The notes beneath the pieces were generated by a model. It saw only the letters and a list, made by a program, of their open reading frames with translations. It did not search any database and was not told the origin of the DNA. Source: Candidatus Poribacteria bacterium (GTDB lineage: Bacteria > Poribacteria > WGA-4E > PCPOR2b). From it: a stretch of DNA of 64,000 nt. Position 1 is the stretch's first letter. The number at the start of each line of letters is the position of its first letter. The translations under genes and the position numbers were made by a program. The stretch spans positions 1 to 64,000 of the forward strand of contig JAPPKS010000032.1 in the NCBI GenBank assembly GCA_028819845.1, read 5' to 3'. This document shows, in pieces, positions 1 through 64,000 of the stretch.

Positions 1-735
1 TTTCTAGTCGAAAAGATCTCTTATTCAATTGTCTAGTTTTTGGGGGTAATTACAGATTGCTACCAATACCGTTTTGGAATCATCCGCTCTACCCAACCTA
101 CACAAACTATGATGGCTGAATCAATCAACTCGTCCGCGGTTTCAAAATTGAGCATTCTCAACTTATTTTTTCAAATACTCAAAAATACTCAACGCCCCAA
201 ACCCGCTCCCTGTCTCGCCTCACGCCCATTTTCGCTAATTTTCGCATGTCCCAAATACTCACAAAAAAAGCAAATCAAAAATCCCAAATCTACTTCCCCG
301 CAACCCAGCCTAACAGGAGCGTTTTAATTTATTTCGGACAACATACGCCGCAAAAATTACCCCCTTTTTTTATGGACTGTAAAAACTGTAATTTTGGCTG
401 AAATTTGTGGGTTTGAATTTCGTACTGTTGATATTCGTCGCTCGACGCCATGAGGGTTCCTGTTTTTTTTTGTAGGTTGGGTTAAGCGGGTTAAATGAAA
501 GTCTGGAAAAGGTAGGCTGGATATTGGTATTTGAAGGTGTTTGAAATTTGTTAAGAGGCAGCGAACCCAACCATCAAGCGAACGAATAGTGAGTGCAATA
601 GTCTTCGGGTTCTCTGCGCCTCGTATTTTGTACGTCGTTAGGCTTCCAGAACGAAACGTAAAATAGTACATCATTAGGTGAATCCCGACTCAACCCAACC
701 TACAAAAACTTTACAGACCGGAGTGTGCCTACGAC
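1..735. other. Gene-free left edge with dispersed repeat pieces
   Basis: No convincing gene is seen here. Open frames exist on both strands but lack a ribosome binding site and have a low-complexity composition. The stretch holds scattered pieces of a repeat ending in CCCAACCTACA (near 90-103 and 695-706), the same tail that closes each unit of the tandem array that follows. It looks like repeat-rich intergenic DNA. Confidence 0.5.
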
Positions 736-1765
736 TATATCGCGGCTGGAAGCCGCTTCCACAGGTGGTGTGCCGCGATTCGGAGATCGCTCCTACAGAG
801 AGATGAGTTCTTTAACTCATAGCCCATCATTTTACCATAAAAATCACAGTTCAGACGTTTTTGTAAGATTGACCGAGTGAGTTTAGTTTGGAATTAGGGG
901 GGATGATGGTGTTTGCGAGTCGATTGAAATGCCAGAGGTTTCAAAAGCGTTGGGTTTCGCTCGAATCATAGAATTTTGTGCGAGATTTGGTTGACGGTGT
1001 GGATCGTTTAAATGGGCGGTTTATGGGTGAATCCGCTCTACCCAACCTACAAGAGCTATATCGCGGCTGGAATCCGCTTCCACAGGTGGTGTGCCGCGAT
1101 TCGGAGATCGCTCCTACAGAGAGATGAGTTCTTTAACTCATAGCCCATCATTTTACCATAAAAATCACAGTTCAGACGTTTTTGTAAGATTGACCGAGTG
1201 AGTTTAGTTTGGAATTAGGGGGGATGATGGTGTTTGCGAGTCGATTGAAATGCCAGAGGTTTCAAAAGCGTTGGGTTTCGCTCGAATCATAGAATTTTGT
1301 GCGAGATTTGGTTGACGGTGTGGATCGTTTAAATGGGCGGTTTATGGGTGAATCCGCTCTACCCAACCTACAAGAGCTATATCGCGGCTGGAATCCGCTT
1401 CCACAGGTGGTGTGCCGCGATTCGGAGATCGCTCCTACAGAGAGATGAGTTCTTTAACTCATAGCCCATCATTTTACCATAAAAATCACAGTTCAGACGT
1501 TTTTGTAAGATTGACCGAGTGAGTTTAGTTTGGAATTAGGGGGGATGATGGTGTTTGCGAGTCGATTGAAATGCCAGAGGTTTCAAAAGCGTTGGGTTTC
1601 GCTCGAATCATAGAATTTTGTGCGAGGTTAGGTTGACGGTGTGGATCGTTTAAATGGGCGGTTTATGGGTGAAATCCGCTCTACCCAACCTACAAGAGCT
1701 ATATCGCGGCTGGAAGCCGCTCCCACAGGTGGTTTGCCGTGATTCGGAGATGGATTCTACGAGAG
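736..1765. repeat. 321-bp tandem repeat, three full copies plus a partial fourth
   Basis: Units begin at 736, 1057, 1378 and 1700, each with TATATCGCGGCTGGAA. The first three are nearly identical over 321-322 bp. The fourth breaks off after about 65 bp with several mismatches. Each unit opens with two small hairpins, GCGGCTGGAAGCCGC and GCGATTCGGAGATCGC, and ends with CTCTACCCAACCTACAAGAG. No reading frame spans the units, so this is a non-coding satellite-like array. The third unit has one extra base and a few substitutions near its end, so the copies are recent but not identical. Confidence 0.95.
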
Positions 1766-2020
1766 GCCTGGCCTTCGGAAATGTGTGGTAATTTACGTTA
1801 TTTCGGTTGACTTTAATCTGTTTAAGGTTTATTATGGGTTTAGTATTCGACGATTACGGCTCGCCTAGAGATATACTCTGGAAGTGAGTGTTCTCGTATC
1901 CGACAATTCACGAAACCGATTGGCATCTAAATGATACGGCTTCGCGAATTTTCGGATCGGATAGACATTGGCAGGGCAGTTACTAATCTGCCGTTGCAAA
2001 ATTTAGAAAGGATAAATGCT

Positions 2021-3274
2021 GTGAAAAAATGGGGATACAACGGGACTTTTAACCTTGCCCTCGTAGTATTGTTGTTCGCCTCACAATGGGTTGCGGTTGC
2101 CGAGGACAAAAAAAGCCCGATTAAGATTGGCGGCGCTATGCGGGTGGGATATGCCTACGGCACCTACGGCGACGAGGACAATCCGCACCGCCGAAGCGAA
2201 AACATCGGAGATGCCGACCTTGAGATTTTCCGCCTGAATGCCGATCTGGATTATAACAATGTGATTAGTAGACTGGAATACCGATGGTACGACACGTACA
2301 GTATGATACACACCGCTTGGCTTGGGTATAACCTCGGCGAGTTGGGCACAGTGAAAGCGGGCGTCGTACGGGTTCCCTTTGGGCCTACTGCTTATGGTGT
2401 CTCAAGCAGTTGGTTCTTCGATCAACATTTTTATGTCGGGCTTGCCGACGACATGGATGTGGGAATCAGATGGAGCGACACCATGGGCAAGATGGCGCTT
2501 GATGTAGGCTACTTTCTTCAGAGCGAACCTCAAACGGAGGGCAGCAGCGTCGCGAGTTCGCGGTACAGTTACGACATCGTGACGTGGGCGGAAAAAGCCG
2601 ATGCGGACGGGAACGTCGATTGGGGCGCGGGCGAGAACGGATTTGATGAGCAGCACCAATTCAACCTGCGCGGCATTTATACACTTGAGAATATTGCGGA
2701 TGTCGGCGCGTCGGTTCAGTACGGGTTGTTGAAAGGAACGGACGTGGATGATGACGGCGCGAATCACTATGCGCTTTCCGCGCACATGAAGAACACGTTC
2801 TCGGATTTCACGGTCTACTCTCAATTTTCCTATTATGCATACAACATTACTGATGAGACGCCGTGGGGCACTGGCGACTTAATCCCCATGGGGGCTTACG
2901 ATTTTGCGTGGCCCATAGCGTCCAAGGGATTGATTCCTGCGCTGAATCTGCGCTACAACGGTATTGATGCGTCCGGAATCTCTTGGATGGACAGTGTTAC
3001 ACCATATCTTGAAGCAAGTACTATCCTTAAAACGGTGGATAACTTTAACAACAGCACCTTGGTGACACTTGGCGCTAGCTGGACATTGTTTGGCGCCTTG
3101 TACGTCTATAGTGATTTGGCACTTTCCAACGGCAACGGATTTGTCGGGAATGTCGACGCCGACGGAAAGGTCGAGGACTACGCCAACATTTATACAGGTG
3201 CCGGCGACTATGGCGCCAACGGAAATGACGCATGGAATTGGCGGATTAACTTTAACTTGGGTTACTACTTCTAA
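2021..3274 (+). CDS. Outer-membrane beta-barrel porin
   Basis: A 417-residue exported protein that probably forms a beta-barrel pore in the outer membrane. I chose the GTG at 2021 because AGAAAGGA lies about 10 bases upstream and the protein then starts with a normal signal peptide: Lys-Lys, a hydrophobic stretch, and a cleavage region around VAVAED. The open frame extends upstream to 1931, but that extension does not look like protein. The mature part alternates aromatic and polar residues, with many short Tyr/Trp-rich strands and Asp/Gly-rich loops, and ends in NLGYYF, the terminal-aromatic signature of outer-membrane barrels. It resembles phosphate- or carbohydrate-selective porins, but the substrate cannot be read from sequence. 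It is followed after 54 bp by a BCCT transporter on the same strand, so it may be the outer-membrane route for that substrate. Confidence 0.75.
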   Translation: MKKWGYNGTFNLALVVLLFASQWVAVAEDKKSPIKIGGAMRVGYAYGTYGDEDNPHRRSENIGDADLEIFRLNADLDYNNVISRLEYRWYDTYSMIHTAWLGYNLGELGTVKAGVVRVPFGPTAYGVSSSWFFDQHFYVGLADDMDVGIRWSDTMGKMALDVGYFLQSEPQTEGSSVASSRYSYDIVTWAEKADADGNVDWGAGENGFDEQHQFNLRGIYTLENIADVGASVQYGLLKGTDVDDDGANHYALSAHMKNTFSDFTVYSQFSYYAYNITDETPWGTGDLIPMGAYDFAWPIASKGLIPALNLRYNGIDASGISWMDSVTPYLEASTILKTVDNFNNSTLVTLGASWTLFGALYVYSDLALSNGNGFVGNVDADGKVEDYANIYTGAGDYGANGNDAWNWRINFNLGYYF

Positions 3275-3328
3275 GCGCTACGCTTTCAATAACGGACTGC
3301 TGCGTCTGTCCAACCGAAAGGAGAATAT

Positions 3329-4882
3329 TTGAAAATGCACGAAGAAGGAAATCAAACTCAATTGCCGCAAGACAGAGAGTACCGAAAGTTATTCGGTTTA
3401 GATATCTATTTGACTCCGGTCTTCGTAATTTCCGCAATCGCCATCCTCATCTTTGTCGTCGGGGCGCTCGTGTTTCAGGAAAGCGCGACGAAACTGTTTG
3501 GAGATGTGCGTGTTTGGCTTACGACGAACCTTGATTGGTTGTTTATGATTACAGTCAATCTTGTCACGCTGTTCTGTTTGGTTGTGGCGTTCTCGCCGCT
3601 CGGCAAGGTGCGTCTCGGGGGCGCGGATGCGGAACCGGAATACTCCAATTTGACGTGGACAGCCATGCTCTTCGCGGCAGGCGTAGGGATTGGATTATTG
3701 TTTTTCGGCGTGGCGGAGCCGATGTATTACCTGAAGAATCCGCCGCTCGGAATTGACGCCGGGTCGCCGGGAGCTGCAGTCACGGGCATATCGGCGACAG
3801 TCTTTCACTGGGGGATTCAAGGTTGGGCGGTTTACGGGGTTGTCGGACTTGCGCTCGGATACTTTGCTTACAACCGGGGCCTTCCTCTCACGATCCGCTC
3901 GGTGTTTCATCCCCTGCTCGGCGACCGCGTCTGGGGTTGGCCTGGCCATGTCATTGATACCTTCGCCATCTTCGCGGGCTTGTTTGGGCTGGCAACATCT
4001 CTCGGTTTGGGAGTTAAACAGGTCACATCCGGCATGAATTACCTATTTGACGTTCCCGAAAGCAATACCACGATGGTGGTGTTAATTGTTGTCATTACGG
4101 CTGTCGCGCTGACATCGGTGATAACGGGAATTAATGTCGGTATCAAGCGACTCAGCCAGTTCAACATAATTCTAGCGTTCTTATTGCTGTTGGCTGTTAT
4201 CGTACTCGGTCCAACGCTCTACATTTTCCGCAGTATGTTCAATGGGCTGGTTGACTACGCCGCTAAGATTGTGCCGCTCAGCAACTGGATTGGACGGGAG
4301 GATACCGGGTTTTTCCATGGCTGGACCACGTTCTACTGGGCGTGGTGGATTGCTTGGGCGCCGTTCGTGGGCACTTTCATTGCGCGTATCTCAAAGGGGC
4401 GGACTGTACGCCAGTTCGTAATCTTTGTGTTACTTCTGCCGACGCTGTTATGTTTGCTGTGGTTTGGCGCCTTTGGCGGCACGGCGCTCCACCAGCATAT
4501 CGTTGACGGCTATACCGGTGTGACGGAGAACGTCGAGGCATGGAAGCTGGAAATCGCGCTGTTTAAGATGTTCGATGAACTGCCGTGGACGATGCTGCTT
4601 TCTTCGGTCGCTATGCTTTTGACGATTATCTTTTTCGTTACGTCGTCGGATTCCGGCTCGCTAATCATTGACACAATTGCAGCGGGCGGCAAAATTGACG
4701 CTCCGGTACCGCAACGTGTATTCTGGTGCACGATTGAAGGGTTGGTTGCCATCGCGCTGCTGCTTGGCGGCGGACTTCAGTCGTTGCAGGCGGCGTCGCT
4801 CGCGACCGGCTTTCCGTTCGCCATAGTTCTATTGGGTATGGCTGTTTGCGTGTGGATGGGGCTTCGAAAAGAAACCCGTTGA
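3329..4882 (+). CDS. BCCT-family betaine/carnitine/choline transporter
   Basis: A 517-residue inner-membrane secondary transporter for quaternary ammonium compounds such as glycine betaine, choline or carnitine. It is full length for the family, with about 12 hydrophobic segments. Visible BCCT signatures are AAGVGIGLLFFGVAEP near residue 112, the aromatic box in FYWAWWIAWAPFVG near residue 334 followed by ARISKGRTVRQF, and TSSDSGS near residue 437. The Gly-rich stretch and the Trp box form the substrate site in BetP. The start is TTG at 3329, five bases after AAGGAG; ATG at 3335 is the alternative. It lies 54 bp behind the porin, probably in one transcript. Uptake may serve osmoprotection or use of methylamines. 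The specific substrate is not determinable. Confidence 0.93.
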   Translation: MKMHEEGNQTQLPQDREYRKLFGLDIYLTPVFVISAIAILIFVVGALVFQESATKLFGDVRVWLTTNLDWLFMITVNLVTLFCLVVAFSPLGKVRLGGADAEPEYSNLTWTAMLFAAGVGIGLLFFGVAEPMYYLKNPPLGIDAGSPGAAVTGISATVFHWGIQGWAVYGVVGLALGYFAYNRGLPLTIRSVFHPLLGDRVWGWPGHVIDTFAIFAGLFGLATSLGLGVKQVTSGMNYLFDVPESNTTMVVLIVVITAVALTSVITGINVGIKRLSQFNIILAFLLLLAVIVLGPTLYIFRSMFNGLVDYAAKIVPLSNWIGREDTGFFHGWTTFYWAWWIAWAPFVGTFIARISKGRTVRQFVIFVLLLPTLLCLLWFGAFGGTALHQHIVDGYTGVTENVEAWKLEIALFKMFDELPWTMLLSSVAMLLTIIFFVTSSDSGSLIIDTIAAGGKIDAPVPQRVFWCTIEGLVAIALLLGGGLQSLQAASLATGFPFAIVLLGMAVCVWMGLRKETR

Positions 4883-4932
4883 TTCGCGGCGAGTCGCCTA
4901 AATGGGCCGTTAGAGTGGTTGTATGGTTTGAA

Positions 4933-4985
4933 TGTAGGAGGGGCATCTTTGTCTGGATAACCGGGGCAGGGAAGCCCCTCCCACA
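4933..4985. repeat. Dispersed hairpin module
   Basis: A TGTAGGAGGGGC half near 4933 is followed by CCGGGGCAGGGAAGCCCCTC and then CCACA. The second half folds as GGGGCagggaaGCCCC. It belongs to the same family as the modules at 742-797, 5694-5720, 10963-10985 and 16403-16475: a short hairpin core next to TGTAGG or its complement CCTACA/CCCACA. It lies just downstream of the BCCT gene and may serve as a terminator there, but it lacks a T-run. Confidence 0.6.
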
Positions 4986-5095
4986 GTTGTTTTCATACAA
5001 ATATTAAGGTAGGGTTGAAACCAAAAAACAACAAAAATACCGGGGTTGGCAACTTGCCAGATTGGTCTAATTGCTAGTATGGGGGAATCGAAAAG

Positions 5096-5641
5096 ATGAT
5101 GCGGAATTCTTCCGTGATTGTGGTAATACTATTGGTTGTAATGGGTTGCGGCAGCAGCGACGAAGACGAGCCATCCTTGATTGGATCGTGGGAGATAGTA
5201 TTGATTGATGACCAACCCATTAGCGCAGTAGCCAACTTGCTTACCTTCGCCTTGTCGTTTGCTTTCGGCGTACAAGGGCAAGTTCAAGGAATTGATACCA
5301 AGATTGCCGAGAATGAGGTTTTGTTTGCCGCTGACGGTTCGTATAGTCTAATTCTTGGATTTGAGTCGGCCGTCATTAAAAGTGAAGGTGTTCCTCTCAC
5401 TCTGAAGCAAACTTTTTCCACAAACGGGAAATATACGCAATCGGGTTCACAGTTGTCGTTCGTTGCGGCGGAAGAAAAGGTTACCCTCGAACCTAAGGAT
5501 GTCTGGGATACGCTAAATTACGGAGAGGAGCAAAGCCCAATTTCCATTACGGAAGCCACGTGGAGTTTATCGGGCGATGCGCTGACGCTGAGTTCTACTG
5601 CGCCCACCGGTACGTTTGTCCTTATGAGGCGTTCGGAGTAG
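5096..5641 (+). CDS. Small lipoprotein, lipocalin-like
   Basis: A 181-residue predicted lipoprotein. It has a hydrophobic signal segment ending in the lipobox LVVMGC (Cys at about residue 18), then an acidic linker and a domain opening with LIGSWEIV. The G-[ST]-W opening and the closing pattern WSLSGDALTLSS resemble lipocalin-like or META-like envelope proteins. The lipoprotein at 11054 has the same plan (IGTWALES at the start, an LVLNPDG-type strand at the end), so the two look like distant paralogues. It stands alone, 213 bp after the BCCT gene and before the TonB receptor. Ligand and role are unknown. Confidence 0.7.
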   Translation: MMRNSSVIVVILLVVMGCGSSDEDEPSLIGSWEIVLIDDQPISAVANLLTFALSFAFGVQGQVQGIDTKIAENEVLFAADGSYSLILGFESAVIKSEGVPLTLKQTFSTNGKYTQSGSQLSFVAAEEKVTLEPKDVWDTLNYGEEQSPISITEATWSLSGDALTLSSTAPTGTFVLMRRSE

Positions 5642-5958
5642 TTGAATCGATAATTCAAGTGATAGTCGAACCGGCAAAAATTTTTCCAATCCGCAGGTGT
5701 GGATGGAAACCGCACCTACCGAAACTTGTTTAAATGTGTTAAAATTTCAGATGAAACCGACCAATGGTGCAAAGTATGAGCGGCGTGGTCCGAGGCACGC
5801 GGCGAAATCCATGTAGGGGCGCGAGTTGCAGCGTCGAAGAATTACCGGTGTTAAGGATAGTGAAGAATTCATTTGGCGAGTATTCTGAATTTCTGAATAA
5901 AAGGACATAACCGAAACGAACTTTGAATCCACAATGCTTGATTTCAGGAGAGGTATCA
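5642..5958. other. Intergenic region with hairpin repeat pieces
   Basis: About 320 bp without a gene. It contains an inverted repeat with AGGTG and CACCT arms at 5694-5720 and a TGTAGGGGCGCGAG piece near 5812, both of the dispersed hairpin family. The last bases contain AGGAGAGG, the ribosome binding site of the TonB receptor. No strong promoter was identified. Confidence 0.5.
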
Positions 5959-8900
5959 ATGAAAAATAGACGCGTTTTTTTCTGGATACTTTTGACATGC
6001 GCAGCAGTGCTTATGCTCGAAGTAGGCGACCGCAGCGTCTACGCCGCCATCACCGGCAAGATTTCGGGTGTAATTACCGATGAAGCGACCAGGGCACCGC
6101 TGTCGAATGCTACAGTAACAATTGTCGGGACAAGCAGCACTGCGGCAACGAATGACGATGGCTATTATGTCATGACAAACATCCCGCCGGGGAGTAATGA
6201 TGTAAAAGTCGAACTCACAGGTTACGCTTCAGAGACTGTAATGGGTGCGAAGGTTTACGCCGGACTCACTACAACCTTAAACTTTGCGTTGGAGGCGGCC
6301 GAGGTTATCACGCTGGAAGAGATAGAGGTGACGGCAACCAAACCGCTGATTAAGCGGGATGTTACACAAAGTACAAGGATTATTGAAGCAGACGAGATTG
6401 CTGCCATGCCGCGTGACACCGTGAACGGGATTTTGCAAACGCAGGCTGGCGTCGCGGTAGATAATGCGACCGGTACGCTCCATATTCGCGGGGGACGCTC
6501 AATGGAGGTCAAATACCTGATTGACGGCATCCCGATTAATGACCCGATTTTCAGGGGCTTGGGTGTGAGTGTCGACGCGAATTCGATTGAACAGATGGAG
6601 GTCATCACGGGCGGCTTCAATGCGGAACACGGTGATGCGCAATCCGGGGTAATTAATCTCATCACGAAAGCCGGGACGCAAAAATTTTCTGGACGCATCC
6701 GGTATCGCGTTGGACAGTGGGCGGAGCACCACGGCGACCCGTTATACGGTCCTTGGCTGGATCCTGACAACGGTTTCCGGCCTGTCGCGCTTGAACCTTT
6801 CAGGGGAATCTTTATCGGCAAGCCTTACGATTATCAGACGCCCTACCGCGGTGAAGCGGTTACAGTTGGGGAGTTGGCAGCGCGTGAGGGCGATGACAGG
6901 GTAGAATTCGCGGAGATTGTCCCAGGTGTGTATGCGGACATGACGAAAAATCCGCTTATTCCGGTTATCGATCCGGAGACGGACGAACCCATGGTAAACC
7001 CGGATACGGGGGAGACCATCACGGCGCGCCAACCATATCAGGACGCCGACGGCACGGTTATCGACTATGAAAAAAAACAGGTTACGCTGTTCGACAACTA
7101 TGTTGTGGATTTGGAGCAGTACAGCGGGTTATTCAACGACACGAAGAATTATGAACTTAACCCGATGCATATAGGGGAATTTGCGCTCAGCGGACCGATA
7201 TGGGGCAATCGGTTGACATTCTCCGCCGCCAGCCAGGTGCGGCGGGATGAAAGCTATCTACCTAACAATGACTCAAGGGGATACACTTTTCAGGGCAAAC
7301 TTAAGTTTGAAGTAACACCGGAAATCAAGCTGACGGCGAGCGGGTTGATGGATGAGCGAGAATCCAACTCGTACGGCGGTGCGCTGCGCTTTCTACCCAG
7401 CGCGATTCCGGTGGCGAACCGGGATGGGCGGAGCATGTCGGTGCAGCTTTCACATAATCTCAACTCAGGTACGTTCTACACCCTGACGGTTGGGCAGTTT
7501 CATCGTTCCTTTGAGAGCCATCAACCGGACAAATTGTGGGATCCGTTGGATAAAACGTTTGAGGAGAACGCTTGGGATCCGGAAAAAACCTTTGAGCAGA
7601 ATCAGGACGAGGGGCGAATTAGGAACCCGACCCAGCAGGCGTACAACGATACAAACTACTTCATTGCCGGCGATGACAATAGTTGGGTTGACCGTAGCTC
7701 AACGACTTCCATCGTTAAAGCGGATTTTGCCAGCCAAGTTACGTCAAATCACCAAATCCAGACGGGGGCTGAATTCTCGACGCAGAATCTATATTATCTC
7801 GGAGCGACAAATCACGGGAGTTCAAACCTCTACTTGGAGTATTATGACGTGACGCCCGGCACTATCAGCTTGTATTTGCAAGACAAGATGGAGTACGCGG
7901 GGATGATTGTCAATGCGGGGTTGCGGTATGAGCAGTATAATCCTGAAGGGGTCATTCCTAAAGACCCGCTGAATCCGCTCGAACTTAACGAGGATGGGAC
8001 ATTTAAGTTAGACAAGAGCGTCTACCGGGTCGGGTTGCCCATCATCAAAGATTCGGTTAAGCCTTCGGTCAAGCGTTCGCTTGCACCGCGCCTTGGCATG
8101 TCGTTTCCGATTACAGATCGGGCGAAGTTGTACTTTACGTACGGACATTATTATCAGATTCCGCGGGGCGATGATCTCTACGAGAATCTTTACTTTGATA
8201 TGCGGGGCGCCATTCGGAGAAAGGGGAATCCCGACCTCGAACCGGAGAAGACTATCGCGTACGAGGTTGGCGTGGCACAGCAACTCACGGACGACTTAAC
8301 CGTTGACCTGACCGGTTTCACAAAAAATATCAACGACCTTGTGAGCAGCCTGCATGTCGATATTACCAACGATTACAGTTATTTCATCAATGATATCTAC
8401 GGACGGGTTCAAGGGTTTGAGTTTTCGCTTCGCAAGTGGGGCACGGGTCAGAGCCGGGTGTCCGGGATGTTCAGCTATACGTATTCCGTTGCGAAGGGGA
8501 AGGGCTCCAGCCGCAATCTGGGCTACCTGACCTTTTATCGGCAGCAGCCCGAAGTGACTGAAAGCCACCCTTTAGACTGGGATCAGCGGCACATCGTTAC
8601 CGGAACGTTGGGGATTCAATTGCCGTTTAATACTTCGGCGAATATGATTGGCAGGTACGCCAGCGGCTTGCCGTACACGCCGAATCCTGCCGCGCCGATT
8701 AAGCCTGCCGTGAACTCGAAGCGGTACCCGCCGACGTACAATGTTGACGTACTACTTAGCAAGCGGATGGTGCTCTCGGGGATGACGTATACCGTGTTTG
8801 CGGATATTCGGAACGTCTTCAACACGAGAAATTTGGACGACCTGATTGATCCGGTTACATACGACCGGTACGGTATCCCGCTCAACAATAGGAAGCATTC

Positions 8901-8961
8901 GAGTCCGATCTCGTGGAGTTCACCGCGCTTGGTCATGATGGGGGTGAGTTTGGATTTTTAG
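5959..8961 (+). CDS. TonB-dependent receptor with carboxypeptidase-regulatory-like domain
   Basis: A 1000-residue outer-membrane receptor that imports a ligand using TonB-ExbB-ExbD energy. The start is ATG at 5959, six bases after AGGAGAGG. Domains in order: signal peptide (1-30), a CarboxypepD_reg-like beta-sandwich (about 35-110; GVITDEATRAPLSNATVTI), a plug domain (about 120-230; TQAGVAVDNATGTLHIRGG and IEQMEVITGGFNAEHGDAQSG) and a long 22-strand-type barrel ending in LVMMGVSLDF with a terminal Phe. The extra N-terminal domain is typical of SusC-like and Bacteroidetes-type receptors, but no SusD partner is adjacent. Energising genes exbB/exbD occur 40 kb away in this window. The ligand is unknown. 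Confidence 0.93.
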   Translation: MKNRRVFFWILLTCAAVLMLEVGDRSVYAAITGKISGVITDEATRAPLSNATVTIVGTSSTAATNDDGYYVMTNIPPGSNDVKVELTGYASETVMGAKVYAGLTTTLNFALEAAEVITLEEIEVTATKPLIKRDVTQSTRIIEADEIAAMPRDTVNGILQTQAGVAVDNATGTLHIRGGRSMEVKYLIDGIPINDPIFRGLGVSVDANSIEQMEVITGGFNAEHGDAQSGVINLITKAGTQKFSGRIRYRVGQWAEHHGDPLYGPWLDPDNGFRPVALEPFRGIFIGKPYDYQTPYRGEAVTVGELAAREGDDRVEFAEIVPGVYADMTKNPLIPVIDPETDEPMVNPDTGETITARQPYQDADGTVIDYEKKQVTLFDNYVVDLEQYSGLFNDTKNYELNPMHIGEFALSGPIWGNRLTFSAASQVRRDESYLPNNDSRGYTFQGKLKFEVTPEIKLTASGLMDERESNSYGGALRFLPSAIPVANRDGRSMSVQLSHNLNSGTFYTLTVGQFHRSFESHQPDKLWDPLDKTFEENAWDPEKTFEQNQDEGRIRNPTQQAYNDTNYFIAGDDNSWVDRSSTTSIVKADFASQVTSNHQIQTGAEFSTQNLYYLGATNHGSSNLYLEYYDVTPGTISLYLQDKMEYAGMIVNAGLRYEQYNPEGVIPKDPLNPLELNEDGTFKLDKSVYRVGLPIIKDSVKPSVKRSLAPRLGMSFPITDRAKLYFTYGHYYQIPRGDDLYENLYFDMRGAIRRKGNPDLEPEKTIAYEVGVAQQLTDDLTVDLTGFTKNINDLVSSLHVDITNDYSYFINDIYGRVQGFEFSLRKWGTGQSRVSGMFSYTYSVAKGKGSSRNLGYLTFYRQQPEVTESHPLDWDQRHIVTGTLGIQLPFNTSANMIGRYASGLPYTPNPAAPIKPAVNSKRYPPTYNVDVLLSKRMVLSGMTYTVFADIRNVFNTRNLDDLIDPVTYDRYGIPLNNRKHSSPISWSSPRLVMMGVSLDF

Positions 8962-9019
8962 GTGGTATCAGGCCGCTAGAGTAGAAATGCTCTTAAAGCG
9001 TGGAGAAATCGTGTTGAGT

Positions 9020-9208
9020 ATGAAGATTGAAACGTTTACGGCGAGTGTATGGCAAGAAGATGACTGGTTTATTGCCCAATGTTTAGAGGTTGATGTTGCG
9101 AGTCAAGGCGGAAGCGAAGCAGAGGCATTGGTCAATCTAGGAGAAGCGCTGGAGTTACATTTTGAACCGCCTCGATCGAACTTAAAACCAATACCCCGCT
9201 ACAAATAA
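9020..9208 (+). CDS. HicB-family antitoxin-like protein
   Basis: A 62-residue protein with the HicB/UPF0150 fold signature: MKIETFTASVWQEDDWFIAQ, then CLEVDVASQGGSEAEALVNL and a short tail with EALELHF. HicB proteins neutralise the HicA mRNA interferase and often repress their own operon. No HicA partner with its His-containing dsRNA-binding-like domain is seen on either side, so this is an orphan. ATG at 9020 gives the usual family start; GTG 9011 lies closer to GGAGA and is possible. The next frame downstream is a BrnT-like fragment, so this small area looks like a collection of toxin-antitoxin relics. Confidence 0.75.
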   Translation: MKIETFTASVWQEDDWFIAQCLEVDVASQGGSEAEALVNLGEALELHFEPPRSNLKPIPRYK

Positions 9209-9221
9209 CCCGCCGTTAAAG

Positions 9222-9395
9222 GTGAAATTGCTATCGCTTTTTGGACGGTCAGCAAACGCGCACTATCCGTTCGTAGTATTAACACATGTTGAAGGCACGG
9301 TCTACAAAACCATCACGGCCCGAGATATGGCCGACCGCGAGAAACTAAACTTTAAAAGGCGGAAAAATGAAAGAACTACACGTCCCAGAATTTAA
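9222..9395 (+). pseudogene. BrnT-like toxin fragment, N-terminus missing
   Basis: A 57-codon frame whose product, read from GTG 9222, contains FVVLTHVEGTVYKTITARDM followed by ADREKLNFKRRKN. This matches the C-terminal half of BrnT-family RNase toxins, which end in a VITARDMT..EK...K block. The N-terminal half with the WDxxKxxxNxxKHG pattern is absent from all three upstream frames, so the gene appears decayed. Its 3' end overlaps the start of the BrnA-like antitoxin at 9367 in another frame, the usual brnT-brnA arrangement. That arrangement supports the identification. Confidence 0.6.
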
Positions 9396-9630
9396 GAACT
9401 ATGAGGAAGAAGCCTCATTTTGGGATAGCTTAGATACCGCAGATTTCATGGAAGACGATGAGGAATGGTTTCGTTTTGAGACACCGTGCAAGCGTGCAAT
9501 TCGGATCGCGATACTACCAGAAATTGTTGATGAACTCATGCAGAGTGCCCATTCCCAAGGCGTATCCATTGAAACACTAGTAAATGAGATTTTGATTGAG
9601 CGTGTGCGCGAATCAGTTGCGGTAAATTAA
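9367..9630 (+). CDS. BrnA/CopG-type antitoxin
   Basis: An 87-residue protein beginning LHVPEFKNYEEEASFWDSLD, a pattern common to CopG-type antitoxins paired with BrnT toxins. The C-terminal part (IRIAILPEIVDELMQSAHSQ, then a GVSIETLVNEIL segment) reads as a ribbon-helix-helix DNA-binding unit. It would bind the toxin and repress its own promoter. The neighbouring toxin gene looks truncated, so this antitoxin may survive as an orphan that could still act against related toxins elsewhere. The start ATG is preceded by GGCGGAAAA. Confidence 0.8.
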   Translation: MKELHVPEFKNYEEEASFWDSLDTADFMEDDEEWFRFETPCKRAIRIAILPEIVDELMQSAHSQGVSIETLVNEILIERVRESVAVN

Positions 9631-9823
9631 GCGTCTGCATACATCTTTTCCCTGCCTAGGAAGAGGGTGTGCGCTCGACAAGCAGGCAAGGTTTAAAGCG
9701 CGTGTTTTGAGTGGGCAACATGGAATTTGCGCAGCGTCCTAACAGCGCAATTAGTTATCTAGTTAACATAAGATGCCATTCAATCTGCGATTCGGATTAT
9801 TCGGATTAGGAGAATACAAGAAA

Positions 9824-10057
9824 ATGGCTGACATAACCGCACCTAATGACAAATTACGTACCGAGTACGACGAATCATTGTTGAAAAATGGGATTCGCGG
9901 GAAATATGCTCAGGAATATGCTGATGGTACGAACATTGTCCGTCTCGCACCAGATGTTGCCGCAGCTTTTCCCAATGACGAAGCTGTGAATGAGGCATTA
10001 CGATTCGTGTTAAAAGTGATGGATGACGCCAGGCATCTAAAGCGCCATTCCGATTGA
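9824..10057 (+). CDS. Small antitoxin-like protein
   Basis: A 77-residue protein. The ATG at 9824 follows AGGAGA, whereas the longer frame from 9773 has no ribosome binding site. The core YDESLLKNGIRGKYAQEYAD, followed by GTNIVRLAPDVAAAFPNDEA and VNEALRFVLKV, matches a family of short proteins found beside type II toxins in cyanobacteria and related genomes, where they are annotated as antitoxins. No toxin gene accompanies it here. Function is inferred only from that resemblance. Confidence 0.6.
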   Translation: MADITAPNDKLRTEYDESLLKNGIRGKYAQEYADGTNIVRLAPDVAAAFPNDEAVNEALRFVLKVMDDARHLKRHSD

Positions 10058-10130
10058 AAGTAGGCGTTGGAATCCTTTATCAGCCCACCCGTCCGCCGAA
10101 ACTGCACTTGGCTGCTAGGAGCAAAGGAAC

Positions 10131-10742
10131 ATGAACCCTGATATTTACGACCTAATTTTTCCAATTATGTTTGGAATTATGGCAGTCTTTTTCTTGACGA
10201 TTGGGGTTCGGGGCGTTCTGATCAAGCGGCCTTTCTTGGTCTCGAATAGATGGTGGCTGTCAATTTTGTTCGTTGTTTTTGTTCCAATAATACTGCTGAA
10301 TTTCTCAATGCTCTTACCCGCCAGTTTGTATGCTATTAATTGGGCGATCCCGCTTATACTTGGGCTTCTTCTGTTGCGGGGATGGTTTCATTACAGGGGT
10401 TACACGGTGTACGCCGTGACAGATACAACGTTTCGCGAGGGAGTGACAGCAGCTCTTGAAAAACTACAGTTGCCCTACGAAGAGAGTCTCTCCGCAATAC
10501 GGCTAACCTCTATTGAAGCGGACCTGCAAGTGTCTCCGCATTCGTGGATGGGAACCGGGATAATAAGGGTCAAACAGCGGGCGCACAAATCTGTGCTCAG
10601 AGAGGTTGTCCGTGAGATGAACGAGTATTTCCGCATTTCGTCCGTACCTAGGAATTTGATTTCCTGCGCGGTTTATTTGGGTATAGGTGTGATTGGGATA
10701 TATTTCGCATTTGACATGGCTTTCTTTCGAATCATCTTTTAA
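10131..10742 (+). CDS. Unrecognised membrane protein, tandem family copy 1
   Basis: A 203-residue protein with three hydrophobic segments near the N-terminus (about 8-28, 42-62, 68-85), a soluble middle region and one C-terminal hydrophobic segment (about 178-198). I do not recognise the family. The conserved middle, shared with the copies at 11744 and 12418, reads AVTD..FRE...AALEKLQLPYEE, then DLQV...SW.GTGII.VKQR and REVV..MNEYFR.SSVP. The soluble part probably faces the cytoplasm, since the segments flanking it are Arg/Lys-rich. ATG 10131 follows AGGAGCAAAGGAAC. Copy 1 diverges most from the other two, mainly in the membrane segments. Confidence 0.75.
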   Translation: MNPDIYDLIFPIMFGIMAVFFLTIGVRGVLIKRPFLVSNRWWLSILFVVFVPIILLNFSMLLPASLYAINWAIPLILGLLLLRGWFHYRGYTVYAVTDTTFREGVTAALEKLQLPYEESLSAIRLTSIEADLQVSPHSWMGTGIIRVKQRAHKSVLREVVREMNEYFRISSVPRNLISCAVYLGIGVIGIYFAFDMAFFRIIF

Positions 10743-11053
10743 CCGTTTTTCGATACTGAAAATCACCCATGCTGAAATTCAATCGTTGGGAACTGGGTTC
10801 CGCACTGCACAGTTGCTTCCGGTTTATCAGATCGGCAGATTAGCGAGGCAGTAGCCGTTTGCCGCCAGATGTCTGTACCAATCCCCGCTGAAGTCACAGC
10901 GGTTGGATTGGTGGAAGTCTCGCCCACCAGTTATCGTACGGTGATTTGGGTGAGTAAAAAGTCGCGATTCGGAGATCGCTCCTACGGTCTTTTTAATGAT
11001 TTTCTGCGCTTGACCCTAGAGCGCAATAAAATAATGCTAAGGAGGATGCAAAA
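10743..11053. other. Intergenic region with one hairpin module
   Basis: About 310 bp between membrane-protein copy 1 and the lipoprotein. An open frame exists at 10869-11069, but it contains the dispersed repeat CGCGATTCGGAGATCGCTCC (10963-10982) and has no ribosome binding site, so I do not call it a gene. AAGGAGG at 11039-11045 is the ribosome binding site of the lipoprotein that follows. Confidence 0.55.
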
Positions 11054-11638
11054 ATGTTTAAACAAATAGCTACGAGTATAATTTTGGGTGTTTTTGGGGT
11101 TGTCGGGATTTTTGGTGTAATCGGCTGTGATAGTTTTGAGGCGTTGATTACTGAAGTTATAGACCCTGAACCGATTGAGCCTGCAGATGATGAGTGGATT
11201 GGGACATGGGCGCTTGAAAGCTATCAGGGACTCAGTTTGCTAGAGACCCTCGCTGAATATGATGATTACGGCGATGAGGACTGGACTTTTTTAGACGCCG
11301 ACGGCTCGGTTGTAGAGGGCGGTCTTCGAGAACAGGCTATAGCAGCGTTTTGGTCTGGAGAAGGTGTTACTGGTTATGACGGCTCCATTTCTTACTCGTT
11401 TCATGAGGGTGGTATCATGGAATTAGAAATCGTCATTCGGCTGCAGTTGCAAGTGGAGGATATTCAGGGAGTGCTTGTCGGCATGGATCAGTTACCGGGC
11501 AGCTACTCTCTTGATGGCGCAAACTACACAATCGAAATATTTGATGAGGTGGAAACAGGCACATGGGAGCGGACGGAGGATTCACTTGTACTGAACCCCG
11601 ATGGGAGCGATGGCTTGACGGTTTTGAAAAAATTATAA
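11054..11638 (+). CDS. Lipoprotein, lipocalin-like
   Basis: A 194-residue predicted lipoprotein: a long hydrophobic signal segment ending in the lipobox FGVIGC (Cys at residue 25), an acidic Pro-rich linker (IDPEPIEPADDEW) and a domain opening IGTWALESYQGL. It resembles the lipoprotein at 5096 in layout and in the G-[ST]-W opening. It is unusually acidic throughout. It sits between the first and second copies of the membrane-protein family and is read in the same direction, so the set may form one envelope unit. ATG 11054 has an AAGGAGG ribosome binding site eight bases upstream. Confidence 0.7.
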   Translation: MFKQIATSIILGVFGVVGIFGVIGCDSFEALITEVIDPEPIEPADDEWIGTWALESYQGLSLLETLAEYDDYGDEDWTFLDADGSVVEGGLREQAIAAFWSGEGVTGYDGSISYSFHEGGIMELEIVIRLQLQVEDIQGVLVGMDQLPGSYSLDGANYTIEIFDEVETGTWERTEDSLVLNPDGSDGLTVLKKL

Positions 11639-11725
11639 GCGATACAGAAGTGTAGTTCTCGAAATGTGACTGACCGCAAAAAACGAACTTGGTCGGCAGG
11701 AGTAAGAGAACATGAATCTTGATTT

Positions 11726-11741
11726 CTACAGGTCTACAGGA
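11726..11741 (+). repeat. 8-bp tandem duplication (CTACAGGT CTACAGGA) in a start region
   Basis: Removing one 8-bp unit joins the ATG at 11712 to the long frame and gives an N-terminus MNLDFYRIMVSIEIPIMFG, colinear with MNLDFHEMMISIVFPIIFG of the next paralogue. With the duplication the ATG at 11712 reads ten codons and stops at TAA 11742-11744, which overlaps the ATG used by the remaining frame (TAATG). Confidence 0.85.
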
Positions 11742-11743
11742 TA

Positions 11744-12355
11744 ATGGTGTCAATTGAAATCCCAATCATGTTTGGAATTATGTCAATCTTCTTCTTGTCC
11801 ATTGGGCTTCGGGGCATCTTGACCAAACAGCCGTTCTTGATCTCAAATAGATGGTGGCTGCCGATTTTTCTCGTTGTTTTCATTCCGATGGTGTTATTGC
11901 CGCTGTCGGGGTCATCCCTACCTAGCGCTTTCAAAATCATGAGTTGGGTACACCCGCTTATGTTTGGGGTTATCCTTCTAATGGTGTGCTATCAACTCAA
12001 GGGTTACATGGCGTGGGCAGTTACAGATAAGTCGTTTCGTGAGGCGCTTGTAGCGGCGCTTGAGAAACTACAGTTGCCCTACGAAGAGAGACTTTCCGTA
12101 ATACGGCTTACAACAATTGATGCGGACTTGCAGGTAGCTATTCAATCGTGGACGGGAACGGGCATTATCAAGGTCAAACAGCGTGAATACCATTCGGTGC
12201 TCCGAGAGGTTGTCAATGAGATGAACGAATACTTCCGCACCTCGTCCGTACCTACAAAAATGATTTCCTGTTTTTATTGTTTGGTTATGGGTGGAATTAT
12301 GGTAGTCTTCGCTATTGGCATGTTCTTCTTTCGAAATATCTTCGTAACCGTATGA
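11744..12355 (+). CDS. Unrecognised membrane protein, tandem family copy 2
   Basis: A 203-residue paralogue of the proteins at 10131 and 12418, with the same three N-terminal hydrophobic segments, soluble middle and C-terminal hydrophobic segment. It is closest to copy 3: blocks such as KMISC and SWTGTGIIKVKQRE differ by few residues. The original start was almost certainly ATG 11712, which follows AGGAGTAAGAGAAC exactly as in copy 1, but an 8-bp duplication has thrown it out of frame. The remaining frame starts at ATG 11744, which overlaps the stop of the ten-codon leader (TAATG). Reinitiation could still give a protein shortened by about eleven residues at its N-terminus. It may be on the way to becoming a pseudogene. 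Confidence 0.7.
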   Translation: MVSIEIPIMFGIMSIFFLSIGLRGILTKQPFLISNRWWLPIFLVVFIPMVLLPLSGSSLPSAFKIMSWVHPLMFGVILLMVCYQLKGYMAWAVTDKSFREALVAALEKLQLPYEERLSVIRLTTIDADLQVAIQSWTGTGIIKVKQREYHSVLREVVNEMNEYFRTSSVPTKMISCFYCLVMGGIMVVFAIGMFFFRNIFVTV

Positions 12356-12417
12356 TGTCGAGAGGGTTCCGTTTGAAATAATGTGTTTAGCGTTTTGGGG
12401 AAGGGTGGAGAAACAAA

Positions 12418-13056
12418 ATGAATCTTGATTTCCATGAGATGATGATTTCAATCGTATTTCCAATTATATTTGGGTTTACGGCAATCTACTTCTTGACGGT
12501 TGGGCTTCGAGGCATCTTGACCAAGCAGCCTTTTTTGGTCTCAAATAGATGGGTGCTTTCAATGATGTTTGTTGTTTTAATCCCGATGATCTTATTAAAT
12601 GTCTCGTCATCGTTATCATTACCCGGCAGTTTCAATGTCATGAATTGGGTAACCCTACTTATACTTTTAGTTGTTCTCCTAATGATGTGGTATCAATTAA
12701 AGGGTTACACGGCGTACGCGGTAACAGATGCATCGTTTCGAGAGGCGCTATTAGCGGCGCTTGAAAAACTACAACTACCCTATGAAGAGAGTCTTTCCGT
12801 AATACGGCTTACAACAGTTGACGTGGACTTGCAGGTAGCTATTCAGTCGTGGATGGGAACGGGCATTATCAAGGTCAAACAGCGTGGATACAATTCGGTT
12901 TTCAGAGAGGTTGTCAATGCGATGAACGAGTATTTCCGCAACTCGTCTGTACCTACGAAAATGATTTCCTGTGTTTTTTATTTGGTCACGGGAGGTATTA
13001 TGGTTGCCTTCGCAATTGGCATGTTCTTCATTGGAAGGAATTTTGGTACCATTTGA
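12418..13056 (+). CDS. Unrecognised membrane protein, tandem family copy 3
   Basis: A 212-residue member of the same family, with an intact start at ATG 12418 behind GGGTGGAGAAACAAA. Hydrophobic segments lie at about 10-33, 45-65, 75-92 and near the C-terminus. The conserved soluble core (residues about 95-175) contains FREALLAALEKLQLPYEESL and SWMGTGIIKVKQRG. The core has no recognised catalytic motif. It may be a small ligand- or partner-binding domain held at the membrane. Only 62 bp separate it from copy 2. Confidence 0.75.
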   Translation: MNLDFHEMMISIVFPIIFGFTAIYFLTVGLRGILTKQPFLVSNRWVLSMMFVVLIPMILLNVSSSLSLPGSFNVMNWVTLLILLVVLLMMWYQLKGYTAYAVTDASFREALLAALEKLQLPYEESLSVIRLTTVDVDLQVAIQSWMGTGIIKVKQRGYNSVFREVVNAMNEYFRNSSVPTKMISCVFYLVTGGIMVAFAIGMFFIGRNFGTI

Positions 13057-13187
13057 TGCCGGGACGCATGCATTTTTGACAATGTGTTCAATTAAATCCG
13101 GATGTGGGTTGCTTTGTAGGTCCTGTATGGGTCTGCTGTTATCCAAAAGGTTGTTGTTTGTTATTGAGTGAGGGCGCTTAGGGATTT

Positions 13188-13973
13188 TTGTGCAAGATGG
13201 AAAAGATGGATGGACTCAGAATTGGCGGCAGCGACTATCAATCCCGGTTAATTATGGGGACTTCGGGATATCCGAATTTCGATGTGATGCTTCGCGCGCT
13301 CGAAATGGCGGGTGTAGAGATGGCCACAGTTGCTCTCCGCCGGGTGACCCTATCGGGCGCCGAAGAGAATTTGTTCAATATGCTGCAAACACGTGGATAC
13401 ACTATCCTGCCGAACACGGCGGGCTGTTATACGGCGAAGGAGGCGATACTGACGGCTCAATTGGCACGAGAAGCACTCGGAACCGAACTCATCAAGTTGG
13501 AAGTCATCGGCGATGATGCGACGCTGTTTCCCGACGTTGAACAGTTGCTATCCGCAGCGGGGACGTTAGTCAAAGACGGGTTCACGGTGCTGCCGTATTG
13601 TAACGACGATCCAATCACCTGCAAGAAGCTAGAGGATTTGGGGTGCGCGGCTGTCATGCCGTTGGGGGCGCCTATTGGTTCAGGCATGGGGATTCGGAAT
13701 CCTTACAACATCGAAATCATTCGCGATAGTGTCAGTCTGCCTCTCATCGTTGATGCCGGAGTGGGAACTGCCTCTGATGCAACCGTTGCGATGGAGCTTG
13801 GTTGCGACGGTGTTTTGCTCAATACTGCGGTAGCTAAGGCGCGCCAGCCTGTGATGATGGCGGAAGCTATGCGCAAAGCGATTGAGGCTGGACGCCTAGC
13901 GTTTTTAGCTGGACGCATCCCGAAAAAACTGTATGCGACAGCATCAAGTTCTTGGGAAGGCATGATTAGGTGA
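13188..13973 (+). CDS. thiG: Thiazole synthase ThiG
   Basis: ThiG forms the thiazole ring of thiamin from 1-deoxyxylulose 5-phosphate, dehydroglycine (or iminoglycine) and the thiocarboxylate of ThiS. The protein is a full-length TIM barrel of about 258 residues. Family blocks are present: [35 protein letters not shown], the Schiff-base lysine in [30 protein letters not shown] and [11 protein letters not shown]. The true start is probably ATG 13197 or 13206; no clear ribosome binding site is visible. No thiS, thiF, thiC or thiE lies nearby, so it is separated from its pathway. It ends in a GTGA overlap with the next gene, which suggests coupled translation with an apparently unrelated secreted protein. 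Confidence 0.93.
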
Positions 13974-16375
13974 ACGAGATGACTTTTCGCTTAAAGGTAT
14001 TGGCAATAATTAGCATTTTTGGATTTACGGCATCGAGTGTTGAAGCGCAAGCTCCCGATCCAGAGTTGTTCAGCGCAATTCGGGAGGCTCGAAAATATAT
14101 TAACCTCAAAACGAGTTATAATCCGTCCGAGCTTCAAGAGTGCTTCACGGACAGCTTGAATATTCTTGCTGCAAATTGGCATCACCTTCCAGTAATCTAT
14201 CAGAGGGAATTTCAGGGCATATTCCTTCGACCCGGTGCGCCGGGAAGCCTCTTTGGATCTGTGTATCTACCCAACAAGTATGACACACCGCACTTCCGGC
14301 TCCACTACACCACGGTTGGCCACCATGCACCTCCGCCCAACGACTTCAATCCGATGAACGGAGTTCCCGATTACGTGGATATCTGCGCCGATGCGCTAGA
14401 ACGATCTTACCATGTTCAGATAGAATTAATGGGTTATAAAGCGCCGCTTGACGATTTTTGGGTTAAGGTAAATGGAGGCAACCATAAATACGACGTATAC
14501 CTGTTTATGTTCCCTGCACTGGGTATAACTGTCAGCAGCAGCAGCTATGGACGTGTATTGTCGACGGTCGTAACTACGGCTCCATGGTTCGGAATCAACT
14601 CTCGCATGCACCTGTATTTCGGGAAGTCGGAAGCCGTTCGGTTTATTGAAACGACGTGCGCACATGAATTTTTCCACGGCGTGCAGTATGCCTATAACGC
14701 GCTGATGCCGACATGGTTTATGGAGGCGTCTGCGACGTGGTCGGAGTCAAAGGTGTACGACGGCGGTTTGATTGACGATCTTGATGACATTGCAGACCCT
14801 GACGAGATTGGCGAGACTAACGCTTACAACTACTATTCTGGACAGTTGCGCCGTTGGTTTCTTCAGCCGGACATTGCGCTCAGAAATCGTGTCGGCGACC
14901 ATGAGTACGGTTCGGTGATATTCGTATTTTACATGGCGGAGCGGTTCGGCGTCGATATTGTCAGGCAATTTTACGGCGGCGCCACCGAAGGCTCATACCG
15001 CGAGTACGGCAACTTTGAAGGTGTCTTCCGGAATTATGGAACGACGCTTGTTGAAGCATTTAAGACGTTCACCGAATGGAATTACTTCACTTACAATCGA
15101 GACGACGGGGAGCACTACTTCAACGGCCATCGGTTCCCGCCAGTGGCTATCCATCCCAGCGATGTGCATCAGCGCTACCCGGTTCGCATTGATTTCGATT
15201 CGGAATCTATGCCCGAACCGTTTTCAGCGCGCTATATAGTTTTCGAGCCGGATGGCGTGATCGACGAATTTGCCATCAAGGTTGATGGCGCGGATCTCGC
15301 TCCAATGGACATGAACGAACTCTCTGCGGGAGACCGTGACGCCATTCAAGGAGAGTTGGATCGGCATGAAGTTACTGGGTTGCGCGGCTGGGGGGCGAAA
15401 TTCGCCGTAGAAAAGCGGGATGGGACAACAGAAGTTCGCGAGGCATTGATGTATCATCGATCCCAGGAAGCCCAAATCACGTTCAATGATTTTGGGGGTG
15501 AGATTCAAAAGGTCACGTTAATCCTAATCAATGTTCGTCCGGATGTTGAACGCGTCGTAGTTGAAGGCGGCCGGTCTGTATCCGGACGATTTATTTCAGC
15601 GGCGTTTGGCGGGTCGGTGAGTTACATAGCAGGCCGTCCGCCCGTGGGAGTATTATCTACTCCCTCGGTGTCACAGGGCAGCGAGGGCGGGGTATTAGTT
15701 CAATGGACGCTTGAAGATTTGAGCGGTATTCGAGAGGTCGCTATAGTCCGCAAACGGTATACATCCATATATGACACTGACAGCCCACGACCATTCCAGA
15801 ATGCGGCGGAAGTCCTTGTTGCCGCGGATCGAGACGGCAACGGCATCCCTGAAGGGGATATCAATATTATTGGGCGCGTCAATGCGACTGACACCAGTTT
15901 TGAAGACGTAACCATATTTCAAGACATTAATGTCGAAGATTCTCGTTTTGATCCACAGAATATACGTTATTTTTACGCCGTAGTTCCGGTCAACGCCGTT
16001 GGCCTCATGGGAAGGCCGGGCATTGATGCGCAGGGTATCACGCCTGCCTTCACTCCGCTGAATACCTCTGCTGCGCCGCCGCTGCACACGCGCTTGATGC
16101 AAAGTTACCCTAACCCCTTCAATCCAGACGTTTGGATTCCTTACGAATTGGCAGAGGACTCACCTGTTTCGATTGAAATCTACGATATCTCTGGCCGTTT
16201 AGTTCGCACGCTAAATCTCGGTGTGAAAGTGCGGGGACGGTATATCAAGCAGGGAGAGGCTGCACATTGGGATGGGCGCACGAATACGGGCGTTCGCGCT
16301 GCGAGCAGCGTATACTTCTATAGTTTAAGAACGGGTGATTCCGTTGATACGCAGAAAATGTTCATCATGAAGTAG
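13970..16375 (+). CDS. Secreted HExxH putative metalloprotease with C-terminal sorting-type Ig domain
   Basis: An 801-residue exported protein. It has a signal peptide (cleavage near SSVEAQA, residue 27), an N-terminal domain, and a zinc-protease-like core with HEFFH at residues 232-236 and WFMEASATW at 249-257. The Glu at 252 could be the third zinc ligand, as in gluzincins, although the spacing is short. It resembles MXAN_6640-type putative metalloproteases. A fibronectin/Ig-like part follows (about 560-690). The final 90 residues are a FlgD-like Ig domain opening [18 protein letters not shown] and ending MFIMK, the kind used as a secretion or anchoring tail in FCB-group bacteria. The start is GTG 13970, overlapping the thiG stop, or ATG 13979. 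Confidence 0.8.
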
Positions 16376-16400
16376 GCGCGGAATTTTAACCTGAAAGGAT

Positions 16401-16476
16401 AAGCGGGAATTGGAATTTCCGCCTGCTCTGGGCACGGTATCCGGATAGGGAGTCTGGAATCGGAATTCCCACCTAC
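16401..16476. repeat. Pair of dispersed hairpin modules
   Basis: Two related inverted repeats lie side by side: CGGGAATTGGAATTTCCG at 16404-16421 and TGGAATCGGAATTCCCA near 16455-16471, the second followed by CCTACA. They belong to the same modular family as the hairpins in the 321-bp array. They lie between the metalloprotease and the next lipoprotein gene and may act as transcription or mRNA-stability elements. Confidence 0.6.
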
Positions 16477-16526
16477 ATGGTTGCAAATCGGGGATTGGTC
16501 TCGTTCAAACCAAGGGATGCTTTTAG

Positions 16527-17420
16527 ATGGCAAGGTTTACAATAATTTTACTCTTTTTAATGCGCCGGTTTGTAGTCTTGGGTTGCCTGCTGGTATTCAT
16601 GCTCGGGTGCGGTGAAGAAGGGTTAATAGACCCGCACGGCGATGTGGAGGATGCTCCGCCTTTCGACGAAGGGCTACATGCGGTGGATTTTCCCACAAAC
16701 AACGGGTCTGCTTGGAGCTATGTGAATGTGGAAACCGGTCAGGAATACACGTTGAGAATTGAGAATACCCGAGAGGTTGAAGGATTGACCCACCGGCAGA
16801 TGACTATCAGCGAGATAGAAATTCCCGGAGATCCTGACAGTGTCAACCGAGAAGCGGTCGATCACCTTTCCGCAAACGCCGTCTACTTTTTTCAGTCCGA
16901 TTTTCGGATTGTAGAACCGAACTTTGTGATTGCAACGTACTTTTTAAAGACATCACAAGCTCAGATTGAATCGGCTTTTGATGTTGCCAATCCTTCAAGG
17001 GTTTTCCACCTGAAACACTTTTCCCCCTATCGGTTCTGGGATTTTCCGTTGAAGAAAGGCAATTCGTGGACTGTGGTTGAGAAGACGACTGAACCGACCG
17101 TCGAGGTTATTCGCCGTGTTCTTGATGAAGGCGTTCCGGTGGCAGTTCCCGACGGCAACTACGATGCGTACCTAGTTGAGGAGGAGATTGTAGGTTTGTC
17201 GGAGGAGACGACTGTAAAACTATCTAATGCTGATCCGCCGGAATTGGAAGCTGCCAGATATGAGCCGGCAAAATACTGGGTGGTTCCCAATGTGGGTGTT
17301 GTCAAATACCAATACAACCAGATGATTCCGGTAACCGTAAATCAAGAACGGATGTACCTGCTCAGATTTTTTGCTTTTGAGCTGAAAGAGAAAGAACTCG
17401 TTGCGGCGGAAACGCCCTAA
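16527..17420 (+). CDS. Lipoprotein of unknown function
   Basis: A 297-residue predicted lipoprotein with the lipobox LVFMLGC (Cys at residue 28). The mature part is Asp/Glu-rich and beta-rich, beginning with DFPTNNGSAWSYVN and including HFSPYRFWDFPLKKGNSWTV. The repeated W-x-Y/W pattern after NGSxW suggests two similar beta-domains. ATG 16527 gives an N-terminal extension of 11 residues before a second ATG at 16560 (MRRFVVLGCLL), which gives a more typical signal peptide. The protein family is not recognised. It lies 150 bp behind the metalloprotease and may be its accessory lipoprotein, but nothing in the sequence proves that. Confidence 0.7.
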   Translation: MARFTIILLFLMRRFVVLGCLLVFMLGCGEEGLIDPHGDVEDAPPFDEGLHAVDFPTNNGSAWSYVNVETGQEYTLRIENTREVEGLTHRQMTISEIEIPGDPDSVNREAVDHLSANAVYFFQSDFRIVEPNFVIATYFLKTSQAQIESAFDVANPSRVFHLKHFSPYRFWDFPLKKGNSWTVVEKTTEPTVEVIRRVLDEGVPVAVPDGNYDAYLVEEEIVGLSEETTVKLSNADPPELEAARYEPAKYWVVPNVGVVKYQYNQMIPVTVNQERMYLLRFFAFELKEKELVAAETP

Positions 17421-17432
17421 TTCTGTGGCACT

Positions 17433-17672
17433 TTAATCCCCTCGCACAAACTTGATATCTGGTCCTCGGGGTTCAGCCTGGAATTTGGGGTCATCGTGCT
17501 GACACTGTACGCAGCGAATCGATCCAACCCGTGCGCGCTCCATTCGGGGCGCGAGTTTGCCTAGCTTAAAGGTTATGCTTGCAATGTCATCCGCCGGAAT
17601 ACCTTTGCGGCATGTACCGCAAGGAACGGGCTTCCCCGCCTTGACTTTCGCTAAGAGTTCAGATGCCGTGAT
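17433..17672 (-). CDS. Small two-CxxC protein with an apparent ATC start
   Basis: A 79-residue frame on the minus strand. It has no ATG, GTG or TTG near its beginning, but AAGGAG (17680-17685) lies seven bases before an ATC codon at 17672-17670. Reading from there gives (M)TASELLAKVKAGKPVPCG, then TCRKGIPADDIASITFKLGK and LAPRMERARVGSIRCVQCQH. An in-frame TGA lies just upstream of that ribosome binding site. The CGTC and CVQC pairs look like a zinc ribbon or small metal-binding domain. It lies 28 bp behind the HpcH/HpaI aldolase gene on the same strand. Either the gene uses an unusual AUC start or a point change has destroyed an ATG. Confidence 0.5.
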   Translation of the reverse strand: MTASELLAKVKAGKPVPCGTCRKGIPADDIASITFKLGKLAPRMERARVGSIRCVQCQHDDPKFQAEPRGPDIKFVRGD

Positions 17673-17699
17673 GTTGGTGCTCCTTCAGTGTGCGCCGAT

Positions 17700-18533
17700 T
17701 TAGCTGTTGACCGGTGGGTTGATGCCCCGATTCCTACCCGAATAGTCTTGAAATTTCTGATGCTCTTCGGCAAATTTGCAGGTCAGCAAAAAAGCGTCGT
17801 TGCCACAAGCAATCAATTGAACGCCCGCATCAGCCCACCGTTTGCCACTCTCAAAATCGTTTACGTAGCTTCCGAGAATAACGTCGTAGGATTTTGCTTT
17901 GGCAATGACACTCTCAATGCTGGCGACGACTAGCGGGTGATCGAGCTGCCCCGATACGCCTAATGAAGTTGATAGATCGTAGGGGCCTATAAAGATAGCG
18001 TCTAATCCGCCGCTATCGAGGATTTCATCAATATTTTCGACGGCTTTCGCGGTTTCAATCTGCCCGATAATAAAAATCTCTTCATTTGCCTGTTTCGTAT
18101 ATTTGACACCGTCTAACTTGCGAAAATCCCCATAATCGGTGTGCGCGATGCCAAATGCTACGCCTCGGTCACCTTCCGGCGCATATTTTGCCCATGCGGT
18201 GATTTTTTCAACATCTTTGCGTGATTCTATGCGCGGCACCATCAGCCCTGAAGCACCTGCATCAAGAGCTCGAGAGATAAAATGGCGTTCCAACGCTGGC
18301 GGCCGTACAATGCTGGGCAAATCGGACCCTCTAGCAGCTCTGATGATGCGTCCGACGGTTTCTATTGTGAAAGTGGTGTGTTCCATACATACAACGATAA
18401 AATCGGCGCCGGCGCTTGCCAAGAGCGTTGCGATCGATGATACCGAAAATTCCATTACAAAGGTTCCAATTAAAATTTCTCCTTTGCGTAAAGTCGATTT
18501 TATTTGATTTGCTCTCATTTCTGAGTTTCTCAT
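17700..18533 (-). CDS. HpcH/HpaI-family aldolase
   Basis: A 277-residue metal-dependent class II pyruvate aldolase of the HpcH/HpaI/citrate-lyase-beta family, which cleaves or forms 2-keto-3-deoxy acids. Family motifs include CMEHTTF near residue 48 (the base/metal region), PSIVRPP, DAGASGLMVPRIES, IIGQIETAKAVENID (the metal-binding Glu) and GLDAIFIGPYDLSTSLG. The frame contains two possible starts, 18533 and 18518 (MRANQIKST); the second fits the family better. In canonical members the first motif is usually DxEH; here it reads C-M-E-H, one visible change. The substrate is not predictable. It precedes the small CxxC protein, probably in the same transcript. Confidence 0.88.
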   Translation of the reverse strand: MRNSEMRANQIKSTLRKGEILIGTFVMEFSVSSIATLLASAGADFIVVCMEHTTFTIETVGRIIRAARGSDLPSIVRPPALERHFISRALDAGASGLMVPRIESRKDVEKITAWAKYAPEGDRGVAFGIAHTDYGDFRKLDGVKYTKQANEEIFIIGQIETAKAVENIDEILDSGGLDAIFIGPYDLSTSLGVSGQLDHPLVVASIESVIAKAKSYDVILGSYVNDFESGKRWADAGVQLIACGNDAFLLTCKFAEEHQKFQDYSGRNRGINPPVNS

Positions 18534-18671
18534 GCCAAGATGTAACGGATGGATTGATGTTTACGCTGAATTTCGCTCATTGCAAAGCGTTGGGATGAAT
18601 TTACTGCCGGGTTGCGCATAGCGGATGGATTATTTCCCGAGGAGGTGCGGTGCGCAAATCATTAAGTGAGA

Positions 18672-20618
18672 TCATCCCAGAAAAAGCTCCTCAATTTCCC
18701 TGATTAGTTTTCGCGCGCCGTTTGCTGCATTGGTAGGCCTGCGCATGTCTTTTGCTATTGCCAAGGTCTTTTCGCAAAAGTCGTAAGCCTGTTTCAGCTT
18801 TCCAGCTGTGCGTGCGTCCTCAGCGACGTTGAAATAGCAGATTGTTGCCCGCAGCCAGCTTTCATCAGCCGATTCTGATTGTTCGGAGAATTCAAATTGT
18901 TCCGCCGATTGTAAATACAAATTACCGGCTTCAGCCCAATTCTGTTTTCTTTCATGCAACGCGGCGGCTTCGGCAAAGTGAAAGCCGGCTTCTCCTGCGC
19001 TCTGTCTCGCATTGGTAATGCGACGCGCTGCCATATAGGCGAGCCGAGAACGTGCATAACATTCGGAAGCTGATTCCCAATCCCCCGATGTGATAAATGA
19101 ATCGGCTTGTTTCCGATAAAATTCCCCGAGTTTTTTATATTCTGACCGAGCTCGCCTAGTTTTTCGCTGTCGAGCAAACTCTTCAGCCGACTGACAAATC
19201 TGAGTTGCCTCGAGTTCGTGAGCGTTTTGAATCTCCTCATGACGCTCTTTCAAGATATATTCTGGCGACGGATCATTTCCTGGGCGAGCGTCACCCGTTT
19301 CATGAGGTAGGGGCCTATTATCTGTGCTTTGAGAATTGAGGGAGGATGGGTCATCAGACTCGCTGGGCGGGAATTGGGTGAAGAACCATTCCTTCAATTC
19401 ACCCTTCTCATTCGCGGGCAATTCATTGATGGATTGAATTAACGCTCGTGCTTTTGTGGGAAGGATGTTGGAAATATGTTCCGACAACTCGTGAAATATC
19501 GCATCTGCTTTCTTGGCGGCGTGGGCATTCGCTAGGTAGAGGCGGTGCGCTTGCTGCATCTCCTGCAAGGCGATCTGCGGCGAATCAGAACGAAGATTTT
19601 CAATAGCTAAATCGTAGTGTTTATCCACCTCATTTTCACACTCGATTCGTTTCTTCTCCTCAAATTCAACTTGCCCTTCGCGTAGAATTTTCGATTCGAT
19701 ATTCTCAGCCGCTTCGGTAGAGAGTCTTAATTCCTCTCTGTTTTTGGATAAAGCTGCAGATAAAATGTCTGCATTTGAGTAGCTGCTGATGGCACTTCTG
19801 GCGGCGGCGGCATACCATTTTCGCCGAATTTGATCCAGGTCACCATACATTTCCGCGGCTGAACGATAACGTCCGTTCACATCGGGATGCAATGCTTTTA
19901 GCAAGATGTCGTGAAAATCGTTAGGCACGCCAGCGATGTCAAACGCTGCAGACCGTTTTTTCGCTTGAATCTCATTATGATTTGCACCTCTGAAAGGAGA
20001 TCTGCCGGTCAACATTTCGTAAAGTGTCAACCCTGTCGAATAGAGATCTGCCCTGTGGTCATAATTGCCCTCGTACTGTTCAGGTGACATGTATTTGCGT
20101 GTTCCTGTGATGGTTCCTGCGTATTCGTTTGCTGTTTCAAGAATGCGGGCGACGCCAAAGTCTGAGATTTTGGCTGTGAGATTGGAGGTCAAAAGTATAT
20201 TTTGCGGTTTAATGTCTCTGTGGATGATGTTGAATTCATGCGCTGCGGTCAATCCGCGGCAAACGTCCAATGCAATGCTAATTGCTCGGTTGGGTGTGAT
20301 TGGCTTTTCATTCATTAGTTCCCGCAAACTTGGCCCATCCACGTGCTCCATGATAATATAGGCAATATAATTGTCGTCACCGGGTTCAACCGTATGAATT
20401 GAAACGATATTCGGGTGGCCCCAATTTAATCCCATGGCGCTCAGTTCGGTAAGCAGATAACGCATGCGGCCTGGCGGATATGAGGACTTGGACAATGTTT
20501 TTATAGCGACAATGCGGTTGGTAAGTTGTTCTTTAGCGCGAAAAACAGAAGCAAAGCTGCCGCTGTTAATCAGTGTTTCAATCCAATATTTTCCTAAGAC
20601 CAATCCGTCCAATTGCAT
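18672..20618 (-). CDS. Serine/threonine protein kinase with helical-repeat tail
   Basis: A 648-residue Hanks-type kinase. The N-terminal catalytic domain (1-270) has Lys40 in VAIK, Glu59, HRDIKPQN (133-140, Asp135 catalytic), DFG (153-155) and MSPEQY in place of APE, so it should be active. The Gly-rich loop is reduced to NSGSFASVF, as in many bacterial kinases. A charged linker and helical segment (about 290-430) follows. The C-terminal 190 residues are Ala/Glu-rich helices with a repeating YxxAARxxxNARQSAGEA pattern, resembling TPR/SNAP-like repeats. No transmembrane segment is seen, so it is a cytoplasmic kinase, probably recruited by protein contacts. It stands alone; its targets are unknown. 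Confidence 0.93.
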   Translation of the reverse strand: MQLDGLVLGKYWIETLINSGSFASVFRAKEQLTNRIVAIKTLSKSSYPPGRMRYLLTELSAMGLNWGHPNIVSIHTVEPGDDNYIAYIIMEHVDGPSLRELMNEKPITPNRAISIALDVCRGLTAAHEFNIIHRDIKPQNILLTSNLTAKISDFGVARILETANEYAGTITGTRKYMSPEQYEGNYDHRADLYSTGLTLYEMLTGRSPFRGANHNEIQAKKRSAAFDIAGVPNDFHDILLKALHPDVNGRYRSAAEMYGDLDQIRRKWYAAAARSAISSYSNADILSAALSKNREELRLSTEAAENIESKILREGQVEFEEKKRIECENEVDKHYDLAIENLRSDSPQIALQEMQQAHRLYLANAHAAKKADAIFHELSEHISNILPTKARALIQSINELPANEKGELKEWFFTQFPPSESDDPSSLNSQSTDNRPLPHETGDARPGNDPSPEYILKERHEEIQNAHELEATQICQSAEEFARQRKTRRARSEYKKLGEFYRKQADSFITSGDWESASECYARSRLAYMAARRITNARQSAGEAGFHFAEAAALHERKQNWAEAGNLYLQSAEQFEFSEQSESADESWLRATICYFNVAEDARTAGKLKQAYDFCEKTLAIAKDMRRPTNAANGARKLIREIEELFLG

Positions 20619-20844
20619 GTGCGTAATCCTTGCTACTATGCGGTACCGGAGGTGATATGCTAACGGAGAGAGGGTAGCACAAATCCGAATGAGCTGTCAA
20701 GCCTTTATGCACAAGGCCTCGATTGTAATTGTGGAGTTTGAGTTCGGTGAAGGAGTGAGATGTGTCTTTGACTGTAAAGAAAACCACTTAAGGCAGGTTA
20801 GAATGTTGGCGCTAAGTGCGGAACGTAACAGCGGTTAGTTTTCA

Positions 20845-21513
20845 TCATGAACCCGGCCTATTGGTTGATTGGCTTTTCGCGATTTGCACGGCTTCAATTA
20901 AACGCCGAGCTTTTGATATCAAGAGATTGTATTGGCCTTTGGCGACAACAGTATTATTCACAAGCGCACTTCCAACTCCTAATGCTGCGGCGCCAGCGTT
21001 GATGAAATCTCCCGCATTATCGAGGTTGACGCCACCTGTTGGAACAAGGGGAATATGCGGCATTGGCGCTTTGATGTCTTTGATGTAGCCGGGTCCGACA
21101 CCGCTTGACGGGAAAACTTTGACATAGTCTGCACCGGATTCCCATGCCTTTAAAATTTCAGTTGGTGTGAATGCGCCGGACATAACAACCGTACCGTACC
21201 GGTTGCACATTTCGATGATATCCGGTTTGGTTACGGGGCTGACAACGAATTCTGCGCCTGCAAGCATTGCCGCGCGGGCGGTCTCCGCATCGAGCACCGA
21301 ACCAACACCCACCAGTATTTCGCCGCCGTAATTCGCCGACACGCTGCTGATTACGTTCAAGGCGTTCGGTGTAGTCATGGTAATCTCAATGATATCTACT
21401 CCACCGGTTTTAATTGCGTCTGTAACCTTGATTAGCTCAGCTGCGTTATTTGTGCGGATTATGGCTATTACCCCACACGCTTCTATGCGTTGCATATGTT
21501 CTCGTTTTTTCAT
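20845..21513 (-). CDS. eda: KDPG/KHG aldolase
   Basis: A 222-residue class I aldolase of the Eda family, which cleaves 2-keto-3-deoxy-6-phosphogluconate to pyruvate and glyceraldehyde 3-phosphate, or 4-hydroxy-2-oxoglutarate to pyruvate and glyoxylate. Seen: GVIAIIRT (Arg of the active site), IEITMTTPNAL, GVGSVLDAETARAAMLAGAE, FVVSPVTKPD and the Schiff-base lysine in DYVKVFPSS, then PLVPTGGVNLDN. The length is typical. ATG 21513 follows GGAG with a spacing of five. No other Entner-Doudoroff gene is adjacent, so the physiological substrate is open. Confidence 0.93.
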   Translation of the reverse strand: MKKREHMQRIEACGVIAIIRTNNAAELIKVTDAIKTGGVDIIEITMTTPNALNVISSVSANYGGEILVGVGSVLDAETARAAMLAGAEFVVSPVTKPDIIEMCNRYGTVVMSGAFTPTEILKAWESGADYVKVFPSSGVGPGYIKDIKAPMPHIPLVPTGGVNLDNAGDFINAGAAALGVGSALVNNTVVAKGQYNLLISKARRLIEAVQIAKSQSTNRPGS

Positions 21514-21551
21514 CTATCACTCCATTTGTCGGATAGAGTTCATGAGTTTCC

Positions 21552-21580
21552 TTGATTTTCTAGATTTTATGTGCTACAAT
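21552..21580 (+). promoter_or_regulatory. Sigma-70-type promoter upstream of the first CNNM-like gene
   Basis: TTGATT (21552-21557) and TACAAT (21575-21580) are separated by 17 bases. The predicted start lies about 115 bases upstream of the ATG at 21701, so the transcript would have a leader. The divergent eda gene starts at 21513 on the other strand. Confidence 0.6.
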
Positions 21581-21700
21581 GTTGGAGGTTCAGGTTTTTG
21601 GGGAATAGAAGCGATTTTAATCAGTTGACTGCTGTTCCGTACCAACGACCGATGAGGCTCCGATTGAATATCAGCCTCGCCGAGGTAATTACCAAACACA

Positions 21701-23074
21701 ATGGAAGTTGACCAGTTTTTGCCCCGATTGATTGGATTGGGGCTGCTCCTATTTTTATCTGGTTTTTTCTCCGGTTCAGAGACGGCACTGTGCGCTCTGA
21801 ACAAGTTGCAGATTGAACGTCTCCGCAATGACAAGAGAAAAAGCGCCGCTGCGATTGTCAATTTTGTTGATAATCCCCGCCGATTGTTTATCACCATCCT
21901 ACTTGGCAACACCTTTATTAACGCCGCTTTTGCGGTAATCTCTGCCTCCCTGATTTACAGTGTGTTCAGTCAAGACACAACCGAGCCGACTCAAGGTGCA
22001 TCGGGCCCTGCCATTGTTACTGCAACCATCCTAATTACATTGCTGCTTCTGATTTTTGGAGAGATTACGCCAAAAACGTACGCGATTAAATACGCGGAAG
22101 GGTTTTCTAGAATCACAGCACGTCCACTTTGGATCTTTTCCGTGCTAATTTACCCTTTTCGCACCGTTCTAAGAGGCATCACAAATCTTTTGATTCCGCT
22201 GTTTGGCGGAAGCCATATCCCCAGAGAAGAGCGTATCACGGCTGAAGATTTCAAGGTGATTGTCAATACTCATGAGGAGGACACACTGCAAGCCGATGAG
22301 CGTGAGATTCTAAGCAACATCCTTGAACTCCGGGAGATTGAAGCGAAAGAAATCATGGTTCCACGTACCGAAATGGTCGCGATGGATTCTTCGGCTACTA
22401 TCCAGGAAGTATTAGATAAAGCAAGGGAAGTTGGATTCTCCCGTATACCCCTCTACCGAAACCAGATAGACAATATTTGCGGCGTTTTCCATGTCAAAGA
22501 TCTTCCTTCATGGCGGACCGCAGATATTGGAAGCGTAACAATTGAGGATTTTCTGATTAATCGACACACGTTCAGGCGCACACAGTCTGAACCGAATCTA
22601 GTACATCCGGCTTTCTTTGTACTGGAAACTAAAAAAATTGCAGATCTGCTATCTGAATTCACCCGTGAAAAAAACAAAATGGCTATTCTAATAGATGAAC
22701 ATGGCGGTATTTCCGGTCTCGCCACAATTGAAGATATAATCGAAGAGGTCGTCGGCGACATCATTGACGAACATGATACATCTTTGGCTCATCCTGAAAT
22801 AATCATGCACCCCGAAAATTCTGATGTGATAGAGGTTTTTGGACGTGTCAGTGTAAGACAGATTAATCAACAGTTCAACCTGAAAATCGACGAGGGAATT
22901 GCAGATACGATTGGCGGTTATGTCTTAGGACTTTTTGGGCGTATCCCGTTGGTCGGCGAATCTCAGGTTGACGAGCACGGGAACCGATTTGAGGTTGCTG
23001 TAATGGAAGGAAATCTCATTGGCGCCGTGATCATGAATCTTCCTGAAAGCACAGGCAGTGCCGCATCAGGATAA
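21701..23074 (+). CDS. CNNM/CorC-like membrane protein (DUF21-CBS-CorC), first of a pair
   Basis: A 457-residue protein of the hemolysin-C/CNNM family linked to Mg2+ or other divalent-cation transport. The N-terminal DUF21 membrane domain (about 1-190) contains FFSGSETALCALNKLQIERL and FGEITPKTYAIKYAE. Two CBS domains (about 205-330) start at EIMVPRTEMVAMD and contain VGFSRIPLYRNQIDNICGVF. A CorC_HlyC domain (about 345-450) ends the protein. The next gene, 5 bp downstream, encodes a protein of the same layout, so the two probably work as a hetero-oligomer. The earlier name hemolysin is historical and there is no reason to expect lytic activity. Confidence 0.93.
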   Translation: MEVDQFLPRLIGLGLLLFLSGFFSGSETALCALNKLQIERLRNDKRKSAAAIVNFVDNPRRLFITILLGNTFINAAFAVISASLIYSVFSQDTTEPTQGASGPAIVTATILITLLLLIFGEITPKTYAIKYAEGFSRITARPLWIFSVLIYPFRTVLRGITNLLIPLFGGSHIPREERITAEDFKVIVNTHEEDTLQADEREILSNILELREIEAKEIMVPRTEMVAMDSSATIQEVLDKAREVGFSRIPLYRNQIDNICGVFHVKDLPSWRTADIGSVTIEDFLINRHTFRRTQSEPNLVHPAFFVLETKKIADLLSEFTREKNKMAILIDEHGGISGLATIEDIIEEVVGDIIDEHDTSLAHPEIIMHPENSDVIEVFGRVSVRQINQQFNLKIDEGIADTIGGYVLGLFGRIPLVGESQVDEHGNRFEVAVMEGNLIGAVIMNLPESTGSAASG

Positions 23075-23079
23075 TTATA

Positions 23080-24459
23080 ATGAAAATATCCCGTCTTAAA
23101 CCCCTTATATTATTGATTTTTTGCTGTTTTCTAATAGCTGCGACGCCTCCACAGGGATTCTTCAAGCCGCTCACATCGGCAGATCTATTTCCGATTGCAA
23201 TACTCACGTTTGGTCTGATAGTTTTCTTAATATTGTCTGCTTTCTACTCTGGATCCGAGACGGCGTTAGTCTCAGTTGACAAGATAAAGATAAACCGGTT
23301 CGCCGAAGAAGAAAATAAACGTGCGAAAATTGTCAGTAATCTCCTCAAAAACCCTGAAAAGATGCTTGGGTTGACGCTAGTTGGTACCAATTTGGCGAAC
23401 GTTGTTGCGGCGCAACTTATGTTATTGCTCGTGATTTTGCTGCTGGCTGCGGCTGAAAAAACGCAAGAACGGGTTGCAACAGTCGTCATAACAGTGCTCT
23501 TGCTAATCTTTGGTGAACTTCTACCCAAGACTATCTTCCGTGCCAAGGCAGATGCGCTTGCTTTGCGCTATGCCTATCCGTTGAGAATCTCTGAGTTCCT
23601 ACTTGGCTTTATCGTAAATATAGTAACATACTTCACAGATTATCTTGTGAAGATTATTGGCAAAAACAGTGAATCTAGTTCGCCAGATGCGCGGCGTGAT
23701 GAATTACGTTTATTGGCGACGATGGGCGAACAATCCGGGGAGCTTCTCAGGGATCAGCGCCGGATGATTCACAGCGTTCTCGACTTGCAGACGCAGACGG
23801 TGGATCAGGTAATGGTTCCGCTCGTTGATATTGTTGCGGTCGAAAAAAACACTGATGTTGAGACCTTCCTGCGGACTGCATCGGAATCCGGTTTTTCCCG
23901 CATCCCGGTTTACGAAGGGCAAATATATAACATTGTTGGAATAATTCACCTACTTGACGTCATCTATGCTAACCATGATGCACCAACTATAGAGCGTTTT
24001 GTCCGCACAGATTTACACGTAGTGCCGGAATCGAAAAAAACCAGCGTACTGCTGAAGGAGATTCAACACAGCCGGCATACGATGGTGTTTGTAGTAAATG
24101 AGTACGGCGGCGTTGTCGGATTGATAACGGTCGAGGATTTGGTTGAAGAAATTGTCGGGGAATTCTCAAATGAACAAGATGAGGACTCGTATGTCCGTCT
24201 GGTCAGTCCGCGCATCCTTGAATGTGAAGGGAGGGCGGAAGTGAGCGTCTTACAGGATCAGTTCGGTGTTCCGATTCCATTGGGGGATTATGAAACAGTT
24301 GCGGGCTATATCCTAGAGCAGACCGGTACAATTTCCAGACCGGGTGACGAGATTGAGACTGATAACTTGATAATTGTGATTTCTGATGCTGATGCACGCA
24401 GTATCCGGCGAGTTCGCCTCCGTAATAAGGTTGGCAGTTTTAAAACACGCGAGGTGTGA
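23080..24459 (+). CDS. CNNM/CorC-like membrane protein, second of a pair
   Basis: A 459-residue paralogue of the preceding gene. It has an N-terminal extra hydrophobic segment, a DUF21 domain (FYSGSETALVSVDKIKINRF; FGELLPKTIFRAKAD), two CBS motifs (QVMVPLVDIVAVE; SGFSRIPVYEGQIYNIVGII) and a C-terminal CorC_HlyC domain. Only 5 bp separate it from the first copy, so translation is likely coupled. Overall identity between the pair is modest, so the duplication is old. A paired arrangement of these proteins is common in several bacterial phyla. Confidence 0.93.
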   Translation: MKISRLKPLILLIFCCFLIAATPPQGFFKPLTSADLFPIAILTFGLIVFLILSAFYSGSETALVSVDKIKINRFAEEENKRAKIVSNLLKNPEKMLGLTLVGTNLANVVAAQLMLLLVILLLAAAEKTQERVATVVITVLLLIFGELLPKTIFRAKADALALRYAYPLRISEFLLGFIVNIVTYFTDYLVKIIGKNSESSSPDARRDELRLLATMGEQSGELLRDQRRMIHSVLDLQTQTVDQVMVPLVDIVAVEKNTDVETFLRTASESGFSRIPVYEGQIYNIVGIIHLLDVIYANHDAPTIERFVRTDLHVVPESKKTSVLLKEIQHSRHTMVFVVNEYGGVVGLITVEDLVEEIVGEFSNEQDEDSYVRLVSPRILECEGRAEVSVLQDQFGVPIPLGDYETVAGYILEQTGTISRPGDEIETDNLIIVISDADARSIRRVRLRNKVGSFKTREV

Positions 24460-24535
24460 AACGTGTAGGTTTGCTAACGCATCCGGCCGCCCAATTTTAT
24501 GCATTTTCCCAACTCCTTTTCTTGATTTCGTCTCG

Positions 24536-25249
24536 TCATAAGATTCCGCGAGGCGGGGTGACGACGATTTCATCAAGTACCATGTCGAGCGGTTGAGCAG
24601 CCACAAAGAGGATTGTCTCGGCGACATGCTCTGGTTTTAACATCAGATTAAAATCAGGGTGTTCTTCGATTGTGTCCCAGAGTGTCGTATGAATTGCCCC
24701 CGGGGCGACCGCTGTGACTCGGATATTCTGATTCCGGACTTCTTCTGATAAGACTTTTGTGAACGCGAGCGCCCCTGCCTTTGCCGCACAATAGGCGCTT
24801 GATGCCTTAAACGGCACTTTTGCGGCAATTGAAAGCACGTTGATAATCTGCCCAGACTGACGTTCGAGCATTGATGGAAGCGCAAATTTTGAGCAGAGAA
24901 ACACGCTCTTGAGGTTTGAGTCGATCACCGCGCTCCATTCCGCCTCTTCAAAGTCAGCCACGAAGCCAAAGCTGCCGATTCCCGCATTGTTTACGAGGAT
25001 GTCAATCTGATGGTGGGTCTCCAACGTACGCTGAAAAAGGTGCGCCACGTCTTCGGAACGCATTACGTCAGTTGGTATAACATGCGCAATTCCACCTTCT
25101 GTATGGATTCGGTTTGCGACAGTATCCAAGTCTTGTTTTGTGCGTGCGGCAAGAACAACCTTGGCGCCGGCGCGCGCAAAAGCGAGGGCCGTGGCTTCGC
25201 CGACACCTCGAGAGGCGCCGGTAATTACCGCAACTTTATTCTGTAACAT
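24536..25249 (-). CDS. Short-chain dehydrogenase/reductase, possible sepiapterin-type reductase
   Basis: A 237-residue classical SDR, last gene of a three-gene minus-strand operon after PTPS and FolE. It has the NAD(P) motif TGASRGVG (residues about 10-17), an NNAG motif in DILVNNAGIGSFG, the catalytic Ser in NVLSIAAK, and the YxxxK pair in SSAYCAAKAG. Arg after the Gly motif (ASRG) and the AART segment favour NADPH. In tetrahydrobiopterin synthesis the last steps use an SDR (sepiapterin reductase), and the operon context supports that role; sequence alone would only give a generic SDR. I chose ATG 25249 (MLQNKVAV) over GTG 25270. It lies 48 bp behind folE. Confidence 0.85.
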   Translation of the reverse strand: MLQNKVAVITGASRGVGEATALAFARAGAKVVLAARTKQDLDTVANRIHTEGGIAHVIPTDVMRSEDVAHLFQRTLETHHQIDILVNNAGIGSFGFVADFEEAEWSAVIDSNLKSVFLCSKFALPSMLERQSGQIINVLSIAAKVPFKASSAYCAAKAGALAFTKVLSEEVRNQNIRVTAVAPGAIHTTLWDTIEEHPDFNLMLKPEHVAETILFVAAQPLDMVLDEIVVTPPRGIL

Positions 25250-25297
25250 TGCATTTACTTCATTCGGCACTTAATCTGAACTGTTAAAGATTAGCCA

Positions 25298-25900
25298 TTA
25301 TGCGGTCTGAATACATCTCATGAACTCGGCACGAGTTGAATCTTCGTCTCGGAAGGCGCCAAGCATCACGTTGGTCATCATTATCGGGTGTTGCTTTTGT
25401 ACACCACGACACATTACGCACATATGTTGAGCTTCTATGACAACAGCAACACCGAGCGGATGCAGCGCTTCTTCTAACGCCAACGCAACCTGCCGCGTCA
25501 AACGTTCTTGAACTTGAAGCCTGCGTGAGAACATATCTACGATGCGGGGGATTTTGCTGAGGCCAATAATCTTTTTTTTAGGGATATATCCAACGTGACA
25601 TCTACCGAGAAACGGGAGTAAGTGATGTTCGCAGACGCTATAAAATTCAATTGCCTTGACGATGACCATCTCGTCATATTCTTCGTCAAAGATTGCATCG
25701 TTCAGCACTTCGTCAATGGTTTGGTTATACCCTCGTGTTAAAAACTGAAACGCTTCCGATGCACGCTGGGGGGTTTTTTGCAGCCCTTGCCTCGCAAGAT
25801 CTTCACCAATGTGACTTAGCAATTGAGCGTAGATTTGCTCAAGATTTGGGTTTGGAGTGATTTTAGTGACCTCAGAGGACTCTGCTTCAGGAATTTTCAT
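25298..25900 (-). CDS. folE: GTP cyclohydrolase I FolE
   Basis: A 200-residue enzyme that converts GTP to 7,8-dihydroneopterin triphosphate, the entry step to folate and biopterin. The Zn ligands expected for the family are present: Cys90 and His93 in [10 protein letters not shown], and Cys161 in [12 protein letters not shown]. The [14 protein letters not shown] segment and the pterin-site VEAR-like stretch are typical. FolE overlaps the upstream PTPS gene by 14 bases, and an SDR follows. That neighbourhood points to pterin cofactor synthesis rather than folate alone. Confidence 0.96.
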
Positions 25901-26738
25901 CGGTTAAACTTTGCTCTCCGTAATAGTCAAAATAGCTCCTCGGCGTTTCTCTTAATCGAAGCCGATGGAGTTTGACAGGTTTTAGTTGGGGTTCGAGAAT
26001 ATCCCAAAGCACTTTCACAAAATTTTCAGAAGTTGGGTTTATTTTCTCAAATTCAGGCGTGTCTAGGTTGAGATGTTTGAAATCAAACCGAGCGAAAATC
26101 TGCTCCTCAATAGTCCTATCTAGGAATCCCAAATCTGTGACCAGCCCTGTCCTTGGATTCACGGCGCCTTTAATCATGACCTCTAACACATAATTGTGAC
26201 CGTGCCCGTGAGGATTATTACATTTTCCAAAGATTCGCCGGTTTTCCGTATCGCCAAGTTCTAGGCTGTGCAGCCGATGTGATGCGCTAAATTCATAGAC
26301 CTTGGTTTGAAATACCATGTGTCCATCTCCATGATAATCAGCGAACGCGGTGGAATCCTCATATAAGCGGACGCGATGCAAAGCCGCGTCTTTCAGATGC
26401 TGTTCGATCGAATGCCATATTTGTATCGCTAGATTTTCGCATGTCGGTTGCCGTTCGGGATTGTTTGCGAAGACGGGATGTTGTTGGTTAATCAGCTTGT
26501 GATCGTAGTCCACAACGACACGTTGTTTGAGGAGCGCATCCAGATTCGCGATATTGACAACCATCCCATGTTCGGGCTCAACCGCTCCTTTTACGGTTAC
26601 TTCAAGCACATAGTTGTGGCCGTGGCTGTTGGGGTTTGCGGCGGCGCCGAAGAGTGCGGTGTTTTCGGCTTGGCTGAGTTCAGGGACGCGATAATAGTGT
26701 GATGCCTCAAAGGCAACTTGGCGTGTCAGATGATGCAT
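25887..26738 (-). CDS. Fused tandem 6-pyruvoyl-tetrahydropterin synthase-like protein
   Basis: A 283-residue protein made of two PTPS/QueD domains in tandem (about 1-137 and 142-272). Both keep the Zn-binding His residues: His14, His39, His41 in domain 1; His154, His179, His181 in domain 2. Domain 2 has the CxxxxxHGH signature (Cys173) of biopterin-type PTPS, but the usual Asp-His pair of the triad reads Asp219-Phe220. Domain 1 keeps Asp79-His80, but the Cys position is Ala33. In known PTPS hexamers the triad is made from two neighbouring subunits, so the two domains could combine into one working site. It overlaps folE and heads a PTPS-folE-SDR operon. Queuosine synthesis is a less likely alternative, since queC, queE and queF are not seen. 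Confidence 0.85.
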
Positions 26739-26767
26739 GATAGGAATACAACATAAGATAGTGGTTA

Positions 26768-27055
26768 CTACGCGCCTGTGAGCGTTACAACCTTGCCCGC
26801 CGCGGACTCAAGCTGCACGCGCATTAGCCACTCGCTTTTGCCGCGGAATCGGACATCGCAATTTTTTAGCCACTTCACGAGTGTGTCCCGGTCCGGCGCC
26901 TCCCATTCGCAGACCATCCGGCCGGACAAGGTATCGCACTGCACTCGCAGATTCTTTACGCCGCCGCTCTCCTCGGTTGCAAACCGCGCAAGCAAACGCT
27001 CCACATCTTGGCGGGTCATGCAGGCGATTATGTGGACCGAAACAAACTTAGCCAT
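26768..27055 (-). CDS. Small conserved-looking protein, possibly DUF4242-like
   Basis: A 95-residue protein starting MAKFVSVHIIACMTRQDVER, with ATG 27055 preceded by GGGAG and six bases. The pattern of an N-terminal beta strand with VHI, an amphipathic helix, then GRMVCEWEAPDRDTLVKWLK resembles small ferredoxin-like-fold proteins annotated DUF4242 (some bind nickel). I do not recognise it with certainty. It is 72 bp behind the rhodanese gene on the same strand and may share its transcript. Confidence 0.6.
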   Translation of the reverse strand: MAKFVSVHIIACMTRQDVERLLARFATEESGGVKNLRVQCDTLSGRMVCEWEAPDRDTLVKWLKNCDVRFRGKSEWLMRVQLESAAGKVVTLTGA

Positions 27056-27127
27056 CTAAAACTCCCGCATCAATCCTACGAAAGGTTTGGCGGCGCCCCG
27101 AACGCCGATTAGGGTTCCGCGTGACCA

Positions 27128-27976
27128 CTACTCCTTGGCGATCGGCGCACCGATCAGGTTGCCCCATTCGGTCCAACTGCCATCGTAGTTGCGTACTTTT
27201 TCGTAACCTAGCAGATACTTGAGTGCGAACCAGGTGTGCGAGGAGCGTTCTCCGATGCGGCAGTAGGCAATTGTTTCCTTGCTAGGGTCAACGCCCTCGC
27301 CTCCATAGATTGCCTCTAGTTCATCGTAGGACTTGAAGGTTCCATCTTCAGCCACTGCAGTCGCCCACGGGATATTGGCTGCACCGGGAATGTGTCCGCC
27401 GCGCTGGGCAGTTTCAGACAACCCGGGCGGTGCGAGGATTTCGCCGGTAAACTCTGCCGGAGAGCGGACATCAACAAGATTGATAACTCCCTGATTCAGC
27501 GTTGGGAGAATGTTGTCCTTCGTTGCGCGCACGTTGTCGTCGGGGAACTTAGCCTTGTAATCTGTAGCGGGCGGCGTAGGCACGTCCGTGACCAACTCGC
27601 GTCCTTCATCGATCCATTTTGTGCGTCCACCGTCCATCACCTTAAGCCTGCTCTCATCGTGTCCGTAATATCGGAACTGCCAGAGCGCGTAGGTAGCGAA
27701 CCAATTGTTATTATCGCCATAAAAGATAATGGTGGTACCGTTGCTGATACCGCAATCGCTGCAGAGTTGTTCAAATTGGTCTTTGGTCAGGATATCCCGC
27801 CGAACTTGATCGCAGAGTTGGGTCTGCCAGTTGAGTCCGACTGCGCCCTTGATGTGTCCTTCGGCGTAGGCGTCGGTGTCGACATCGACTTCGAGCAGCC
27901 TGATGCCTGGGTCGCTATGGTGCTGCGCCACCCAATCGGTGCTGACCAAGACTTCAGGTTGAGCGTAATCTGCCAT
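27128..27976 (-). CDS. Two-domain sulfurtransferase (rhodanese)
   Basis: A 282-residue tandem rhodanese of the SseA/thiosulfate or 3-mercaptopyruvate sulfurtransferase type. The N-terminal domain (about 1-130) is structural; the C-terminal domain (about 155-275) carries the active-site loop CRIGERSSHTWF, with the persulfide-forming Cys. The CRIGERS loop fits thiosulfate sulfurtransferases better than the CGSGVTA loop of mercaptopyruvate enzymes. The ATG at 27976 follows GGAGG. It acts in the cytoplasm, as no signal peptide is seen. Confidence 0.93.
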   Translation of the reverse strand: MADYAQPEVLVSTDWVAQHHSDPGIRLLEVDVDTDAYAEGHIKGAVGLNWQTQLCDQVRRDILTKDQFEQLCSDCGISNGTTIIFYGDNNNWFATYALWQFRYYGHDESRLKVMDGGRTKWIDEGRELVTDVPTPPATDYKAKFPDDNVRATKDNILPTLNQGVINLVDVRSPAEFTGEILAPPGLSETAQRGGHIPGAANIPWATAVAEDGTFKSYDELEAIYGGEGVDPSKETIAYCRIGERSSHTWFALKYLLGYEKVRNYDGSWTEWGNLIGAPIAKE

Positions 27977-28003
27977 GATATAACCCTCCGGTTTCAGATT
28001 TAA

Positions 28004-28210
28004 TTTTAAGTTGCTGTTAAAGACGATATGAGGGAGAATTGAACCCTATTATTGTTCTATAATTTACCCGCATTTCTCGCCTATGTCAATAAATTTTCCA
28101 CGACACGGAGCGATAATCGGACGGACTAGATTGGATATGGGGACTTTGAAGTGCGGATGCGGGAAGGGGAAGCGGTGCTAAGGGTGAAGATTCAATGTCT
28201 CAGTTAGATA
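28004..28210. other. Short intergenic region before IS remnant
   Basis: About 200 bp without a recognisable gene. No inverted-repeat end of the insertion sequence is clear, so the left boundary of the IS remnant cannot be placed. Confidence 0.4.
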
Positions 28211-28453
28211 TTGGCGAACGCCCGTTCACGCTTCATAGATGTCCTGAAATTGTTCCAACGCCGCCGCTACTTTGACGACATCTTCGTTGAACGCCTTTGG
28301 CGCAGTGTTAAGTATGAGGAGGTTTACCTCAACGACTATGACTCAATGAACACGGCTCGGCGCCGCTTGAGAGATTATTTCAACTATTACAACCGAGAGC
28401 GGTCACATCAATCGCTCGAATACCGTACACCTTACGAGGTGTATTTTCACTAA
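28211..28453 (+). mobile_element. IS3-family transposase fragment (C-terminus)
   Basis: An 80-codon remnant of an IS3-group (IS150-like) DDE transposase. The string FDDIFVERLWRSVKYEEVYL, followed by NYYNRERSHQSLEYRTPYEV, is the conserved C-terminal end of the rve integrase core, including the Glu of the DDE triad in VKYEEVY. The catalytic Asp residues and the whole N-terminal part are missing, so it cannot work. It lies next to a truncated hsdS, and its insertion may have caused the rearrangement of this restriction-modification locus. Confidence 0.85.
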
Positions 28454-28536
28454 CTTTAGGCGTTGAAAATTGACCAGAATTAGTCGGAAATTATTACTTA
28501 AATCTCGTTAGTTTCTGTCTAAAGGATTGGGGTAGC

Positions 28537-28809
28537 TCAATTAGGAAAAATCACTGTTCCTTGAGTTCGGACATGGATCCCTAATCTTTCGACTTCATCA
28601 TCGTCAAGCGTGATTTCGGCAGTTCGCATGAATTTTTCGTTTCCTTGTTTATTCATGTCGTTAACCTTATAGAACGGAATTTTGCCTTCCGAATTCAAGT
28701 CATTGATCCCTTTGGGTGTTTTTCCGTTTGCGATTAAACCAATACTACCAACCGTCGTCCACACCCACCCGTCGGGAAGATTGAACGGACCGGTATCCGC
28801 TTCGCTCAT
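28537..28809 (-). pseudogene. Truncated type I restriction specificity subunit (hsdS)
   Basis: About 90 codons of the first target-recognition domain of HsdS, the DNA-specificity subunit of type I restriction-modification enzymes. MSEADTGPFNLPDGWVWTTV opens the protein, and GKIPFYKVNDMNKQGNEKF and GTVIFP are typical TRD1 blocks. After VIFPN the frame stops, where a full HsdS runs on for another 300 residues. The start is taken at ATG 28809, since the same position begins the vestige behind fic at 33783. No hsdM or hsdR is seen. The loss is probably linked to the adjacent transposase remnant. Confidence 0.8.
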
Positions 28810-28970
28810 GTTACCTGTTTCCCTCGGGTTCATTGATTTTGTACTTTCCTTGTCCTAGTAGCGCGTGTCTGATCGCCGTAACCGTGTTTCCGCGAAGGTC
28901 TCTAAATTCGTCGCGTGACAGGGATTAATTTGAATGTTCAAGTGGAAACAGGTTGGTGTACTCTCCGGTC

Positions 28971-29822
28971 TCACTGACAGCACTCGGCGCCGTATCTCTC
29001 CAAGCGTTCGTCAATTTGATTCTGCAGTGTGACAGTAGTATGACTGTTTGTCTGGTAATGGGGAGCCGGCAACCCGAGTTGTTCCATCTCTTCACGCATC
29101 CGGCGGGTGCCTTCGCTCAACGCCCGCACGAAAGCTGTTCCCTGCTCGTCCTTCATGATGCGCATCCATTCGACAATTTTCGGGTTACGCAGTACAGAAT
29201 CAAGCGATGTCTCATGGAGACTGAAACTGTCCGGAACCTGTTGCGGAATGCTCCCCGGGCTCCTAACCGCCAAGCTATCCCTATACACCGTACAGCGAAT
29301 CGGGTTCGAGACTCCATAGTCTCTATGAACAACTGCGTTTACGAGTGCCTCATCAATAGCTATGAAGGGGTATTCGGGCTCATCAATGAATCCACCGCTA
29401 TGATTTCGTTTCGAGAAGGCGCGGAAGATTGCGGAATCATTAAAAAAGATCCGAAGATTGCGAATGATGTTCGGAAGGGCGCCGTCGAAGTCTTTATCCA
29501 ATGTAGTCGCTCCGTAGTTCTTCAAGTCTTCAGCGGCTACATCATAGCGCAACAACCGAACAAATGCGCCCCCAAAGCGTCTGCGCGGATTCGAGACGAA
29601 AAACAGATAGCCCGCATTCGTGAAGGCATATTTGCCGTTTTCTTTAATGAGCGCCCCTGCTTGAAATAAAACTTCTTCGGTTGTGTAATCGTATTGTGAA
29701 TCTCTGGTTTCGAGGAAAGCCTTTTTGAATTCCTCAACGACGCCCATGTCGAGCTCACCTGCATCATAAGGACAACAGTAAGACAACTCAAAGTCAACTA
29801 TTATCTCGTTTAAGCTGTTCAC
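28971..29822 (-). CDS. ATPase-domain half of an AlbA/HATPase protein, split by frameshift
   Basis: A 283-residue C-terminal part of a putative DNA-binding/HATPase_c_4 protein, in a frame different from that of the N-terminal part at 29794-30300. Homologues read continuously from LTEQDREQLKRD into IVDFELSYC; here one extra base (or two missing) breaks the frame at about 29800. The domain contains EALVNAVVHRDYGVSN, a GHKL-type ATP-binding motif, with a following PGSIP segment. Such proteins often accompany type I restriction systems and may regulate them. If the split is real in the organism, the gene is inactive or needs reinitiation at the GTG of 29822; an assembly error is equally possible. 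Confidence 0.7.
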   Translation of the reverse strand: MNSLNEIIVDFELSYCCPYDAGELDMGVVEEFKKAFLETRDSQYDYTTEEVLFQAGALIKENGKYAFTNAGYLFFVSNPRRRFGGAFVRLLRYDVAAEDLKNYGATTLDKDFDGALPNIIRNLRIFFNDSAIFRAFSKRNHSGGFIDEPEYPFIAIDEALVNAVVHRDYGVSNPIRCTVYRDSLAVRSPGSIPQQVPDSFSLHETSLDSVLRNPKIVEWMRIMKDEQGTAFVRALSEGTRRMREEMEQLGLPAPHYQTNSHTTVTLQNQIDERLERYGAECCQ

Positions 29823-30300
29823 GATCTTGTTCAGTTAAAGGAAGACATTGTGACCCATCACGCTTTAAAGCCTTTGGAAACGAATCAGTGGTTTCGCATA
29901 TCGCATTTGATACCCAAGGCGTATAAAGCAGGTATATTCTATCGTCATCGCCGTGTGCGTTTTTACAATGTAATTCTTCTGTTATTGTGCTATGGCCTCT
30001 TAATCCTGTCTCTTTTGCTTGAAGAATTCCGTTTAAATTTACTTCCTGAACATGATTCCATCCAATGATTGTTCCATCATCAGCCATTCCGAGGACGAGC
30101 AATCCGCCGTGCCGGTTGGAATTTGCAAACGCTGAAATAGTCTGAATAATCTTGTCTCTGATATTGTCTCTCTGGGATTTAGAGTCAGCCCTGACTTCTT
30201 TCCGCTCGAAAAACTGCCCTTCCAGGTTCCGAGATTGCAGGTAAGTTAGGAATTTTTTCGGCTTTTTGAAAACTTCTTTAGGTGTTGGCATCGCTAACAC
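29794..30300 (-). CDS. AlbA-domain half of the split AlbA/HATPase protein
   Basis: A 168-residue N-terminal part with a Schlafen AlbA_2 domain: EGQFFERKEVR, then IQTISAFANSNRHGGLLVLG and MADDGTIIGWNHV. This domain binds nucleic acid in the family. It ends in TEQDREQLKRDNS and a stop. The next frame, starting at GTG 29822, carries the ATPase half, and the two overlap by 29 bases. It is upstream of the truncated hsdS, so it belonged to the same locus. Confidence 0.7.
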   Translation of the reverse strand: MLAMPTPKEVFKKPKKFLTYLQSRNLEGQFFERKEVRADSKSQRDNIRDKIIQTISAFANSNRHGGLLVLGMADDGTIIGWNHVQEVNLNGILQAKETGLRGHSTITEELHCKNAHGDDDRIYLLYTPWVSNAICETTDSFPKALKRDGSQCLPLTEQDREQLKRDNS

Positions 30301-30626
30301 GTCCCATCAAGCTGGCAAATTCGTCTAACTAGTGCCTCTAGTATTTTTTCAATGAGTGTGAGGTTGATGTTGTGGCTTTCCTCTTTCGCTTGGTGTTTCT
30401 ATGAAGAATTAGAGGGACTGGAGAAGAATGTTAATCTTTAGCTATGCCTTCTAAGCGAAGTAGAAGAAACTGTCTCTAAGGGAGGCAATCGGCACTAGTG
30501 TTCCGTCAATGGTAAATCACGAATTATGTTCCACCATACGAGCACCATTACCTAACCGATTTTCTCTGGTTTTCTCGTCCGTTATGCGCTGTGGGATTTT
30601 ACGCAAATCCGGTTTTGTAGCGGTTA
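30301..30626. other. Intergenic region, no feature recognised
   Basis: About 325 bp with no reading frame of note, no strong hairpin and no repeat shared with other parts of the window. It separates the decayed restriction locus from the sugar isomerase gene. Confidence 0.4.
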
Positions 30627-31433
30627 TCATGAATTGATAAGCGACCGCAAATAGTTGCCCGCTTTTCGCATGGATTCAATCGGATCCGATTCGCCTTCGT
30701 AGATGACGGAGAGGGGACCATTGTAACCTACGGCACGGAGCATGTCAAGAATCCGCGGATAATCCAGCCACTCCTCAATTCCGCTGTCGATGCGATAAAA
30801 CTTAGCGCGGACATACACGGCGTGAGGCGCGGTTTTAGCCATACTATCGTAGCAATGGTAGCCGGGATGAGACGACCCTCGGTGACCGCTGGCGCCGGGC
30901 GATCCGGCATATTGTCCGGTGTCTAAGATATGTGTAAAATAGGGCCGATTTGTCTCCCGAAGGGCGCGGAGTACATCGCCGCCGGTGCGGGTGAGGTTGT
31001 TGTGATTGTGGTTCTGTAAACCGACTAGGATGCCCTTTTCATATCCGTATTCGGCGACTTCTTGGAATCCGGCGATCATCGGCGCCCAAAGCGCTTCTTC
31101 ATCGCCGCACTCGTCAGGGACATACGCACCGAAGACTCGGACGAGCGGGCAACTCATGAAATCCGCGACATCAATCCACTTTTTTATTGCCGCAATCTGC
31201 TCCGGGTGTTCATCGACGGGACGCCCGAAATCGTTGCTAATCCCGATATATCCCAGCGGAAGCCCTAGTTTCATCAACGTCATCTTGAGTTCACGAAGAT
31301 ATCCGAAATCTGTCGATTCAAAAGCGCTTGTATGCAGTTCAATGACATCGAATCCGAGGTCGTAAACAATCCGTGCAAACTCGGCAGCGTTTGTATTCCT
31401 GATGTTCAGAGACATCGTACCTAGTTTTATCAT
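30627..31433 (-). CDS. TIM-barrel sugar isomerase/epimerase-like protein
   Basis: A 268-residue protein of the xylose-isomerase-like TIM-barrel family (AP_endonuc_2 fold). I place the start at ATG 31433 (MIKLGTMSLN) with AGAGGA nine bases upstream; the frame runs up to 31502 without support. Visible family blocks: DVIELHTSAFES, GLQNHNHNNLTRTGG (metal-site His), FTHILDTGQYAG (metal-site Asp), VYVRAKFY and VIYEGESDPIESMRKA with the final metal-binding Glu. Enzymes of this class interconvert or epimerise sugars or inositol derivatives; the substrate cannot be told. A related enzyme lies at 53991. Confidence 0.87.
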   Translation of the reverse strand: MIKLGTMSLNIRNTNAAEFARIVYDLGFDVIELHTSAFESTDFGYLRELKMTLMKLGLPLGYIGISNDFGRPVDEHPEQIAAIKKWIDVADFMSCPLVRVFGAYVPDECGDEEALWAPMIAGFQEVAEYGYEKGILVGLQNHNHNNLTRTGGDVLRALRETNRPYFTHILDTGQYAGSPGASGHRGSSHPGYHCYDSMAKTAPHAVYVRAKFYRIDSGIEEWLDYPRILDMLRAVGYNGPLSVIYEGESDPIESMRKAGNYLRSLINS

Positions 31434-31598
31434 AATAGCAAATCCTCTCGGGTCTCCATCAGAAACCACGTTCCAACAGTATATCGCATCTATATCGGTC
31501 AATCAACCGAATTGGGTGGTGCAGATTTTTCGATGCCTTGACCGGGATATTCCGTCATATAGGTTTGAAAATCGCGAAGACAACGAGGTTCACCATTT

Positions 31599-32156
31599 GT
31601 GGATGAGACATTCATCGAAGTATATGAATCGCATGTTGACGCTATCTACCGGTTTGTTCTTCGGCTACTAGGGAACCCGACAGATGCCGAGGACATGACC
31701 GCCGAGACATTTCTCAGAGCGTATCAGGGTTGGACTGAGTTACTTGATCCGGCGGCGGTGCGATCGTGGCTGTTTCGCATCGCGTACAATGGGTGTATCG
31801 ACCTGTTACGCCAGCGCCAACAACGCCCGGCGATTTCATTCGATTATCCAATTACGCATGAATTGACTCAGTCGTTATCTTTCTCGCTGGATTCGACGGA
31901 ATCGTCGCTCAAACGGTTGATTAACGCTGAAAGCAGGGAGTATTTGCAAGCCGCCTTACTTCAACTACGACCTATCGACCGCACGGTGCTGGTGTTGGGC
32001 GAATTGGAAAATATGCCGAACCGAGAGATTGCAAAGATTGTTCAACGGAGCGAAATCGCTGTTAAATCACTTCGGCAACGCGCACGCAACGCCTTGCGCG
32101 ATGAGGTGTTGCGGCTGCTCAAACAGAGAGAAATATCAATCGAAGACCTGTTCTAA
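31599..32156 (+). CDS. ECF-type RNA polymerase sigma factor
   Basis: A 185-residue sigma-70 factor with only regions 2 and 4. Region 2 (about 10-75) contains YRFVLRLLGNPTDAEDMTAE, followed by TFLRAYQGW, then SWLFRIAYNGCIDLLRQRQQ. Region 4 (about 115-175) contains LQLRPIDRTVLVLGELENMP and IVQRSEIAVKSLRQRARNAL. The start is GTG 31599 with GAGG ten bases before. No membrane anti-sigma gene follows; instead the next gene encodes a DNA polymerase beta-clamp paralogue, 85 bp away. That pairing is unusual and suggests the sigma factor may control it. Confidence 0.92.
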   Translation: MDETFIEVYESHVDAIYRFVLRLLGNPTDAEDMTAETFLRAYQGWTELLDPAAVRSWLFRIAYNGCIDLLRQRQQRPAISFDYPITHELTQSLSFSLDSTESSLKRLINAESREYLQAALLQLRPIDRTVLVLGELENMPNREIAKIVQRSEIAVKSLRQRARNALRDEVLRLLKQREISIEDLF

Positions 32157-32241
32157 TTCCAGACTCAGAAAAACACACCCAAGGAGGAATCAATTGGGAA
32201 GGACATTTCTCAATGCACGCCTTGCGGGTGGGGAGGAACCG

Positions 32242-33363
32242 ATGAAATTCACTTGTGATGTGGCTGCGCTGAAGCGCGCCTTAACCCTTTTGAAACTCGA
32301 CGAACCGGGGACGCACTTGTCGATTACGATTCAAACTGCGCAACTACAGTTTAGATGCTACACCGACGACGGGAATTTCCGTGTAGATTATGCGATTCCA
32401 GCGGAGGTCGAAGCCCATGGTAAGGCAACCGTTCCCCCGGAGGTGCTGTCGCGAATCTGTGATCACGCGGTTGGTGAAAGGCTGCGTTTCAGTCACCACA
32501 AATGGCATGGGTGTTTGGAAGTTGATGGCAATCAACATCGGCATGCCGTGCGTACACATACGGGGAAACGGCAGAAACCCGAACTTGAAGCGCTTTCAGA
32601 CGCGCCCGACTATGAAGTGCAAGCAACGCAGTTCGGAGCGGCTCTGAAATCCGTTCTGTTTGCGTCGGTACAGCCATCAGACTCGGACGAGGCAAACCGG
32701 CGTCCCTTCTTTACGGGAGCGCTCTTTCATCAACATGAAGGTGAAGAACGAATCGTGGCAACCGATGGCAGACGGATGGCAGTGATTACCTTACCATCAA
32801 TGAATAAACCAGCCGAAGCGGAAACCTCTATTCCGATGCGGGCAATGCCTTATGCCGCTTGCATGAAGATGATTGATTTGATAGAATCCTTGAATCCAAA
32901 CATCTGCCGCCTCCGCTTTACCGAAAACGCCGTGGGTTTTGAGGCTGAGGGGGTTTCGTTAAGGTGCCTCTTACCGAAAGGGGATTTCGCGGATTATAAG
33001 TGGGTTCTTGAAAAAGCGAACAGCGCCCGCTTGGAAATCAGGTTGAGTCGTCAAGAGTTGCTGTGGGCACTCAGAGCCATCCGCATAGGTGACGACCATC
33101 CCCACAACCGTACGGAGTTTCGCATTCGTGATGGACAGTTGACTGTTGAAAATAGTACCCGCTGGGGAAATTCGAAAGCTTGTGTGCCGATTCAGTATGA
33201 GGGGCAAGGTACTGCGGCAGGATTCGATGCCAGTTTCATTGAAGACGGGTTAATGCACACCGATGCCGCCGAAGTTATATTCTGGATGCGTCCGGAACCG
33301 ACTGATTCAATGCGCCTTGAATTGGCGCAAAACTTTCAATACGTTGTAATGCCCATGAGATGA
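32242..33363 (+). CDS. Divergent DNA polymerase III beta-clamp (DnaN) paralogue
   Basis: A 373-residue protein of typical beta-clamp length. ATG 32242 follows GGGGAGGAA and gives the usual DnaN opening MKFTCD. The diagnostic blocks are HEGEERIVATDGRRMAVITL in the middle domain and YVVMPMR at the end, the latter nearly identical to the terminal motif of true clamps. The first domain is strongly diverged (CDVAALKRALTLLKLDEPG). It is not in a dnaA-dnaN-recF context but behind an ECF sigma factor, and it overlaps the next small gene by ATGA. It could be a second, specialised clamp, for example for repair polymerases. I cannot tell whether the canonical dnaN exists elsewhere. Confidence 0.83.
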   Translation: MKFTCDVAALKRALTLLKLDEPGTHLSITIQTAQLQFRCYTDDGNFRVDYAIPAEVEAHGKATVPPEVLSRICDHAVGERLRFSHHKWHGCLEVDGNQHRHAVRTHTGKRQKPELEALSDAPDYEVQATQFGAALKSVLFASVQPSDSDEANRRPFFTGALFHQHEGEERIVATDGRRMAVITLPSMNKPAEAETSIPMRAMPYAACMKMIDLIESLNPNICRLRFTENAVGFEAEGVSLRCLLPKGDFADYKWVLEKANSARLEIRLSRQELLWALRAIRIGDDHPHNRTEFRIRDGQLTVENSTRWGNSKACVPIQYEGQGTAAGFDASFIEDGLMHTDAAEVIFWMRPEPTDSMRLELAQNFQYVVMPMR

Positions 33364-33650
33364 TGCAAGCCGAGCTTTCTACTGACAGATTCATAAAATT
33401 GATGCGCGAAGTTTTCGCTCAAGAAACAATCGACCATGAACGCCGCGCCCGAATTTACGCCCGCATCAGAGCTAATCCGCGCATTCAGGGGATGGAACTA
33501 TGGGCGAACGCGGCAACGCCGTTCGACGAACCGTCCGTTGAAGACATCACGGATGAGGCAGAGCAACTATGGCTGTTCCCAGATTATGACCTGCCAGCGC
33601 CTCCAATCGAATCAACCGTGTCTCCGTTGCTTCACGGCTCACAAATCTGA
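33360..33650 (+). CDS. Small unrecognised protein translationally coupled to the clamp paralogue
   Basis: A 96-residue protein whose ATG overlaps the stop of the clamp gene (ATGA), implying coupled translation. It has an N-terminal charged helical part (MREVFAQETIDHERRARIYA) and an acidic Pro-rich C-terminus with DEAEQLWLFPDYDLPAP. The QLWLFP stretch is reminiscent of the short beta-clamp-binding peptides (Q-L-x-L-F) used by clamp partners, so this may be a ligand of the clamp next door. That reading is inference from the motif and the operon only. Confidence 0.7.
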   Translation: MMQAELSTDRFIKLMREVFAQETIDHERRARIYARIRANPRIQGMELWANAATPFDEPSVEDITDEAEQLWLFPDYDLPAPPIESTVSPLLHGSQI

Positions 33651-33700
33651 TTGCAGGCAATACCGGCGCCATCGGATAGATGATGAAATTTCATAATAGA

Positions 33701-33736
33701 AAAAGCCCTGTCGGATTTATTCAGCAGGGCTTTTCT
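33701..33736. terminator. Bidirectional terminator between the clamp operon and fic
   Basis: AAAAGCCCTG (33701-33710) pairs with CAGGGCTTTT (33725-33734), giving a stem of ten base pairs with A and T runs on both sides. It sits between convergent genes and can stop transcription from each. Confidence 0.85.
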
Positions 33737-33738
33737 GC

Positions 33739-33783
33739 TTACGTTTCAGACACCGTACATGAACCCGCATCCGTTTCGCTCAT
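33739..33783 (-). pseudogene. Vestige of an hsdS start behind fic
   Basis: A 14-codon frame (MSETDAGSCTVSET) begins at an ATG that overlaps the stop of fic in ATGA fashion. The surrounding 45 bases match the start of the truncated hsdS at 28809 (MSEADTGPF) and the leader before it. Fic therefore once led a type I specificity gene that was deleted down to its first few codons. Confidence 0.6.
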
Positions 33784-34973
33784 GTTAGGTGTTTCGTTGG
33801 GTTCAACGATTTTGTTCTTTCAGTCATGATAGTATTGAATATTTCATGTGCAACAAACAGACGGTTTCTCTGTCCCCCGGTTATTTCCGTAATCGTGCCT
33901 TTCTCAATCAGGTAATCCACTCCTCGCTGAACGGTGGGAAACGGTATCTCCCAAGCCTTTGATAGTTCTGAAATTGAGATAATTGGATTAGCAAAAAGAT
34001 GGTCAATCAAGCGGGTTACAGCCATCGGCACCCTTCGACCGGTTGCAACTACCCTGTATTGTTTCTGTAAGTCAAGTAGTTTTTGAATCGTTGCAAGGGA
34101 GTCTTCTGACTGTTGACGAACCCCGTTCAAGAAAAATGTAAGCCAGGCTTTCCAATCCCCTTTTTGGCTTACATTCAGCAATAATTCATAATACTCATTT
34201 CTATGCTGCTCAAAAAAGTCGGAAAGATAAAGAAGGGGCTGTGATAGCAACTTCTTCTCCAATAACATAAATGCGATAAGAAGCCTGCCAATTCTTCCGT
34301 TGCCATCAACAAACGGGTGAATCGCCTCAAACTGATAATGGACCAGAGCGCATTGAATCAATGCCGGTTCCTTTGCTTCGGAATGGATATATTTTTCTAG
34401 GTCTGAAAAACATTCTTTCATCTCTGGGACCGGCGGCGGAACATAAGTGGCATCAATCAACGTGCACCCGGGGCTACCAATCCAGTTTTGGCTTGTCCGC
34501 ATTTCCCCCGGTGTGGCATATTCGCCCCGTACCCCCTTCATTAGGATTCCGTGTATTTCACAGATTAGACGGGAGCTAATCGGCAACTCTTGCAATCGAT
34601 TGATTCCATGCTCCATTGCTCTCACATAGTTTATTACCTCCTTAACGTCAGACACGGGGGACGGTTCGGTTTCATTCGCCTCAAACAGAAAGAGGTCGTC
34701 CAAGCCGGATTGGGTGTTTTCGATTCTTGAACTGGTTACGGCTTCGCGCCGAATAAGCAGTGGTCTAATTAACTGATGTACATAAGGGAGCAGTTCCCCC
34801 GCGTCGGATAACGCTTCAAGCTTGCTGCCTGCCTTGGATAGCAGATTAACCAACTCCCAATCCACTTCAATTTTGGGTGGGAGTGGATTCGGCACATAAG
34901 CCCAATACTCAGGTTCGCGTATCGTGCGCATACATCTACCAGCGGTTGAATTTGTGAAGTCATCTGGACGCAT
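33780..34973 (-). CDS. Fic-domain protein with N-terminal inhibitory helix and winged-helix tail
   Basis: A 397-residue Fic protein that most likely transfers AMP to a target hydroxyl. The active site is canonical: HPFVDGNGRIGRL (about residue 218). The motif TSSRIENT at about 79-86 fits the (S/T)xxxE(G/N) inhibitory helix placed N-terminal to the Fic core (class II), so activity should be self-restrained. The C-terminal 90 residues (ISELSKAWEIPFPTVQRGVD, then LIEKGTITE) form a winged helix for DNA binding. Two long palindromes lie just upstream of the start, consistent with self-repression. The gene ends in overlap with an hsdS vestige. Fic proteins of this type often sit in restriction loci; the target is unknown. 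Confidence 0.93.
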   Translation of the reverse strand: MRPDDFTNSTAGRCMRTIREPEYWAYVPNPLPPKIEVDWELVNLLSKAGSKLEALSDAGELLPYVHQLIRPLLIRREAVTSSRIENTQSGLDDLFLFEANETEPSPVSDVKEVINYVRAMEHGINRLQELPISSRLICEIHGILMKGVRGEYATPGEMRTSQNWIGSPGCTLIDATYVPPPVPEMKECFSDLEKYIHSEAKEPALIQCALVHYQFEAIHPFVDGNGRIGRLLIAFMLLEKKLLSQPLLYLSDFFEQHRNEYYELLLNVSQKGDWKAWLTFFLNGVRQQSEDSLATIQKLLDLQKQYRVVATGRRVPMAVTRLIDHLFANPIISISELSKAWEIPFPTVQRGVDYLIEKGTITEITGGQRNRLFVAHEIFNTIMTERTKSLNPTKHLT

Positions 34974-34988
34974 TGTTTTATCACTTTA

Positions 34989-35067
34989 CGTTAATAAGAT
35001 GCATTGCAATTAACGAGTTGTCAAGTTATTTTCATGTTCGCGTTAATAATATGCAATGTTATTAACG
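34989..35067. promoter_or_regulatory. Two palindromic operators and promoter of fic
   Basis: Two 27-bp palindromes lie 52 bp apart (start to start): 34989-35015, with CGTTAAT and ATTAACG ends, and 35041-35067, with CGTTAATAA and TTATTAACG around the nine-base centre TATGCAATG. Both share the ATGCA(A/T)TG centre. On the minus strand TTGACA (35019-35024) lies between them as a -35 box, and the expected -10 region falls inside the proximal palindrome. A protein bound at both sites would block the fic promoter. The winged-helix tail of Fic is the obvious candidate. Confidence 0.75.
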
Positions 35068-35841
35068 TTTTTGAGAGTATATGTTAAAGCATTTGAGCGT
35101 TTCAAAGATGTTATGATGTTATCGAATTGAGCAATCTCACTTACACTTACGCCGCCAACTGCACACACGCCAGCCCTAACCGTCCTTTGAAGTTAGTGGA
35201 ATGATGCCGCGGGCTAGAACAACCAAGGTTTACGGCGATGAAAAAAGTTAAAGTCGCTACCAATAAAAATTGAGCATCGCCGTTAATCCCAAAACTATCT
35301 CCGCCGTTAATCGCTGAGTTGATGTTTCAACGTAACCTAGAACCTCCCCTTACCCCTCCTTGGTAAGGAGGGGGATAAATAAAGAAATTCCTCCGACAGT
35401 GCGGCGTCGCAGTCTTGTGAACACTATAGTAGCTGCAATTAAAATTACACCATTTAGTCCGAAATTGCTCAGTAGATCGTACAGCGTAATCTAGAACCTC
35501 CCCTTACCCCTCCTTGGTAAGGAGGGGAATGTAGATTGAGTAAACCGGCTTGGTAAGTAAGAGGACCCCAAATGAGTAAACTGGTTTGGAATAGCTGCCG
35601 CGTTTATCTTACAAAAAACTGTGAATCCGGCTCGGTTTAATTGCGTATTTCTCCGCAAGATTATAGTGGATGTAAGCGAGCGGGAAATGATATAATCTTA
35701 ATCGCGTGCACGCGATTTCCAAAATTTATGGAATAGGCTTGCATGGTGTTCGGACATTCGCCCTATTAATCTTACGTATTGATTTTACTCTTTTGCGGAG
35801 GTTTCAATCAGAAATCGATAGTTCCGATAAGGAGGTTTTCT
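35068..35841. other. Intergenic region with two copies of a 35-bp hairpin repeat
   Basis: About 770 bp between fic and the LamG gene. It contains AGAACCTCCCCTTACCCC twice, at about 35338 and 35492. In each copy CCCCTCCTT and AAGGAGGGG pair around GGT. No reading frame of note was seen, apart from an N-terminal extension of the LamG frame that lacks a ribosome binding site. AAGGAGG near 35829-35835 is the ribosome binding site of the next gene. Confidence 0.6.
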
Positions 35842-36699
35842 ATGTTACGGTATTGCCGCTACTTCTTCGTGGTTGTTGCGCTGTGCACCATTGCGAGTGC
35901 CGCATCGGGGGCGTTGAGAGATGGTGTTATTACCGTTTTGACGTTTAACGATGAAACCGCAGACGATATAACTGGCCGCAATGACGGAATCTTAAGAGGC
36001 GGCGCAGGATTTGCACTGGGTAAGCACGGACTCGGTCTTGATGTCAACGGGGTGGACGCCTACGTAGAAATACCCGATGACAAATCGATGGATGCGATGG
36101 CGGATGAATTCACACACGCTGCGTGGGCGTTCATTCGGAAGTCGAGCGATCACGGTGCGGTAATTTTCAAGGGCGAGAAAATCGGTTGGGGACCAAACTT
36201 TCATATTCGGATGGGGACACTCAATGACACCGATCTGACATACGGCTCGAATAATGTGAAGGGTGCGGTGGATAAGAAACCGGAACGAGGCGCTGCCAAT
36301 CCGGAAGGGTGGTTCAATGTTCGCGGTTCTTACAAGCTTGATACTTGGATTCACATGGCGCAAGTTGGGAACGGAGAAACCATCCAGGGGTTCCTCAACG
36401 GCAAACCGGCTCATGTCACTGACGGATTTCACGGGGCGGCCGGAAGGGACCCAATGGCGCTGACGGCGCCCTATGCGACCTTTCCCGGTTTTCCGATTCT
36501 TGTCGGCGCGTCGCGGGGGCGCGGTGATAATGTTAACAACTGGGAGTACATTGACGGTATCATAGATGATGTGGTAGTCTTCGGCCGAGCGCTTTCCGCA
36601 GTGGAAATCGAGAAGCTCTCAAAGCTCGATTTGGAGGCTTTAGCAGTAGAACCGAAGGAAAAGCTCGCCACCACGTGGGCTGCGATTAAATACAACTAA
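35842..36699 (+). CDS. Secreted LamG/concanavalin-like domain protein
   Basis: A 285-residue exported protein. ATG 35842 has an AAGGAGG six bases upstream and opens a signal peptide with cleavage near ASGALRD. The rest is one LamG-type jelly-roll: DGVITVLTFNDETADDITGR, DVNGVDAYVEIPDDKSMDAM, then MALTAPYATFPGFPILVGAS and YIDGIIDDVVVFGRALSAVE. Such domains bind glycans or stabilise larger surface proteins. The family is greatly expanded in Poribacteria and Planctomycetes, which supports the host guess. It stands alone; the ligand is unknown. Confidence 0.87.
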   Translation: MLRYCRYFFVVVALCTIASAASGALRDGVITVLTFNDETADDITGRNDGILRGGAGFALGKHGLGLDVNGVDAYVEIPDDKSMDAMADEFTHAAWAFIRKSSDHGAVIFKGEKIGWGPNFHIRMGTLNDTDLTYGSNNVKGAVDKKPERGAANPEGWFNVRGSYKLDTWIHMAQVGNGETIQGFLNGKPAHVTDGFHGAAGRDPMALTAPYATFPGFPILVGASRGRGDNVNNWEYIDGIIDDVVVFGRALSAVEIEKLSKLDLEALAVEPKEKLATTWAAIKYN

Positions 36700-37018
36700 A
36701 CCCGGCCGCCGCTTGTAATCGTTTCTTGGGTTGTGAATAACAGACGGCTTTTGCAACCCTATCTTGATCGGTGAAAGAAACCGCGTTTTCAAGAAAAAAA
36801 CTCGGTTTCAGATTAAAAAAGTGAGATATTTGAGATTCTATGAAGTTGTCGAATAAATAACTATGATTTGAAATGAGGCATAAGAGACGACCGGGTGTTA
36901 GCAACAATTCATAATATGCAGCCGTGAGCTTAAGTTAGAAAGGCTTGAATCGGGTTAGACATTGTGATATACTGCTATTATTCCAATTATAACGAAAATC
37001 AGGAGGGTGCTTTACCAG
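36700..37018. other. Intergenic region upstream of the microcompartment genes
   Basis: About 320 bp. Contains an AAACCGCGTTTTC/AAAACTCGGTTTC pair of similar pieces near 36779-36810, reminiscent of a weak inverted arrangement, and AGGAGGGT at 37001-37008, the ribosome binding site of the shell protein. No clear promoter was picked. Confidence 0.45.
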
Positions 37019-37348
37019 ATGGCAGGCGACGCTTTAGGGTTAGTTGAAACAAGAGGTTTTGTCGGAAGTGTTGAAGCCGCGGATGCGATGGTCAAAGCCG
37101 CAAATGTTAAACTCATTGGTCGCGAATCGATCGGTGGGGGCTACGTTACAGTCATGGTTCGCGGCGATGTCGGGGCGGTCAAAGCTGCGACAGATGTTGG
37201 AGCAGAGGCGGCGGCGAGGGTAGGAGAAGTTGTTTCTGTCCATGTTATTCCGAGGCCGCATGCGGAAGTGGAATTGATTTTACCTTCACAGGAAGTATCA
37301 GACAATGCACTGGCTATTGATTTAGTTGAAGGAGATTCGTCAAGTTAA
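37019..37348 (+). CDS. Bacterial microcompartment shell protein (BMC-H)
   Basis: A 109-residue hexamer-forming shell protein of the PduA/EutM/CcmK type. ATG 37019 follows AGGAGGGT. The single BMC domain is clear: [20 protein letters not shown], then [20 protein letters not shown] and [30 protein letters not shown] closes the domain. The pore loop reads RESIGGGYV, compatible with a small polar pore. It starts a three-gene set with PduL and a flavoprotein. A pentameric vertex protein (BMC-P) is not in this window. Confidence 0.95.
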
Positions 37349-37360
37349 GGAAGACGGCGG

Positions 37361-38068
37361 ATGCGTGACGAGGCGCTGATTGAGTTGATTACTCATAAAG
37401 TGCTTGAACAACTACAAACAGAGCATCCTTGCAGCGGCTGTGTTTTGCGAACTTGTGCGGTCGGGGATCGTGCGTGCGACGCTGTCTTAAAACAGAACAA
37501 AATACCTGTTGGCGTTTCAGCAAGACACGCGCATGTTACGCAGGAGCACTTAGAAATCCTTTACGGTGCGGGTCACCAACTGGCAGCCCATGCTCCTTTA
37601 TTTCAGCCGGGGGCATTTGCAGCCGCCGAAACAGTGACCATTGTTGGCCGGCGGATTCGTGCTATTGAAGGGATTCGCATCTTGGGTCCCGTGAGGGACT
37701 ATACACAAGTTGAGCTGGCACGCACTGATGCGATTCGTTTAGGGCTTGACCCGCCGATACGGGATTCTGGAGATATTGAAAATTCCGAACCGATAACCTT
37801 AATCGGTCCGAACGGTTCGATTTTTTTGGAGCAAGGGGCGATTTGCGCGACGCGTCATATTCACATGACGCCGGAAGACGCCAAAAATCTTGGCGTTTGT
37901 GAAGGAGATTCATTAAAAGTTCATATCCACGGCAATCGCGCTTTGACTTTCGAGAACATTCGTCCCAAGATTTCGCCGAGTTATGTGCTTCAGATGCACT
38001 TAGATACTGACGATGCCAATTCTGCGGGTTTACGGGGCGGTGAAGCCATAGAGTTGTCGCGCGATTAG
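37361..38068 (+). CDS. pduL: Phosphate propanoyltransferase PduL with encapsulation-type N-terminus
   Basis: A 235-residue PduL-type phosphotransacylase, the enzyme of microcompartments that regenerates CoA from acyl-CoA and phosphate. The two His pairs that hold the zinc ions are present: SARHAHVT (about 53-60) and ATRHIHMTPEDAKN (about 162-175). Residues 1-20 (MRDEALIELITHKVLEQLQ) form an amphipathic helix, as in encapsulation peptides. Between them lies an unusual insert with four cysteines, Cys24, Cys27, Cys32 and Cys39, which could bind a metal or an iron-sulfur cluster. The gene lies 12 bp behind the shell protein gene, so the product is very likely packaged. Confidence 0.92.
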   Translation: MRDEALIELITHKVLEQLQTEHPCSGCVLRTCAVGDRACDAVLKQNKIPVGVSARHAHVTQEHLEILYGAGHQLAAHAPLFQPGAFAAAETVTIVGRRIRAIEGIRILGPVRDYTQVELARTDAIRLGLDPPIRDSGDIENSEPITLIGPNGSIFLEQGAICATRHIHMTPEDAKNLGVCEGDSLKVHIHGNRALTFENIRPKISPSYVLQMHLDTDDANSAGLRGGEAIELSRD

Positions 38069-38079
38069 GAGTTGTACCA

Positions 38080-38853
38080 GTGGATGGCAGGGAGGAGCCT
38101 GATAGACGAATAATTGAAGAAGAGGTCAAAGCAGTGCTGGAGCAGCGGGCAATTTCCGCGTCGCCGGCTGTCCCTGATAAGCGCCTACTAGCAATTTTTG
38201 ACGCAGCGCTGGTCAATCTCGCACCGATACTGAACCAACTTGATGCGTGCATCAAAGGTGGTTACGATACAACGGTAATATTGTCCGATTTGGCTGCTAG
38301 ACTTTTGGACAAGGAAGCCATTCAGTCGGTATGCGGCGAGGAAAAAGTTCTCACTTGCGGGGACATCACGGACTTGGCCGATTTTGCCGAAAGACACAAT
38401 TTAATTGCCGTTCCGATTTTATCTCATCCGATGGCAGCGAAGCTAGCGTTGGGAATAGCAGATACACCATGTACTTTTCTGATTTTTCAAGCGTTGCGTC
38501 GGGGCGATAGCGTTATCGCGGCTCCTAATTTCATCGGAGGATATTACAAAACAGAAAAGACATCTCAAATTACAAATCTGGAGCGGAATTACTTCAAAAC
38601 GCTGTCAAATTTTGGTATCCAGTTCGCGCCAATTGAGCAACTAGCTGAAACATTACTAAGCGGCGATTCATTGAGCCTTTGCCCCGTTGATGGGAAGGGG
38701 GAAAAAACAGTGATTAGCAGTTCAATTATTGCGAACCTCGCACCTTCAGTTCAAGAGTTTGTCTATACCAATCCGGTCGTAATCACACCGCTAGCGCGTG
38801 ATTTGGCGGCTGAAAGAGGCATCCGATTGATAGATAAATCTAAAGTGGTTTAA
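38080..38853 (+). CDS. Microcompartment-associated flavoprotein
   Basis: A 257-residue protein from GTG 38080, with TAGGAG nine bases upstream. Residues about 7-23 (PDRRIIEEEVKAVLEQR) form an amphipathic helix that may target it to the shell lumen, as in PduL. The main part resembles the flavoprotein/Dfp-like family: ILSHPMAAKLALGIADTPCT and QALRRGDSVIAAPNFIGG. The final segment, VVITPLARDLAAERGIRLI, is a motif seen in several microcompartment proteins. It is adjacent to PduL (11 bp). I infer a role in electron or cofactor turnover inside the compartment, but no substrate can be named. Confidence 0.75.
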   Translation: MDGREEPDRRIIEEEVKAVLEQRAISASPAVPDKRLLAIFDAALVNLAPILNQLDACIKGGYDTTVILSDLAARLLDKEAIQSVCGEEKVLTCGDITDLADFAERHNLIAVPILSHPMAAKLALGIADTPCTFLIFQALRRGDSVIAAPNFIGGYYKTEKTSQITNLERNYFKTLSNFGIQFAPIEQLAETLLSGDSLSLCPVDGKGEKTVISSSIIANLAPSVQEFVYTNPVVITPLARDLAAERGIRLIDKSKVV

Positions 38854-39115
38854 GATATTGGCTGAAAGCGGGTGTTACTTTCGCCACAGGTTGTATCACT
38901 GTTGCCACACTTTCTACAACGGCGGCTAATTCAACTTCGGTTGAGTCTTGATTATAGAAGCGAAATTTTCTTGGCATCTATTTTGCTAGATTTATTCATA
39001 ATTACGAGCGAATGAGGATAATTTTTCATAAACAGCATGAGAAGGTGCCCGAATTAAAAGGGTCGGCATGCTGTTACACTACTTCAGATTGAAACGAATT
39101 TACGGAGGATTTGTC

Positions 39116-40621
39116 ATGAAATCCCGAATCAATATCTCTATACCGCTGATAATTATAGGGGTATTGTCTACAGCTTTTGCTCAAGCAGATTATGAGTACG
39201 AATATTTATCAGATTTGCTGGATCGAGAACATCGAGAGGCTGGTGATGCCGATGATTGGATTGAGCGCGGAAATGCAACCGTGACTGCGAGTCCGCGTTT
39301 TGAAAACGGCATCCGTTTAACGGCCTGGGGCGGCGCGTTTAATGATGAAGGCGACCACGAATTTGCCATAGCAAGCGCAGTTTATTTCTTTGAAATCCCA
39401 CGACAGGCACAGTATATTGAACTTATAGTTCGCTACCGGGGGGAACCGCACGACGCTGAACTTGAAGGCCAGGAAAAAGTTGTGGGGCGCGTTTGGGTTC
39501 GCAACACCAAACGGGAATATGCTCGACGCCATTACGACGATAAACATGCGGATGAGACTAGATATGGCGATACATTTTTCTTACGTGCGAAACGGCGCTC
39601 AGAAACGATTAAAATTGCTGCTGCCGGGCATGTTGCTGCCGGTGAACTGGAAATGCACATCGTTGTTGAAGACGGCGAACAACTTGATGTTGAACATATC
39701 GACGTTTTGACGTATAAACGGCGGCCGGATTTTCGCGTTGTCCACCGCTACGCTCGAAGTTACGACTGGCGCCCTTGGCATAGGTATACCTACCACTACT
39801 TTTACGACGGTCCGTTCTACTATTGTACGGACCTAGATTACTATATTCGATGGAGTTATCCGTTTTACGATCGTCGTTATCTTTCCATTAGATACGACTT
39901 CGGCAACTATCTCCACCGATATTACACACACTACCCACGGTATTATTTTCGATCGTATTCCAATCGTAGACATGTGCACGTGCACACTAAAAACCGTGTG
40001 AAAACGCATCGACGCGGCTTTAACCGATGGAGTGAAGAACATGAGACCGTGCGTCACCAATATAACAGGAGTCGGTTGTCAAGGACGGTGAGCGGCAAGC
40101 GAAACTCGGATGTGCAGAAACGTGTGCGGGGCGTTATAGCAAAACACCATCAAGAATCGGTTCCGGCGGGTCCGGCGCAGCGTTCCATGTCTGCGGGCAA
40201 ACGCCAGTCATTCAAAAGGAACACGGAGTTTAATCCTACGACAAGGCGGCGGAGCCAATACTCGCGACCGTCTCAGGTTTCATCTAGATCGCGTTACCGT
40301 CCAACGAATCAACAATACCAGAGTCAACAGGACAACAGGCGATCTAACAATGAACGCCGGAGTCGTCTATATTCTCGTTCTCGAATTTCGCGAAGTTCGT
40401 CGAGCACTCCTGCGACACGGTATAGACCTGCGCCATCTCGGACGACATCGCGCTCAAAACCAATCCCGTCCGCGACATCCCGTTCTCGGGCATCATCCAC
40501 TCGACAATCTCCTTCACGAACGACAACTAGGAGCAAGGACGATGATGACGGGCAGAGTACGCGTCAAAGCGAGCGAAGTCGAAATACATCGAGAACAAAA
40601 AGAAATAGTCGAAGAAGATAA
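39116..40621 (+). CDS. Secreted Tyr/His-rich protein with Arg/Ser-repeat tail
   Basis: A 501-residue exported protein. ATG 39116 follows GGAGG and opens a signal peptide ending near AFAQADY. Residues about 30-210 look folded, probably a beta-sandwich (FENGIRLTAWGGAFNDEGDH). Residues about 210-300 are very rich in Tyr, His and Arg (HRYTYHYFYDGPFYY). The last 180 residues are a long low-complexity RS-like tail (SRSRISRSSSS, RSRASSTRQSPSRTTTRS) with a high positive charge and a short DDDD interruption. I know no family with this plan. The tail should bind acidic partners such as nucleic acid, extracellular polysaccharide or mineral, or be a target of phosphorylation. Confidence 0.75.
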   Translation: MKSRINISIPLIIIGVLSTAFAQADYEYEYLSDLLDREHREAGDADDWIERGNATVTASPRFENGIRLTAWGGAFNDEGDHEFAIASAVYFFEIPRQAQYIELIVRYRGEPHDAELEGQEKVVGRVWVRNTKREYARRHYDDKHADETRYGDTFFLRAKRRSETIKIAAAGHVAAGELEMHIVVEDGEQLDVEHIDVLTYKRRPDFRVVHRYARSYDWRPWHRYTYHYFYDGPFYYCTDLDYYIRWSYPFYDRRYLSIRYDFGNYLHRYYTHYPRYYFRSYSNRRHVHVHTKNRVKTHRRGFNRWSEEHETVRHQYNRSRLSRTVSGKRNSDVQKRVRGVIAKHHQESVPAGPAQRSMSAGKRQSFKRNTEFNPTTRRRSQYSRPSQVSSRSRYRPTNQQYQSQQDNRRSNNERRSRLYSRSRISRSSSSTPATRYRPAPSRTTSRSKPIPSATSRSRASSTRQSPSRTTTRSKDDDDGQSTRQSERSRNTSRTKRNSRRR

Positions 40622-40640
40622 ATACAACATGCCACAAATA

Positions 40641-40676
40641 AGCAGCCAAGGTGATTCATGCTTTGGCTGCTTTTTT
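40641..40676 (+). terminator. Rho-independent terminator
   Basis: AGCAGCCAA (40641-40649) pairs with TTGGCTGCT (40663-40671), followed by a T-run. It ends the transcript of the Arg/Ser-rich protein. Confidence 0.9.
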
Positions 40677-40696
40677 CTTTTTGACAACGTTTTTCG

Positions 40697-40725
40697 TTGA
40701 CAAGGGATACGACTTTTGCTATTAT
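40697..40725 (+). promoter_or_regulatory. Sigma-70-type promoter
   Basis: TTGACA (40697-40702) and TATTAT (40720-40725) are separated by 17 bases. The predicted start is about 60 bases before the ATG at 40793, so it drives the DUF5683-like gene and perhaps the lipoprotein after it. Confidence 0.75.
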
Positions 40726-40792
40726 TTTCGGTGCTTTCAAAGTTTAAGGCGCATTTTTGGGTTTTCATTAAAGCCTTAGATCGGAAAAAGCT

Positions 40793-41347
40793 ATGAAGCG
40801 GCAATCTACCAAAATACATCTGCTTTTAATTCAACTGTTGGTTTGCCTTTGTACGATTTTTTGGGGAGGACAGGCAGGTTTCGCAGAGGAAGCAGATATT
40901 CATCTTGTCTCGCCAATTGCTGCGGTCGCCCGCTCTGTTGTAATGCCGGGTTGGGGGCAGTTTTACACACAAGGTTACCTACAAGGCAGCGTGTCTATAG
41001 TCGGGACTGGGGGTCTTCTATTCGGCAGTCTTTTGGCTCACAGATCCTTTCGAGACATCTATGATAACGAGTATGTGCCGGCTGCCAAGAAAAAGAGAGA
41101 TTCTTCAGAAGCTTTGTCCTACTATAACCTTGCAAATCAGCGATTCAAACTACGGCAGTTTTTCCTAATGGCGGCGGCAGGAGTTTGGGCGTACAGCATT
41201 ATCGATTCCTATGTTGGCGCCAACCTTTATAATGCAAAGACAAAAGCGAATTCGCTTATTGATGACGTCAAACAGATTGAAGAGTTAGGAGTGCAATTCG
41301 GGGTTACGCCAACCCAACTTCATATTGGAATTGTCAAAAATTTTTAA
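40793..41347 (+). CDS. DUF5683-like membrane protein
   Basis: A 184-residue protein with an N-terminal signal or anchor segment (about 8-30) and one to three further hydrophobic segments. The block AVARSVVMPGWGQFYTQGYL, followed by QGSVSIVGTGGLLFGSLLAH, matches the PGWGQFY motif of DUF5683/TM2-like envelope proteins in the FCB group. A C-terminal segment has FFLMAAAGVWAYSIIDSYVG. The function is unknown. It shares direction with the lipoprotein that follows 44 bp later. Confidence 0.75.
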   Translation: MKRQSTKIHLLLIQLLVCLCTIFWGGQAGFAEEADIHLVSPIAAVARSVVMPGWGQFYTQGYLQGSVSIVGTGGLLFGSLLAHRSFRDIYDNEYVPAAKKKRDSSEALSYYNLANQRFKLRQFFLMAAAGVWAYSIIDSYVGANLYNAKTKANSLIDDVKQIEELGVQFGVTPTQLHIGIVKNF

Positions 41348-41391
41348 AGGTTAAGTAAGGTGGCCCTAACTTTATGGAGGTGTATTCAGTC

Positions 41392-41958
41392 ATGTTAAAG
41401 GGCTTTGCCAGAGCAGGTTGCTCATTAATAGTTTTTGCGTTTGTTTTTAGTTGCGGAGATGTTGAAGAAATCGGTCAGGTCCAACCTGAGGAATATGCAG
41501 CGATAAATAAAGTTTTGAAGCAGTGGCGGGAAGGTTATGAGAACGAAGATGTCGAACTGTATATGAACGTTTATTGGAAGGACGGATTCCTTTACGTATC
41601 GGATATGGGGACAGATGACGACACCACCGATGATGTCATATTCGATAATTGGGATGATGAGAGAGAATCTGCGATTCGAGTCTTTACGCGGTTCCAAGAT
41701 ATCGAAATTGAACTATCTGAACCTCCGGAAATTGACTTCTTGAATGAGGAAAACACTAGAGCGGAAGTCAATAACCATTATAGAATCCAAGGGTTTGTTG
41801 CCAGCGGTGAATCTTTAGATGGAGGATTTACAGGCTGGTTTGCGGAAGGAAATAACCGGTTCATCTTTGAGTCAAGAGGCGGCGTGTGGCGGATTGAAGA
41901 GTGGCATGATGAAGCGTTTAGCGAAGAAGAAATTAGGCTAGCCAACAATCTTAATTAA
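41392..41958 (+). CDS. Lipoprotein with NTF2/SnoaL-like domain
   Basis: A 188-residue lipoprotein. ATG 41392 follows GGAGGT and a spacing of about ten bases; the frame upstream includes that ribosome binding site, so the longer version is unlikely. The lipobox is FVFSC (Cys at residue 21). The domain begins INKVLKQWREGYENEDVELY, with the aromatic and acidic pattern of SnoaL/NTF2-like folds (helix, YWKDG strand, then GVWRIEEWHDE near the end). It probably binds a small ligand in the periplasm. Confidence 0.7.
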   Translation: MLKGFARAGCSLIVFAFVFSCGDVEEIGQVQPEEYAAINKVLKQWREGYENEDVELYMNVYWKDGFLYVSDMGTDDDTTDDVIFDNWDDERESAIRVFTRFQDIEIELSEPPEIDFLNEENTRAEVNNHYRIQGFVASGESLDGGFTGWFAEGNNRFIFESRGGVWRIEEWHDEAFSEEEIRLANNLN

Positions 41959-42259
41959 ACTAGCTAAAAACCTTAAAGATTTGCTCATCAACATACAATT
42001 GAGGTGTATCAAGCAATATCTTCAGATCCCGCTGATTGGAGGCTCCAATTCCGCCGTTAATCGTATGGGCAGCGCACTATTGGAAGGCTTAACTAACTTA
42101 AAGAAACGCCTTAATTTGATAGATACGAGGTTTTAGTTGAGCTAGCGGTGGTGCGTTTGTGTCTTTTGATTGCCTTTTAACTTTACCGAATGCCAAGGTT
42201 CTAACTAAATTCGTACCGCAAATTCTGGTTGCCTTTGAGAATAAGAAAGTGCACTTTCA
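41959..42259. other. Intergenic region, no feature recognised
   Basis: About 300 bp with no gene, strong hairpin or consensus promoter visible. It carries TCCGCCGTTAATCG near 42048, which also occurs near 35300, but too short to call a repeat. Confidence 0.4.
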
Positions 42260-44326
42260 ATGCCTCAACAAGAGGTACATTTACGTGATTATCTCACAAT
42301 TTTACGGAAGCATGATTTCGTAATATGCTTGAGCGTTTTGCTCATTTTGGGAACTGCACTAGTCGTCAGCTTGTGGTTACCAAAGACTTATTCGACTACC
42401 GCGCTAATCCATATCCAACCCACGTCCAGCTCCCCTATCCCCTCCTCTGGTGTTTTTCAAAGTGTTCTGCCCGGCGGCGTTGACCTCGGTGAAATGGAAA
42501 CAATCGGTCAACGTTTTGCTACAGAATCCATGTTATCGTCGGCTATTGAAAGCTTAGAAACTGCCGGCATTAAAGGGACGATCTATCTTCCTTCAATTGG
42601 ACATTTGCAGCGGAATTTAAAAGCGAGGAAACGTCCAGATACGCAATACATTGAACTTTCGCTAGATTTAACGGAAGCGGAAGGTGGCGAACGTAATTCC
42701 GCGTTGTTAGTAAACCAATTGATTCGCGAGTATCAGGGCTTGCGCAGGGGCGATGAAACAAGCAAAGCCAGGAACCGCCGGAAACTTCTAAAAGATGAGA
42801 TTGCGAATCTTTCTGAAAAAATCAAGGGAAAAGAAGATGAGACGGTTGAATTCATCAACAAAATGGGTAGTCGAGTAACGTGGAACGCTCAACTTACTAG
42901 CGTGCTTGACCGGCAGGTCAGATTGCTCGATCAAGAGGCTCAACTTGAGCGCACGAGGAGCGTAACACAGTTAGAATTTGATCGGCTTGAAAAAGAGATT
43001 TCTGATTATCCTGAAGAAATCAGAACTTCAGAAATTATTAGGAACGACCCAATCTGGCGAAATTTTCATGAAAGATTAATGTCGTTACAACAATATCGAA
43101 TTGGGCGTCGTGAACTGGTGGGCGAAAAATCTTCGGAACTTCGGGCGACGGATGCAGAAATTCGAGATCTTCAAGATAAATTAAACAACTTTGAAACAGA
43201 CTTGAAAAAGACATCTGAAAATTATGGAAAAGTACCGCAGTATATCAGTTTGCGAACCGAGATAATGGGTCTTGAGACGAGACTACGGCAAGCCGACCAT
43301 AATCTGGATCAGATTAATTTGCAATTAGATAAGGTAAACCTAGAGTTTTCACAACTGGTAGATGAAATTCCTGAAAACGAATTTAATCTTTCAACAATGA
43401 AAACCGAGATTAACGCGCTATATGAATTGAAGAAGGAGATAACCAAACAGCATCTGGAATCAGAAATTCTGGTAGCGGAAGCCGAATCCGCTAACATGGA
43501 CGATCGGGTTAAGGGCGGAATTGAAGTCGTTGATGCAGCGGTTCCTCGAAAAATTCCGGTTCGTCCCCGCATCGGTTTCATTGTTATCATCGCGGGAGGA
43601 ATTGGCTGTGCTGTTGGTATTTCAATTACCCTGTTGAGGGAATATTTCGGCGACAACTACCGACGCCCTGAAGAAATTCAGTCCGATCTCGGCATATTTT
43701 ACTTAGGTGATGCTGAACCCCAAGAACAGAATCCCTTTTCTGAAACTATTTCTGATTCCTACCGAACCATTGCCGCAAATTTGAATCTCACAAATCCTGA
43801 AATTGATAAACAGATTCTCATGCTGGCGAGCTGTGATTTCTGTGAAGATGTTTCGGCTGTAGCGGCGAACTTGGGAGCGGCGATGGCATCAACGAAAAAC
43901 TCGGTTTTAATTGTTGATTGCAACTTGCCGCAGCCTAAACAGCATAGGATTTTTAATATTCAACTTGATGCCAACCAGGTAAACGCGCTTGAAAACGACG
44001 CAATGGAATGGAACAGCATAATTCAACGCACGCATATTCCGAACCTCGACCTGTTACCCGCGAGATTGTTGTCATCAAATCCCACTGATTTCTTGCGGAT
44101 GCCGCGTTTAAACGTCCTCATTCAACAACTTCGTGAACGCTACGAACTCATCTTGCTTGATGCCCCGCCAATTTTACCAACATCTGATAGCCTTGTCTTA
44201 GGTGTTCATTCGGACGGTATTATATTGATAGTTGACCTTAGCCAGACCCACCGAGAAACGCTTCGTACATCTCAGAACCGGATAGTGCATACCCAAGTTC
44301 AGCAATTAGGGTTTATTACCACTTAA
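42260..44326 (+). CDS. Wzz/BY-kinase fusion for polysaccharide export with degenerate Walker A
   Basis: A 688-residue inner-membrane protein of the Wzc/CpsCD type that controls export or chain length of surface polysaccharide. The Wzz domain spans the two transmembrane segments (about 19-40 and 437-460) with a long coiled coil between them (about 160-420). The C-terminal ATPase domain (about 480-688) keeps Walker A' (VLIVDCNLPQPKQH) and Walker B (YELILLDAPPILPTSD). The Walker A loop, normally GEGKS/T, reads SCDFCEDVSAVAANL and has no Gly-Lys-Ser/Thr. The tyrosine-rich tail is also missing, ending at GFITT. It should not phosphorylate itself and may act only as a scaffold. No glycosyltransferases lie around it. 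Confidence 0.85.
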   Translation: MPQQEVHLRDYLTILRKHDFVICLSVLLILGTALVVSLWLPKTYSTTALIHIQPTSSSPIPSSGVFQSVLPGGVDLGEMETIGQRFATESMLSSAIESLETAGIKGTIYLPSIGHLQRNLKARKRPDTQYIELSLDLTEAEGGERNSALLVNQLIREYQGLRRGDETSKARNRRKLLKDEIANLSEKIKGKEDETVEFINKMGSRVTWNAQLTSVLDRQVRLLDQEAQLERTRSVTQLEFDRLEKEISDYPEEIRTSEIIRNDPIWRNFHERLMSLQQYRIGRRELVGEKSSELRATDAEIRDLQDKLNNFETDLKKTSENYGKVPQYISLRTEIMGLETRLRQADHNLDQINLQLDKVNLEFSQLVDEIPENEFNLSTMKTEINALYELKKEITKQHLESEILVAEAESANMDDRVKGGIEVVDAAVPRKIPVRPRIGFIVIIAGGIGCAVGISITLLREYFGDNYRRPEEIQSDLGIFYLGDAEPQEQNPFSETISDSYRTIAANLNLTNPEIDKQILMLASCDFCEDVSAVAANLGAAMASTKNSVLIVDCNLPQPKQHRIFNIQLDANQVNALENDAMEWNSIIQRTHIPNLDLLPARLLSSNPTDFLRMPRLNVLIQQLRERYELILLDAPPILPTSDSLVLGVHSDGIILIVDLSQTHRETLRTSQNRIVHTQVQQLGFITT

Positions 44327-45475
44327 GCTTGTGTCATTGAAGAGCGAGCAACTTTGAAATATTTTTTAATCAGTTTAGAGAATCCGAGTTATTACCCAAG
44401 GAATGTTCCATTTAACGTCGTGAGTTAGAGCGAATTACCATACAAAAAATCAAAGACATTAGCAGATTAGTAAGCAAAAGCGTGAAAATAATTACGGTTT
44501 GGTATGGAGCAGATTGGGCGAAATTAAAAGTGTGCAAAAAAGTCTTGACAGAAAATTGCAGAAGTGTTATCTTAAAGGTCGCCTTAATTTCGGATCACAA
44601 TTTATTAACGCATCGCCATTGAGTTAAACAAGTTACAAACAATCCATCCAATTCATCAAATCAGTTTGTGAACTTCAGAATTGGTTGGATACCGCTAGCC
44701 GATACAACCAACGAATACTCTTGATTCAGTTCCCGCTGCGGTAAGGAATGGCAGCAACACGATATTTGCAGTTGCATTCTTATCTTGTATAGGTTTCAAT
44801 TCACATTGATGGTGCATCAAGGTCTTCCGTCACACAACTTTTGTACGCCCTGTCTCCATAGTTCCGGCTATCCAGGTGTTTAAAAAGACTCAATATCCTT
44901 TGTTACGGGCGTCAGCTGGCACCATGCACAAAAGTTTCTGTTAATTGAAATGTTGATTGACATCGTTCATACGGCTTAACGGGGAACTCATAGCGATAGG
45001 AGACAACTCTTAGGGTTATGTATGTGAGCAGGCGATTAGATGAAAGGAGGTCATGATTTTCCGCACGACAGCATTTTAGGCTGTTGGTGACATAGGATTA
45101 AATCGCGAATAGTGATTTTTTCCGGTAAAATTGCAAAATAGTAGTCCTAATATTTTCAAGGACTATGGTTTTATCCTTACTTTTGGCTTTCGCTCAAAAA
45201 CGACCAAACAAAGGCTATATATGTCGTTATTACGTATCCTTTAGTGTTGGTTTTTCCACATGATGTTGTGTTCATTCGAGGAAGCACAAGAGCATGACGC
45301 GAAAAATGAGTCTAGGTTGAGATGAACTCAATGATATATTGTTTGCACTGTGATGTAACTATATGTCAATGGCCACTGTGATGGAATAGATTGCTACCGC
45401 AGAATTAGCGGGCAAGGACGTCAATTTGACCGATTGACAAGTACAAAATTTTATTTGCTCAAGGAGGCATGTTAA
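44327..45475. other. 1.15-kb gene-free region with a consensus promoter near its start
   Basis: No reading frame with plausible protein-like character was found in either direction. The region has a sigma-70-type promoter at 44545-44573 and no obvious terminator before the gene at 45476. It may carry a long leader, an unannotated small RNA, or regulatory sites for the large lipoprotein. AAGGAGG at about 45461-45467 is that gene's ribosome binding site. Confidence 0.6.
44545..44573 (+). promoter_or_regulatory. Sigma-70-type promoter in a gene-free region
   Basis: TTGACA (44545-44550) and TATCTT (44568-44573) are separated by 17 bases. The nearest gene on that strand starts 900 bases downstream. 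The promoter is therefore either for an unrecognised RNA or for an unusually long leader. Confidence 0.6.
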
Positions 45476-48400
45476 ATGAAGATACCAAAACCCTCGCTTG
45501 ATTGGTTGTTTGTTGCGGCTGGATTGTTCAGTTGTTTAGTGTTCTATGGGTGCGGGGCACAATCACTGGGACCACAAGAGCCCTTGCTCCCTTCCATTGA
45601 GGGACAATCCAAATTTTCTGACCGATTTCAACTCGAGGAAGAACCTCAATTCTTCTACGATCTCTTTGGTAAGGAATTGCTGGAAGGATCGGAGGTCTAT
45701 AACTACCGGGAACAAAAGTTGTTCGATCCATCCGGAGAACTAATCGTTGGATGGACGGGCCAACTCGATAGTGAGCGTTTCTCTGCACAATTGGACCGTA
45801 CTGTATTAACAGAAGACACGTTTCGCGGCAGGCATGCAGAGTGCGCCATCGGCGACAACATGCGAATTAAACCCTCTACACTATTTCCGAACCGATACAT
45901 CATGTATAAAACGGAATTCGATGGGTTTCGCATGGATATTTCGTTTGCGCATGAACGCCACCTATTTACGTTGCTCAATTCCCGAATTTCTAACCCAGCG
46001 CAGCTCTCTGATGCAGTACCCACGCTGGCGGGCACTTTTGGCCGCCGCAACGGTTTTTCGGATGATGCTGGGGTTCGGCACATTGAAAATGCACGATTAC
46101 TCGGATTTCGTGCGCAGGGACTTTTGGGCGATGTGTTCCGCGCGGGATTTACGTATGTTAACCTTCAAAAACAACATCCGGAACGCGTAGAGAATCCGAT
46201 GTTGGGTTCAGTTGCGAATACTCCGCCGGAGCGGATTGCGGTCGTATTCCGTGATGATTCTCCAGAGGATAACCACCCGTCAGCATTCGCGAATCTTCCG
46301 GAAGAAAACATCCAAGGCGGTGTTGGTGCGGCGGTTAAGACGATAACAGTGACGATTGTCACGCAAGCACTTGAGGAACTGACGGTTGACGAAAGGGAAG
46401 CTGGTGAAGTTGCCCGCCAGTTACCGGAAGAACAGCAAAAATTTACCGTGTTTTCCGATGAGATTTTGCCGGTCGGAAGCAGCACGGTGCATGAGACTGG
46501 GGACTGGAAAATCGTCGAAGGCTTCGATGCTATGCAGTATGAATTGAACCTTGAAGCGTTAGACGATCCAATTAACCCGCGCCAGGTGAAATCCGTGTTG
46601 TTTGAGATAATAGCTGCTGGCGACTACAATATCTCAGTTGTCGGTTTTAGCGGCGCCAACGTTGGCGACGTGAGTTCGGATTGGATTAAAACGTCAGACG
46701 GCCATATTGAAATGCCGTTTCGAGATGTCATCCAAGCGCCTGGCAATTACGGCCAGTCATCCGATTATACGAGCAATCGATCCAATCAATTTCGGAATCC
46801 AAATGCGTGGACGGGTGAAGGACGCGCTCGTAAAGTAAGCTATCGCTACGGCGCTGCGAGGGCGGCGGTTTTGTACGGCGTGGACTTGGAAGGCACACTG
46901 TTTAACACCTTAATTCGCGCCCACTATTCCGTCAACAGCAAGTATAAACAGTATCCGACCATTCCAAAAGACAAGGTCAGTTTCAGCCAAGTCAATCCAG
47001 ATATTGAAGAACCAGCGAATATTGCGATAGATCCGTCAACGGGGCTGGTGATTAACACCGATACGAGTCTTCCAACATACTCCGAGACAGAGGGGGAAAG
47101 GTTTGAAGCCCGGCTAGGTGGAGACGGCACCGACGAAAATGGCAGTGGGGAACTGGGTCGTGAAGTCGCGTGGTTTATCAACCTCAAGCAACGATTCGGC
47201 AGGCTCTTTTTGGAAGAGACATTCTACCATATTGACCCCGGTTACACGACGACGTACCATAATTGGGGTGCGAACACAGACAGAGATCAGACGTATTCTC
47301 TAGATCGGACACCCGAATCGGCGGCGGAAATCTCACCATACGACGAAATCAATTACATTTTGGTTGAAGATGATGATGATGACGATGATTGGCCAGATGA
47401 CATTGACTTTGACGGTGTATTGCCACAAGCCGACGACCGCGATCAGAACGGCGTGTTAGACTACGAGGAAGACTTTCTGATATTCGAAGCAGATCCTCCT
47501 ATTTTTCAGGATTTGGTAGACTTGAATAACAACGGTGTAATTGATTCGCTTGAAGATGATTATGAGCCGCAGTACGAGTACGGAATTGACCGTGAAGGTT
47601 ACCATATCGCGGCGAGTTACGACTTGTTGGATAACCTAACACTGAAGGTAGGTTGGCTAAACGAGAGCGAAATTTCGAGTCGCCGTCAGAACGATTCGAG
47701 ATATATGCATTTGACCTATCAACGTGACATCCCGGATTTTGGGACGATGTTGTTCCAGAACCGGTTTGTTCGCGTTCGAGACGACATTCCCGAATACTCG
47801 ATTACACTGCGTCCTGGTGAATTAGAGACAACGCAAGAATCAGATGAATTGGACTTCTTCAACGCACGCGCTAATACATCGACGCTCCAGTTCATTTACA
47901 CGGCAATTCCGAATTTGACATTAGAAACGAAATTCTTGTTAGTTCTTCAAAAGCAGTTTGAGCCGGATGTTGAGGATGCGATAGCGTTAGATATCCCGTT
48001 CGACGAGTCTTTAGAAGAAGGTGATGAGAACACAGAGCTGGATGAACGTGTGGATTTGATGGTGCCAGTGGATCAGGTTCGTGTTGCCGGAGATAGACGT
48101 GAGTTCCCGTTCTATCCTGATCACGGTCTAAATCCTCTGCATCCTGATGATGCGCAACAGCGCGGGTTAGTTTATGATCCCGACCAGTGGAAACCGCGCC
48201 GCTACGCGGAGCGCAATATTCGTAACCAGACGACTGTGATCAAGTTTAAATATGAGATACCGTTGGGCGACTTGCCGGGAGTAGACAAGATTGGTGAGGA
48301 TTTAACGCTCACGCCTATGGCAAAATACATCTGGACGAAGAAGTTCGATCGAAAGGGCGAGGAGATTGGCGACGTGTTGAATCCGCGCCTATTCGTGCCA

Positions 48401-48763
48401 ACGGATTTAGCACCGGTAGAATACTTGCGGTTCAATATACGGAGTCGTGAGGATGTGCTGGGTGTACGTCTAGATTACCAGTTCTCACAGCGAGTGAACA
48501 TTCTTGCCGGTTTTCAGTATCGGAAGTTTACCAACCGGGACAACAATTTCAAGAATTTTCTAACGAATTTCCCTGTTGACGAACCGGTACCGGTTTTATT
48601 CCGTCCCGACATTCGTACGCGAATCTTTGAAATTCAAATGATTAAGCGCGGAGAGTGGTTAGGGTTCAACATCGTGATATTGTCAGGATTCCGCCGGACG
48701 CGAATCATATTTGAGCGGACGACGACGAACACGACGTTCATCCGCGCAATGATGGGATTCTAG
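45476..48763 (+). CDS. Large outer-membrane lipoprotein, barrel-like, with EF-hand-type loops
   Basis: A 1095-residue lipoprotein. ATG 45476 follows AAGGAGG with an eight-base spacing. The lipobox is LVFYGC (Cys at residue 26). The first part (about 30-620) is a beta-rich domain. Residues about 625-700 are acidic, with a run of seven Asp, and hold two EF-hand-like loops: DRDQNGVLDYEED and DLNNNGVIDSLEDD. The C-terminal 400 residues alternate as a beta-barrel and end MMGF, with a terminal Phe. It may be an outer-membrane channel or usher with calcium-dependent folding. The family is not recognised. It sits just before the ExbB/ExbD genes. Confidence 0.75.
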   Translation: MKIPKPSLDWLFVAAGLFSCLVFYGCGAQSLGPQEPLLPSIEGQSKFSDRFQLEEEPQFFYDLFGKELLEGSEVYNYREQKLFDPSGELIVGWTGQLDSERFSAQLDRTVLTEDTFRGRHAECAIGDNMRIKPSTLFPNRYIMYKTEFDGFRMDISFAHERHLFTLLNSRISNPAQLSDAVPTLAGTFGRRNGFSDDAGVRHIENARLLGFRAQGLLGDVFRAGFTYVNLQKQHPERVENPMLGSVANTPPERIAVVFRDDSPEDNHPSAFANLPEENIQGGVGAAVKTITVTIVTQALEELTVDEREAGEVARQLPEEQQKFTVFSDEILPVGSSTVHETGDWKIVEGFDAMQYELNLEALDDPINPRQVKSVLFEIIAAGDYNISVVGFSGANVGDVSSDWIKTSDGHIEMPFRDVIQAPGNYGQSSDYTSNRSNQFRNPNAWTGEGRARKVSYRYGAARAAVLYGVDLEGTLFNTLIRAHYSVNSKYKQYPTIPKDKVSFSQVNPDIEEPANIAIDPSTGLVINTDTSLPTYSETEGERFEARLGGDGTDENGSGELGREVAWFINLKQRFGRLFLEETFYHIDPGYTTTYHNWGANTDRDQTYSLDRTPESAAEISPYDEINYILVEDDDDDDDWPDDIDFDGVLPQADDRDQNGVLDYEEDFLIFEADPPIFQDLVDLNNNGVIDSLEDDYEPQYEYGIDREGYHIAASYDLLDNLTLKVGWLNESEISSRRQNDSRYMHLTYQRDIPDFGTMLFQNRFVRVRDDIPEYSITLRPGELETTQESDELDFFNARANTSTLQFIYTAIPNLTLETKFLLVLQKQFEPDVEDAIALDIPFDESLEEGDENTELDERVDLMVPVDQVRVAGDRREFPFYPDHGLNPLHPDDAQQRGLVYDPDQWKPRRYAERNIRNQTTVIKFKYEIPLGDLPGVDKIGEDLTLTPMAKYIWTKKFDRKGEEIGDVLNPRLFVPTDLAPVEYLRFNIRSREDVLGVRLDYQFSQRVNILAGFQYRKFTNRDNNFKNFLTNFPVDEPVPVLFRPDIRTRIFEIQMIKRGEWLGFNIVILSGFRRTRIIFERTTTNTTFIRAMMGF

Positions 48764-48770
48764 TATGCGA

Positions 48771-48805
48771 AGCGCCAAGCATATCGAATGCTTGGCGCTT
48801 TTTTT
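48771..48805 (+). terminator. Rho-independent terminator
   Basis: AGCGCCAAGCAT (48771-48782) and ATGCTTGGCGCT (48788-48799) form a perfect 12-bp stem with a five-base loop, followed by a T-run. It ends the transcript of the large lipoprotein. Confidence 0.95.
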
Positions 48806-48823
48806 CAATTTGATTCAAAACTT

Positions 48824-48851
48824 TTGAAAAAATCAGGGGTTTGTTTATAAT
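48824..48851 (+). promoter_or_regulatory. Sigma-70-type promoter for the exbB-exbD operon
   Basis: TTGAAA (48824-48829) and TATAAT (48846-48851) are separated by 16 bases. The start of transcription would lie about 50 bases before the ATG of the ExbB fusion. Confidence 0.8.
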
Positions 48852-48910
48852 AGGAAGTGCAATCCCTTTTCAAAGTCATAACCTTAACATACAGATTGTG
48901 GGAGGAAAAG

Positions 48911-49930
48911 ATGCAACGTTTTAGTGTAACTCTAATTATAGTTAGCTTGTTGATATTCCAGGGTGCGGTGGTGTTTGCACAAGAGGAAGAAACATCCGTA
49001 GATGTATCCAGTACAACCGGCATTGTTCGCGGTCAGGTTTTGGATACCTCTGCTCAATCAAACCCTGTCCCCGAAGTCAACGTCATCATTAAGGATGTCA
49101 GTGGGGAGCAGTATGAAACCCAAACAGATACGGGCGGAGAATTCGAGGCAAGCGGCATTCCCCCGGGCCGCTATTTGATGAGTTTCTATAGAGACGGCTA
49201 CAAAGACAGAGAAGGTAAGGCAGTAACAGTCACAGCCGGAGGCGATCAATATGTACAAATGAAAATGACGAAAAAAGATACCGTTTTCACATTCTTTGCA
49301 AAGTTCGGTATCATCTTCTGGCCGCTTGCTCTGTGCTCTGTTGTGGCAGTAACGTTCATTATTGAACGGCTTTTTACCTTTGCAAGAAGCCGGTCAAAAA
49401 TTGGCACGGAACAGTTCATGGCAAGTATCACGAACTTCTTGCGCAACGAAAATATAATGGAAGCTGTCTCAACTTGTGAGGAAGCGGGCGGTCCATTAGC
49501 GAATGTTTTGAAGGCGGGTTTGCTGAAATACAGCCAAGCACAAATTGAAGAGCGAGAGATTACCAAGGAAGAAATTCAAGAAGCCATTCAGGAGGCAAGT
49601 CTCCTCGAAATTCCTGAGCTTGAGCGCAATCTGCCCGTACTCGGTACAATCGCCGCTATTTCTCCGTTGTTTGGTCTGCTGGGTACGGTTATCGGTATGA
49701 TTAGCGCATTTACGACGATCGCGCTAGAAGGTACCGGAGACCCGCAGCAATTGGCAGGAGGTATTTCACAAGCATTGCTGACTACTGCAGGTGGTCTAAC
49801 GATAGCTATTCCTTGCCTCATATTCTACAACCTATTTGATAGCGGGGTCAACAGGTACGTAATTGAGATTGAGCAGGTCTCAAACGAAATCGTTAACCAG
49901 TTGGTGCTTGGTCAAATGGATAGCGCCTAA
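48911..49930 (+). CDS. exbB: ExbB/TolQ-like proton channel fused to a carboxypeptidase-regulatory-like domain
   Basis: A 339-residue protein. ATG 48911 has GGAGG six bases upstream. Residues 1-23 are a signal peptide (VVFAQEEE), and about 38-115 form a CarboxypepD_reg beta-sandwich (GIVRGQVLDTSAQSNPVPEV). The rest is a MotA/TolQ/ExbB channel subunit: FGIIFWPLALCSVVAVTFII, then PVLGTIAAISPLFGLLGTVI and LLTTAGGLTIAIPCLIFYNL. With ExbD it couples the proton gradient to TonB- or Tol-type work in the envelope. ExbB proteins normally lack an exported domain in front, so the fusion is noteworthy. The TonB receptor at 5959 carries the same accessory domain type. Confidence 0.9.
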   Translation: MQRFSVTLIIVSLLIFQGAVVFAQEEETSVDVSSTTGIVRGQVLDTSAQSNPVPEVNVIIKDVSGEQYETQTDTGGEFEASGIPPGRYLMSFYRDGYKDREGKAVTVTAGGDQYVQMKMTKKDTVFTFFAKFGIIFWPLALCSVVAVTFIIERLFTFARSRSKIGTEQFMASITNFLRNENIMEAVSTCEEAGGPLANVLKAGLLKYSQAQIEEREITKEEIQEAIQEASLLEIPELERNLPVLGTIAAISPLFGLLGTVIGMISAFTTIALEGTGDPQQLAGGISQALLTTAGGLTIAIPCLIFYNLFDSGVNRYVIEIEQVSNEIVNQLVLGQMDSA

Positions 49931-49943
49931 ACCTGACGCTTCG

Positions 49944-49980
49944 ATGCTGCCCCTGTAACGCAAAATTACAAGGGCAGCAT
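49944..49980. other. Strong hairpin between exbB and exbD
   Basis: ATGCTGCCCCTGTAA (49944-49958) and TTACAAGGGCAGCAT (49966-49980) form a 15-bp stem with one C/A mismatch. No T-run follows, so it is more likely an attenuator or an mRNA-processing element than a full terminator. Confidence 0.65.
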
Positions 49981-50015
49981 TGTATGTATTTCTACCTATC
50001 AATAGGAGGATTGAA

Positions 50016-50468
50016 ATGGCTCAGGGTGGAAAACCTGAACGTATGACATTGCTCTCTACAAAACTGAAGGAGAGAAAGGGGCCGCGAATGGACATGGCCC
50101 CTATGATTGACTGCGTGTTCCTACTGTTAATCTTTTTCATGGTGGCAACGACATTCTCTCCAATGCCGGGTATTCGCGTGCAGTTACCGCCGCCGGGCAA
50201 GCCAAATCCCAATAAACCGAAGGGACTAATCGTGCGGATTGCCAATCCGGCGGGAGCAGAGCGTGTTGGCACTATGGTATTGAACGATGAAATCGTGGGA
50301 TTCAACGAAATGTTCAGCCAGTTCATTAATGCTCCCGAAGACATCAAGAATATGCTGATAATCCAATCAGAGCGTGCGGTTTTACATGAGCAAATAGTCA
50401 AGATTATGGATCTTGCAAAACAGGCAGGTATTGATAAAATTGGCTTTGCCATGGTCGCGAGGGAGTGA
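50016..50468 (+). CDS. exbD: ExbD/TolR-like protein, first copy
   Basis: A 150-residue partner of ExbB. ATG 50016 follows AGGAGG. One transmembrane segment (about 25-47) follows GPRMDMAPMIDCVFLLLIFF, in which the Asp of the MIDCVFLLLIFF segment is the conserved proton-carrying residue. The C-terminal periplasmic domain ends IDKIGFAMVARE. It is 86 bp behind the ExbB fusion, with the hairpin between them. Confidence 0.92.
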   Translation: MAQGGKPERMTLLSTKLKERKGPRMDMAPMIDCVFLLLIFFMVATTFSPMPGIRVQLPPPGKPNPNKPKGLIVRIANPAGAERVGTMVLNDEIVGFNEMFSQFINAPEDIKNMLIIQSERAVLHEQIVKIMDLAKQAGIDKIGFAMVARE

Positions 50469-50486
50469 GACAAAGTAAAGGTAGAA

Positions 50487-50795
50487 ATGGCTTTGTTTCA
50501 ACGGCGGGGTAGTTGATGTTATACCGGATTACAGGCGGCGCCGATATTTGACTGCACGTTTCTGTTGTTGCTGTTCTTTATGTTCTCAGCAATCACGCGT
50601 ACGCCTCGCGCATTTTCAACCGCGCTTCCGGTGTTAGGAACAAGGTACGAATTTCCCCGCGGCCGCTTTAAACAGCAATGCCGAATAAGGTCAAGCAAGA
50701 GGCCGCATGATGACATATTAATTGATGTAATGAAGCGTGCAATTCAACGCTTTAGTAGACCTGAAGGAGCTGGAAATCATATTCCAGATTACTAA
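50487..50795 (+). pseudogene. Degenerate exbD copy
   Basis: A broken duplicate of the functional exbD at 50828. Both begin ATGGCTTT(G/A)TTTCA(A/G)CGG, but here a TGA stops the frame after nine codons (50514-50516). The middle is read in another phase (TFLLLLFFMFSAITRTPRAF from 50565), and about 100 bp equivalent to the 51010-51120 stretch of the intact copy is missing. The end, RAIQRFSRPEGAGN, again matches RAKQRFSKPEGQE. It cannot encode a working protein. Confidence 0.85.
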
Positions 50796-50827
50796 CACTA
50801 CGAAAGGTTTGTAGAAGGAGGAAAACC

Positions 50828-51244
50828 ATGGCTTTATTTCAGCGGCGGGGTAGTCGGCAAGATACCGAGTTACAAATGGCGCCGATGATTGATTGCGTGT
50901 TTCTGTTGTTGATATTCTTTATGGTCTCAGCAATTATGCGTACGCCTCCGCCATTTTCAGTCACGCTACCGGAGTCAGCGACAAAGCACGAGTTTCCACG
51001 TAAGAAATTTAACTTATTTATCAGTCCAGATGGTCAGATTTCCTTTGATGACTTGTTAATGCAAACGATGGACGAGATGGATATATTTCTTGCCACGCAC
51101 GAGCATCTGATTAGTACGCTAATCATCAAGGCTGACAAAAGTACCCAACATGGCGTGGTTATTGATGTGATGGAGCGTGCGAAACAACGTTTTAGTAAAC
51201 CTGAGGGGCAGGAAATTGCCATAGCCGTATCGGAAGATGAGTAA
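50828..51244 (+). CDS. exbD: ExbD/TolR-like protein, second copy
   Basis: A 138-residue ExbD paralogue, preceded by GGAGGAAAACC. The membrane segment reads MAPMIDCVFLLLIFFMVSAI with the conserved Asp, and the periplasmic domain ends EGQEIAIAVSEDE. It differs clearly from the first copy after the membrane segment, so the two ExbD proteins may form mixed channels with one ExbB. A degenerate third copy lies between them. Confidence 0.92.
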   Translation: MALFQRRGSRQDTELQMAPMIDCVFLLLIFFMVSAIMRTPPPFSVTLPESATKHEFPRKKFNLFISPDGQISFDDLLMQTMDEMDIFLATHEHLISTLIIKADKSTQHGVVIDVMERAKQRFSKPEGQEIAIAVSEDE

Positions 51245-51371
51245 ATCTTGATTAACATGCTTCCGTGAAATGTCCTAATGGAATTGAGTTTTACCAGAAA
51301 ATCGAAATTGGGACGAAAGGCAAAATGAAGTTGAATTGATGCCACCGTTTCGGAAGTGTAAGTTTTTATGT

Positions 51372-51398
51372 AAGGCAGCCTAATGGCTGCCTTTTTTT
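51372..51398 (+). terminator. Rho-independent terminator after the exbD genes
   Basis: AAGGCAGCC (51372-51380) and GGCTGCCTT (51385-51393) form a 9-bp stem with a four-base loop and a T-run. It closes the exbB-exbD transcript. Confidence 0.93.
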
Positions 51399-51491
51399 GA
51401 CTGTACGCATCGAAGATTGACAGATGTTCTTTGGGTGTTTAAACAGTCCGCTTAATGTAGAGAGTTTGGACATAAGGTCAGGTGACAAAGG

Positions 51492-52007
51492 TTGTATTTA
51501 TTTCGCAATTTAATACTAAAACGGCATTTTTGCGGGTTAGCTCTAGTTCAGCTAATTACGATATTTGGGTGCAGCAGCGGCGAAATCCAAAACTTCGAGA
51601 ATATCCGAATCGAATCAGATTATCGCCTTGGCTATCTTGATATTCGAATTATTCTACTAGATAGAAATCGCAACGCCCTCATCTGGAGCGAAAGCATTCT
51701 AACGCCGGGGGTTGGTGTCAATGCAATTTCCGAATCCAAATTCATAACGGATGCTACAATCTATTCTATGCGGCAAGGCGCCAAGAGCGAAAAGGTCTAT
51801 GATGGCCAACTTTTTGATTTGCGGTGGGGGTCACTTGGCAGGTCAAATATAAGATTACTTCGTTCAGAAATACCACGCTTGCTAATCCTAGAGGATCCGC
51901 AGCGTGACACAGAAATGGGAATAATTACGATTACCGTAGAAACGGATAAACAGGGGCCGTTCTCCCATACTTTGGAAAACACGCGGATTTACACTGGCCT
52001 ACCGTAA
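51492..52007 (+). CDS. Lipoprotein of unknown function
   Basis: A 171-residue predicted lipoprotein with a TTG start at 51492 behind AGGTGA. The signal segment ends in ITIFGC (Cys at residue 27). The mature part is beta-rich, with paired strands such as GYLDIRIILLDRNRNALIWS and GIITITVETDKQGPFSHTLE, possibly a transthyretin- or Ig-like fold. No family is recognised. It is separated from the exbD operon by a terminator and so has its own promoter. Confidence 0.65.
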   Translation: MYLFRNLILKRHFCGLALVQLITIFGCSSGEIQNFENIRIESDYRLGYLDIRIILLDRNRNALIWSESILTPGVGVNAISESKFITDATIYSMRQGAKSEKVYDGQLFDLRWGSLGRSNIRLLRSEIPRLLILEDPQRDTEMGIITITVETDKQGPFSHTLENTRIYTGLP

Positions 52008-52167
52008 GCGCGTGTTTGAAAAATAAGCGGCAAACCCCACTGCAGCGTTCAATGGTTAGTCGCAGCGGCGTAACATGTTGTTGGGAAACGGAATTCACTC
52101 CTGGGGCACGTTTATCAAATCGCACATATGGAGAGGGTTGTTCAATCCGAAATTTCAATCGAGGGTG

Positions 52168-52196
52168 TTGACATCAATTCAAAATTTTAGTAGAAT
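52168..52196 (+). promoter_or_regulatory. Sigma-70-type promoter for the cupin gene
   Basis: TTGACA (52168-52173) and TAGAAT (52191-52196) are separated by 17 bases. Transcription would start about 95 bases before the ATG at 52297. Confidence 0.7.
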
Positions 52197-52296
52197 ATCA
52201 GGATATTCTTTATCCGTTTCCGAAATGCCGCTGCCGCGATTCTGACGCCAATAGCTTCCAATTCTTTTTGTGTTGACATTTATGGGGAGGGCGTTT

Positions 52297-52719
52297 ATGC
52301 TGAAATTCATTCATACGCTTGAAGATTTGAAGAGCAGTTTTACGGGATGGGGCGATGATACAATACCAGGTATTCCTCGTGAGGAAGCCGGATATTCAGT
52401 CGTTATTTCCTGCCCCGAGGGCGAATTATACGAAAAACAGGACTCAAATCCGTTTGCCACGAAACGCTTAATTGTTGGCATCCATACATGGCCTGTGGGG
52501 AAAGCGCACGGTAGCCACCACCATCCAAGCTGGGAACAGTGTTATTATATCTTTGCGGGGCAGGCGGAAATCACTGTTGGCGACGAAAAAAAGACTGTAG
52601 GGCCGGGAGGTTCGGCGTATATACCCGCAAGGGTCGAACACGACGTTGTTGCTGTTGGCGACGAGAAGATGGTGGCCGCAGTGATTAGTTGCGTGTTGGA
52701 CGAAGACGAACTCGACTAG
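52297..52719 (+). CDS. Cupin-domain protein
   Basis: A 140-residue single-cupin protein. ATG 52297 follows GGGGAGGG. The metal-binding motif is GSHHHPSWEQCYYIFAG, supplying two His and one Glu, followed by the second cupin motif GGSAYIPARVEHDVVAVG with the last His. It may be an isomerase, a dioxygenase-type enzyme or a ligand-binding protein. It begins a set with a dehydrogenase and a TIM-barrel isomerase that look like sugar or sugar-acid metabolism. Confidence 0.85.
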   Translation: MLKFIHTLEDLKSSFTGWGDDTIPGIPREEAGYSVVISCPEGELYEKQDSNPFATKRLIVGIHTWPVGKAHGSHHHPSWEQCYYIFAGQAEITVGDEKKTVGPGGSAYIPARVEHDVVAVGDEKMVAAVISCVLDEDELD

Positions 52720-52897
52720 GACACTGGCAAATGGATTTAAGTCGATAATATGTTCCTCTCTAGGATGGACACCGTTGTCCCGACCGTCGCGGCTCGGAAG
52801 CCCATACTACGGAAATTTGCATTATTTGTCTGACGCTGACCTATTGCAGACAAACACCTTGTTACCGTTCCTTCTATCCTTCAAAGGAGATTTTGGC

Positions 52898-53962
52898 GTG
52901 GAATCTACGCTTCGGATTCAATCCGCGACGCTTCGCGATTATTGCACACGCCTTTTTAAGGCGGTTGGGACGCCAAACGAGGTCGCGGAGGTCGTTGCCC
53001 AAATCCTGGTAAACTCTGACCTTAAAGGGCACACCTCACACGGTGTATCGCAAATCCCCACCTACACAGAACCGGCTCGGCCGGGCTATATAGATGCGAT
53101 AGAAAAGGCGAGGCTAATTCCAGACGGGATGCCGGAGCTTGTCCGTGAAACGGCGAGCACGGCTCTCGTCGACGGTCATGTAGGTTGGGGGCATTATGCT
53201 GGACGATGGTGTATGGATTTGGCTATGGAAAAAGCCCGCGCCACCGGGATGGGCGCCGTAAGCCTTACGCGCACACATCATATCGGCCGACTCGGGGAGT
53301 TTGTCGAACAGGCTGCTGCAAAGGGTTTTATCGGCATGGTAACATCGGGCTGGGGAGGAGAAGAACCGGGCGACGCCGCGCCGTTCGGCGGTGCCAAGGG
53401 AACGCTGTCGACTAATCCCATCGCGCTCGGAGTGCCATCCGCGGATGGCAATCACTTTATTTCCGATTTCGCAACCACAATGCTCTCCGGCGCAAAAATT
53501 CACCTCGCCCGTGTTAAGGGAACAGAGCTTCCGCCGGGGTGCATTATTGACAAGCACGGACAGCCGAGCGTCAATCCCGGCGACTTTTTTGAGGGCGGAA
53601 ACATGCTTGTCTTCGGCGGATATAAGGGATATGCATTCTCTCTGCTGACGTGTTTGATTGGCGGTCTTGCAGCGGTTAGCCCCGACTCGGAACGGATGGG
53701 CGGCACCTTCTTCCAAGCAATTGACATTAGCGTTTTTCAACCGCTGGACGCGTACCAACAAGCTGTCAACGATTTTCTTGCGGGGATTCGATCCATCCCG
53801 CCAGCGCCCGGTTTTTCCGAAGTGCTTGTTCCCGGCGACCCGGAGCGGCAGGCTGAAGAAAGGCAAGCGCGAGAAGGGATTGAACTGCCGGCTACAGTTT
53901 GGACGTTAATCTTGGAACACGGCAAGAAGTACGGCGTACACGAAAACGAATCAACTGACTAA
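52898..53962 (+). CDS. Malate/L-lactate dehydrogenase-family oxidoreductase (Ldh2)
   Basis: A 354-residue NAD(P)-dependent 2-hydroxyacid dehydrogenase of the Ldh2/ureidoglycolate/malate family. GTG 52898 follows AAAGGAGA. The opening RIQSATLRDYCTRLFKAVGT is typical, as are DLKGHTSHGVSQIPTY (catalytic His), TRTHHIGRLGEFVEQAA and NPIALGVPSADGNHFISDFA. It has the usual length. It lies 28 bp before the TIM-barrel isomerase, so both probably act in one sugar-acid route. The natural substrate could be a 2-keto or 2-hydroxy acid such as diketogulonate or ureidoglycolate. Confidence 0.9.
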   Translation: MESTLRIQSATLRDYCTRLFKAVGTPNEVAEVVAQILVNSDLKGHTSHGVSQIPTYTEPARPGYIDAIEKARLIPDGMPELVRETASTALVDGHVGWGHYAGRWCMDLAMEKARATGMGAVSLTRTHHIGRLGEFVEQAAAKGFIGMVTSGWGGEEPGDAAPFGGAKGTLSTNPIALGVPSADGNHFISDFATTMLSGAKIHLARVKGTELPPGCIIDKHGQPSVNPGDFFEGGNMLVFGGYKGYAFSLLTCLIGGLAAVSPDSERMGGTFFQAIDISVFQPLDAYQQAVNDFLAGIRSIPPAPGFSEVLVPGDPERQAEERQAREGIELPATVWTLILEHGKKYGVHENESTD

Positions 53963-53990
53963 GCCGCCTACCTACCGATTGAGAAGACAC

Positions 53991-54866
53991 ATGCAAATTG
54001 CGCTTGACCCCTGGATGATACGAGACCGTTCGCTGACTGAAGTTTGCCGTTTCGCCGCTGAAACCCAACACCAGTGGATTGAACTGTCACCGCGCGACGA
54101 TTTCTTGCCCTTGTTCATAAGCCCCAGAGCAAATCGAGATAATGTTGCCGAGTTGAAGCGTGCGTTGCGCAACTACAACGTCGGACTAGCCTCCATGTGG
54201 ACAGTGTACCGGTGGTCTGAACCCGACAACGCCGAAGCGCGCGCAGCGGCTGTCAACTACTGGGAAAAAGCGATTCAGGTGGCAGTTGAACTCGAGTGCT
54301 CCCACCTCAACTCGGAGTTTAGCGGCAACCCGGACACCCCGGAAGCGTGTGACGCAGCGTTCTGGCGATCCATGGAGGATATTGTTCCTATTCTTGAACG
54401 GGAAAACATCACCATGGCGATTGAACCGCATCCGGGCGACTTTGTTGAAGACGGAAATAGTGCAGTAGACATTATCCGTGCGATTGGGTCGCCTAATGTC
54501 AGATACCTGTATTGTGCGCCCCACACTTACCACATGGGCGGTAATATGACCGAGATGATTCGCTACGCGGCGCCGGTACTGGATCACGTCCATGTCGCCG
54601 ATACGCTCGATCACCGGATTCCGGTTCGTTATATCGTCAATCCTCTTGAATCCCCAGTCCGCATTCATCAACATCTAAACATTGGGGAGGGAGACATTGA
54701 CTGGGAGATGTTCTTCCGTACGCTTCAGGAGGTCGGTTTTGACGGCGTTATGACCAACTCAGTTTTTGCGTGGCCGGATAAAGCCGAAGAGTCGGCGAAG
54801 TTCATGGCGAAACAGATAAACGAGTATCTTGAACGGTTCGACTTTGGAACCCATAATCCGGCATGA
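53991..54866 (+). CDS. TIM-barrel sugar isomerase/epimerase-like protein
   Basis: A 291-residue xylose-isomerase-like TIM barrel. ATG 53991 (MQIALDPWMIRDRSL) is chosen over TTG 53979. It carries VELECSHLNSEFSGN, ITMAIEPHPGDFVEDG (metal-site Glu), LYCAPHTYHMGGNM (a His-rich segment), HVHVADTLDH and a final GFDGVMTNSVFAWP. It follows the dehydrogenase gene by 28 bp. The substrate is not known. Confidence 0.87.
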   Translation: MQIALDPWMIRDRSLTEVCRFAAETQHQWIELSPRDDFLPLFISPRANRDNVAELKRALRNYNVGLASMWTVYRWSEPDNAEARAAAVNYWEKAIQVAVELECSHLNSEFSGNPDTPEACDAAFWRSMEDIVPILERENITMAIEPHPGDFVEDGNSAVDIIRAIGSPNVRYLYCAPHTYHMGGNMTEMIRYAAPVLDHVHVADTLDHRIPVRYIVNPLESPVRIHQHLNIGEGDIDWEMFFRTLQEVGFDGVMTNSVFAWPDKAEESAKFMAKQINEYLERFDFGTHNPA

Positions 54867-54938
54867 ATATTTCCCCGCACGTATGGCAAGCGTTAGGCAA
54901 AGAGAAATCGGATTCGACGGAATCATCAGGAACGGTGC

Positions 54939-55352
54939 ATGATGCGTGTTGAGAACAACAACCGCTGTTTCGCTTGTGGTAAAGAGAACCCATTTGGTCT
55001 GCAAGTCCATCCTGAAATTTCGCCGGACGGGATGCAGGTTAAGATTGAATGTGTCCCGCCGGATCACTTCCAAGGGTGGGCAAATATAGTGCACGGCGGT
55101 ATCTTGAGCACGTTATTGGACGAGGCGATAACGTACGTGGGCATCGCTAATTTTGATGGGCCTGCGGTGACTGCGCAACTCGATATTCGTTTCAAAAATC
55201 CCGCACGCGCCGGACAGAAGCTTCTCGTGACAGCCAATCGCCTGAAAGCCGGAAAGCGGCTCATTGAGGTTGTTGCGGAGATTAAACTGCAGGATGGAAC
55301 ACAGATTGCCGAAGGAACCGGGAAAGTTATGAAGGCCGCTGGGGCTTTCTAG
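54939..55352 (+). CDS. PaaI-family thioesterase
   Basis: A 137-residue single hotdog-domain thioesterase. The family motif HGGILSTLLDEA is present (about residue 54), and CFACGKENPFGLQVHPEI at the start is typical of the subgroup that opens with a CxxC. It hydrolyses acyl-CoA substrates in the cytoplasm. It has no close functional partner among its neighbours. Confidence 0.88.
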   Translation: MMRVENNNRCFACGKENPFGLQVHPEISPDGMQVKIECVPPDHFQGWANIVHGGILSTLLDEAITYVGIANFDGPAVTAQLDIRFKNPARAGQKLLVTANRLKAGKRLIEVVAEIKLQDGTQIAEGTGKVMKAAGAF

Positions 55353-55440
55353 GTACTGTTCACTTTACGCCGTTTGGGCAATCTAGGCAAACTGTTTCGA
55401 AAGGATATCATTTGCGATTGCCGAATCGCATTTGAGCCAA

Positions 55441-57078
55441 ATGAGTCGCCGATATCTCATCAATTTTGATTCTGCGGAGTTGCCGCGGATCGACACCGAT
55501 TTTTTGGTAATTGGAAGCGGCAGCGCTGGATTAAGGGCAGCCATTGAAGCCAATCGCCACGGGGATGTTGTGTTAATCACAAAAGGCGCGCTTCAAGAGA
55601 GCAGCACGCGGTATGCACAAGGCGGCATCGCCGTTGCGATGAGTGAGGATGACGAAATCGGGTTCCATGTCGAAGATACGCTTAAAGCGGGAGCTGGGCT
55701 CTGCAATGAAAAAGCTGTACAAATCATGGTTGAGGAGGGCATTGAACGGGTCTCGGAACTAATTCAATGGGGCGCAAATTTCGACAAGGAGGGAGAAACC
55801 CTCGGATTCACGCAAGAAGCGGCGCACCAACGCCGGCGTATAGTTCACCGAGGCGACGCTACTGGCGCAGAAACCACGCACGTTTTAGTTACGCATCTCA
55901 AGAAACAAAAGCGGATACAAGTTATTGAGTACGCCTTCGCGGTCGATTTAATGACACAGGGCAACACCTGCTACGGAGCGGCCGCCCTCATTGATAACAC
56001 CCTGCACTGCATCTTTGCCAAAGCCACAATTCTCGCAGCAGGTGGGCTGGGGCGAATCTATCAATGCACGTCGAACCCAAAAGTCGCAACGGGTGACGGT
56101 TTCGCCCTGGCTTGGCGAGCAGGTTGTGAAATGATGGATATGGAATTTGTCCAATTTCATCCAACCACGCTGTTCCTGATGGGAGCCCCCCATTTCTTAA
56201 TCTCCGAAGCCTTGCGGGGCGAGGGCGGAACCTTAATCAGCGCGCGCGGCGAACGGTTTATGGGCAAATACCACGAACTGGAAGAACTTGCGCCACGAGA
56301 TGTGGTGAGCCGCGCCAACCTTAGCGAAATGGAATTAACAGATTCCCCCTGCGTCTACTTGGATATCACACACCTATCGCCGAATTTCATACAGAACCGC
56401 TTCCCAACAATCTACCATACCTGCAATCAGTACGGAATTGACATTACCACGGATTTAATCCCGGTTCGACCCGGAGCACATTTCATGATGGGCGGTGTTC
56501 GAACAAATATGAATGCCGAAACGGGTATTCGCGGCCTTACCGCTTGTGGGGAAGTTGCGTGCACCGGCGTCCATGGCGCGAATCGGCTCGCGAGTAATTC
56601 ATTGCTTGAGTGTATCGTTTTTGGCACACGTGCGGGAAAAGCCGCGGCTGAATACGCGGGGACATTGGACACACAAGTGCACGCGAGTGTTCGGATTCAG
56701 TCATATGACGAATCAGAATCCAGCAGCGATAAATTCAATGACACATCCAATCCGACCGTAGATGTCAATACAGCCCAAGAAATAATCCGAGAGCTAATGT
56801 GGAGACACGCCGGCATACTCCGGAATGGCGAGGACCTAAAGAAAGTTGCGGATGCGTTAGCGCCATTGGATCGGTCAATATCGGGAAATCAAATTGAAGC
56901 GCTTGAGTTGCAGAATATGCTTGAAGTAGCGAGGTTGATAACACGCATAGCTATAGCGCGTACCGAAAGCCGCGGCGGGCATTATCGGGAGGATTACGCT
57001 GAAAGAGATGACACAAATTGGCGAAAACACCTCGTGGTTCGCCGAAATGAGCCGACGTTGAGATTTGAACCGGTGTAA
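55441..57078 (+). CDS. nadB: L-aspartate oxidase NadB
   Basis: A 545-residue FAD enzyme that oxidises L-aspartate to iminoaspartate, the first step of bacterial NAD synthesis. It has the dinucleotide motif VIGSGSAGLRAAIEA, the FAD/active-site blocks SSTRYAQGGIAVA and RRRIVHRGDATGAETTHVLV, the segment EFVQFHPTTLF, and a C-terminal helical domain with RTESRGGHYREDYAERDD. The ATG at 55441 gives a start like other NadB proteins; TTG 55432 is possible. nadA and nadC are not nearby. Confidence 0.95.
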   Translation: MSRRYLINFDSAELPRIDTDFLVIGSGSAGLRAAIEANRHGDVVLITKGALQESSTRYAQGGIAVAMSEDDEIGFHVEDTLKAGAGLCNEKAVQIMVEEGIERVSELIQWGANFDKEGETLGFTQEAAHQRRRIVHRGDATGAETTHVLVTHLKKQKRIQVIEYAFAVDLMTQGNTCYGAAALIDNTLHCIFAKATILAAGGLGRIYQCTSNPKVATGDGFALAWRAGCEMMDMEFVQFHPTTLFLMGAPHFLISEALRGEGGTLISARGERFMGKYHELEELAPRDVVSRANLSEMELTDSPCVYLDITHLSPNFIQNRFPTIYHTCNQYGIDITTDLIPVRPGAHFMMGGVRTNMNAETGIRGLTACGEVACTGVHGANRLASNSLLECIVFGTRAGKAAAEYAGTLDTQVHASVRIQSYDESESSSDKFNDTSNPTVDVNTAQEIIRELMWRHAGILRNGEDLKKVADALAPLDRSISGNQIEALELQNMLEVARLITRIAIARTESRGGHYREDYAERDDTNWRKHLVVRRNEPTLRFEPV

Positions 57079-57183
57079 GCATTAACGTAATTAACGCTAA
57101 TCGCAATCTATGTTGATAAAAAGCCACGCTCTATAGCAAGAACACGTTTTCATCGCTTTTACAGAATTATTTGGGAGATTCCT

Positions 57184-57771
57184 ATGTCAGAGATTATAAC
57201 TCAGAGTGAAATTCAGAATTACAAAGGGATTCTACAACAACTCTGTCATACGAGGAACCTGGGAGAACCGTTGTACGAATCTATTCAGCAAGGAAAACCG
57301 GACTCGCCTAGCTGGATTGTAACCGTTAAGTATGGGCAATCTAATTACATAACTCCTGCGCCGATACACGGTTCGAAGCGACTTGCGGAACAAGCGGCAG
57401 CCGAACAGGTTATTGAGGCTATTGAGTCACGGCAAGAAGCTTTTTTGGCGGGCAATCCCTTTGACGGTGAGCAAAAAGCGGTGCAATCATCTGAAGCCAA
57501 CACCGAAGTTGAACTGACAACAAGTGAAACACCTACGACGGATACGCTTCATGTGCCCACCGAACTAGTTGCGAGCGCACTCGGTATTGCGAATCATCGG
57601 TTGACAACGTTACGCAGTGGCACCCGCTACCGCGAGGTTGCAGAATCGAATAACGGGAGTCAAATGTTCGCACAGAAGCTAGCCGAATTAACTATGAGAA
57701 TTGTGCGTGAGGTTGCTGCTGCTGCAGAGCGCTCCAATATTAAATTCGGTGGGAATGTTAGTAAAAATTGA
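57184..57771 (+). CDS. Stand-alone double-stranded-RNA-binding-domain protein
   Basis: A 195-residue protein from ATG 57184. Residues about 10-80 form a dsRBD: NYKGILQQLCHTRNLGEPLY, then SPSWIVTVKYGQ and the diagnostic GSKRLAEQAAAEQVIEA helix. The central part is acidic and Thr-rich, and the last 60 residues are helical (RLTTLRSGTRYREVAES, then MFAQKLAELTMRIVREVAA). In bacteria this domain is normally the tail of RNase III; here no nuclease domain accompanies it. It may bind structured RNA or antisense duplexes. It stands alone between nadB and the iron genes. Confidence 0.8.
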   Translation: MSEIITQSEIQNYKGILQQLCHTRNLGEPLYESIQQGKPDSPSWIVTVKYGQSNYITPAPIHGSKRLAEQAAAEQVIEAIESRQEAFLAGNPFDGEQKAVQSSEANTEVELTTSETPTTDTLHVPTELVASALGIANHRLTTLRSGTRYREVAESNNGSQMFAQKLAELTMRIVREVAAAAERSNIKFGGNVSKN

Positions 57772-57915
57772 ATACATTCAGGGCACTCAAGCGATTTCTT
57801 TAGCGAACACCGACGCAAAATTGTGATTGTGCAACAGCAACCAAGGGTTACGCGAAAAACTCGGTTTCTTTTCAAGCGGTGTATTGCCTTCTTGAATGAG
57901 GCGGTTCAAAAATTT

Positions 57916-57945
57916 TTGACATACAATTGATGTAGGTGCTATAAT
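57916..57945 (+). promoter_or_regulatory. Consensus sigma-70 promoter with no gene behind it
   Basis: TTGACA (57916-57921) and TATAAT (57940-57945) are both perfect consensus boxes, 18 bases apart. Downstream lie a Fur-like palindrome and then the 3' end of bfr on the other strand. No reading frame of note starts after it. Confidence 0.8.
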
Positions 57946-57963
57946 TTTAGTTTGTTAGGCAAG

Positions 57964-57984
57964 TGAAACTGAGTCTCATTATCA
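57964..57984. promoter_or_regulatory. Fur-like palindrome just after the promoter
   Basis: On the minus strand the site reads TGATAATGAG-A-CTCAGTTTCA, a 10-1-10 palindrome with 8 of 10 positions matching, close to the TGATAAT core of Fur boxes. It begins about 12 bases after the expected transcription start. A repressor bound here would block the transcript. The neighbourhood of bfr and iron-transport genes supports an iron-responsive regulator. Confidence 0.55.
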
Positions 57985-58129
57985 CATTTTGGTTGCATTT
58001 CAAAGCGAGGGTGAAAGCCAACTCGGTGGTTTGGGTTGTAATGCAATGGGTTCGCCAGGCAACTCCTGTATAAGTAATCTTGCTGTTACCTTGAGGTTAG
58101 CGACTTGCTATTGTTTGAAGCGGGGCTGA
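57985..58129 (+). ncRNA. Possible small RNA from the Fur-like promoter
   Basis: The transcript from about 57952 would include a stem made of TTGCATT (57993-57999) and AATGCAA (58040-58046). It has no proper open frame apart from a 10-codon MQWVRQATPV. It would run on into antisense of bfr. No terminator was recognised. This is a candidate for an iron-regulated or bfr-antisense RNA, but I do not recognise it as a known family. Confidence 0.3.
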
Positions 58130-58609
58130 TTACGCTTCGTCGGAGCCAACTTGTTGTGCAAGGTAGTTTTGGATACCCATTTGGTTAATCTGATCCAACT
58201 GGGCTTCAATCCAGTCGACGTGGTCTTCCTCATCTTTGAGAATCTCTTCTAGAAGTTCTCGTGAACCGGCGTCTTTGTGGGTAATAGCGAGTTCAATAAA
58301 TTCATTCAACCGCTCAACGGCTTCTTTCTCAAGGTCAAGGTCGTTATCCATCATTTCTTCGACAGTCGTGCCAATCCTAATCTCAAAATAACGCATCATG
58401 TTAGGCATTCCGTTGAGATACAGAATCCGCGCGATAAGTTTTTCGGCGTGCCTCATTTCTCCGATCGCATGCTCACGAATCGCTTGGTGGAGATGATGGT
58501 ATTGCCAATTTTCGCAGATTTCGGAGTGGGCAAAATACTGATTGATTGCGGTAAGTTCGGATGTTAATACTTCGTTAAGTACTTCGATGATTTCGGGATG
58601 GCCGTCCAT
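58130..58609 (-). CDS. bfr: Bacterioferritin
   Basis: A 159-residue iron-storage protein that assembles into a 24-subunit shell. The ferroxidase ligands are visible: Glu18 in TSELTAINQY, Glu and His in IGEMRHAEKL (residues about 51 and 54), Glu in LDLEKEAVERL and the Glu-His pair in LKDEEDHVDWIE. The Met in GEMRHAEKL is the usual haem ligand of Bfr. Promoter boxes on the minus strand are TTGACA (58708-58703) and TATACT (58684-58679), separated by 18 bases. It diverges from the iron ABC operon, so storage and uptake share a regulatory region. Confidence 0.95.
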   Translation of the reverse strand: MDGHPEIIEVLNEVLTSELTAINQYFAHSEICENWQYHHLHQAIREHAIGEMRHAEKLIARILYLNGMPNMMRYFEIRIGTTVEEMMDNDLDLEKEAVERLNEFIELAITHKDAGSRELLEEILKDEEDHVDWIEAQLDQINQMGIQNYLAQQVGSDEA

Positions 58610-58678
58610 TGTTTTCTCCTTTACGCTTGGAAGTGTTAGCCTTTATGAGAACCGTTCAAATTTGAGTACACACATAAT

Positions 58679-58708
58679 AGTATAGTTGAGCGTGGTTCTA
58701 GATGTCAA
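58679..58708 (-). promoter_or_regulatory. Sigma-70-type promoter of bfr
   Basis: On the minus strand TTGACA (58708-58703) and TATACT (58684-58679) are separated by 18 bases. The transcript start would be about 60 bases upstream of the bfr ATG. The region is shared with the divergent iron ABC operon, so regulators could act on both. Confidence 0.75.
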
Positions 58709-58769
58709 GTGGGGAAGCTATAAATCCCTTTGCGCCTTGAATCCAATATTACAGCAACGGGAGATTACA

Positions 58770-59768
58770 ATGTTGAGATATTCCGCTGGAGTTTTAGGTT
58801 TACTCTTAAGTGCAACAATATTCGGAACAACAGATGCCAAGGAATTGGTGATGTATTCCGGGAGAAGCAAAAGTCTAGTCGAGCCAATCATTAAACAGTT
58901 TGAGAAGGAGAACGGTACAGAAGTCAAAGTTCGATACGGCGACACCGCCCAGTTGGCGGTTGCTATACTGGAAGAGGGCGCAAAAAGCCCGTCGGATCTG
59001 TTTTGGGCTCAGGATGCCGGCGCGCTGGGTGCGTTGAGCAAGCAAAATATCTTCAGCCGATTGCCTGACAGGATTTTATCCGAATCTCCGGAACGCTTTC
59101 GAAACGTTGACGGCACGTGGGTTGCAACCAGCGGCCGAGCGCGCGTTCTTGCCTACTCGCCGGAACGCGTCAACCCGAAAGCGTTACCCGATAGTATATT
59201 TGACCTCACCCATCCCATGTGGAAGGGCCGAATCGGTTGGGCGCCGCAGAACGCATCGTTCCAAGCTTTCGTAACCGCAATGCGAGTTTTGGAAGGCGAG
59301 AAGAAAACCGAGAGCTGGCTGCGAGCTATGAGGGAAAACAAAACCAAAAATTATGCGAAGAACACCCCGATTATCCAGGCGCTTGCCGCTGGAGAGATTG
59401 ATTTAGGATTGCCAAACCACTACTATCTCTTGCGCTTCAAAAAGGGCAATGCAAAGTTCCCGGTCGATCAGACCTTCTTCAAAGCCGGCGACGCGGGAAA
59501 TCTAGTCAACGTGGCTGGCATAGCGCTACTGAAGAGCAGCAAGCGGTCTGAAGAAGCGTTGGCTTTCATCGAGTTTTTAATATCCATCAAAGCACAGCAG
59601 TTCTTTACGAGCGAAGTCTTCGAGTACCCGGTTACGGATAAGGTGATTCCCAACGCCAAACTGCTGTCTCTGGACGACCTTCTCAATCAGATACCAGCGC
59701 TAAACCTAGAGGATTTAGACGATCTGGATGGTACGCTGAAGCTATTGAGGAAAGTCGGTCTGCTATGA
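58770..59768 (+). CDS. fbpA: Fe(III) ABC transporter, substrate-binding protein
   Basis: A 332-residue periplasmic iron-binding protein of the FbpA/AfuA family. ATG 58770 follows GGGAG; a signal peptide ends near TTDAKELV. The mature part begins ELVMYSGRSKSLVEPIIKQF, with DLFWAQDAGALGALS next. The di-tyrosine iron site is LPNHYYLLRF. Its stop overlaps the start of the permease gene by ATGA. Confidence 0.93.
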   Translation: MLRYSAGVLGLLLSATIFGTTDAKELVMYSGRSKSLVEPIIKQFEKENGTEVKVRYGDTAQLAVAILEEGAKSPSDLFWAQDAGALGALSKQNIFSRLPDRILSESPERFRNVDGTWVATSGRARVLAYSPERVNPKALPDSIFDLTHPMWKGRIGWAPQNASFQAFVTAMRVLEGEKKTESWLRAMRENKTKNYAKNTPIIQALAAGEIDLGLPNHYYLLRFKKGNAKFPVDQTFFKAGDAGNLVNVAGIALLKSSKRSEEALAFIEFLISIKAQQFFTSEVFEYPVTDKVIPNAKLLSLDDLLNQIPALNLEDLDDLDGTLKLLRKVGLL

Positions 59769-61342
59769 GAACTCTTCTCGCGCGCCAACTTTCTCCCTGG
59801 TACTTAACGGTTCCTGCGATTACAGTAGGAACAGGGGTTCTCTTGCCGTTGGCTTACCTACTCGTCCGAGCCTTCCAAGCGGAAGCAGCGGATCTCACAC
59901 AGATAGTCTTCCGCGCGAGAAATCTGTACCTCTTTGTGAATACATTTCTCCTTGCCGCTGGGGTCCTTGCCGTCGGCGGGTTATTGGCAACGCCTCTTGC
60001 GTGGCTCACCACCCGCGCGGAACTCAGAGGCAACCGGATTTTTACCTTGTTGGGCGTCTTGCCGCTGGCGATTCCGGGTTACGTAATGGCGTACACACTG
60101 TTGGGACTGAGCGGACCCGATGGAGTTGTAGCGAGTCTATTCGGGTTTAGGTTACCGCGTCTTAGCGGTTTTTGGGGTGCGCTCATTGCGCTAAGTTTCT
60201 GCACGTTTCCATATCTTTTCATGAATATACGTTCAGCGTTGTTGGGACTTGACGCCGCGCTCGAAGAATCTGCGCAAAGTCTGGGATACAGGACATGGGA
60301 AGTTTCCCGATATGTGGTTATGCCGCAACTTCGCCCGACGCTTTACGCTGGCGGGCTAATCGTCGGGCTGCACGTTCTCGGAGATTTTGGCGTGGTTTCA
60401 TTGATGGGCTACGAAACCTATAGTTACGCGCTTTACTCGCAAAGGCAGTCCTTCGACCGCACCTACGCGGCTTGGCTGGCATTGATGCTTCTCGCACTTG
60501 CCGGGGTCTTCATCGCCATTGAGGCTAAACTGTTGCGCGGCACCAGACTTCACCGCACGGGAAGCGGACCGCCACGAAAGGTGGCGTTAATCCCGCTTGG
60601 TGCTTGGCAGGGGCCTGCATATATTTACCTTGGCGTTTTAGCATCCGCAAGTGTAATTCTACCTACTGTCACAATCTGTTTCTGGATGCTGAAGGAAAAT
60701 GTACCTTCAAATATTCAATCCCTGTACGAGGCGCTCTCTGGATCAATCTTTGCTTCCGCTCCCGCTGCGCTTCTCTCCACTTGCTTTGCGGTGCCGCTCG
60801 CATATTTGGGCGTGCGTTACCCCACGTTCCTCTCCCGACTCCTAGAACGTGTGGCATATTTCGGTTACGCGACGCCGCCCGTGGCACTTGCTCTTGCGCT
60901 CATCTTCTTCACGCTACCACTATCCGGTATTTATCAGACGCTTTGGGTCTTGGTTTTTGCCTACACATTGCACTTCCTCGCTGAATCTATTGGGCCCGTC
61001 CGAGGTGCGCTCTATCAGGCGCCGCCTCGATTGGAGGAGGCAGCTCAATCTCTTGGCTATACGCCTCTGCGGGCGTTTTTCAAGGCGACGTTTCCGCATT
61101 TACGCGGCGGGCTTACTGCGAGTACGGCTTTAGTTTTTCTCTCTGCCATGAAAGAACTTCATCTCACGGTCTTGCTCTCTCCCGCGGGGTACGAGACGTT
61201 GGCGGTAAACGTCTGGAGTTACACAAACGAAGTTGAATTTGCGAAAGCGGCGCCGTACGCTCTGGCGATACTGCTATTCTCGGCACTGTTTGTGGGACTT
61301 CTGCTTGTCCAGGAAAGGATTCCCCATGAAACCCCTGCTTAG
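59765..61342 (+). CDS. fbpB: Fe(III) ABC transporter, permease
   Basis: A 525-residue permease with two BPD_transp_1 halves, about 12 transmembrane segments. The two EAA loops are clear: EESAQSLGYRTWEVSRYVVM and EEAAQSLGYTPLRAFFKATF. Both halves in one chain is the FbpB/AfuB form. It overlaps fbpA by four bases and the ATPase gene by 17. Confidence 0.93.
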   Translation: MRTLLARQLSPWYLTVPAITVGTGVLLPLAYLLVRAFQAEAADLTQIVFRARNLYLFVNTFLLAAGVLAVGGLLATPLAWLTTRAELRGNRIFTLLGVLPLAIPGYVMAYTLLGLSGPDGVVASLFGFRLPRLSGFWGALIALSFCTFPYLFMNIRSALLGLDAALEESAQSLGYRTWEVSRYVVMPQLRPTLYAGGLIVGLHVLGDFGVVSLMGYETYSYALYSQRQSFDRTYAAWLALMLLALAGVFIAIEAKLLRGTRLHRTGSGPPRKVALIPLGAWQGPAYIYLGVLASASVILPTVTICFWMLKENVPSNIQSLYEALSGSIFASAPAALLSTCFAVPLAYLGVRYPTFLSRLLERVAYFGYATPPVALALALIFFTLPLSGIYQTLWVLVFAYTLHFLAESIGPVRGALYQAPPRLEEAAQSLGYTPLRAFFKATFPHLRGGLTASTALVFLSAMKELHLTVLLSPAGYETLAVNVWSYTNEVEFAKAAPYALAILLFSALFVGLLLVQERIPHETPA

Positions 61343-62465
61343 TGTGCGCAATCTTACCAAGCAACTTGCTCCTCACCTTGAGCCTGTAGTGGTACAGGTG
61401 AGTTTTGATGTTTACGCCGGCGAAATTTTCGCGCTTTTGGGACCGAGCGGTTGCGGTAAGACAACGACGTTACGGGTGATTGCAGGCTTTGAGCGACCTG
61501 ATGCAGGCGAGATTTATCTGGAAGATCGGCTTCTAGACAGCACGGAAGTACACCTGTCAGCGAAAACACGGGGGATTGGATTTGTCTTTCAGGACTATGC
61601 CCTTTTCCCGCATCTCAGCGTCATGGACAATGTCGGATTTGGGCTCAGGAAACTTCCCTCTAAATTGCTTCGCGAGAGATGTCTAGAGATGATGGAGTTG
61701 GTCGACCTGATTTCGATTAAAGATCGGAAACCTCATGAGCTTTCGGGGGGAGAGCAACAACGGGTCGCATTGGCTCGGTCAATTGCTCCAGGTCCGCAGT
61801 TAATCCTGTTGGACGAACCATTTTCTAACCTTGATGCTGAGTTGCGCCACACTACCCGCGAAGAGGTGCGGGAGTTGTTGAAAAAGACTGGGATGAGCGC
61901 AGTGTTAGTCACACACGACCAAGAGGAAGCGCTCTGTTTAGCCAATCGGATCGCTGTAATGCAGAACGGACAGATTGAACAGATCGGGACGCCCGAATCA
62001 ATCTATCACTGTCCCCAAACGCCGTTCGTGGCAGAGTTTCTTGGTAAGACGAACCTGATTTCCGGCGAAGCCAAGGGGGATTGCGCCGATACTCCGCTCG
62101 GCAGACTTCCACTCGATTGCCATGCGGAAGGGAAGGTGCTGCTTTCGATTCGTCCAGAACATCTTACTATTGAGCGTTGCAATGAGGCCCACCCGAATGG
62201 TTTGCGAGGTAAAATTGCGATGCGCGAGTTTAAGGGGCATGATTTGACCTACCGTGTCAAAATCGGAGAACAGGGTTACATTGTTCAGACCGACCACCGC
62301 TGTCCGTTTAAGGTCGACGATCAAGTTCAGCTAAGAGCGGTTGAGCCTGCAGTGGTGATACGCGGCAGCGGCGATTCCGTCACGCTTGAATCACCACTGA
62401 AAATGGATAGCCAAGATACGCATGCAGCGGAAGATTTTCAGAATAAAGAAACTGACAGCAGTTAG
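61326..62465 (+). CDS. fbpC: Fe(III) ABC transporter, ATPase
   Basis: A 379-residue ATPase. ATG 61326 sits inside the end of the permease gene, behind AAAGGATT. Walker A GPSGCGKTTT, Q-loop VFQDYALFPH, signature LSGGEQQRVALARS, Walker B LILLDEPFSNLD and switch His VTHDQEEAL are intact. A C-terminal TOBE domain (IRPEHLTIERC, then MREFKGHDLTYRV) follows. It powers the permease; together with fbpA and fbpB this makes a complete iron importer. Confidence 0.94.
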   Translation: MKPLLSVRNLTKQLAPHLEPVVVQVSFDVYAGEIFALLGPSGCGKTTTLRVIAGFERPDAGEIYLEDRLLDSTEVHLSAKTRGIGFVFQDYALFPHLSVMDNVGFGLRKLPSKLLRERCLEMMELVDLISIKDRKPHELSGGEQQRVALARSIAPGPQLILLDEPFSNLDAELRHTTREEVRELLKKTGMSAVLVTHDQEEALCLANRIAVMQNGQIEQIGTPESIYHCPQTPFVAEFLGKTNLISGEAKGDCADTPLGRLPLDCHAEGKVLLSIRPEHLTIERCNEAHPNGLRGKIAMREFKGHDLTYRVKIGEQGYIVQTDHRCPFKVDDQVQLRAVEPAVVIRGSGDSVTLESPLKMDSQDTHAAEDFQNKETDSS

Positions 62466-62811
62466 TTGATGGAATGCGAATAATCAATTACATGTAAGCC
62501 CACCTAAGACACCACATGCGTTTCAGGAGGCAAGTGGAGCGTAAGAATCTTTTTGCTCGCGCATGTTCTTTATCTTCCCTAGCCACTCTTTTGAGAGGTT
62601 CAACCGGAAATAATATCGATTTTATGGGAAGTTTCCTATCAGAAATGGTATAATTTACCATCGCGAACCTATCATCTTTTAGCCCCAACCATTTCGGAAC
62701 AGGGTCTATCTTGACCGAAATCTATTCAGCCGTGGGTTTTATGAGGACGGGCAATATCCCTCCGCGTCCCTTTTTCTACATCTCGTACATTCTATTTTGG
62801 AAGGAGTGATC
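62466..62811. other. Intergenic region before transaldolase
   Basis: About 345 bp with no gene or recognised repeat. The last bases contain AAGGAG (62801-62806), the ribosome binding site of the transaldolase-like gene. No clear terminator of the iron operon was seen. Confidence 0.45.
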
Positions 62812-64000
62812 ATGTCTAGCGAAAACACACTAACGCAGCCGGTGGAACCTGCTGTGAATATCGTTGACCCAATCCACGATTTTGTAAAGGATGGTGCTGA
62901 TATACATGGCGAACGTCTTGACACCGAATCAGATCCATTTTGGAGCGCGTTGTGTGACATTGGCACTGAACTTTGGCTTGACACAGGTGACATTGACGGA
63001 GCAACGCCGCTATGGACCGACGAATTCACGGCGCTAACGACGAACAACACGTTGCTTAACGCCGAGGTGCAAAAGGGTATATACGATGATTTGATTCAGA
63101 AAACTGCCGGTACGCTTTATGGGTTGGATACAAGTACACAAATTATCGAGATTGCGTTTGTCTTAAATGCCCATCACGGACTTCGTCTAGCACAACGATT
63201 CGGCGGAAAAGTGAGCGTCGAGCTACATACGGATTTGGCTCACGACATTGAGAGAAGCGTATCGTATGGTCACCGGTATTATAATATTTGCCCCGACGCC
63301 TTTATCATCAAAATACCGCTGACGCCAGCGGGTTTAATTGCTACGCGCCGCTTACGAGAATCAGGCGTACCGGTTAATTTCACTTTGGGGTTCAGTGCGC
63401 GACATAACTACATAGCAACAGCATTTGGCGCGCCTTCGTACGTAAACGTGTTTCTTGGTCGGCTAAATGCTTACATGGTTGACAATCAATTGGGGGACGG
63501 CCGGTTGGTTGGTGAAAAATCTGCACTTGCGAGCCAACGAGCCGTTAATGACCTGGCTCAGGGTACTCAAGTACCGACGCAACAAATCGCCGCGAGCTTG
63601 AGAGGAGCTGGGCAGCTTGCGGATTTGGCAGGAATTGATGTTATCACGATGCCCGTAAAGGTTGCTGCTGCTGCCAAAAAGGAACTTTCAGGGGAGTGGG
63701 GCTACAAAGTTGACAGCGATTATCCGATACGTCTCAACGACGAGGTCAGTGCATCGGATTTGCGTCTACATACGTTGTGGGAAGTTGCAGAATCTGAGCG
63801 TAGGCTAGTTGAAAGTATTACGACCGATACGCCTCAGACAGCGGAAGAGTTGGTGATACAGGCGCATGACATGGGTGCCGGCGATTTGTTTCCTAGACTT
63901 TCCACAGCAGATCTTGACAAAATCGCTTCCGATGGCAAGATACCGAAGCATGAAATCTGGGTAGAGCGCGTCAAGTCAGGTGAACTTGCGATTGACACGC
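62812..64000 (+). CDS. Transaldolase-family protein (cut off by the window end)
   Basis: An open frame of at least 396 codons from ATG 62812 that is still open at the right edge. The TIM-barrel signatures of transaldolases are present: LWLDTGDIDGATPLW, TTNNTLLNAEV, and DAFIIKIPLTPAGLIATRRL with the Schiff-base lysine, then VNFTLGFSARHNYIATAF. Its length already exceeds the short fructose-6-phosphate aldolase type, so it is a long, perhaps two-domain, member. It may act in the pentose phosphate route or in a related aldol reaction. Confidence 0.8.
   Translation, partial: MSSENTLTQPVEPAVNIVDPIHDFVKDGADIHGERLDTESDPFWSALCDIGTELWLDTGDIDGATPLWTDEFTALTTNNTLLNAEVQKGIYDDLIQKTAGTLYGLDTSTQIIEIAFVLNAHHGLRLAQRFGGKVSVELHTDLAHDIERSVSYGHRYYNICPDAFIIKIPLTPAGLIATRRLRESGVPVNFTLGFSARHNYIATAFGAPSYVNVFLGRLNAYMVDNQLGDGRLVGEKSALASQRAVNDLAQGTQVPTQQIAASLRGAGQLADLAGIDVITMPVKVAAAAKKELSGEWGYKVDSDYPIRLNDEVSASDLRLHTLWEVAESERRLVESITTDTPQTAEELVIQAHDMGAGDLFPRLSTADLDKIASDGKIPKHEIWVERVKSGELAIDT

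Follow-up and report, generated by a model that had tools for sequence, protein, structure and literature searches.

Why a bacterium should encode a β-clamp paralogue directly behind an ECF sigma factor gene is the question raised by a locus in the window analyzed here, a 64,000-nucleotide stretch of DNA from a Candidatus Poribacteria genome. A preliminary description had noted a divergent, full-length DnaN (MKFTCD...YVVMPMR) downstream of the sigma gene, overlapped through ATGA by a frame for a 96-residue protein with a QLWLFP stretch, and had suggested that the clamp could be stress-induced and have its own partner. An ORF check of the window confirmed all three frames (Table 1). The concern that this might be the only dnaN of the genome falls away because a separate DnaN, the housekeeping copy of 367 aa, adjoins a dnaA-type ORF on contig C12. 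Support was found for a divergent second dnaN, for a coupling of this gene to the sigma factor and for the motif-bearing partner, whereas the idea of a stress-induced replication clamp was not supported. Instead, a replication part seems to have been turned into a transcription regulator.

Table 1. Features of the sigma–dnaN2–small protein operon in the window.
Feature	Position	Strand	Evidence
Predicted autoregulatory ECF-type promoter, TTTCGATGCC-N15-CGTCATA, 40 nt 5′ of the sigma start	31528..31559	+	Conserved motif
ECF sigma factor, 185 aa, GTG start	31599..32156	+	Pfam Sigma70_r2 and r4_2; dN/dS 0.09–0.14
Sigma C-terminal tail SIEDLF, candidate clamp-binding motif	32136..32153	+	Tail conserved in orthologues
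DnaN2, degenerate β-clamp paralogue, 373 aa	32242..33363	+	NCBIfam dnaN 2.4e-21; AlphaFold2; Foldseek
Shortened loop I of DnaN2, DNA-contact segment without R24 (approximate)	32299..32325	+	Deletion relative to housekeeping clamps
DGRRMA, part of the conserved DnaN2 peptide-binding cleft	32764..32781	+	G174 and R176 conserved
C-terminal VVMPMR, DnaN2 cleft wall	33343..33360	+	M362 and P363 conserved
ATGA start–stop overlap of dnaN2 and the small ORF, translational coupling	33360..33363	+	Overlap common to 6/6 operons
Small partner protein, 96 aa, N-terminal helices and disordered C-terminal half	33360..33650	+	AlphaFold2; orthologues in five other genomes
QLWLF motif, residues 69–73 of the small protein	33564..33578	+	Invariant in four orthologues

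The paralogue, DnaN2, is still recognizably a clamp. The NCBIfam dnaN match spans residues 25–373, and Pfam recognized clamp domain 2 but not domain I. AlphaFold2 returned a confident three-domain clamp (pLDDT 84.5, pTM 0.84), and the best Foldseek matches were solved bacterial clamps, with E. coli β at E 9e-28 and a TM-score of ~0.8. To compare functional sites, E. coli residues were mapped on an alignment of ~20% identity holding 6 operon copies, 35 fused DnaN proteins and 31 other clamps of the unfused type; this last group takes in every sigma-less DnaN from the fetched loci, extra paralogues and one DnaN-FtsZ protein among them, and is wider than the dnaA-linked genes alone. K198 and R205 were left unscored and dropped as evidence on DnaN2, since a nearby insertion makes the alignment uncertain at these positions.

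In the E. coli clamp, loop I and residues R24, R73 and R80 contact DNA (PMC5042465). Relative to housekeeping clamps, loop I of DnaN2 lacks 5–7 residues, and each of the three arginines is missing from all six operon copies (0/6), with acidic or neutral residues at the R73 and R80 positions; among the comparison clamps, R24 is an arginine in 30/31, and R73 and R80 are K or R in 31/31. The same division holds for K74, R96, E301 and E304, which we take to be the ring-interface charges of the E. coli clamp: 0/6 in the operon copies against 30–31 of the 31 other clamps. These charges could have been rewired rather than lost, and a rewired homodimer could form.

The peptide-binding cleft has fared differently. 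G174, R176, M362 and P363 are present in 6/6 operon copies, L177 is replaced by M in 6/6, T172 is kept in 4/6 (otherwise S or C) and P242 in 5/6; M364 appears as M or L, and R365 as R or K in 6/6. DnaN2 and replicative DnaN thus have the three-domain fold and the peptide cleft in common, whereas DnaN2 differs in its lack of a dnaA context, its shortened loop I and the loss of DNA-contact and interface residues. A cleft that is kept while the DNA and ring residues are lost points to a regulatory peptide-binding scaffold, and DnaN2 looks like a pseudo-clamp of this kind, presumably regulating the sigma factor.

A ligand for such a cleft may be encoded by the next gene. AlphaFold2 modeled the small protein with two fairly confident helices (residues 3–21 and 26–38); most residues from 49 onward have pLDDT <50, and QLWLF lies inside this disordered region. 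The motif is invariant in the small proteins of the four close operons, and QLxLF arises in just 0.13% of shuffles of the protein's own residues. In the distant family f5 the N-terminal part of the protein is conserved and QLWLF is not: one copy may carry QLELY and the second shows no convincing motif, so that a conserved motif in a flexible region is a feature of the four close orthologues and not of f5. A further motif at the N-terminus, QTD[LF]F, occurs in three of the four close copies and is missing from that of the window; it was rejected as a general second motif. E. coli clamp structures among the Foldseek matches were solved with the peptides AcQLALF, AcQADLF and AcLF, and in this genome the replicative Pol III alpha has QMNLF. 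QLWLF would probably also fit the housekeeping clamp, and its resemblance to the polymerase motif means that the small protein could reach the real clamp as well. Searches against family profiles, PHROGs and Pfam included, gave no significant match for the small protein, and a search for structural relatives found none.

The sigma factor consists of regions 2 and 4 only (Sigma70_r2, 2e-16; r4_2, 1.8e-12), which at ~185 aa fits the ECF class. A classical anti-sigma factor beside an ECF sigma is usual, though not universal; family profile searches gave no anti-sigma match among the operon neighbors, which are DnaN2 and the small protein. In four orthologues the sigma C-terminus reads S[IL][EK]DLF; the f5 sigma ends in LNLDDLLK. 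Of the complete ECF-hit ORFs that were inspected in this genome, the operon sigma alone has a DLF-type ending; the tail lacks the usual Q of clamp-binding motifs. Upstream of the sigma gene, TTYCGRTSCC-N15-CGTC[AT]TA is found in 5/5 operons with upstream DNA, distant f5 included, the motif having been derived from the same five sequences in which its conservation is counted. A regulon search with this motif across the whole genome of the window found no further convincing site: each of the 14 other sites has two mismatches and lies inside an ORF, leaving autoregulation through the predicted promoter as the sole supported target. The same genome also contains many ECF sigma matches in frames of ~950–1250 aa with large C-terminal extensions (L130, L131, L135, L138, L140, L144 and L145).

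To assess the distribution of the operon, a profile search was run on 85 genomes of the Poribacteria phylum, to which the genome-by-genome survey is confined. The preliminary description had called for a look at related genomes, and these do carry the same operon: beyond the window it occurs in five genomes of three families. The window and four further genomes (L005/L035 on one contig, L036, L037 and, in f5, L066) keep the order sigma–dnaN2–small gene, and dnaN2 with the small gene is seen in a sixth, f5 contig L065, which begins inside dnaN2. Small-protein orthologues were found in all five other genomes, the overlap with dnaN2 ranges from 1 to ~20 nt across the six operons, and the sigma factor is 41% identical to its most distant orthologue. 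The six operon DnaN2 proteins form a discrete group, scoring >500 bits with everything else <130 bits, except for one fragment in G070 (168 bits). Between close pairs, dN/dS is 0.09–0.30 across all three genes, which indicates that sigma, dnaN2 and the small gene are each under purifying selection. The module is nevertheless dispensable, because it is internally deleted in G009, where a relic (L067, ~8483–9190, minus strand) joins the operon promoter and sigma start to small-gene remnants, and because it is absent from most of the phylum.

Coupling of a clamp paralogue to an ECF sigma, already proposed from the window, is seen in a second form. In family f3, single ORFs of ~570–600 aa combine an ECF sigma with a complete DnaN; such fusions occur in at least 36 of 59 f3 genomes, single-contig genomes included, and none was seen outside f3 among the matches listed. 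In the DnaN tree the fusions fall into two groups, apart from one another and from the operon clade. Constraining them to one clade gave an AU test p of 0.019, which disfavors a single origin for all fusions; we regard this as moderate evidence because the tree was quick and the constraint was picked after the first tree was seen. The sigma parts fall into three different lineages, 25–32% identical. Sigma and DnaN were thus apparently joined as single proteins on two further occasions, independently of the operon, and the fusions support a functional coupling of the two. Since the cleft is eroded in many fused copies (R176 is Q in 29/35), fused and unfused mechanisms may differ. The type A sigma lineage is also found joined to FtsZ, to FtsZ with a Pol III alpha fragment and to WD40 repeats; it thus has many partners, the clamp being one of several.

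Several related architectures were recorded alongside these. Two sigma-DnaN fusions of 455–460 aa stop after DnaN domain II (L162:1258–2625, minus strand; L097:1495–2877, plus strand). ECF sigma-FtsZ/tubulin GTPase fusions, such as L048:3263–4483 (minus strand; Pfam 5.7e-42), occur in at least 40 f3 genomes, full-length matches among them, and two of the copies inspected lack the GGGTGTG motif. A 1347-aa ORF (L159:954–4997, minus strand) joins ECF sigma, FtsZ and a Pol III alpha fragment with PHP, NTPase and finger domains, and similar frames of 1350–1450 aa are present in many f3 genomes. Also found were a 693-aa DnaN-FtsZ fusion (L041:4926–7007, minus strand), a tandem dnaN pair (L040:5073–7570, plus strand) with similar pairs in several f3 genomes, and, on contig C10 of the window's own genome, a 563-aa ORF whose N-terminus resembles DnaN domain I and which also contains a DUF4159 domain (L004:1501–3192, plus strand).

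Considering operon conservation, purifying selection, the cleft kept where DNA and ring residues are lost, the two motifs, the promoter and the separate fusions, we hypothesize that the three genes form one transcription-control module built as a partner switch on a pseudo-clamp, a reading to which we give an even chance. The sigma factor would transcribe its own operon. DnaN2, retaining the three-domain fold and docking cleft but no longer a DNA-encircling processivity ring, would act as its regulatory partner and hold it through the [IL]xDLF tail; the translationally coupled small protein would then fill the same cleft via QLWLF and displace the sigma factor. The steps differ in strength. 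Docking of QLWLF on DnaN2 is reasonably likely, docking of the sigma tail is possible but somewhat less so, competition for the cleft and its direction are doubtful, and any tie of the module to replication state is rather unlikely. Against the partner switch stand the missing Q in the sigma tail, the failure of f5 to keep QLWLF, a possible rewiring of the interface charges, the probable fit of QLWLF to the housekeeping clamp, the dispensability of the module and the frequent erosion of fusion clefts.

Parts of this logic have precedents among ECF sigma factors. The portions of PMC8999054 on which we draw mention partner-switch control of ECF sigmas, in which two proteins compete for one regulator as proposed here, although the protein families differ and the switch in the operon is a prediction. 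They also describe systems in which a domain fused to the sigma replaces the anti-sigma factor, as may be the case in the sigma-DnaN fusions, with no mention in those portions of DnaN, FtsZ or Pol III alpha extensions. The window operon departs from those fusions in that its equivalent of the domain is encoded by a gene of its own and is joined by a third partner.

The closest working analogy to the operon is late transcription in phage T4 (gp55, gp33 and gp45; PMC2988020, PMC7892883), where a sigma-family factor and a small protein, both with clamp-binding motifs, are likewise combined with a sliding clamp. The T4 components come from a phage, and their clamp is a DNA-loaded trimer; here the sigma is of the ECF type, with both region 2 and region 4, and its partner is a β-type pseudo-clamp without DNA and ring residues, encoded in one operon or fused. 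In a cellular T4-late-like system, promoters would be activated by the sigma in the role of gp55 and the small protein in that of gp33, both bound to a clamp loaded on DNA, which could be DnaN2 or the housekeeping DnaN. The clamp and a sigma with a hydrophobic-acidic C-terminal tail match these roles, as do a small protein of ~100 residues with its clamp motif in the C-terminal half and the resemblance of QLWLF to the polymerase QMNLF. We nevertheless consider this improbable. The DNA-tracking clamp of T4 has no counterpart in DnaN2, whose DNA-contact and ring-interface residues are gone in 6/6 copies; tracking by DnaN2 is accordingly judged unlikely from sequence, although the housekeeping clamp could still be the partner, and the ECF sigma has its own region 4, so a gp33-type sigma-4 mimic is unneeded.

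Another explanation would make the small protein a replication modulator aimed mainly at the housekeeping clamp; DnaN2 would be an antagonist that soaks it up, and the sigma would merely drive expression. Clamp-targeting small proteins are known in general, QLWLF fits the Q-x-x-L-F usage of this genome, and the QTD[LF]F motif of three close copies is compatible with this role. The DLF tail of the sigma and the separate sigma-DnaN fusions would then be left unexplained, and we hold this scenario to be unlikely too. The earlier proposal of a stress-induced clamp with a dedicated partner, understood as an alternative clamp for replication or repair, agrees with the retained fold and cleft and with the ECF-type promoter; with loop I shortened, R73 and R80 acidic or neutral, interface charges gone, no polymerase gene adjoining the operon in the flanks examined and fusions that point toward transcription, it appears quite improbable. 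That DnaN2 is a decaying paralogue behind the sigma gene by chance would suit its patchy occurrence and the existence of one deletion relic or more, but is very hard to reconcile with dN/dS well below 1 in all three genes, gene order kept across families and the separate sigma-DnaN fusions. A phage or mobile origin was rejected, as no relative was found in viral contigs and matches to phage clamps were weak only, and so was a defence system, as PADLOC gave no match for the three operon proteins.

A survey of open papers returned no sigma–clamp pairing in a cell, in keeping with the earlier impression that the arrangement lacks a described counterpart, and nothing relevant on sigma–clamp fusions, DnaN paralogues or sigma-FtsZ fusions; being limited to open literature, it is not proof of novelty. 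To our knowledge, clamp-linked transcription is known only from T4-related phages. If the partner-switch model is true, a cellular sigma factor is regulated by a clamp-derived protein, an arrangement that would apparently have arisen three times in one phylum and would show replication parts becoming signaling parts. It also makes directly testable whether bacteria use sigma factors to sense the state of replication or of division. More broadly, and on balance doubtfully, Poribacteria may have repeatedly recast parts of the replication and division machinery, namely the clamp, FtsZ and Pol III alpha, as regulators of ECF sigmas, whether partners or domains, so that replisome or divisome state sets transcription; the window operon would be the unfused pseudo-clamp version, read via clamp-binding motifs.

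The neighborhood of the operon in the window includes other genes of note, all on the minus strand. Two overlapping frames at 28971–30300 match parts 1–172 and 173–446 of one PADLOC pAgo model and carry AlbA and ATPase domains; they are probably one gene split by a frameshift. A 98-aa ORF at 28537–28833 resembles a portion of the specificity subunit of type I restriction systems, and a Fic/DOC family protein adjoins the operon at 33780–34973 (PADLOC SoFic, 2e-119).
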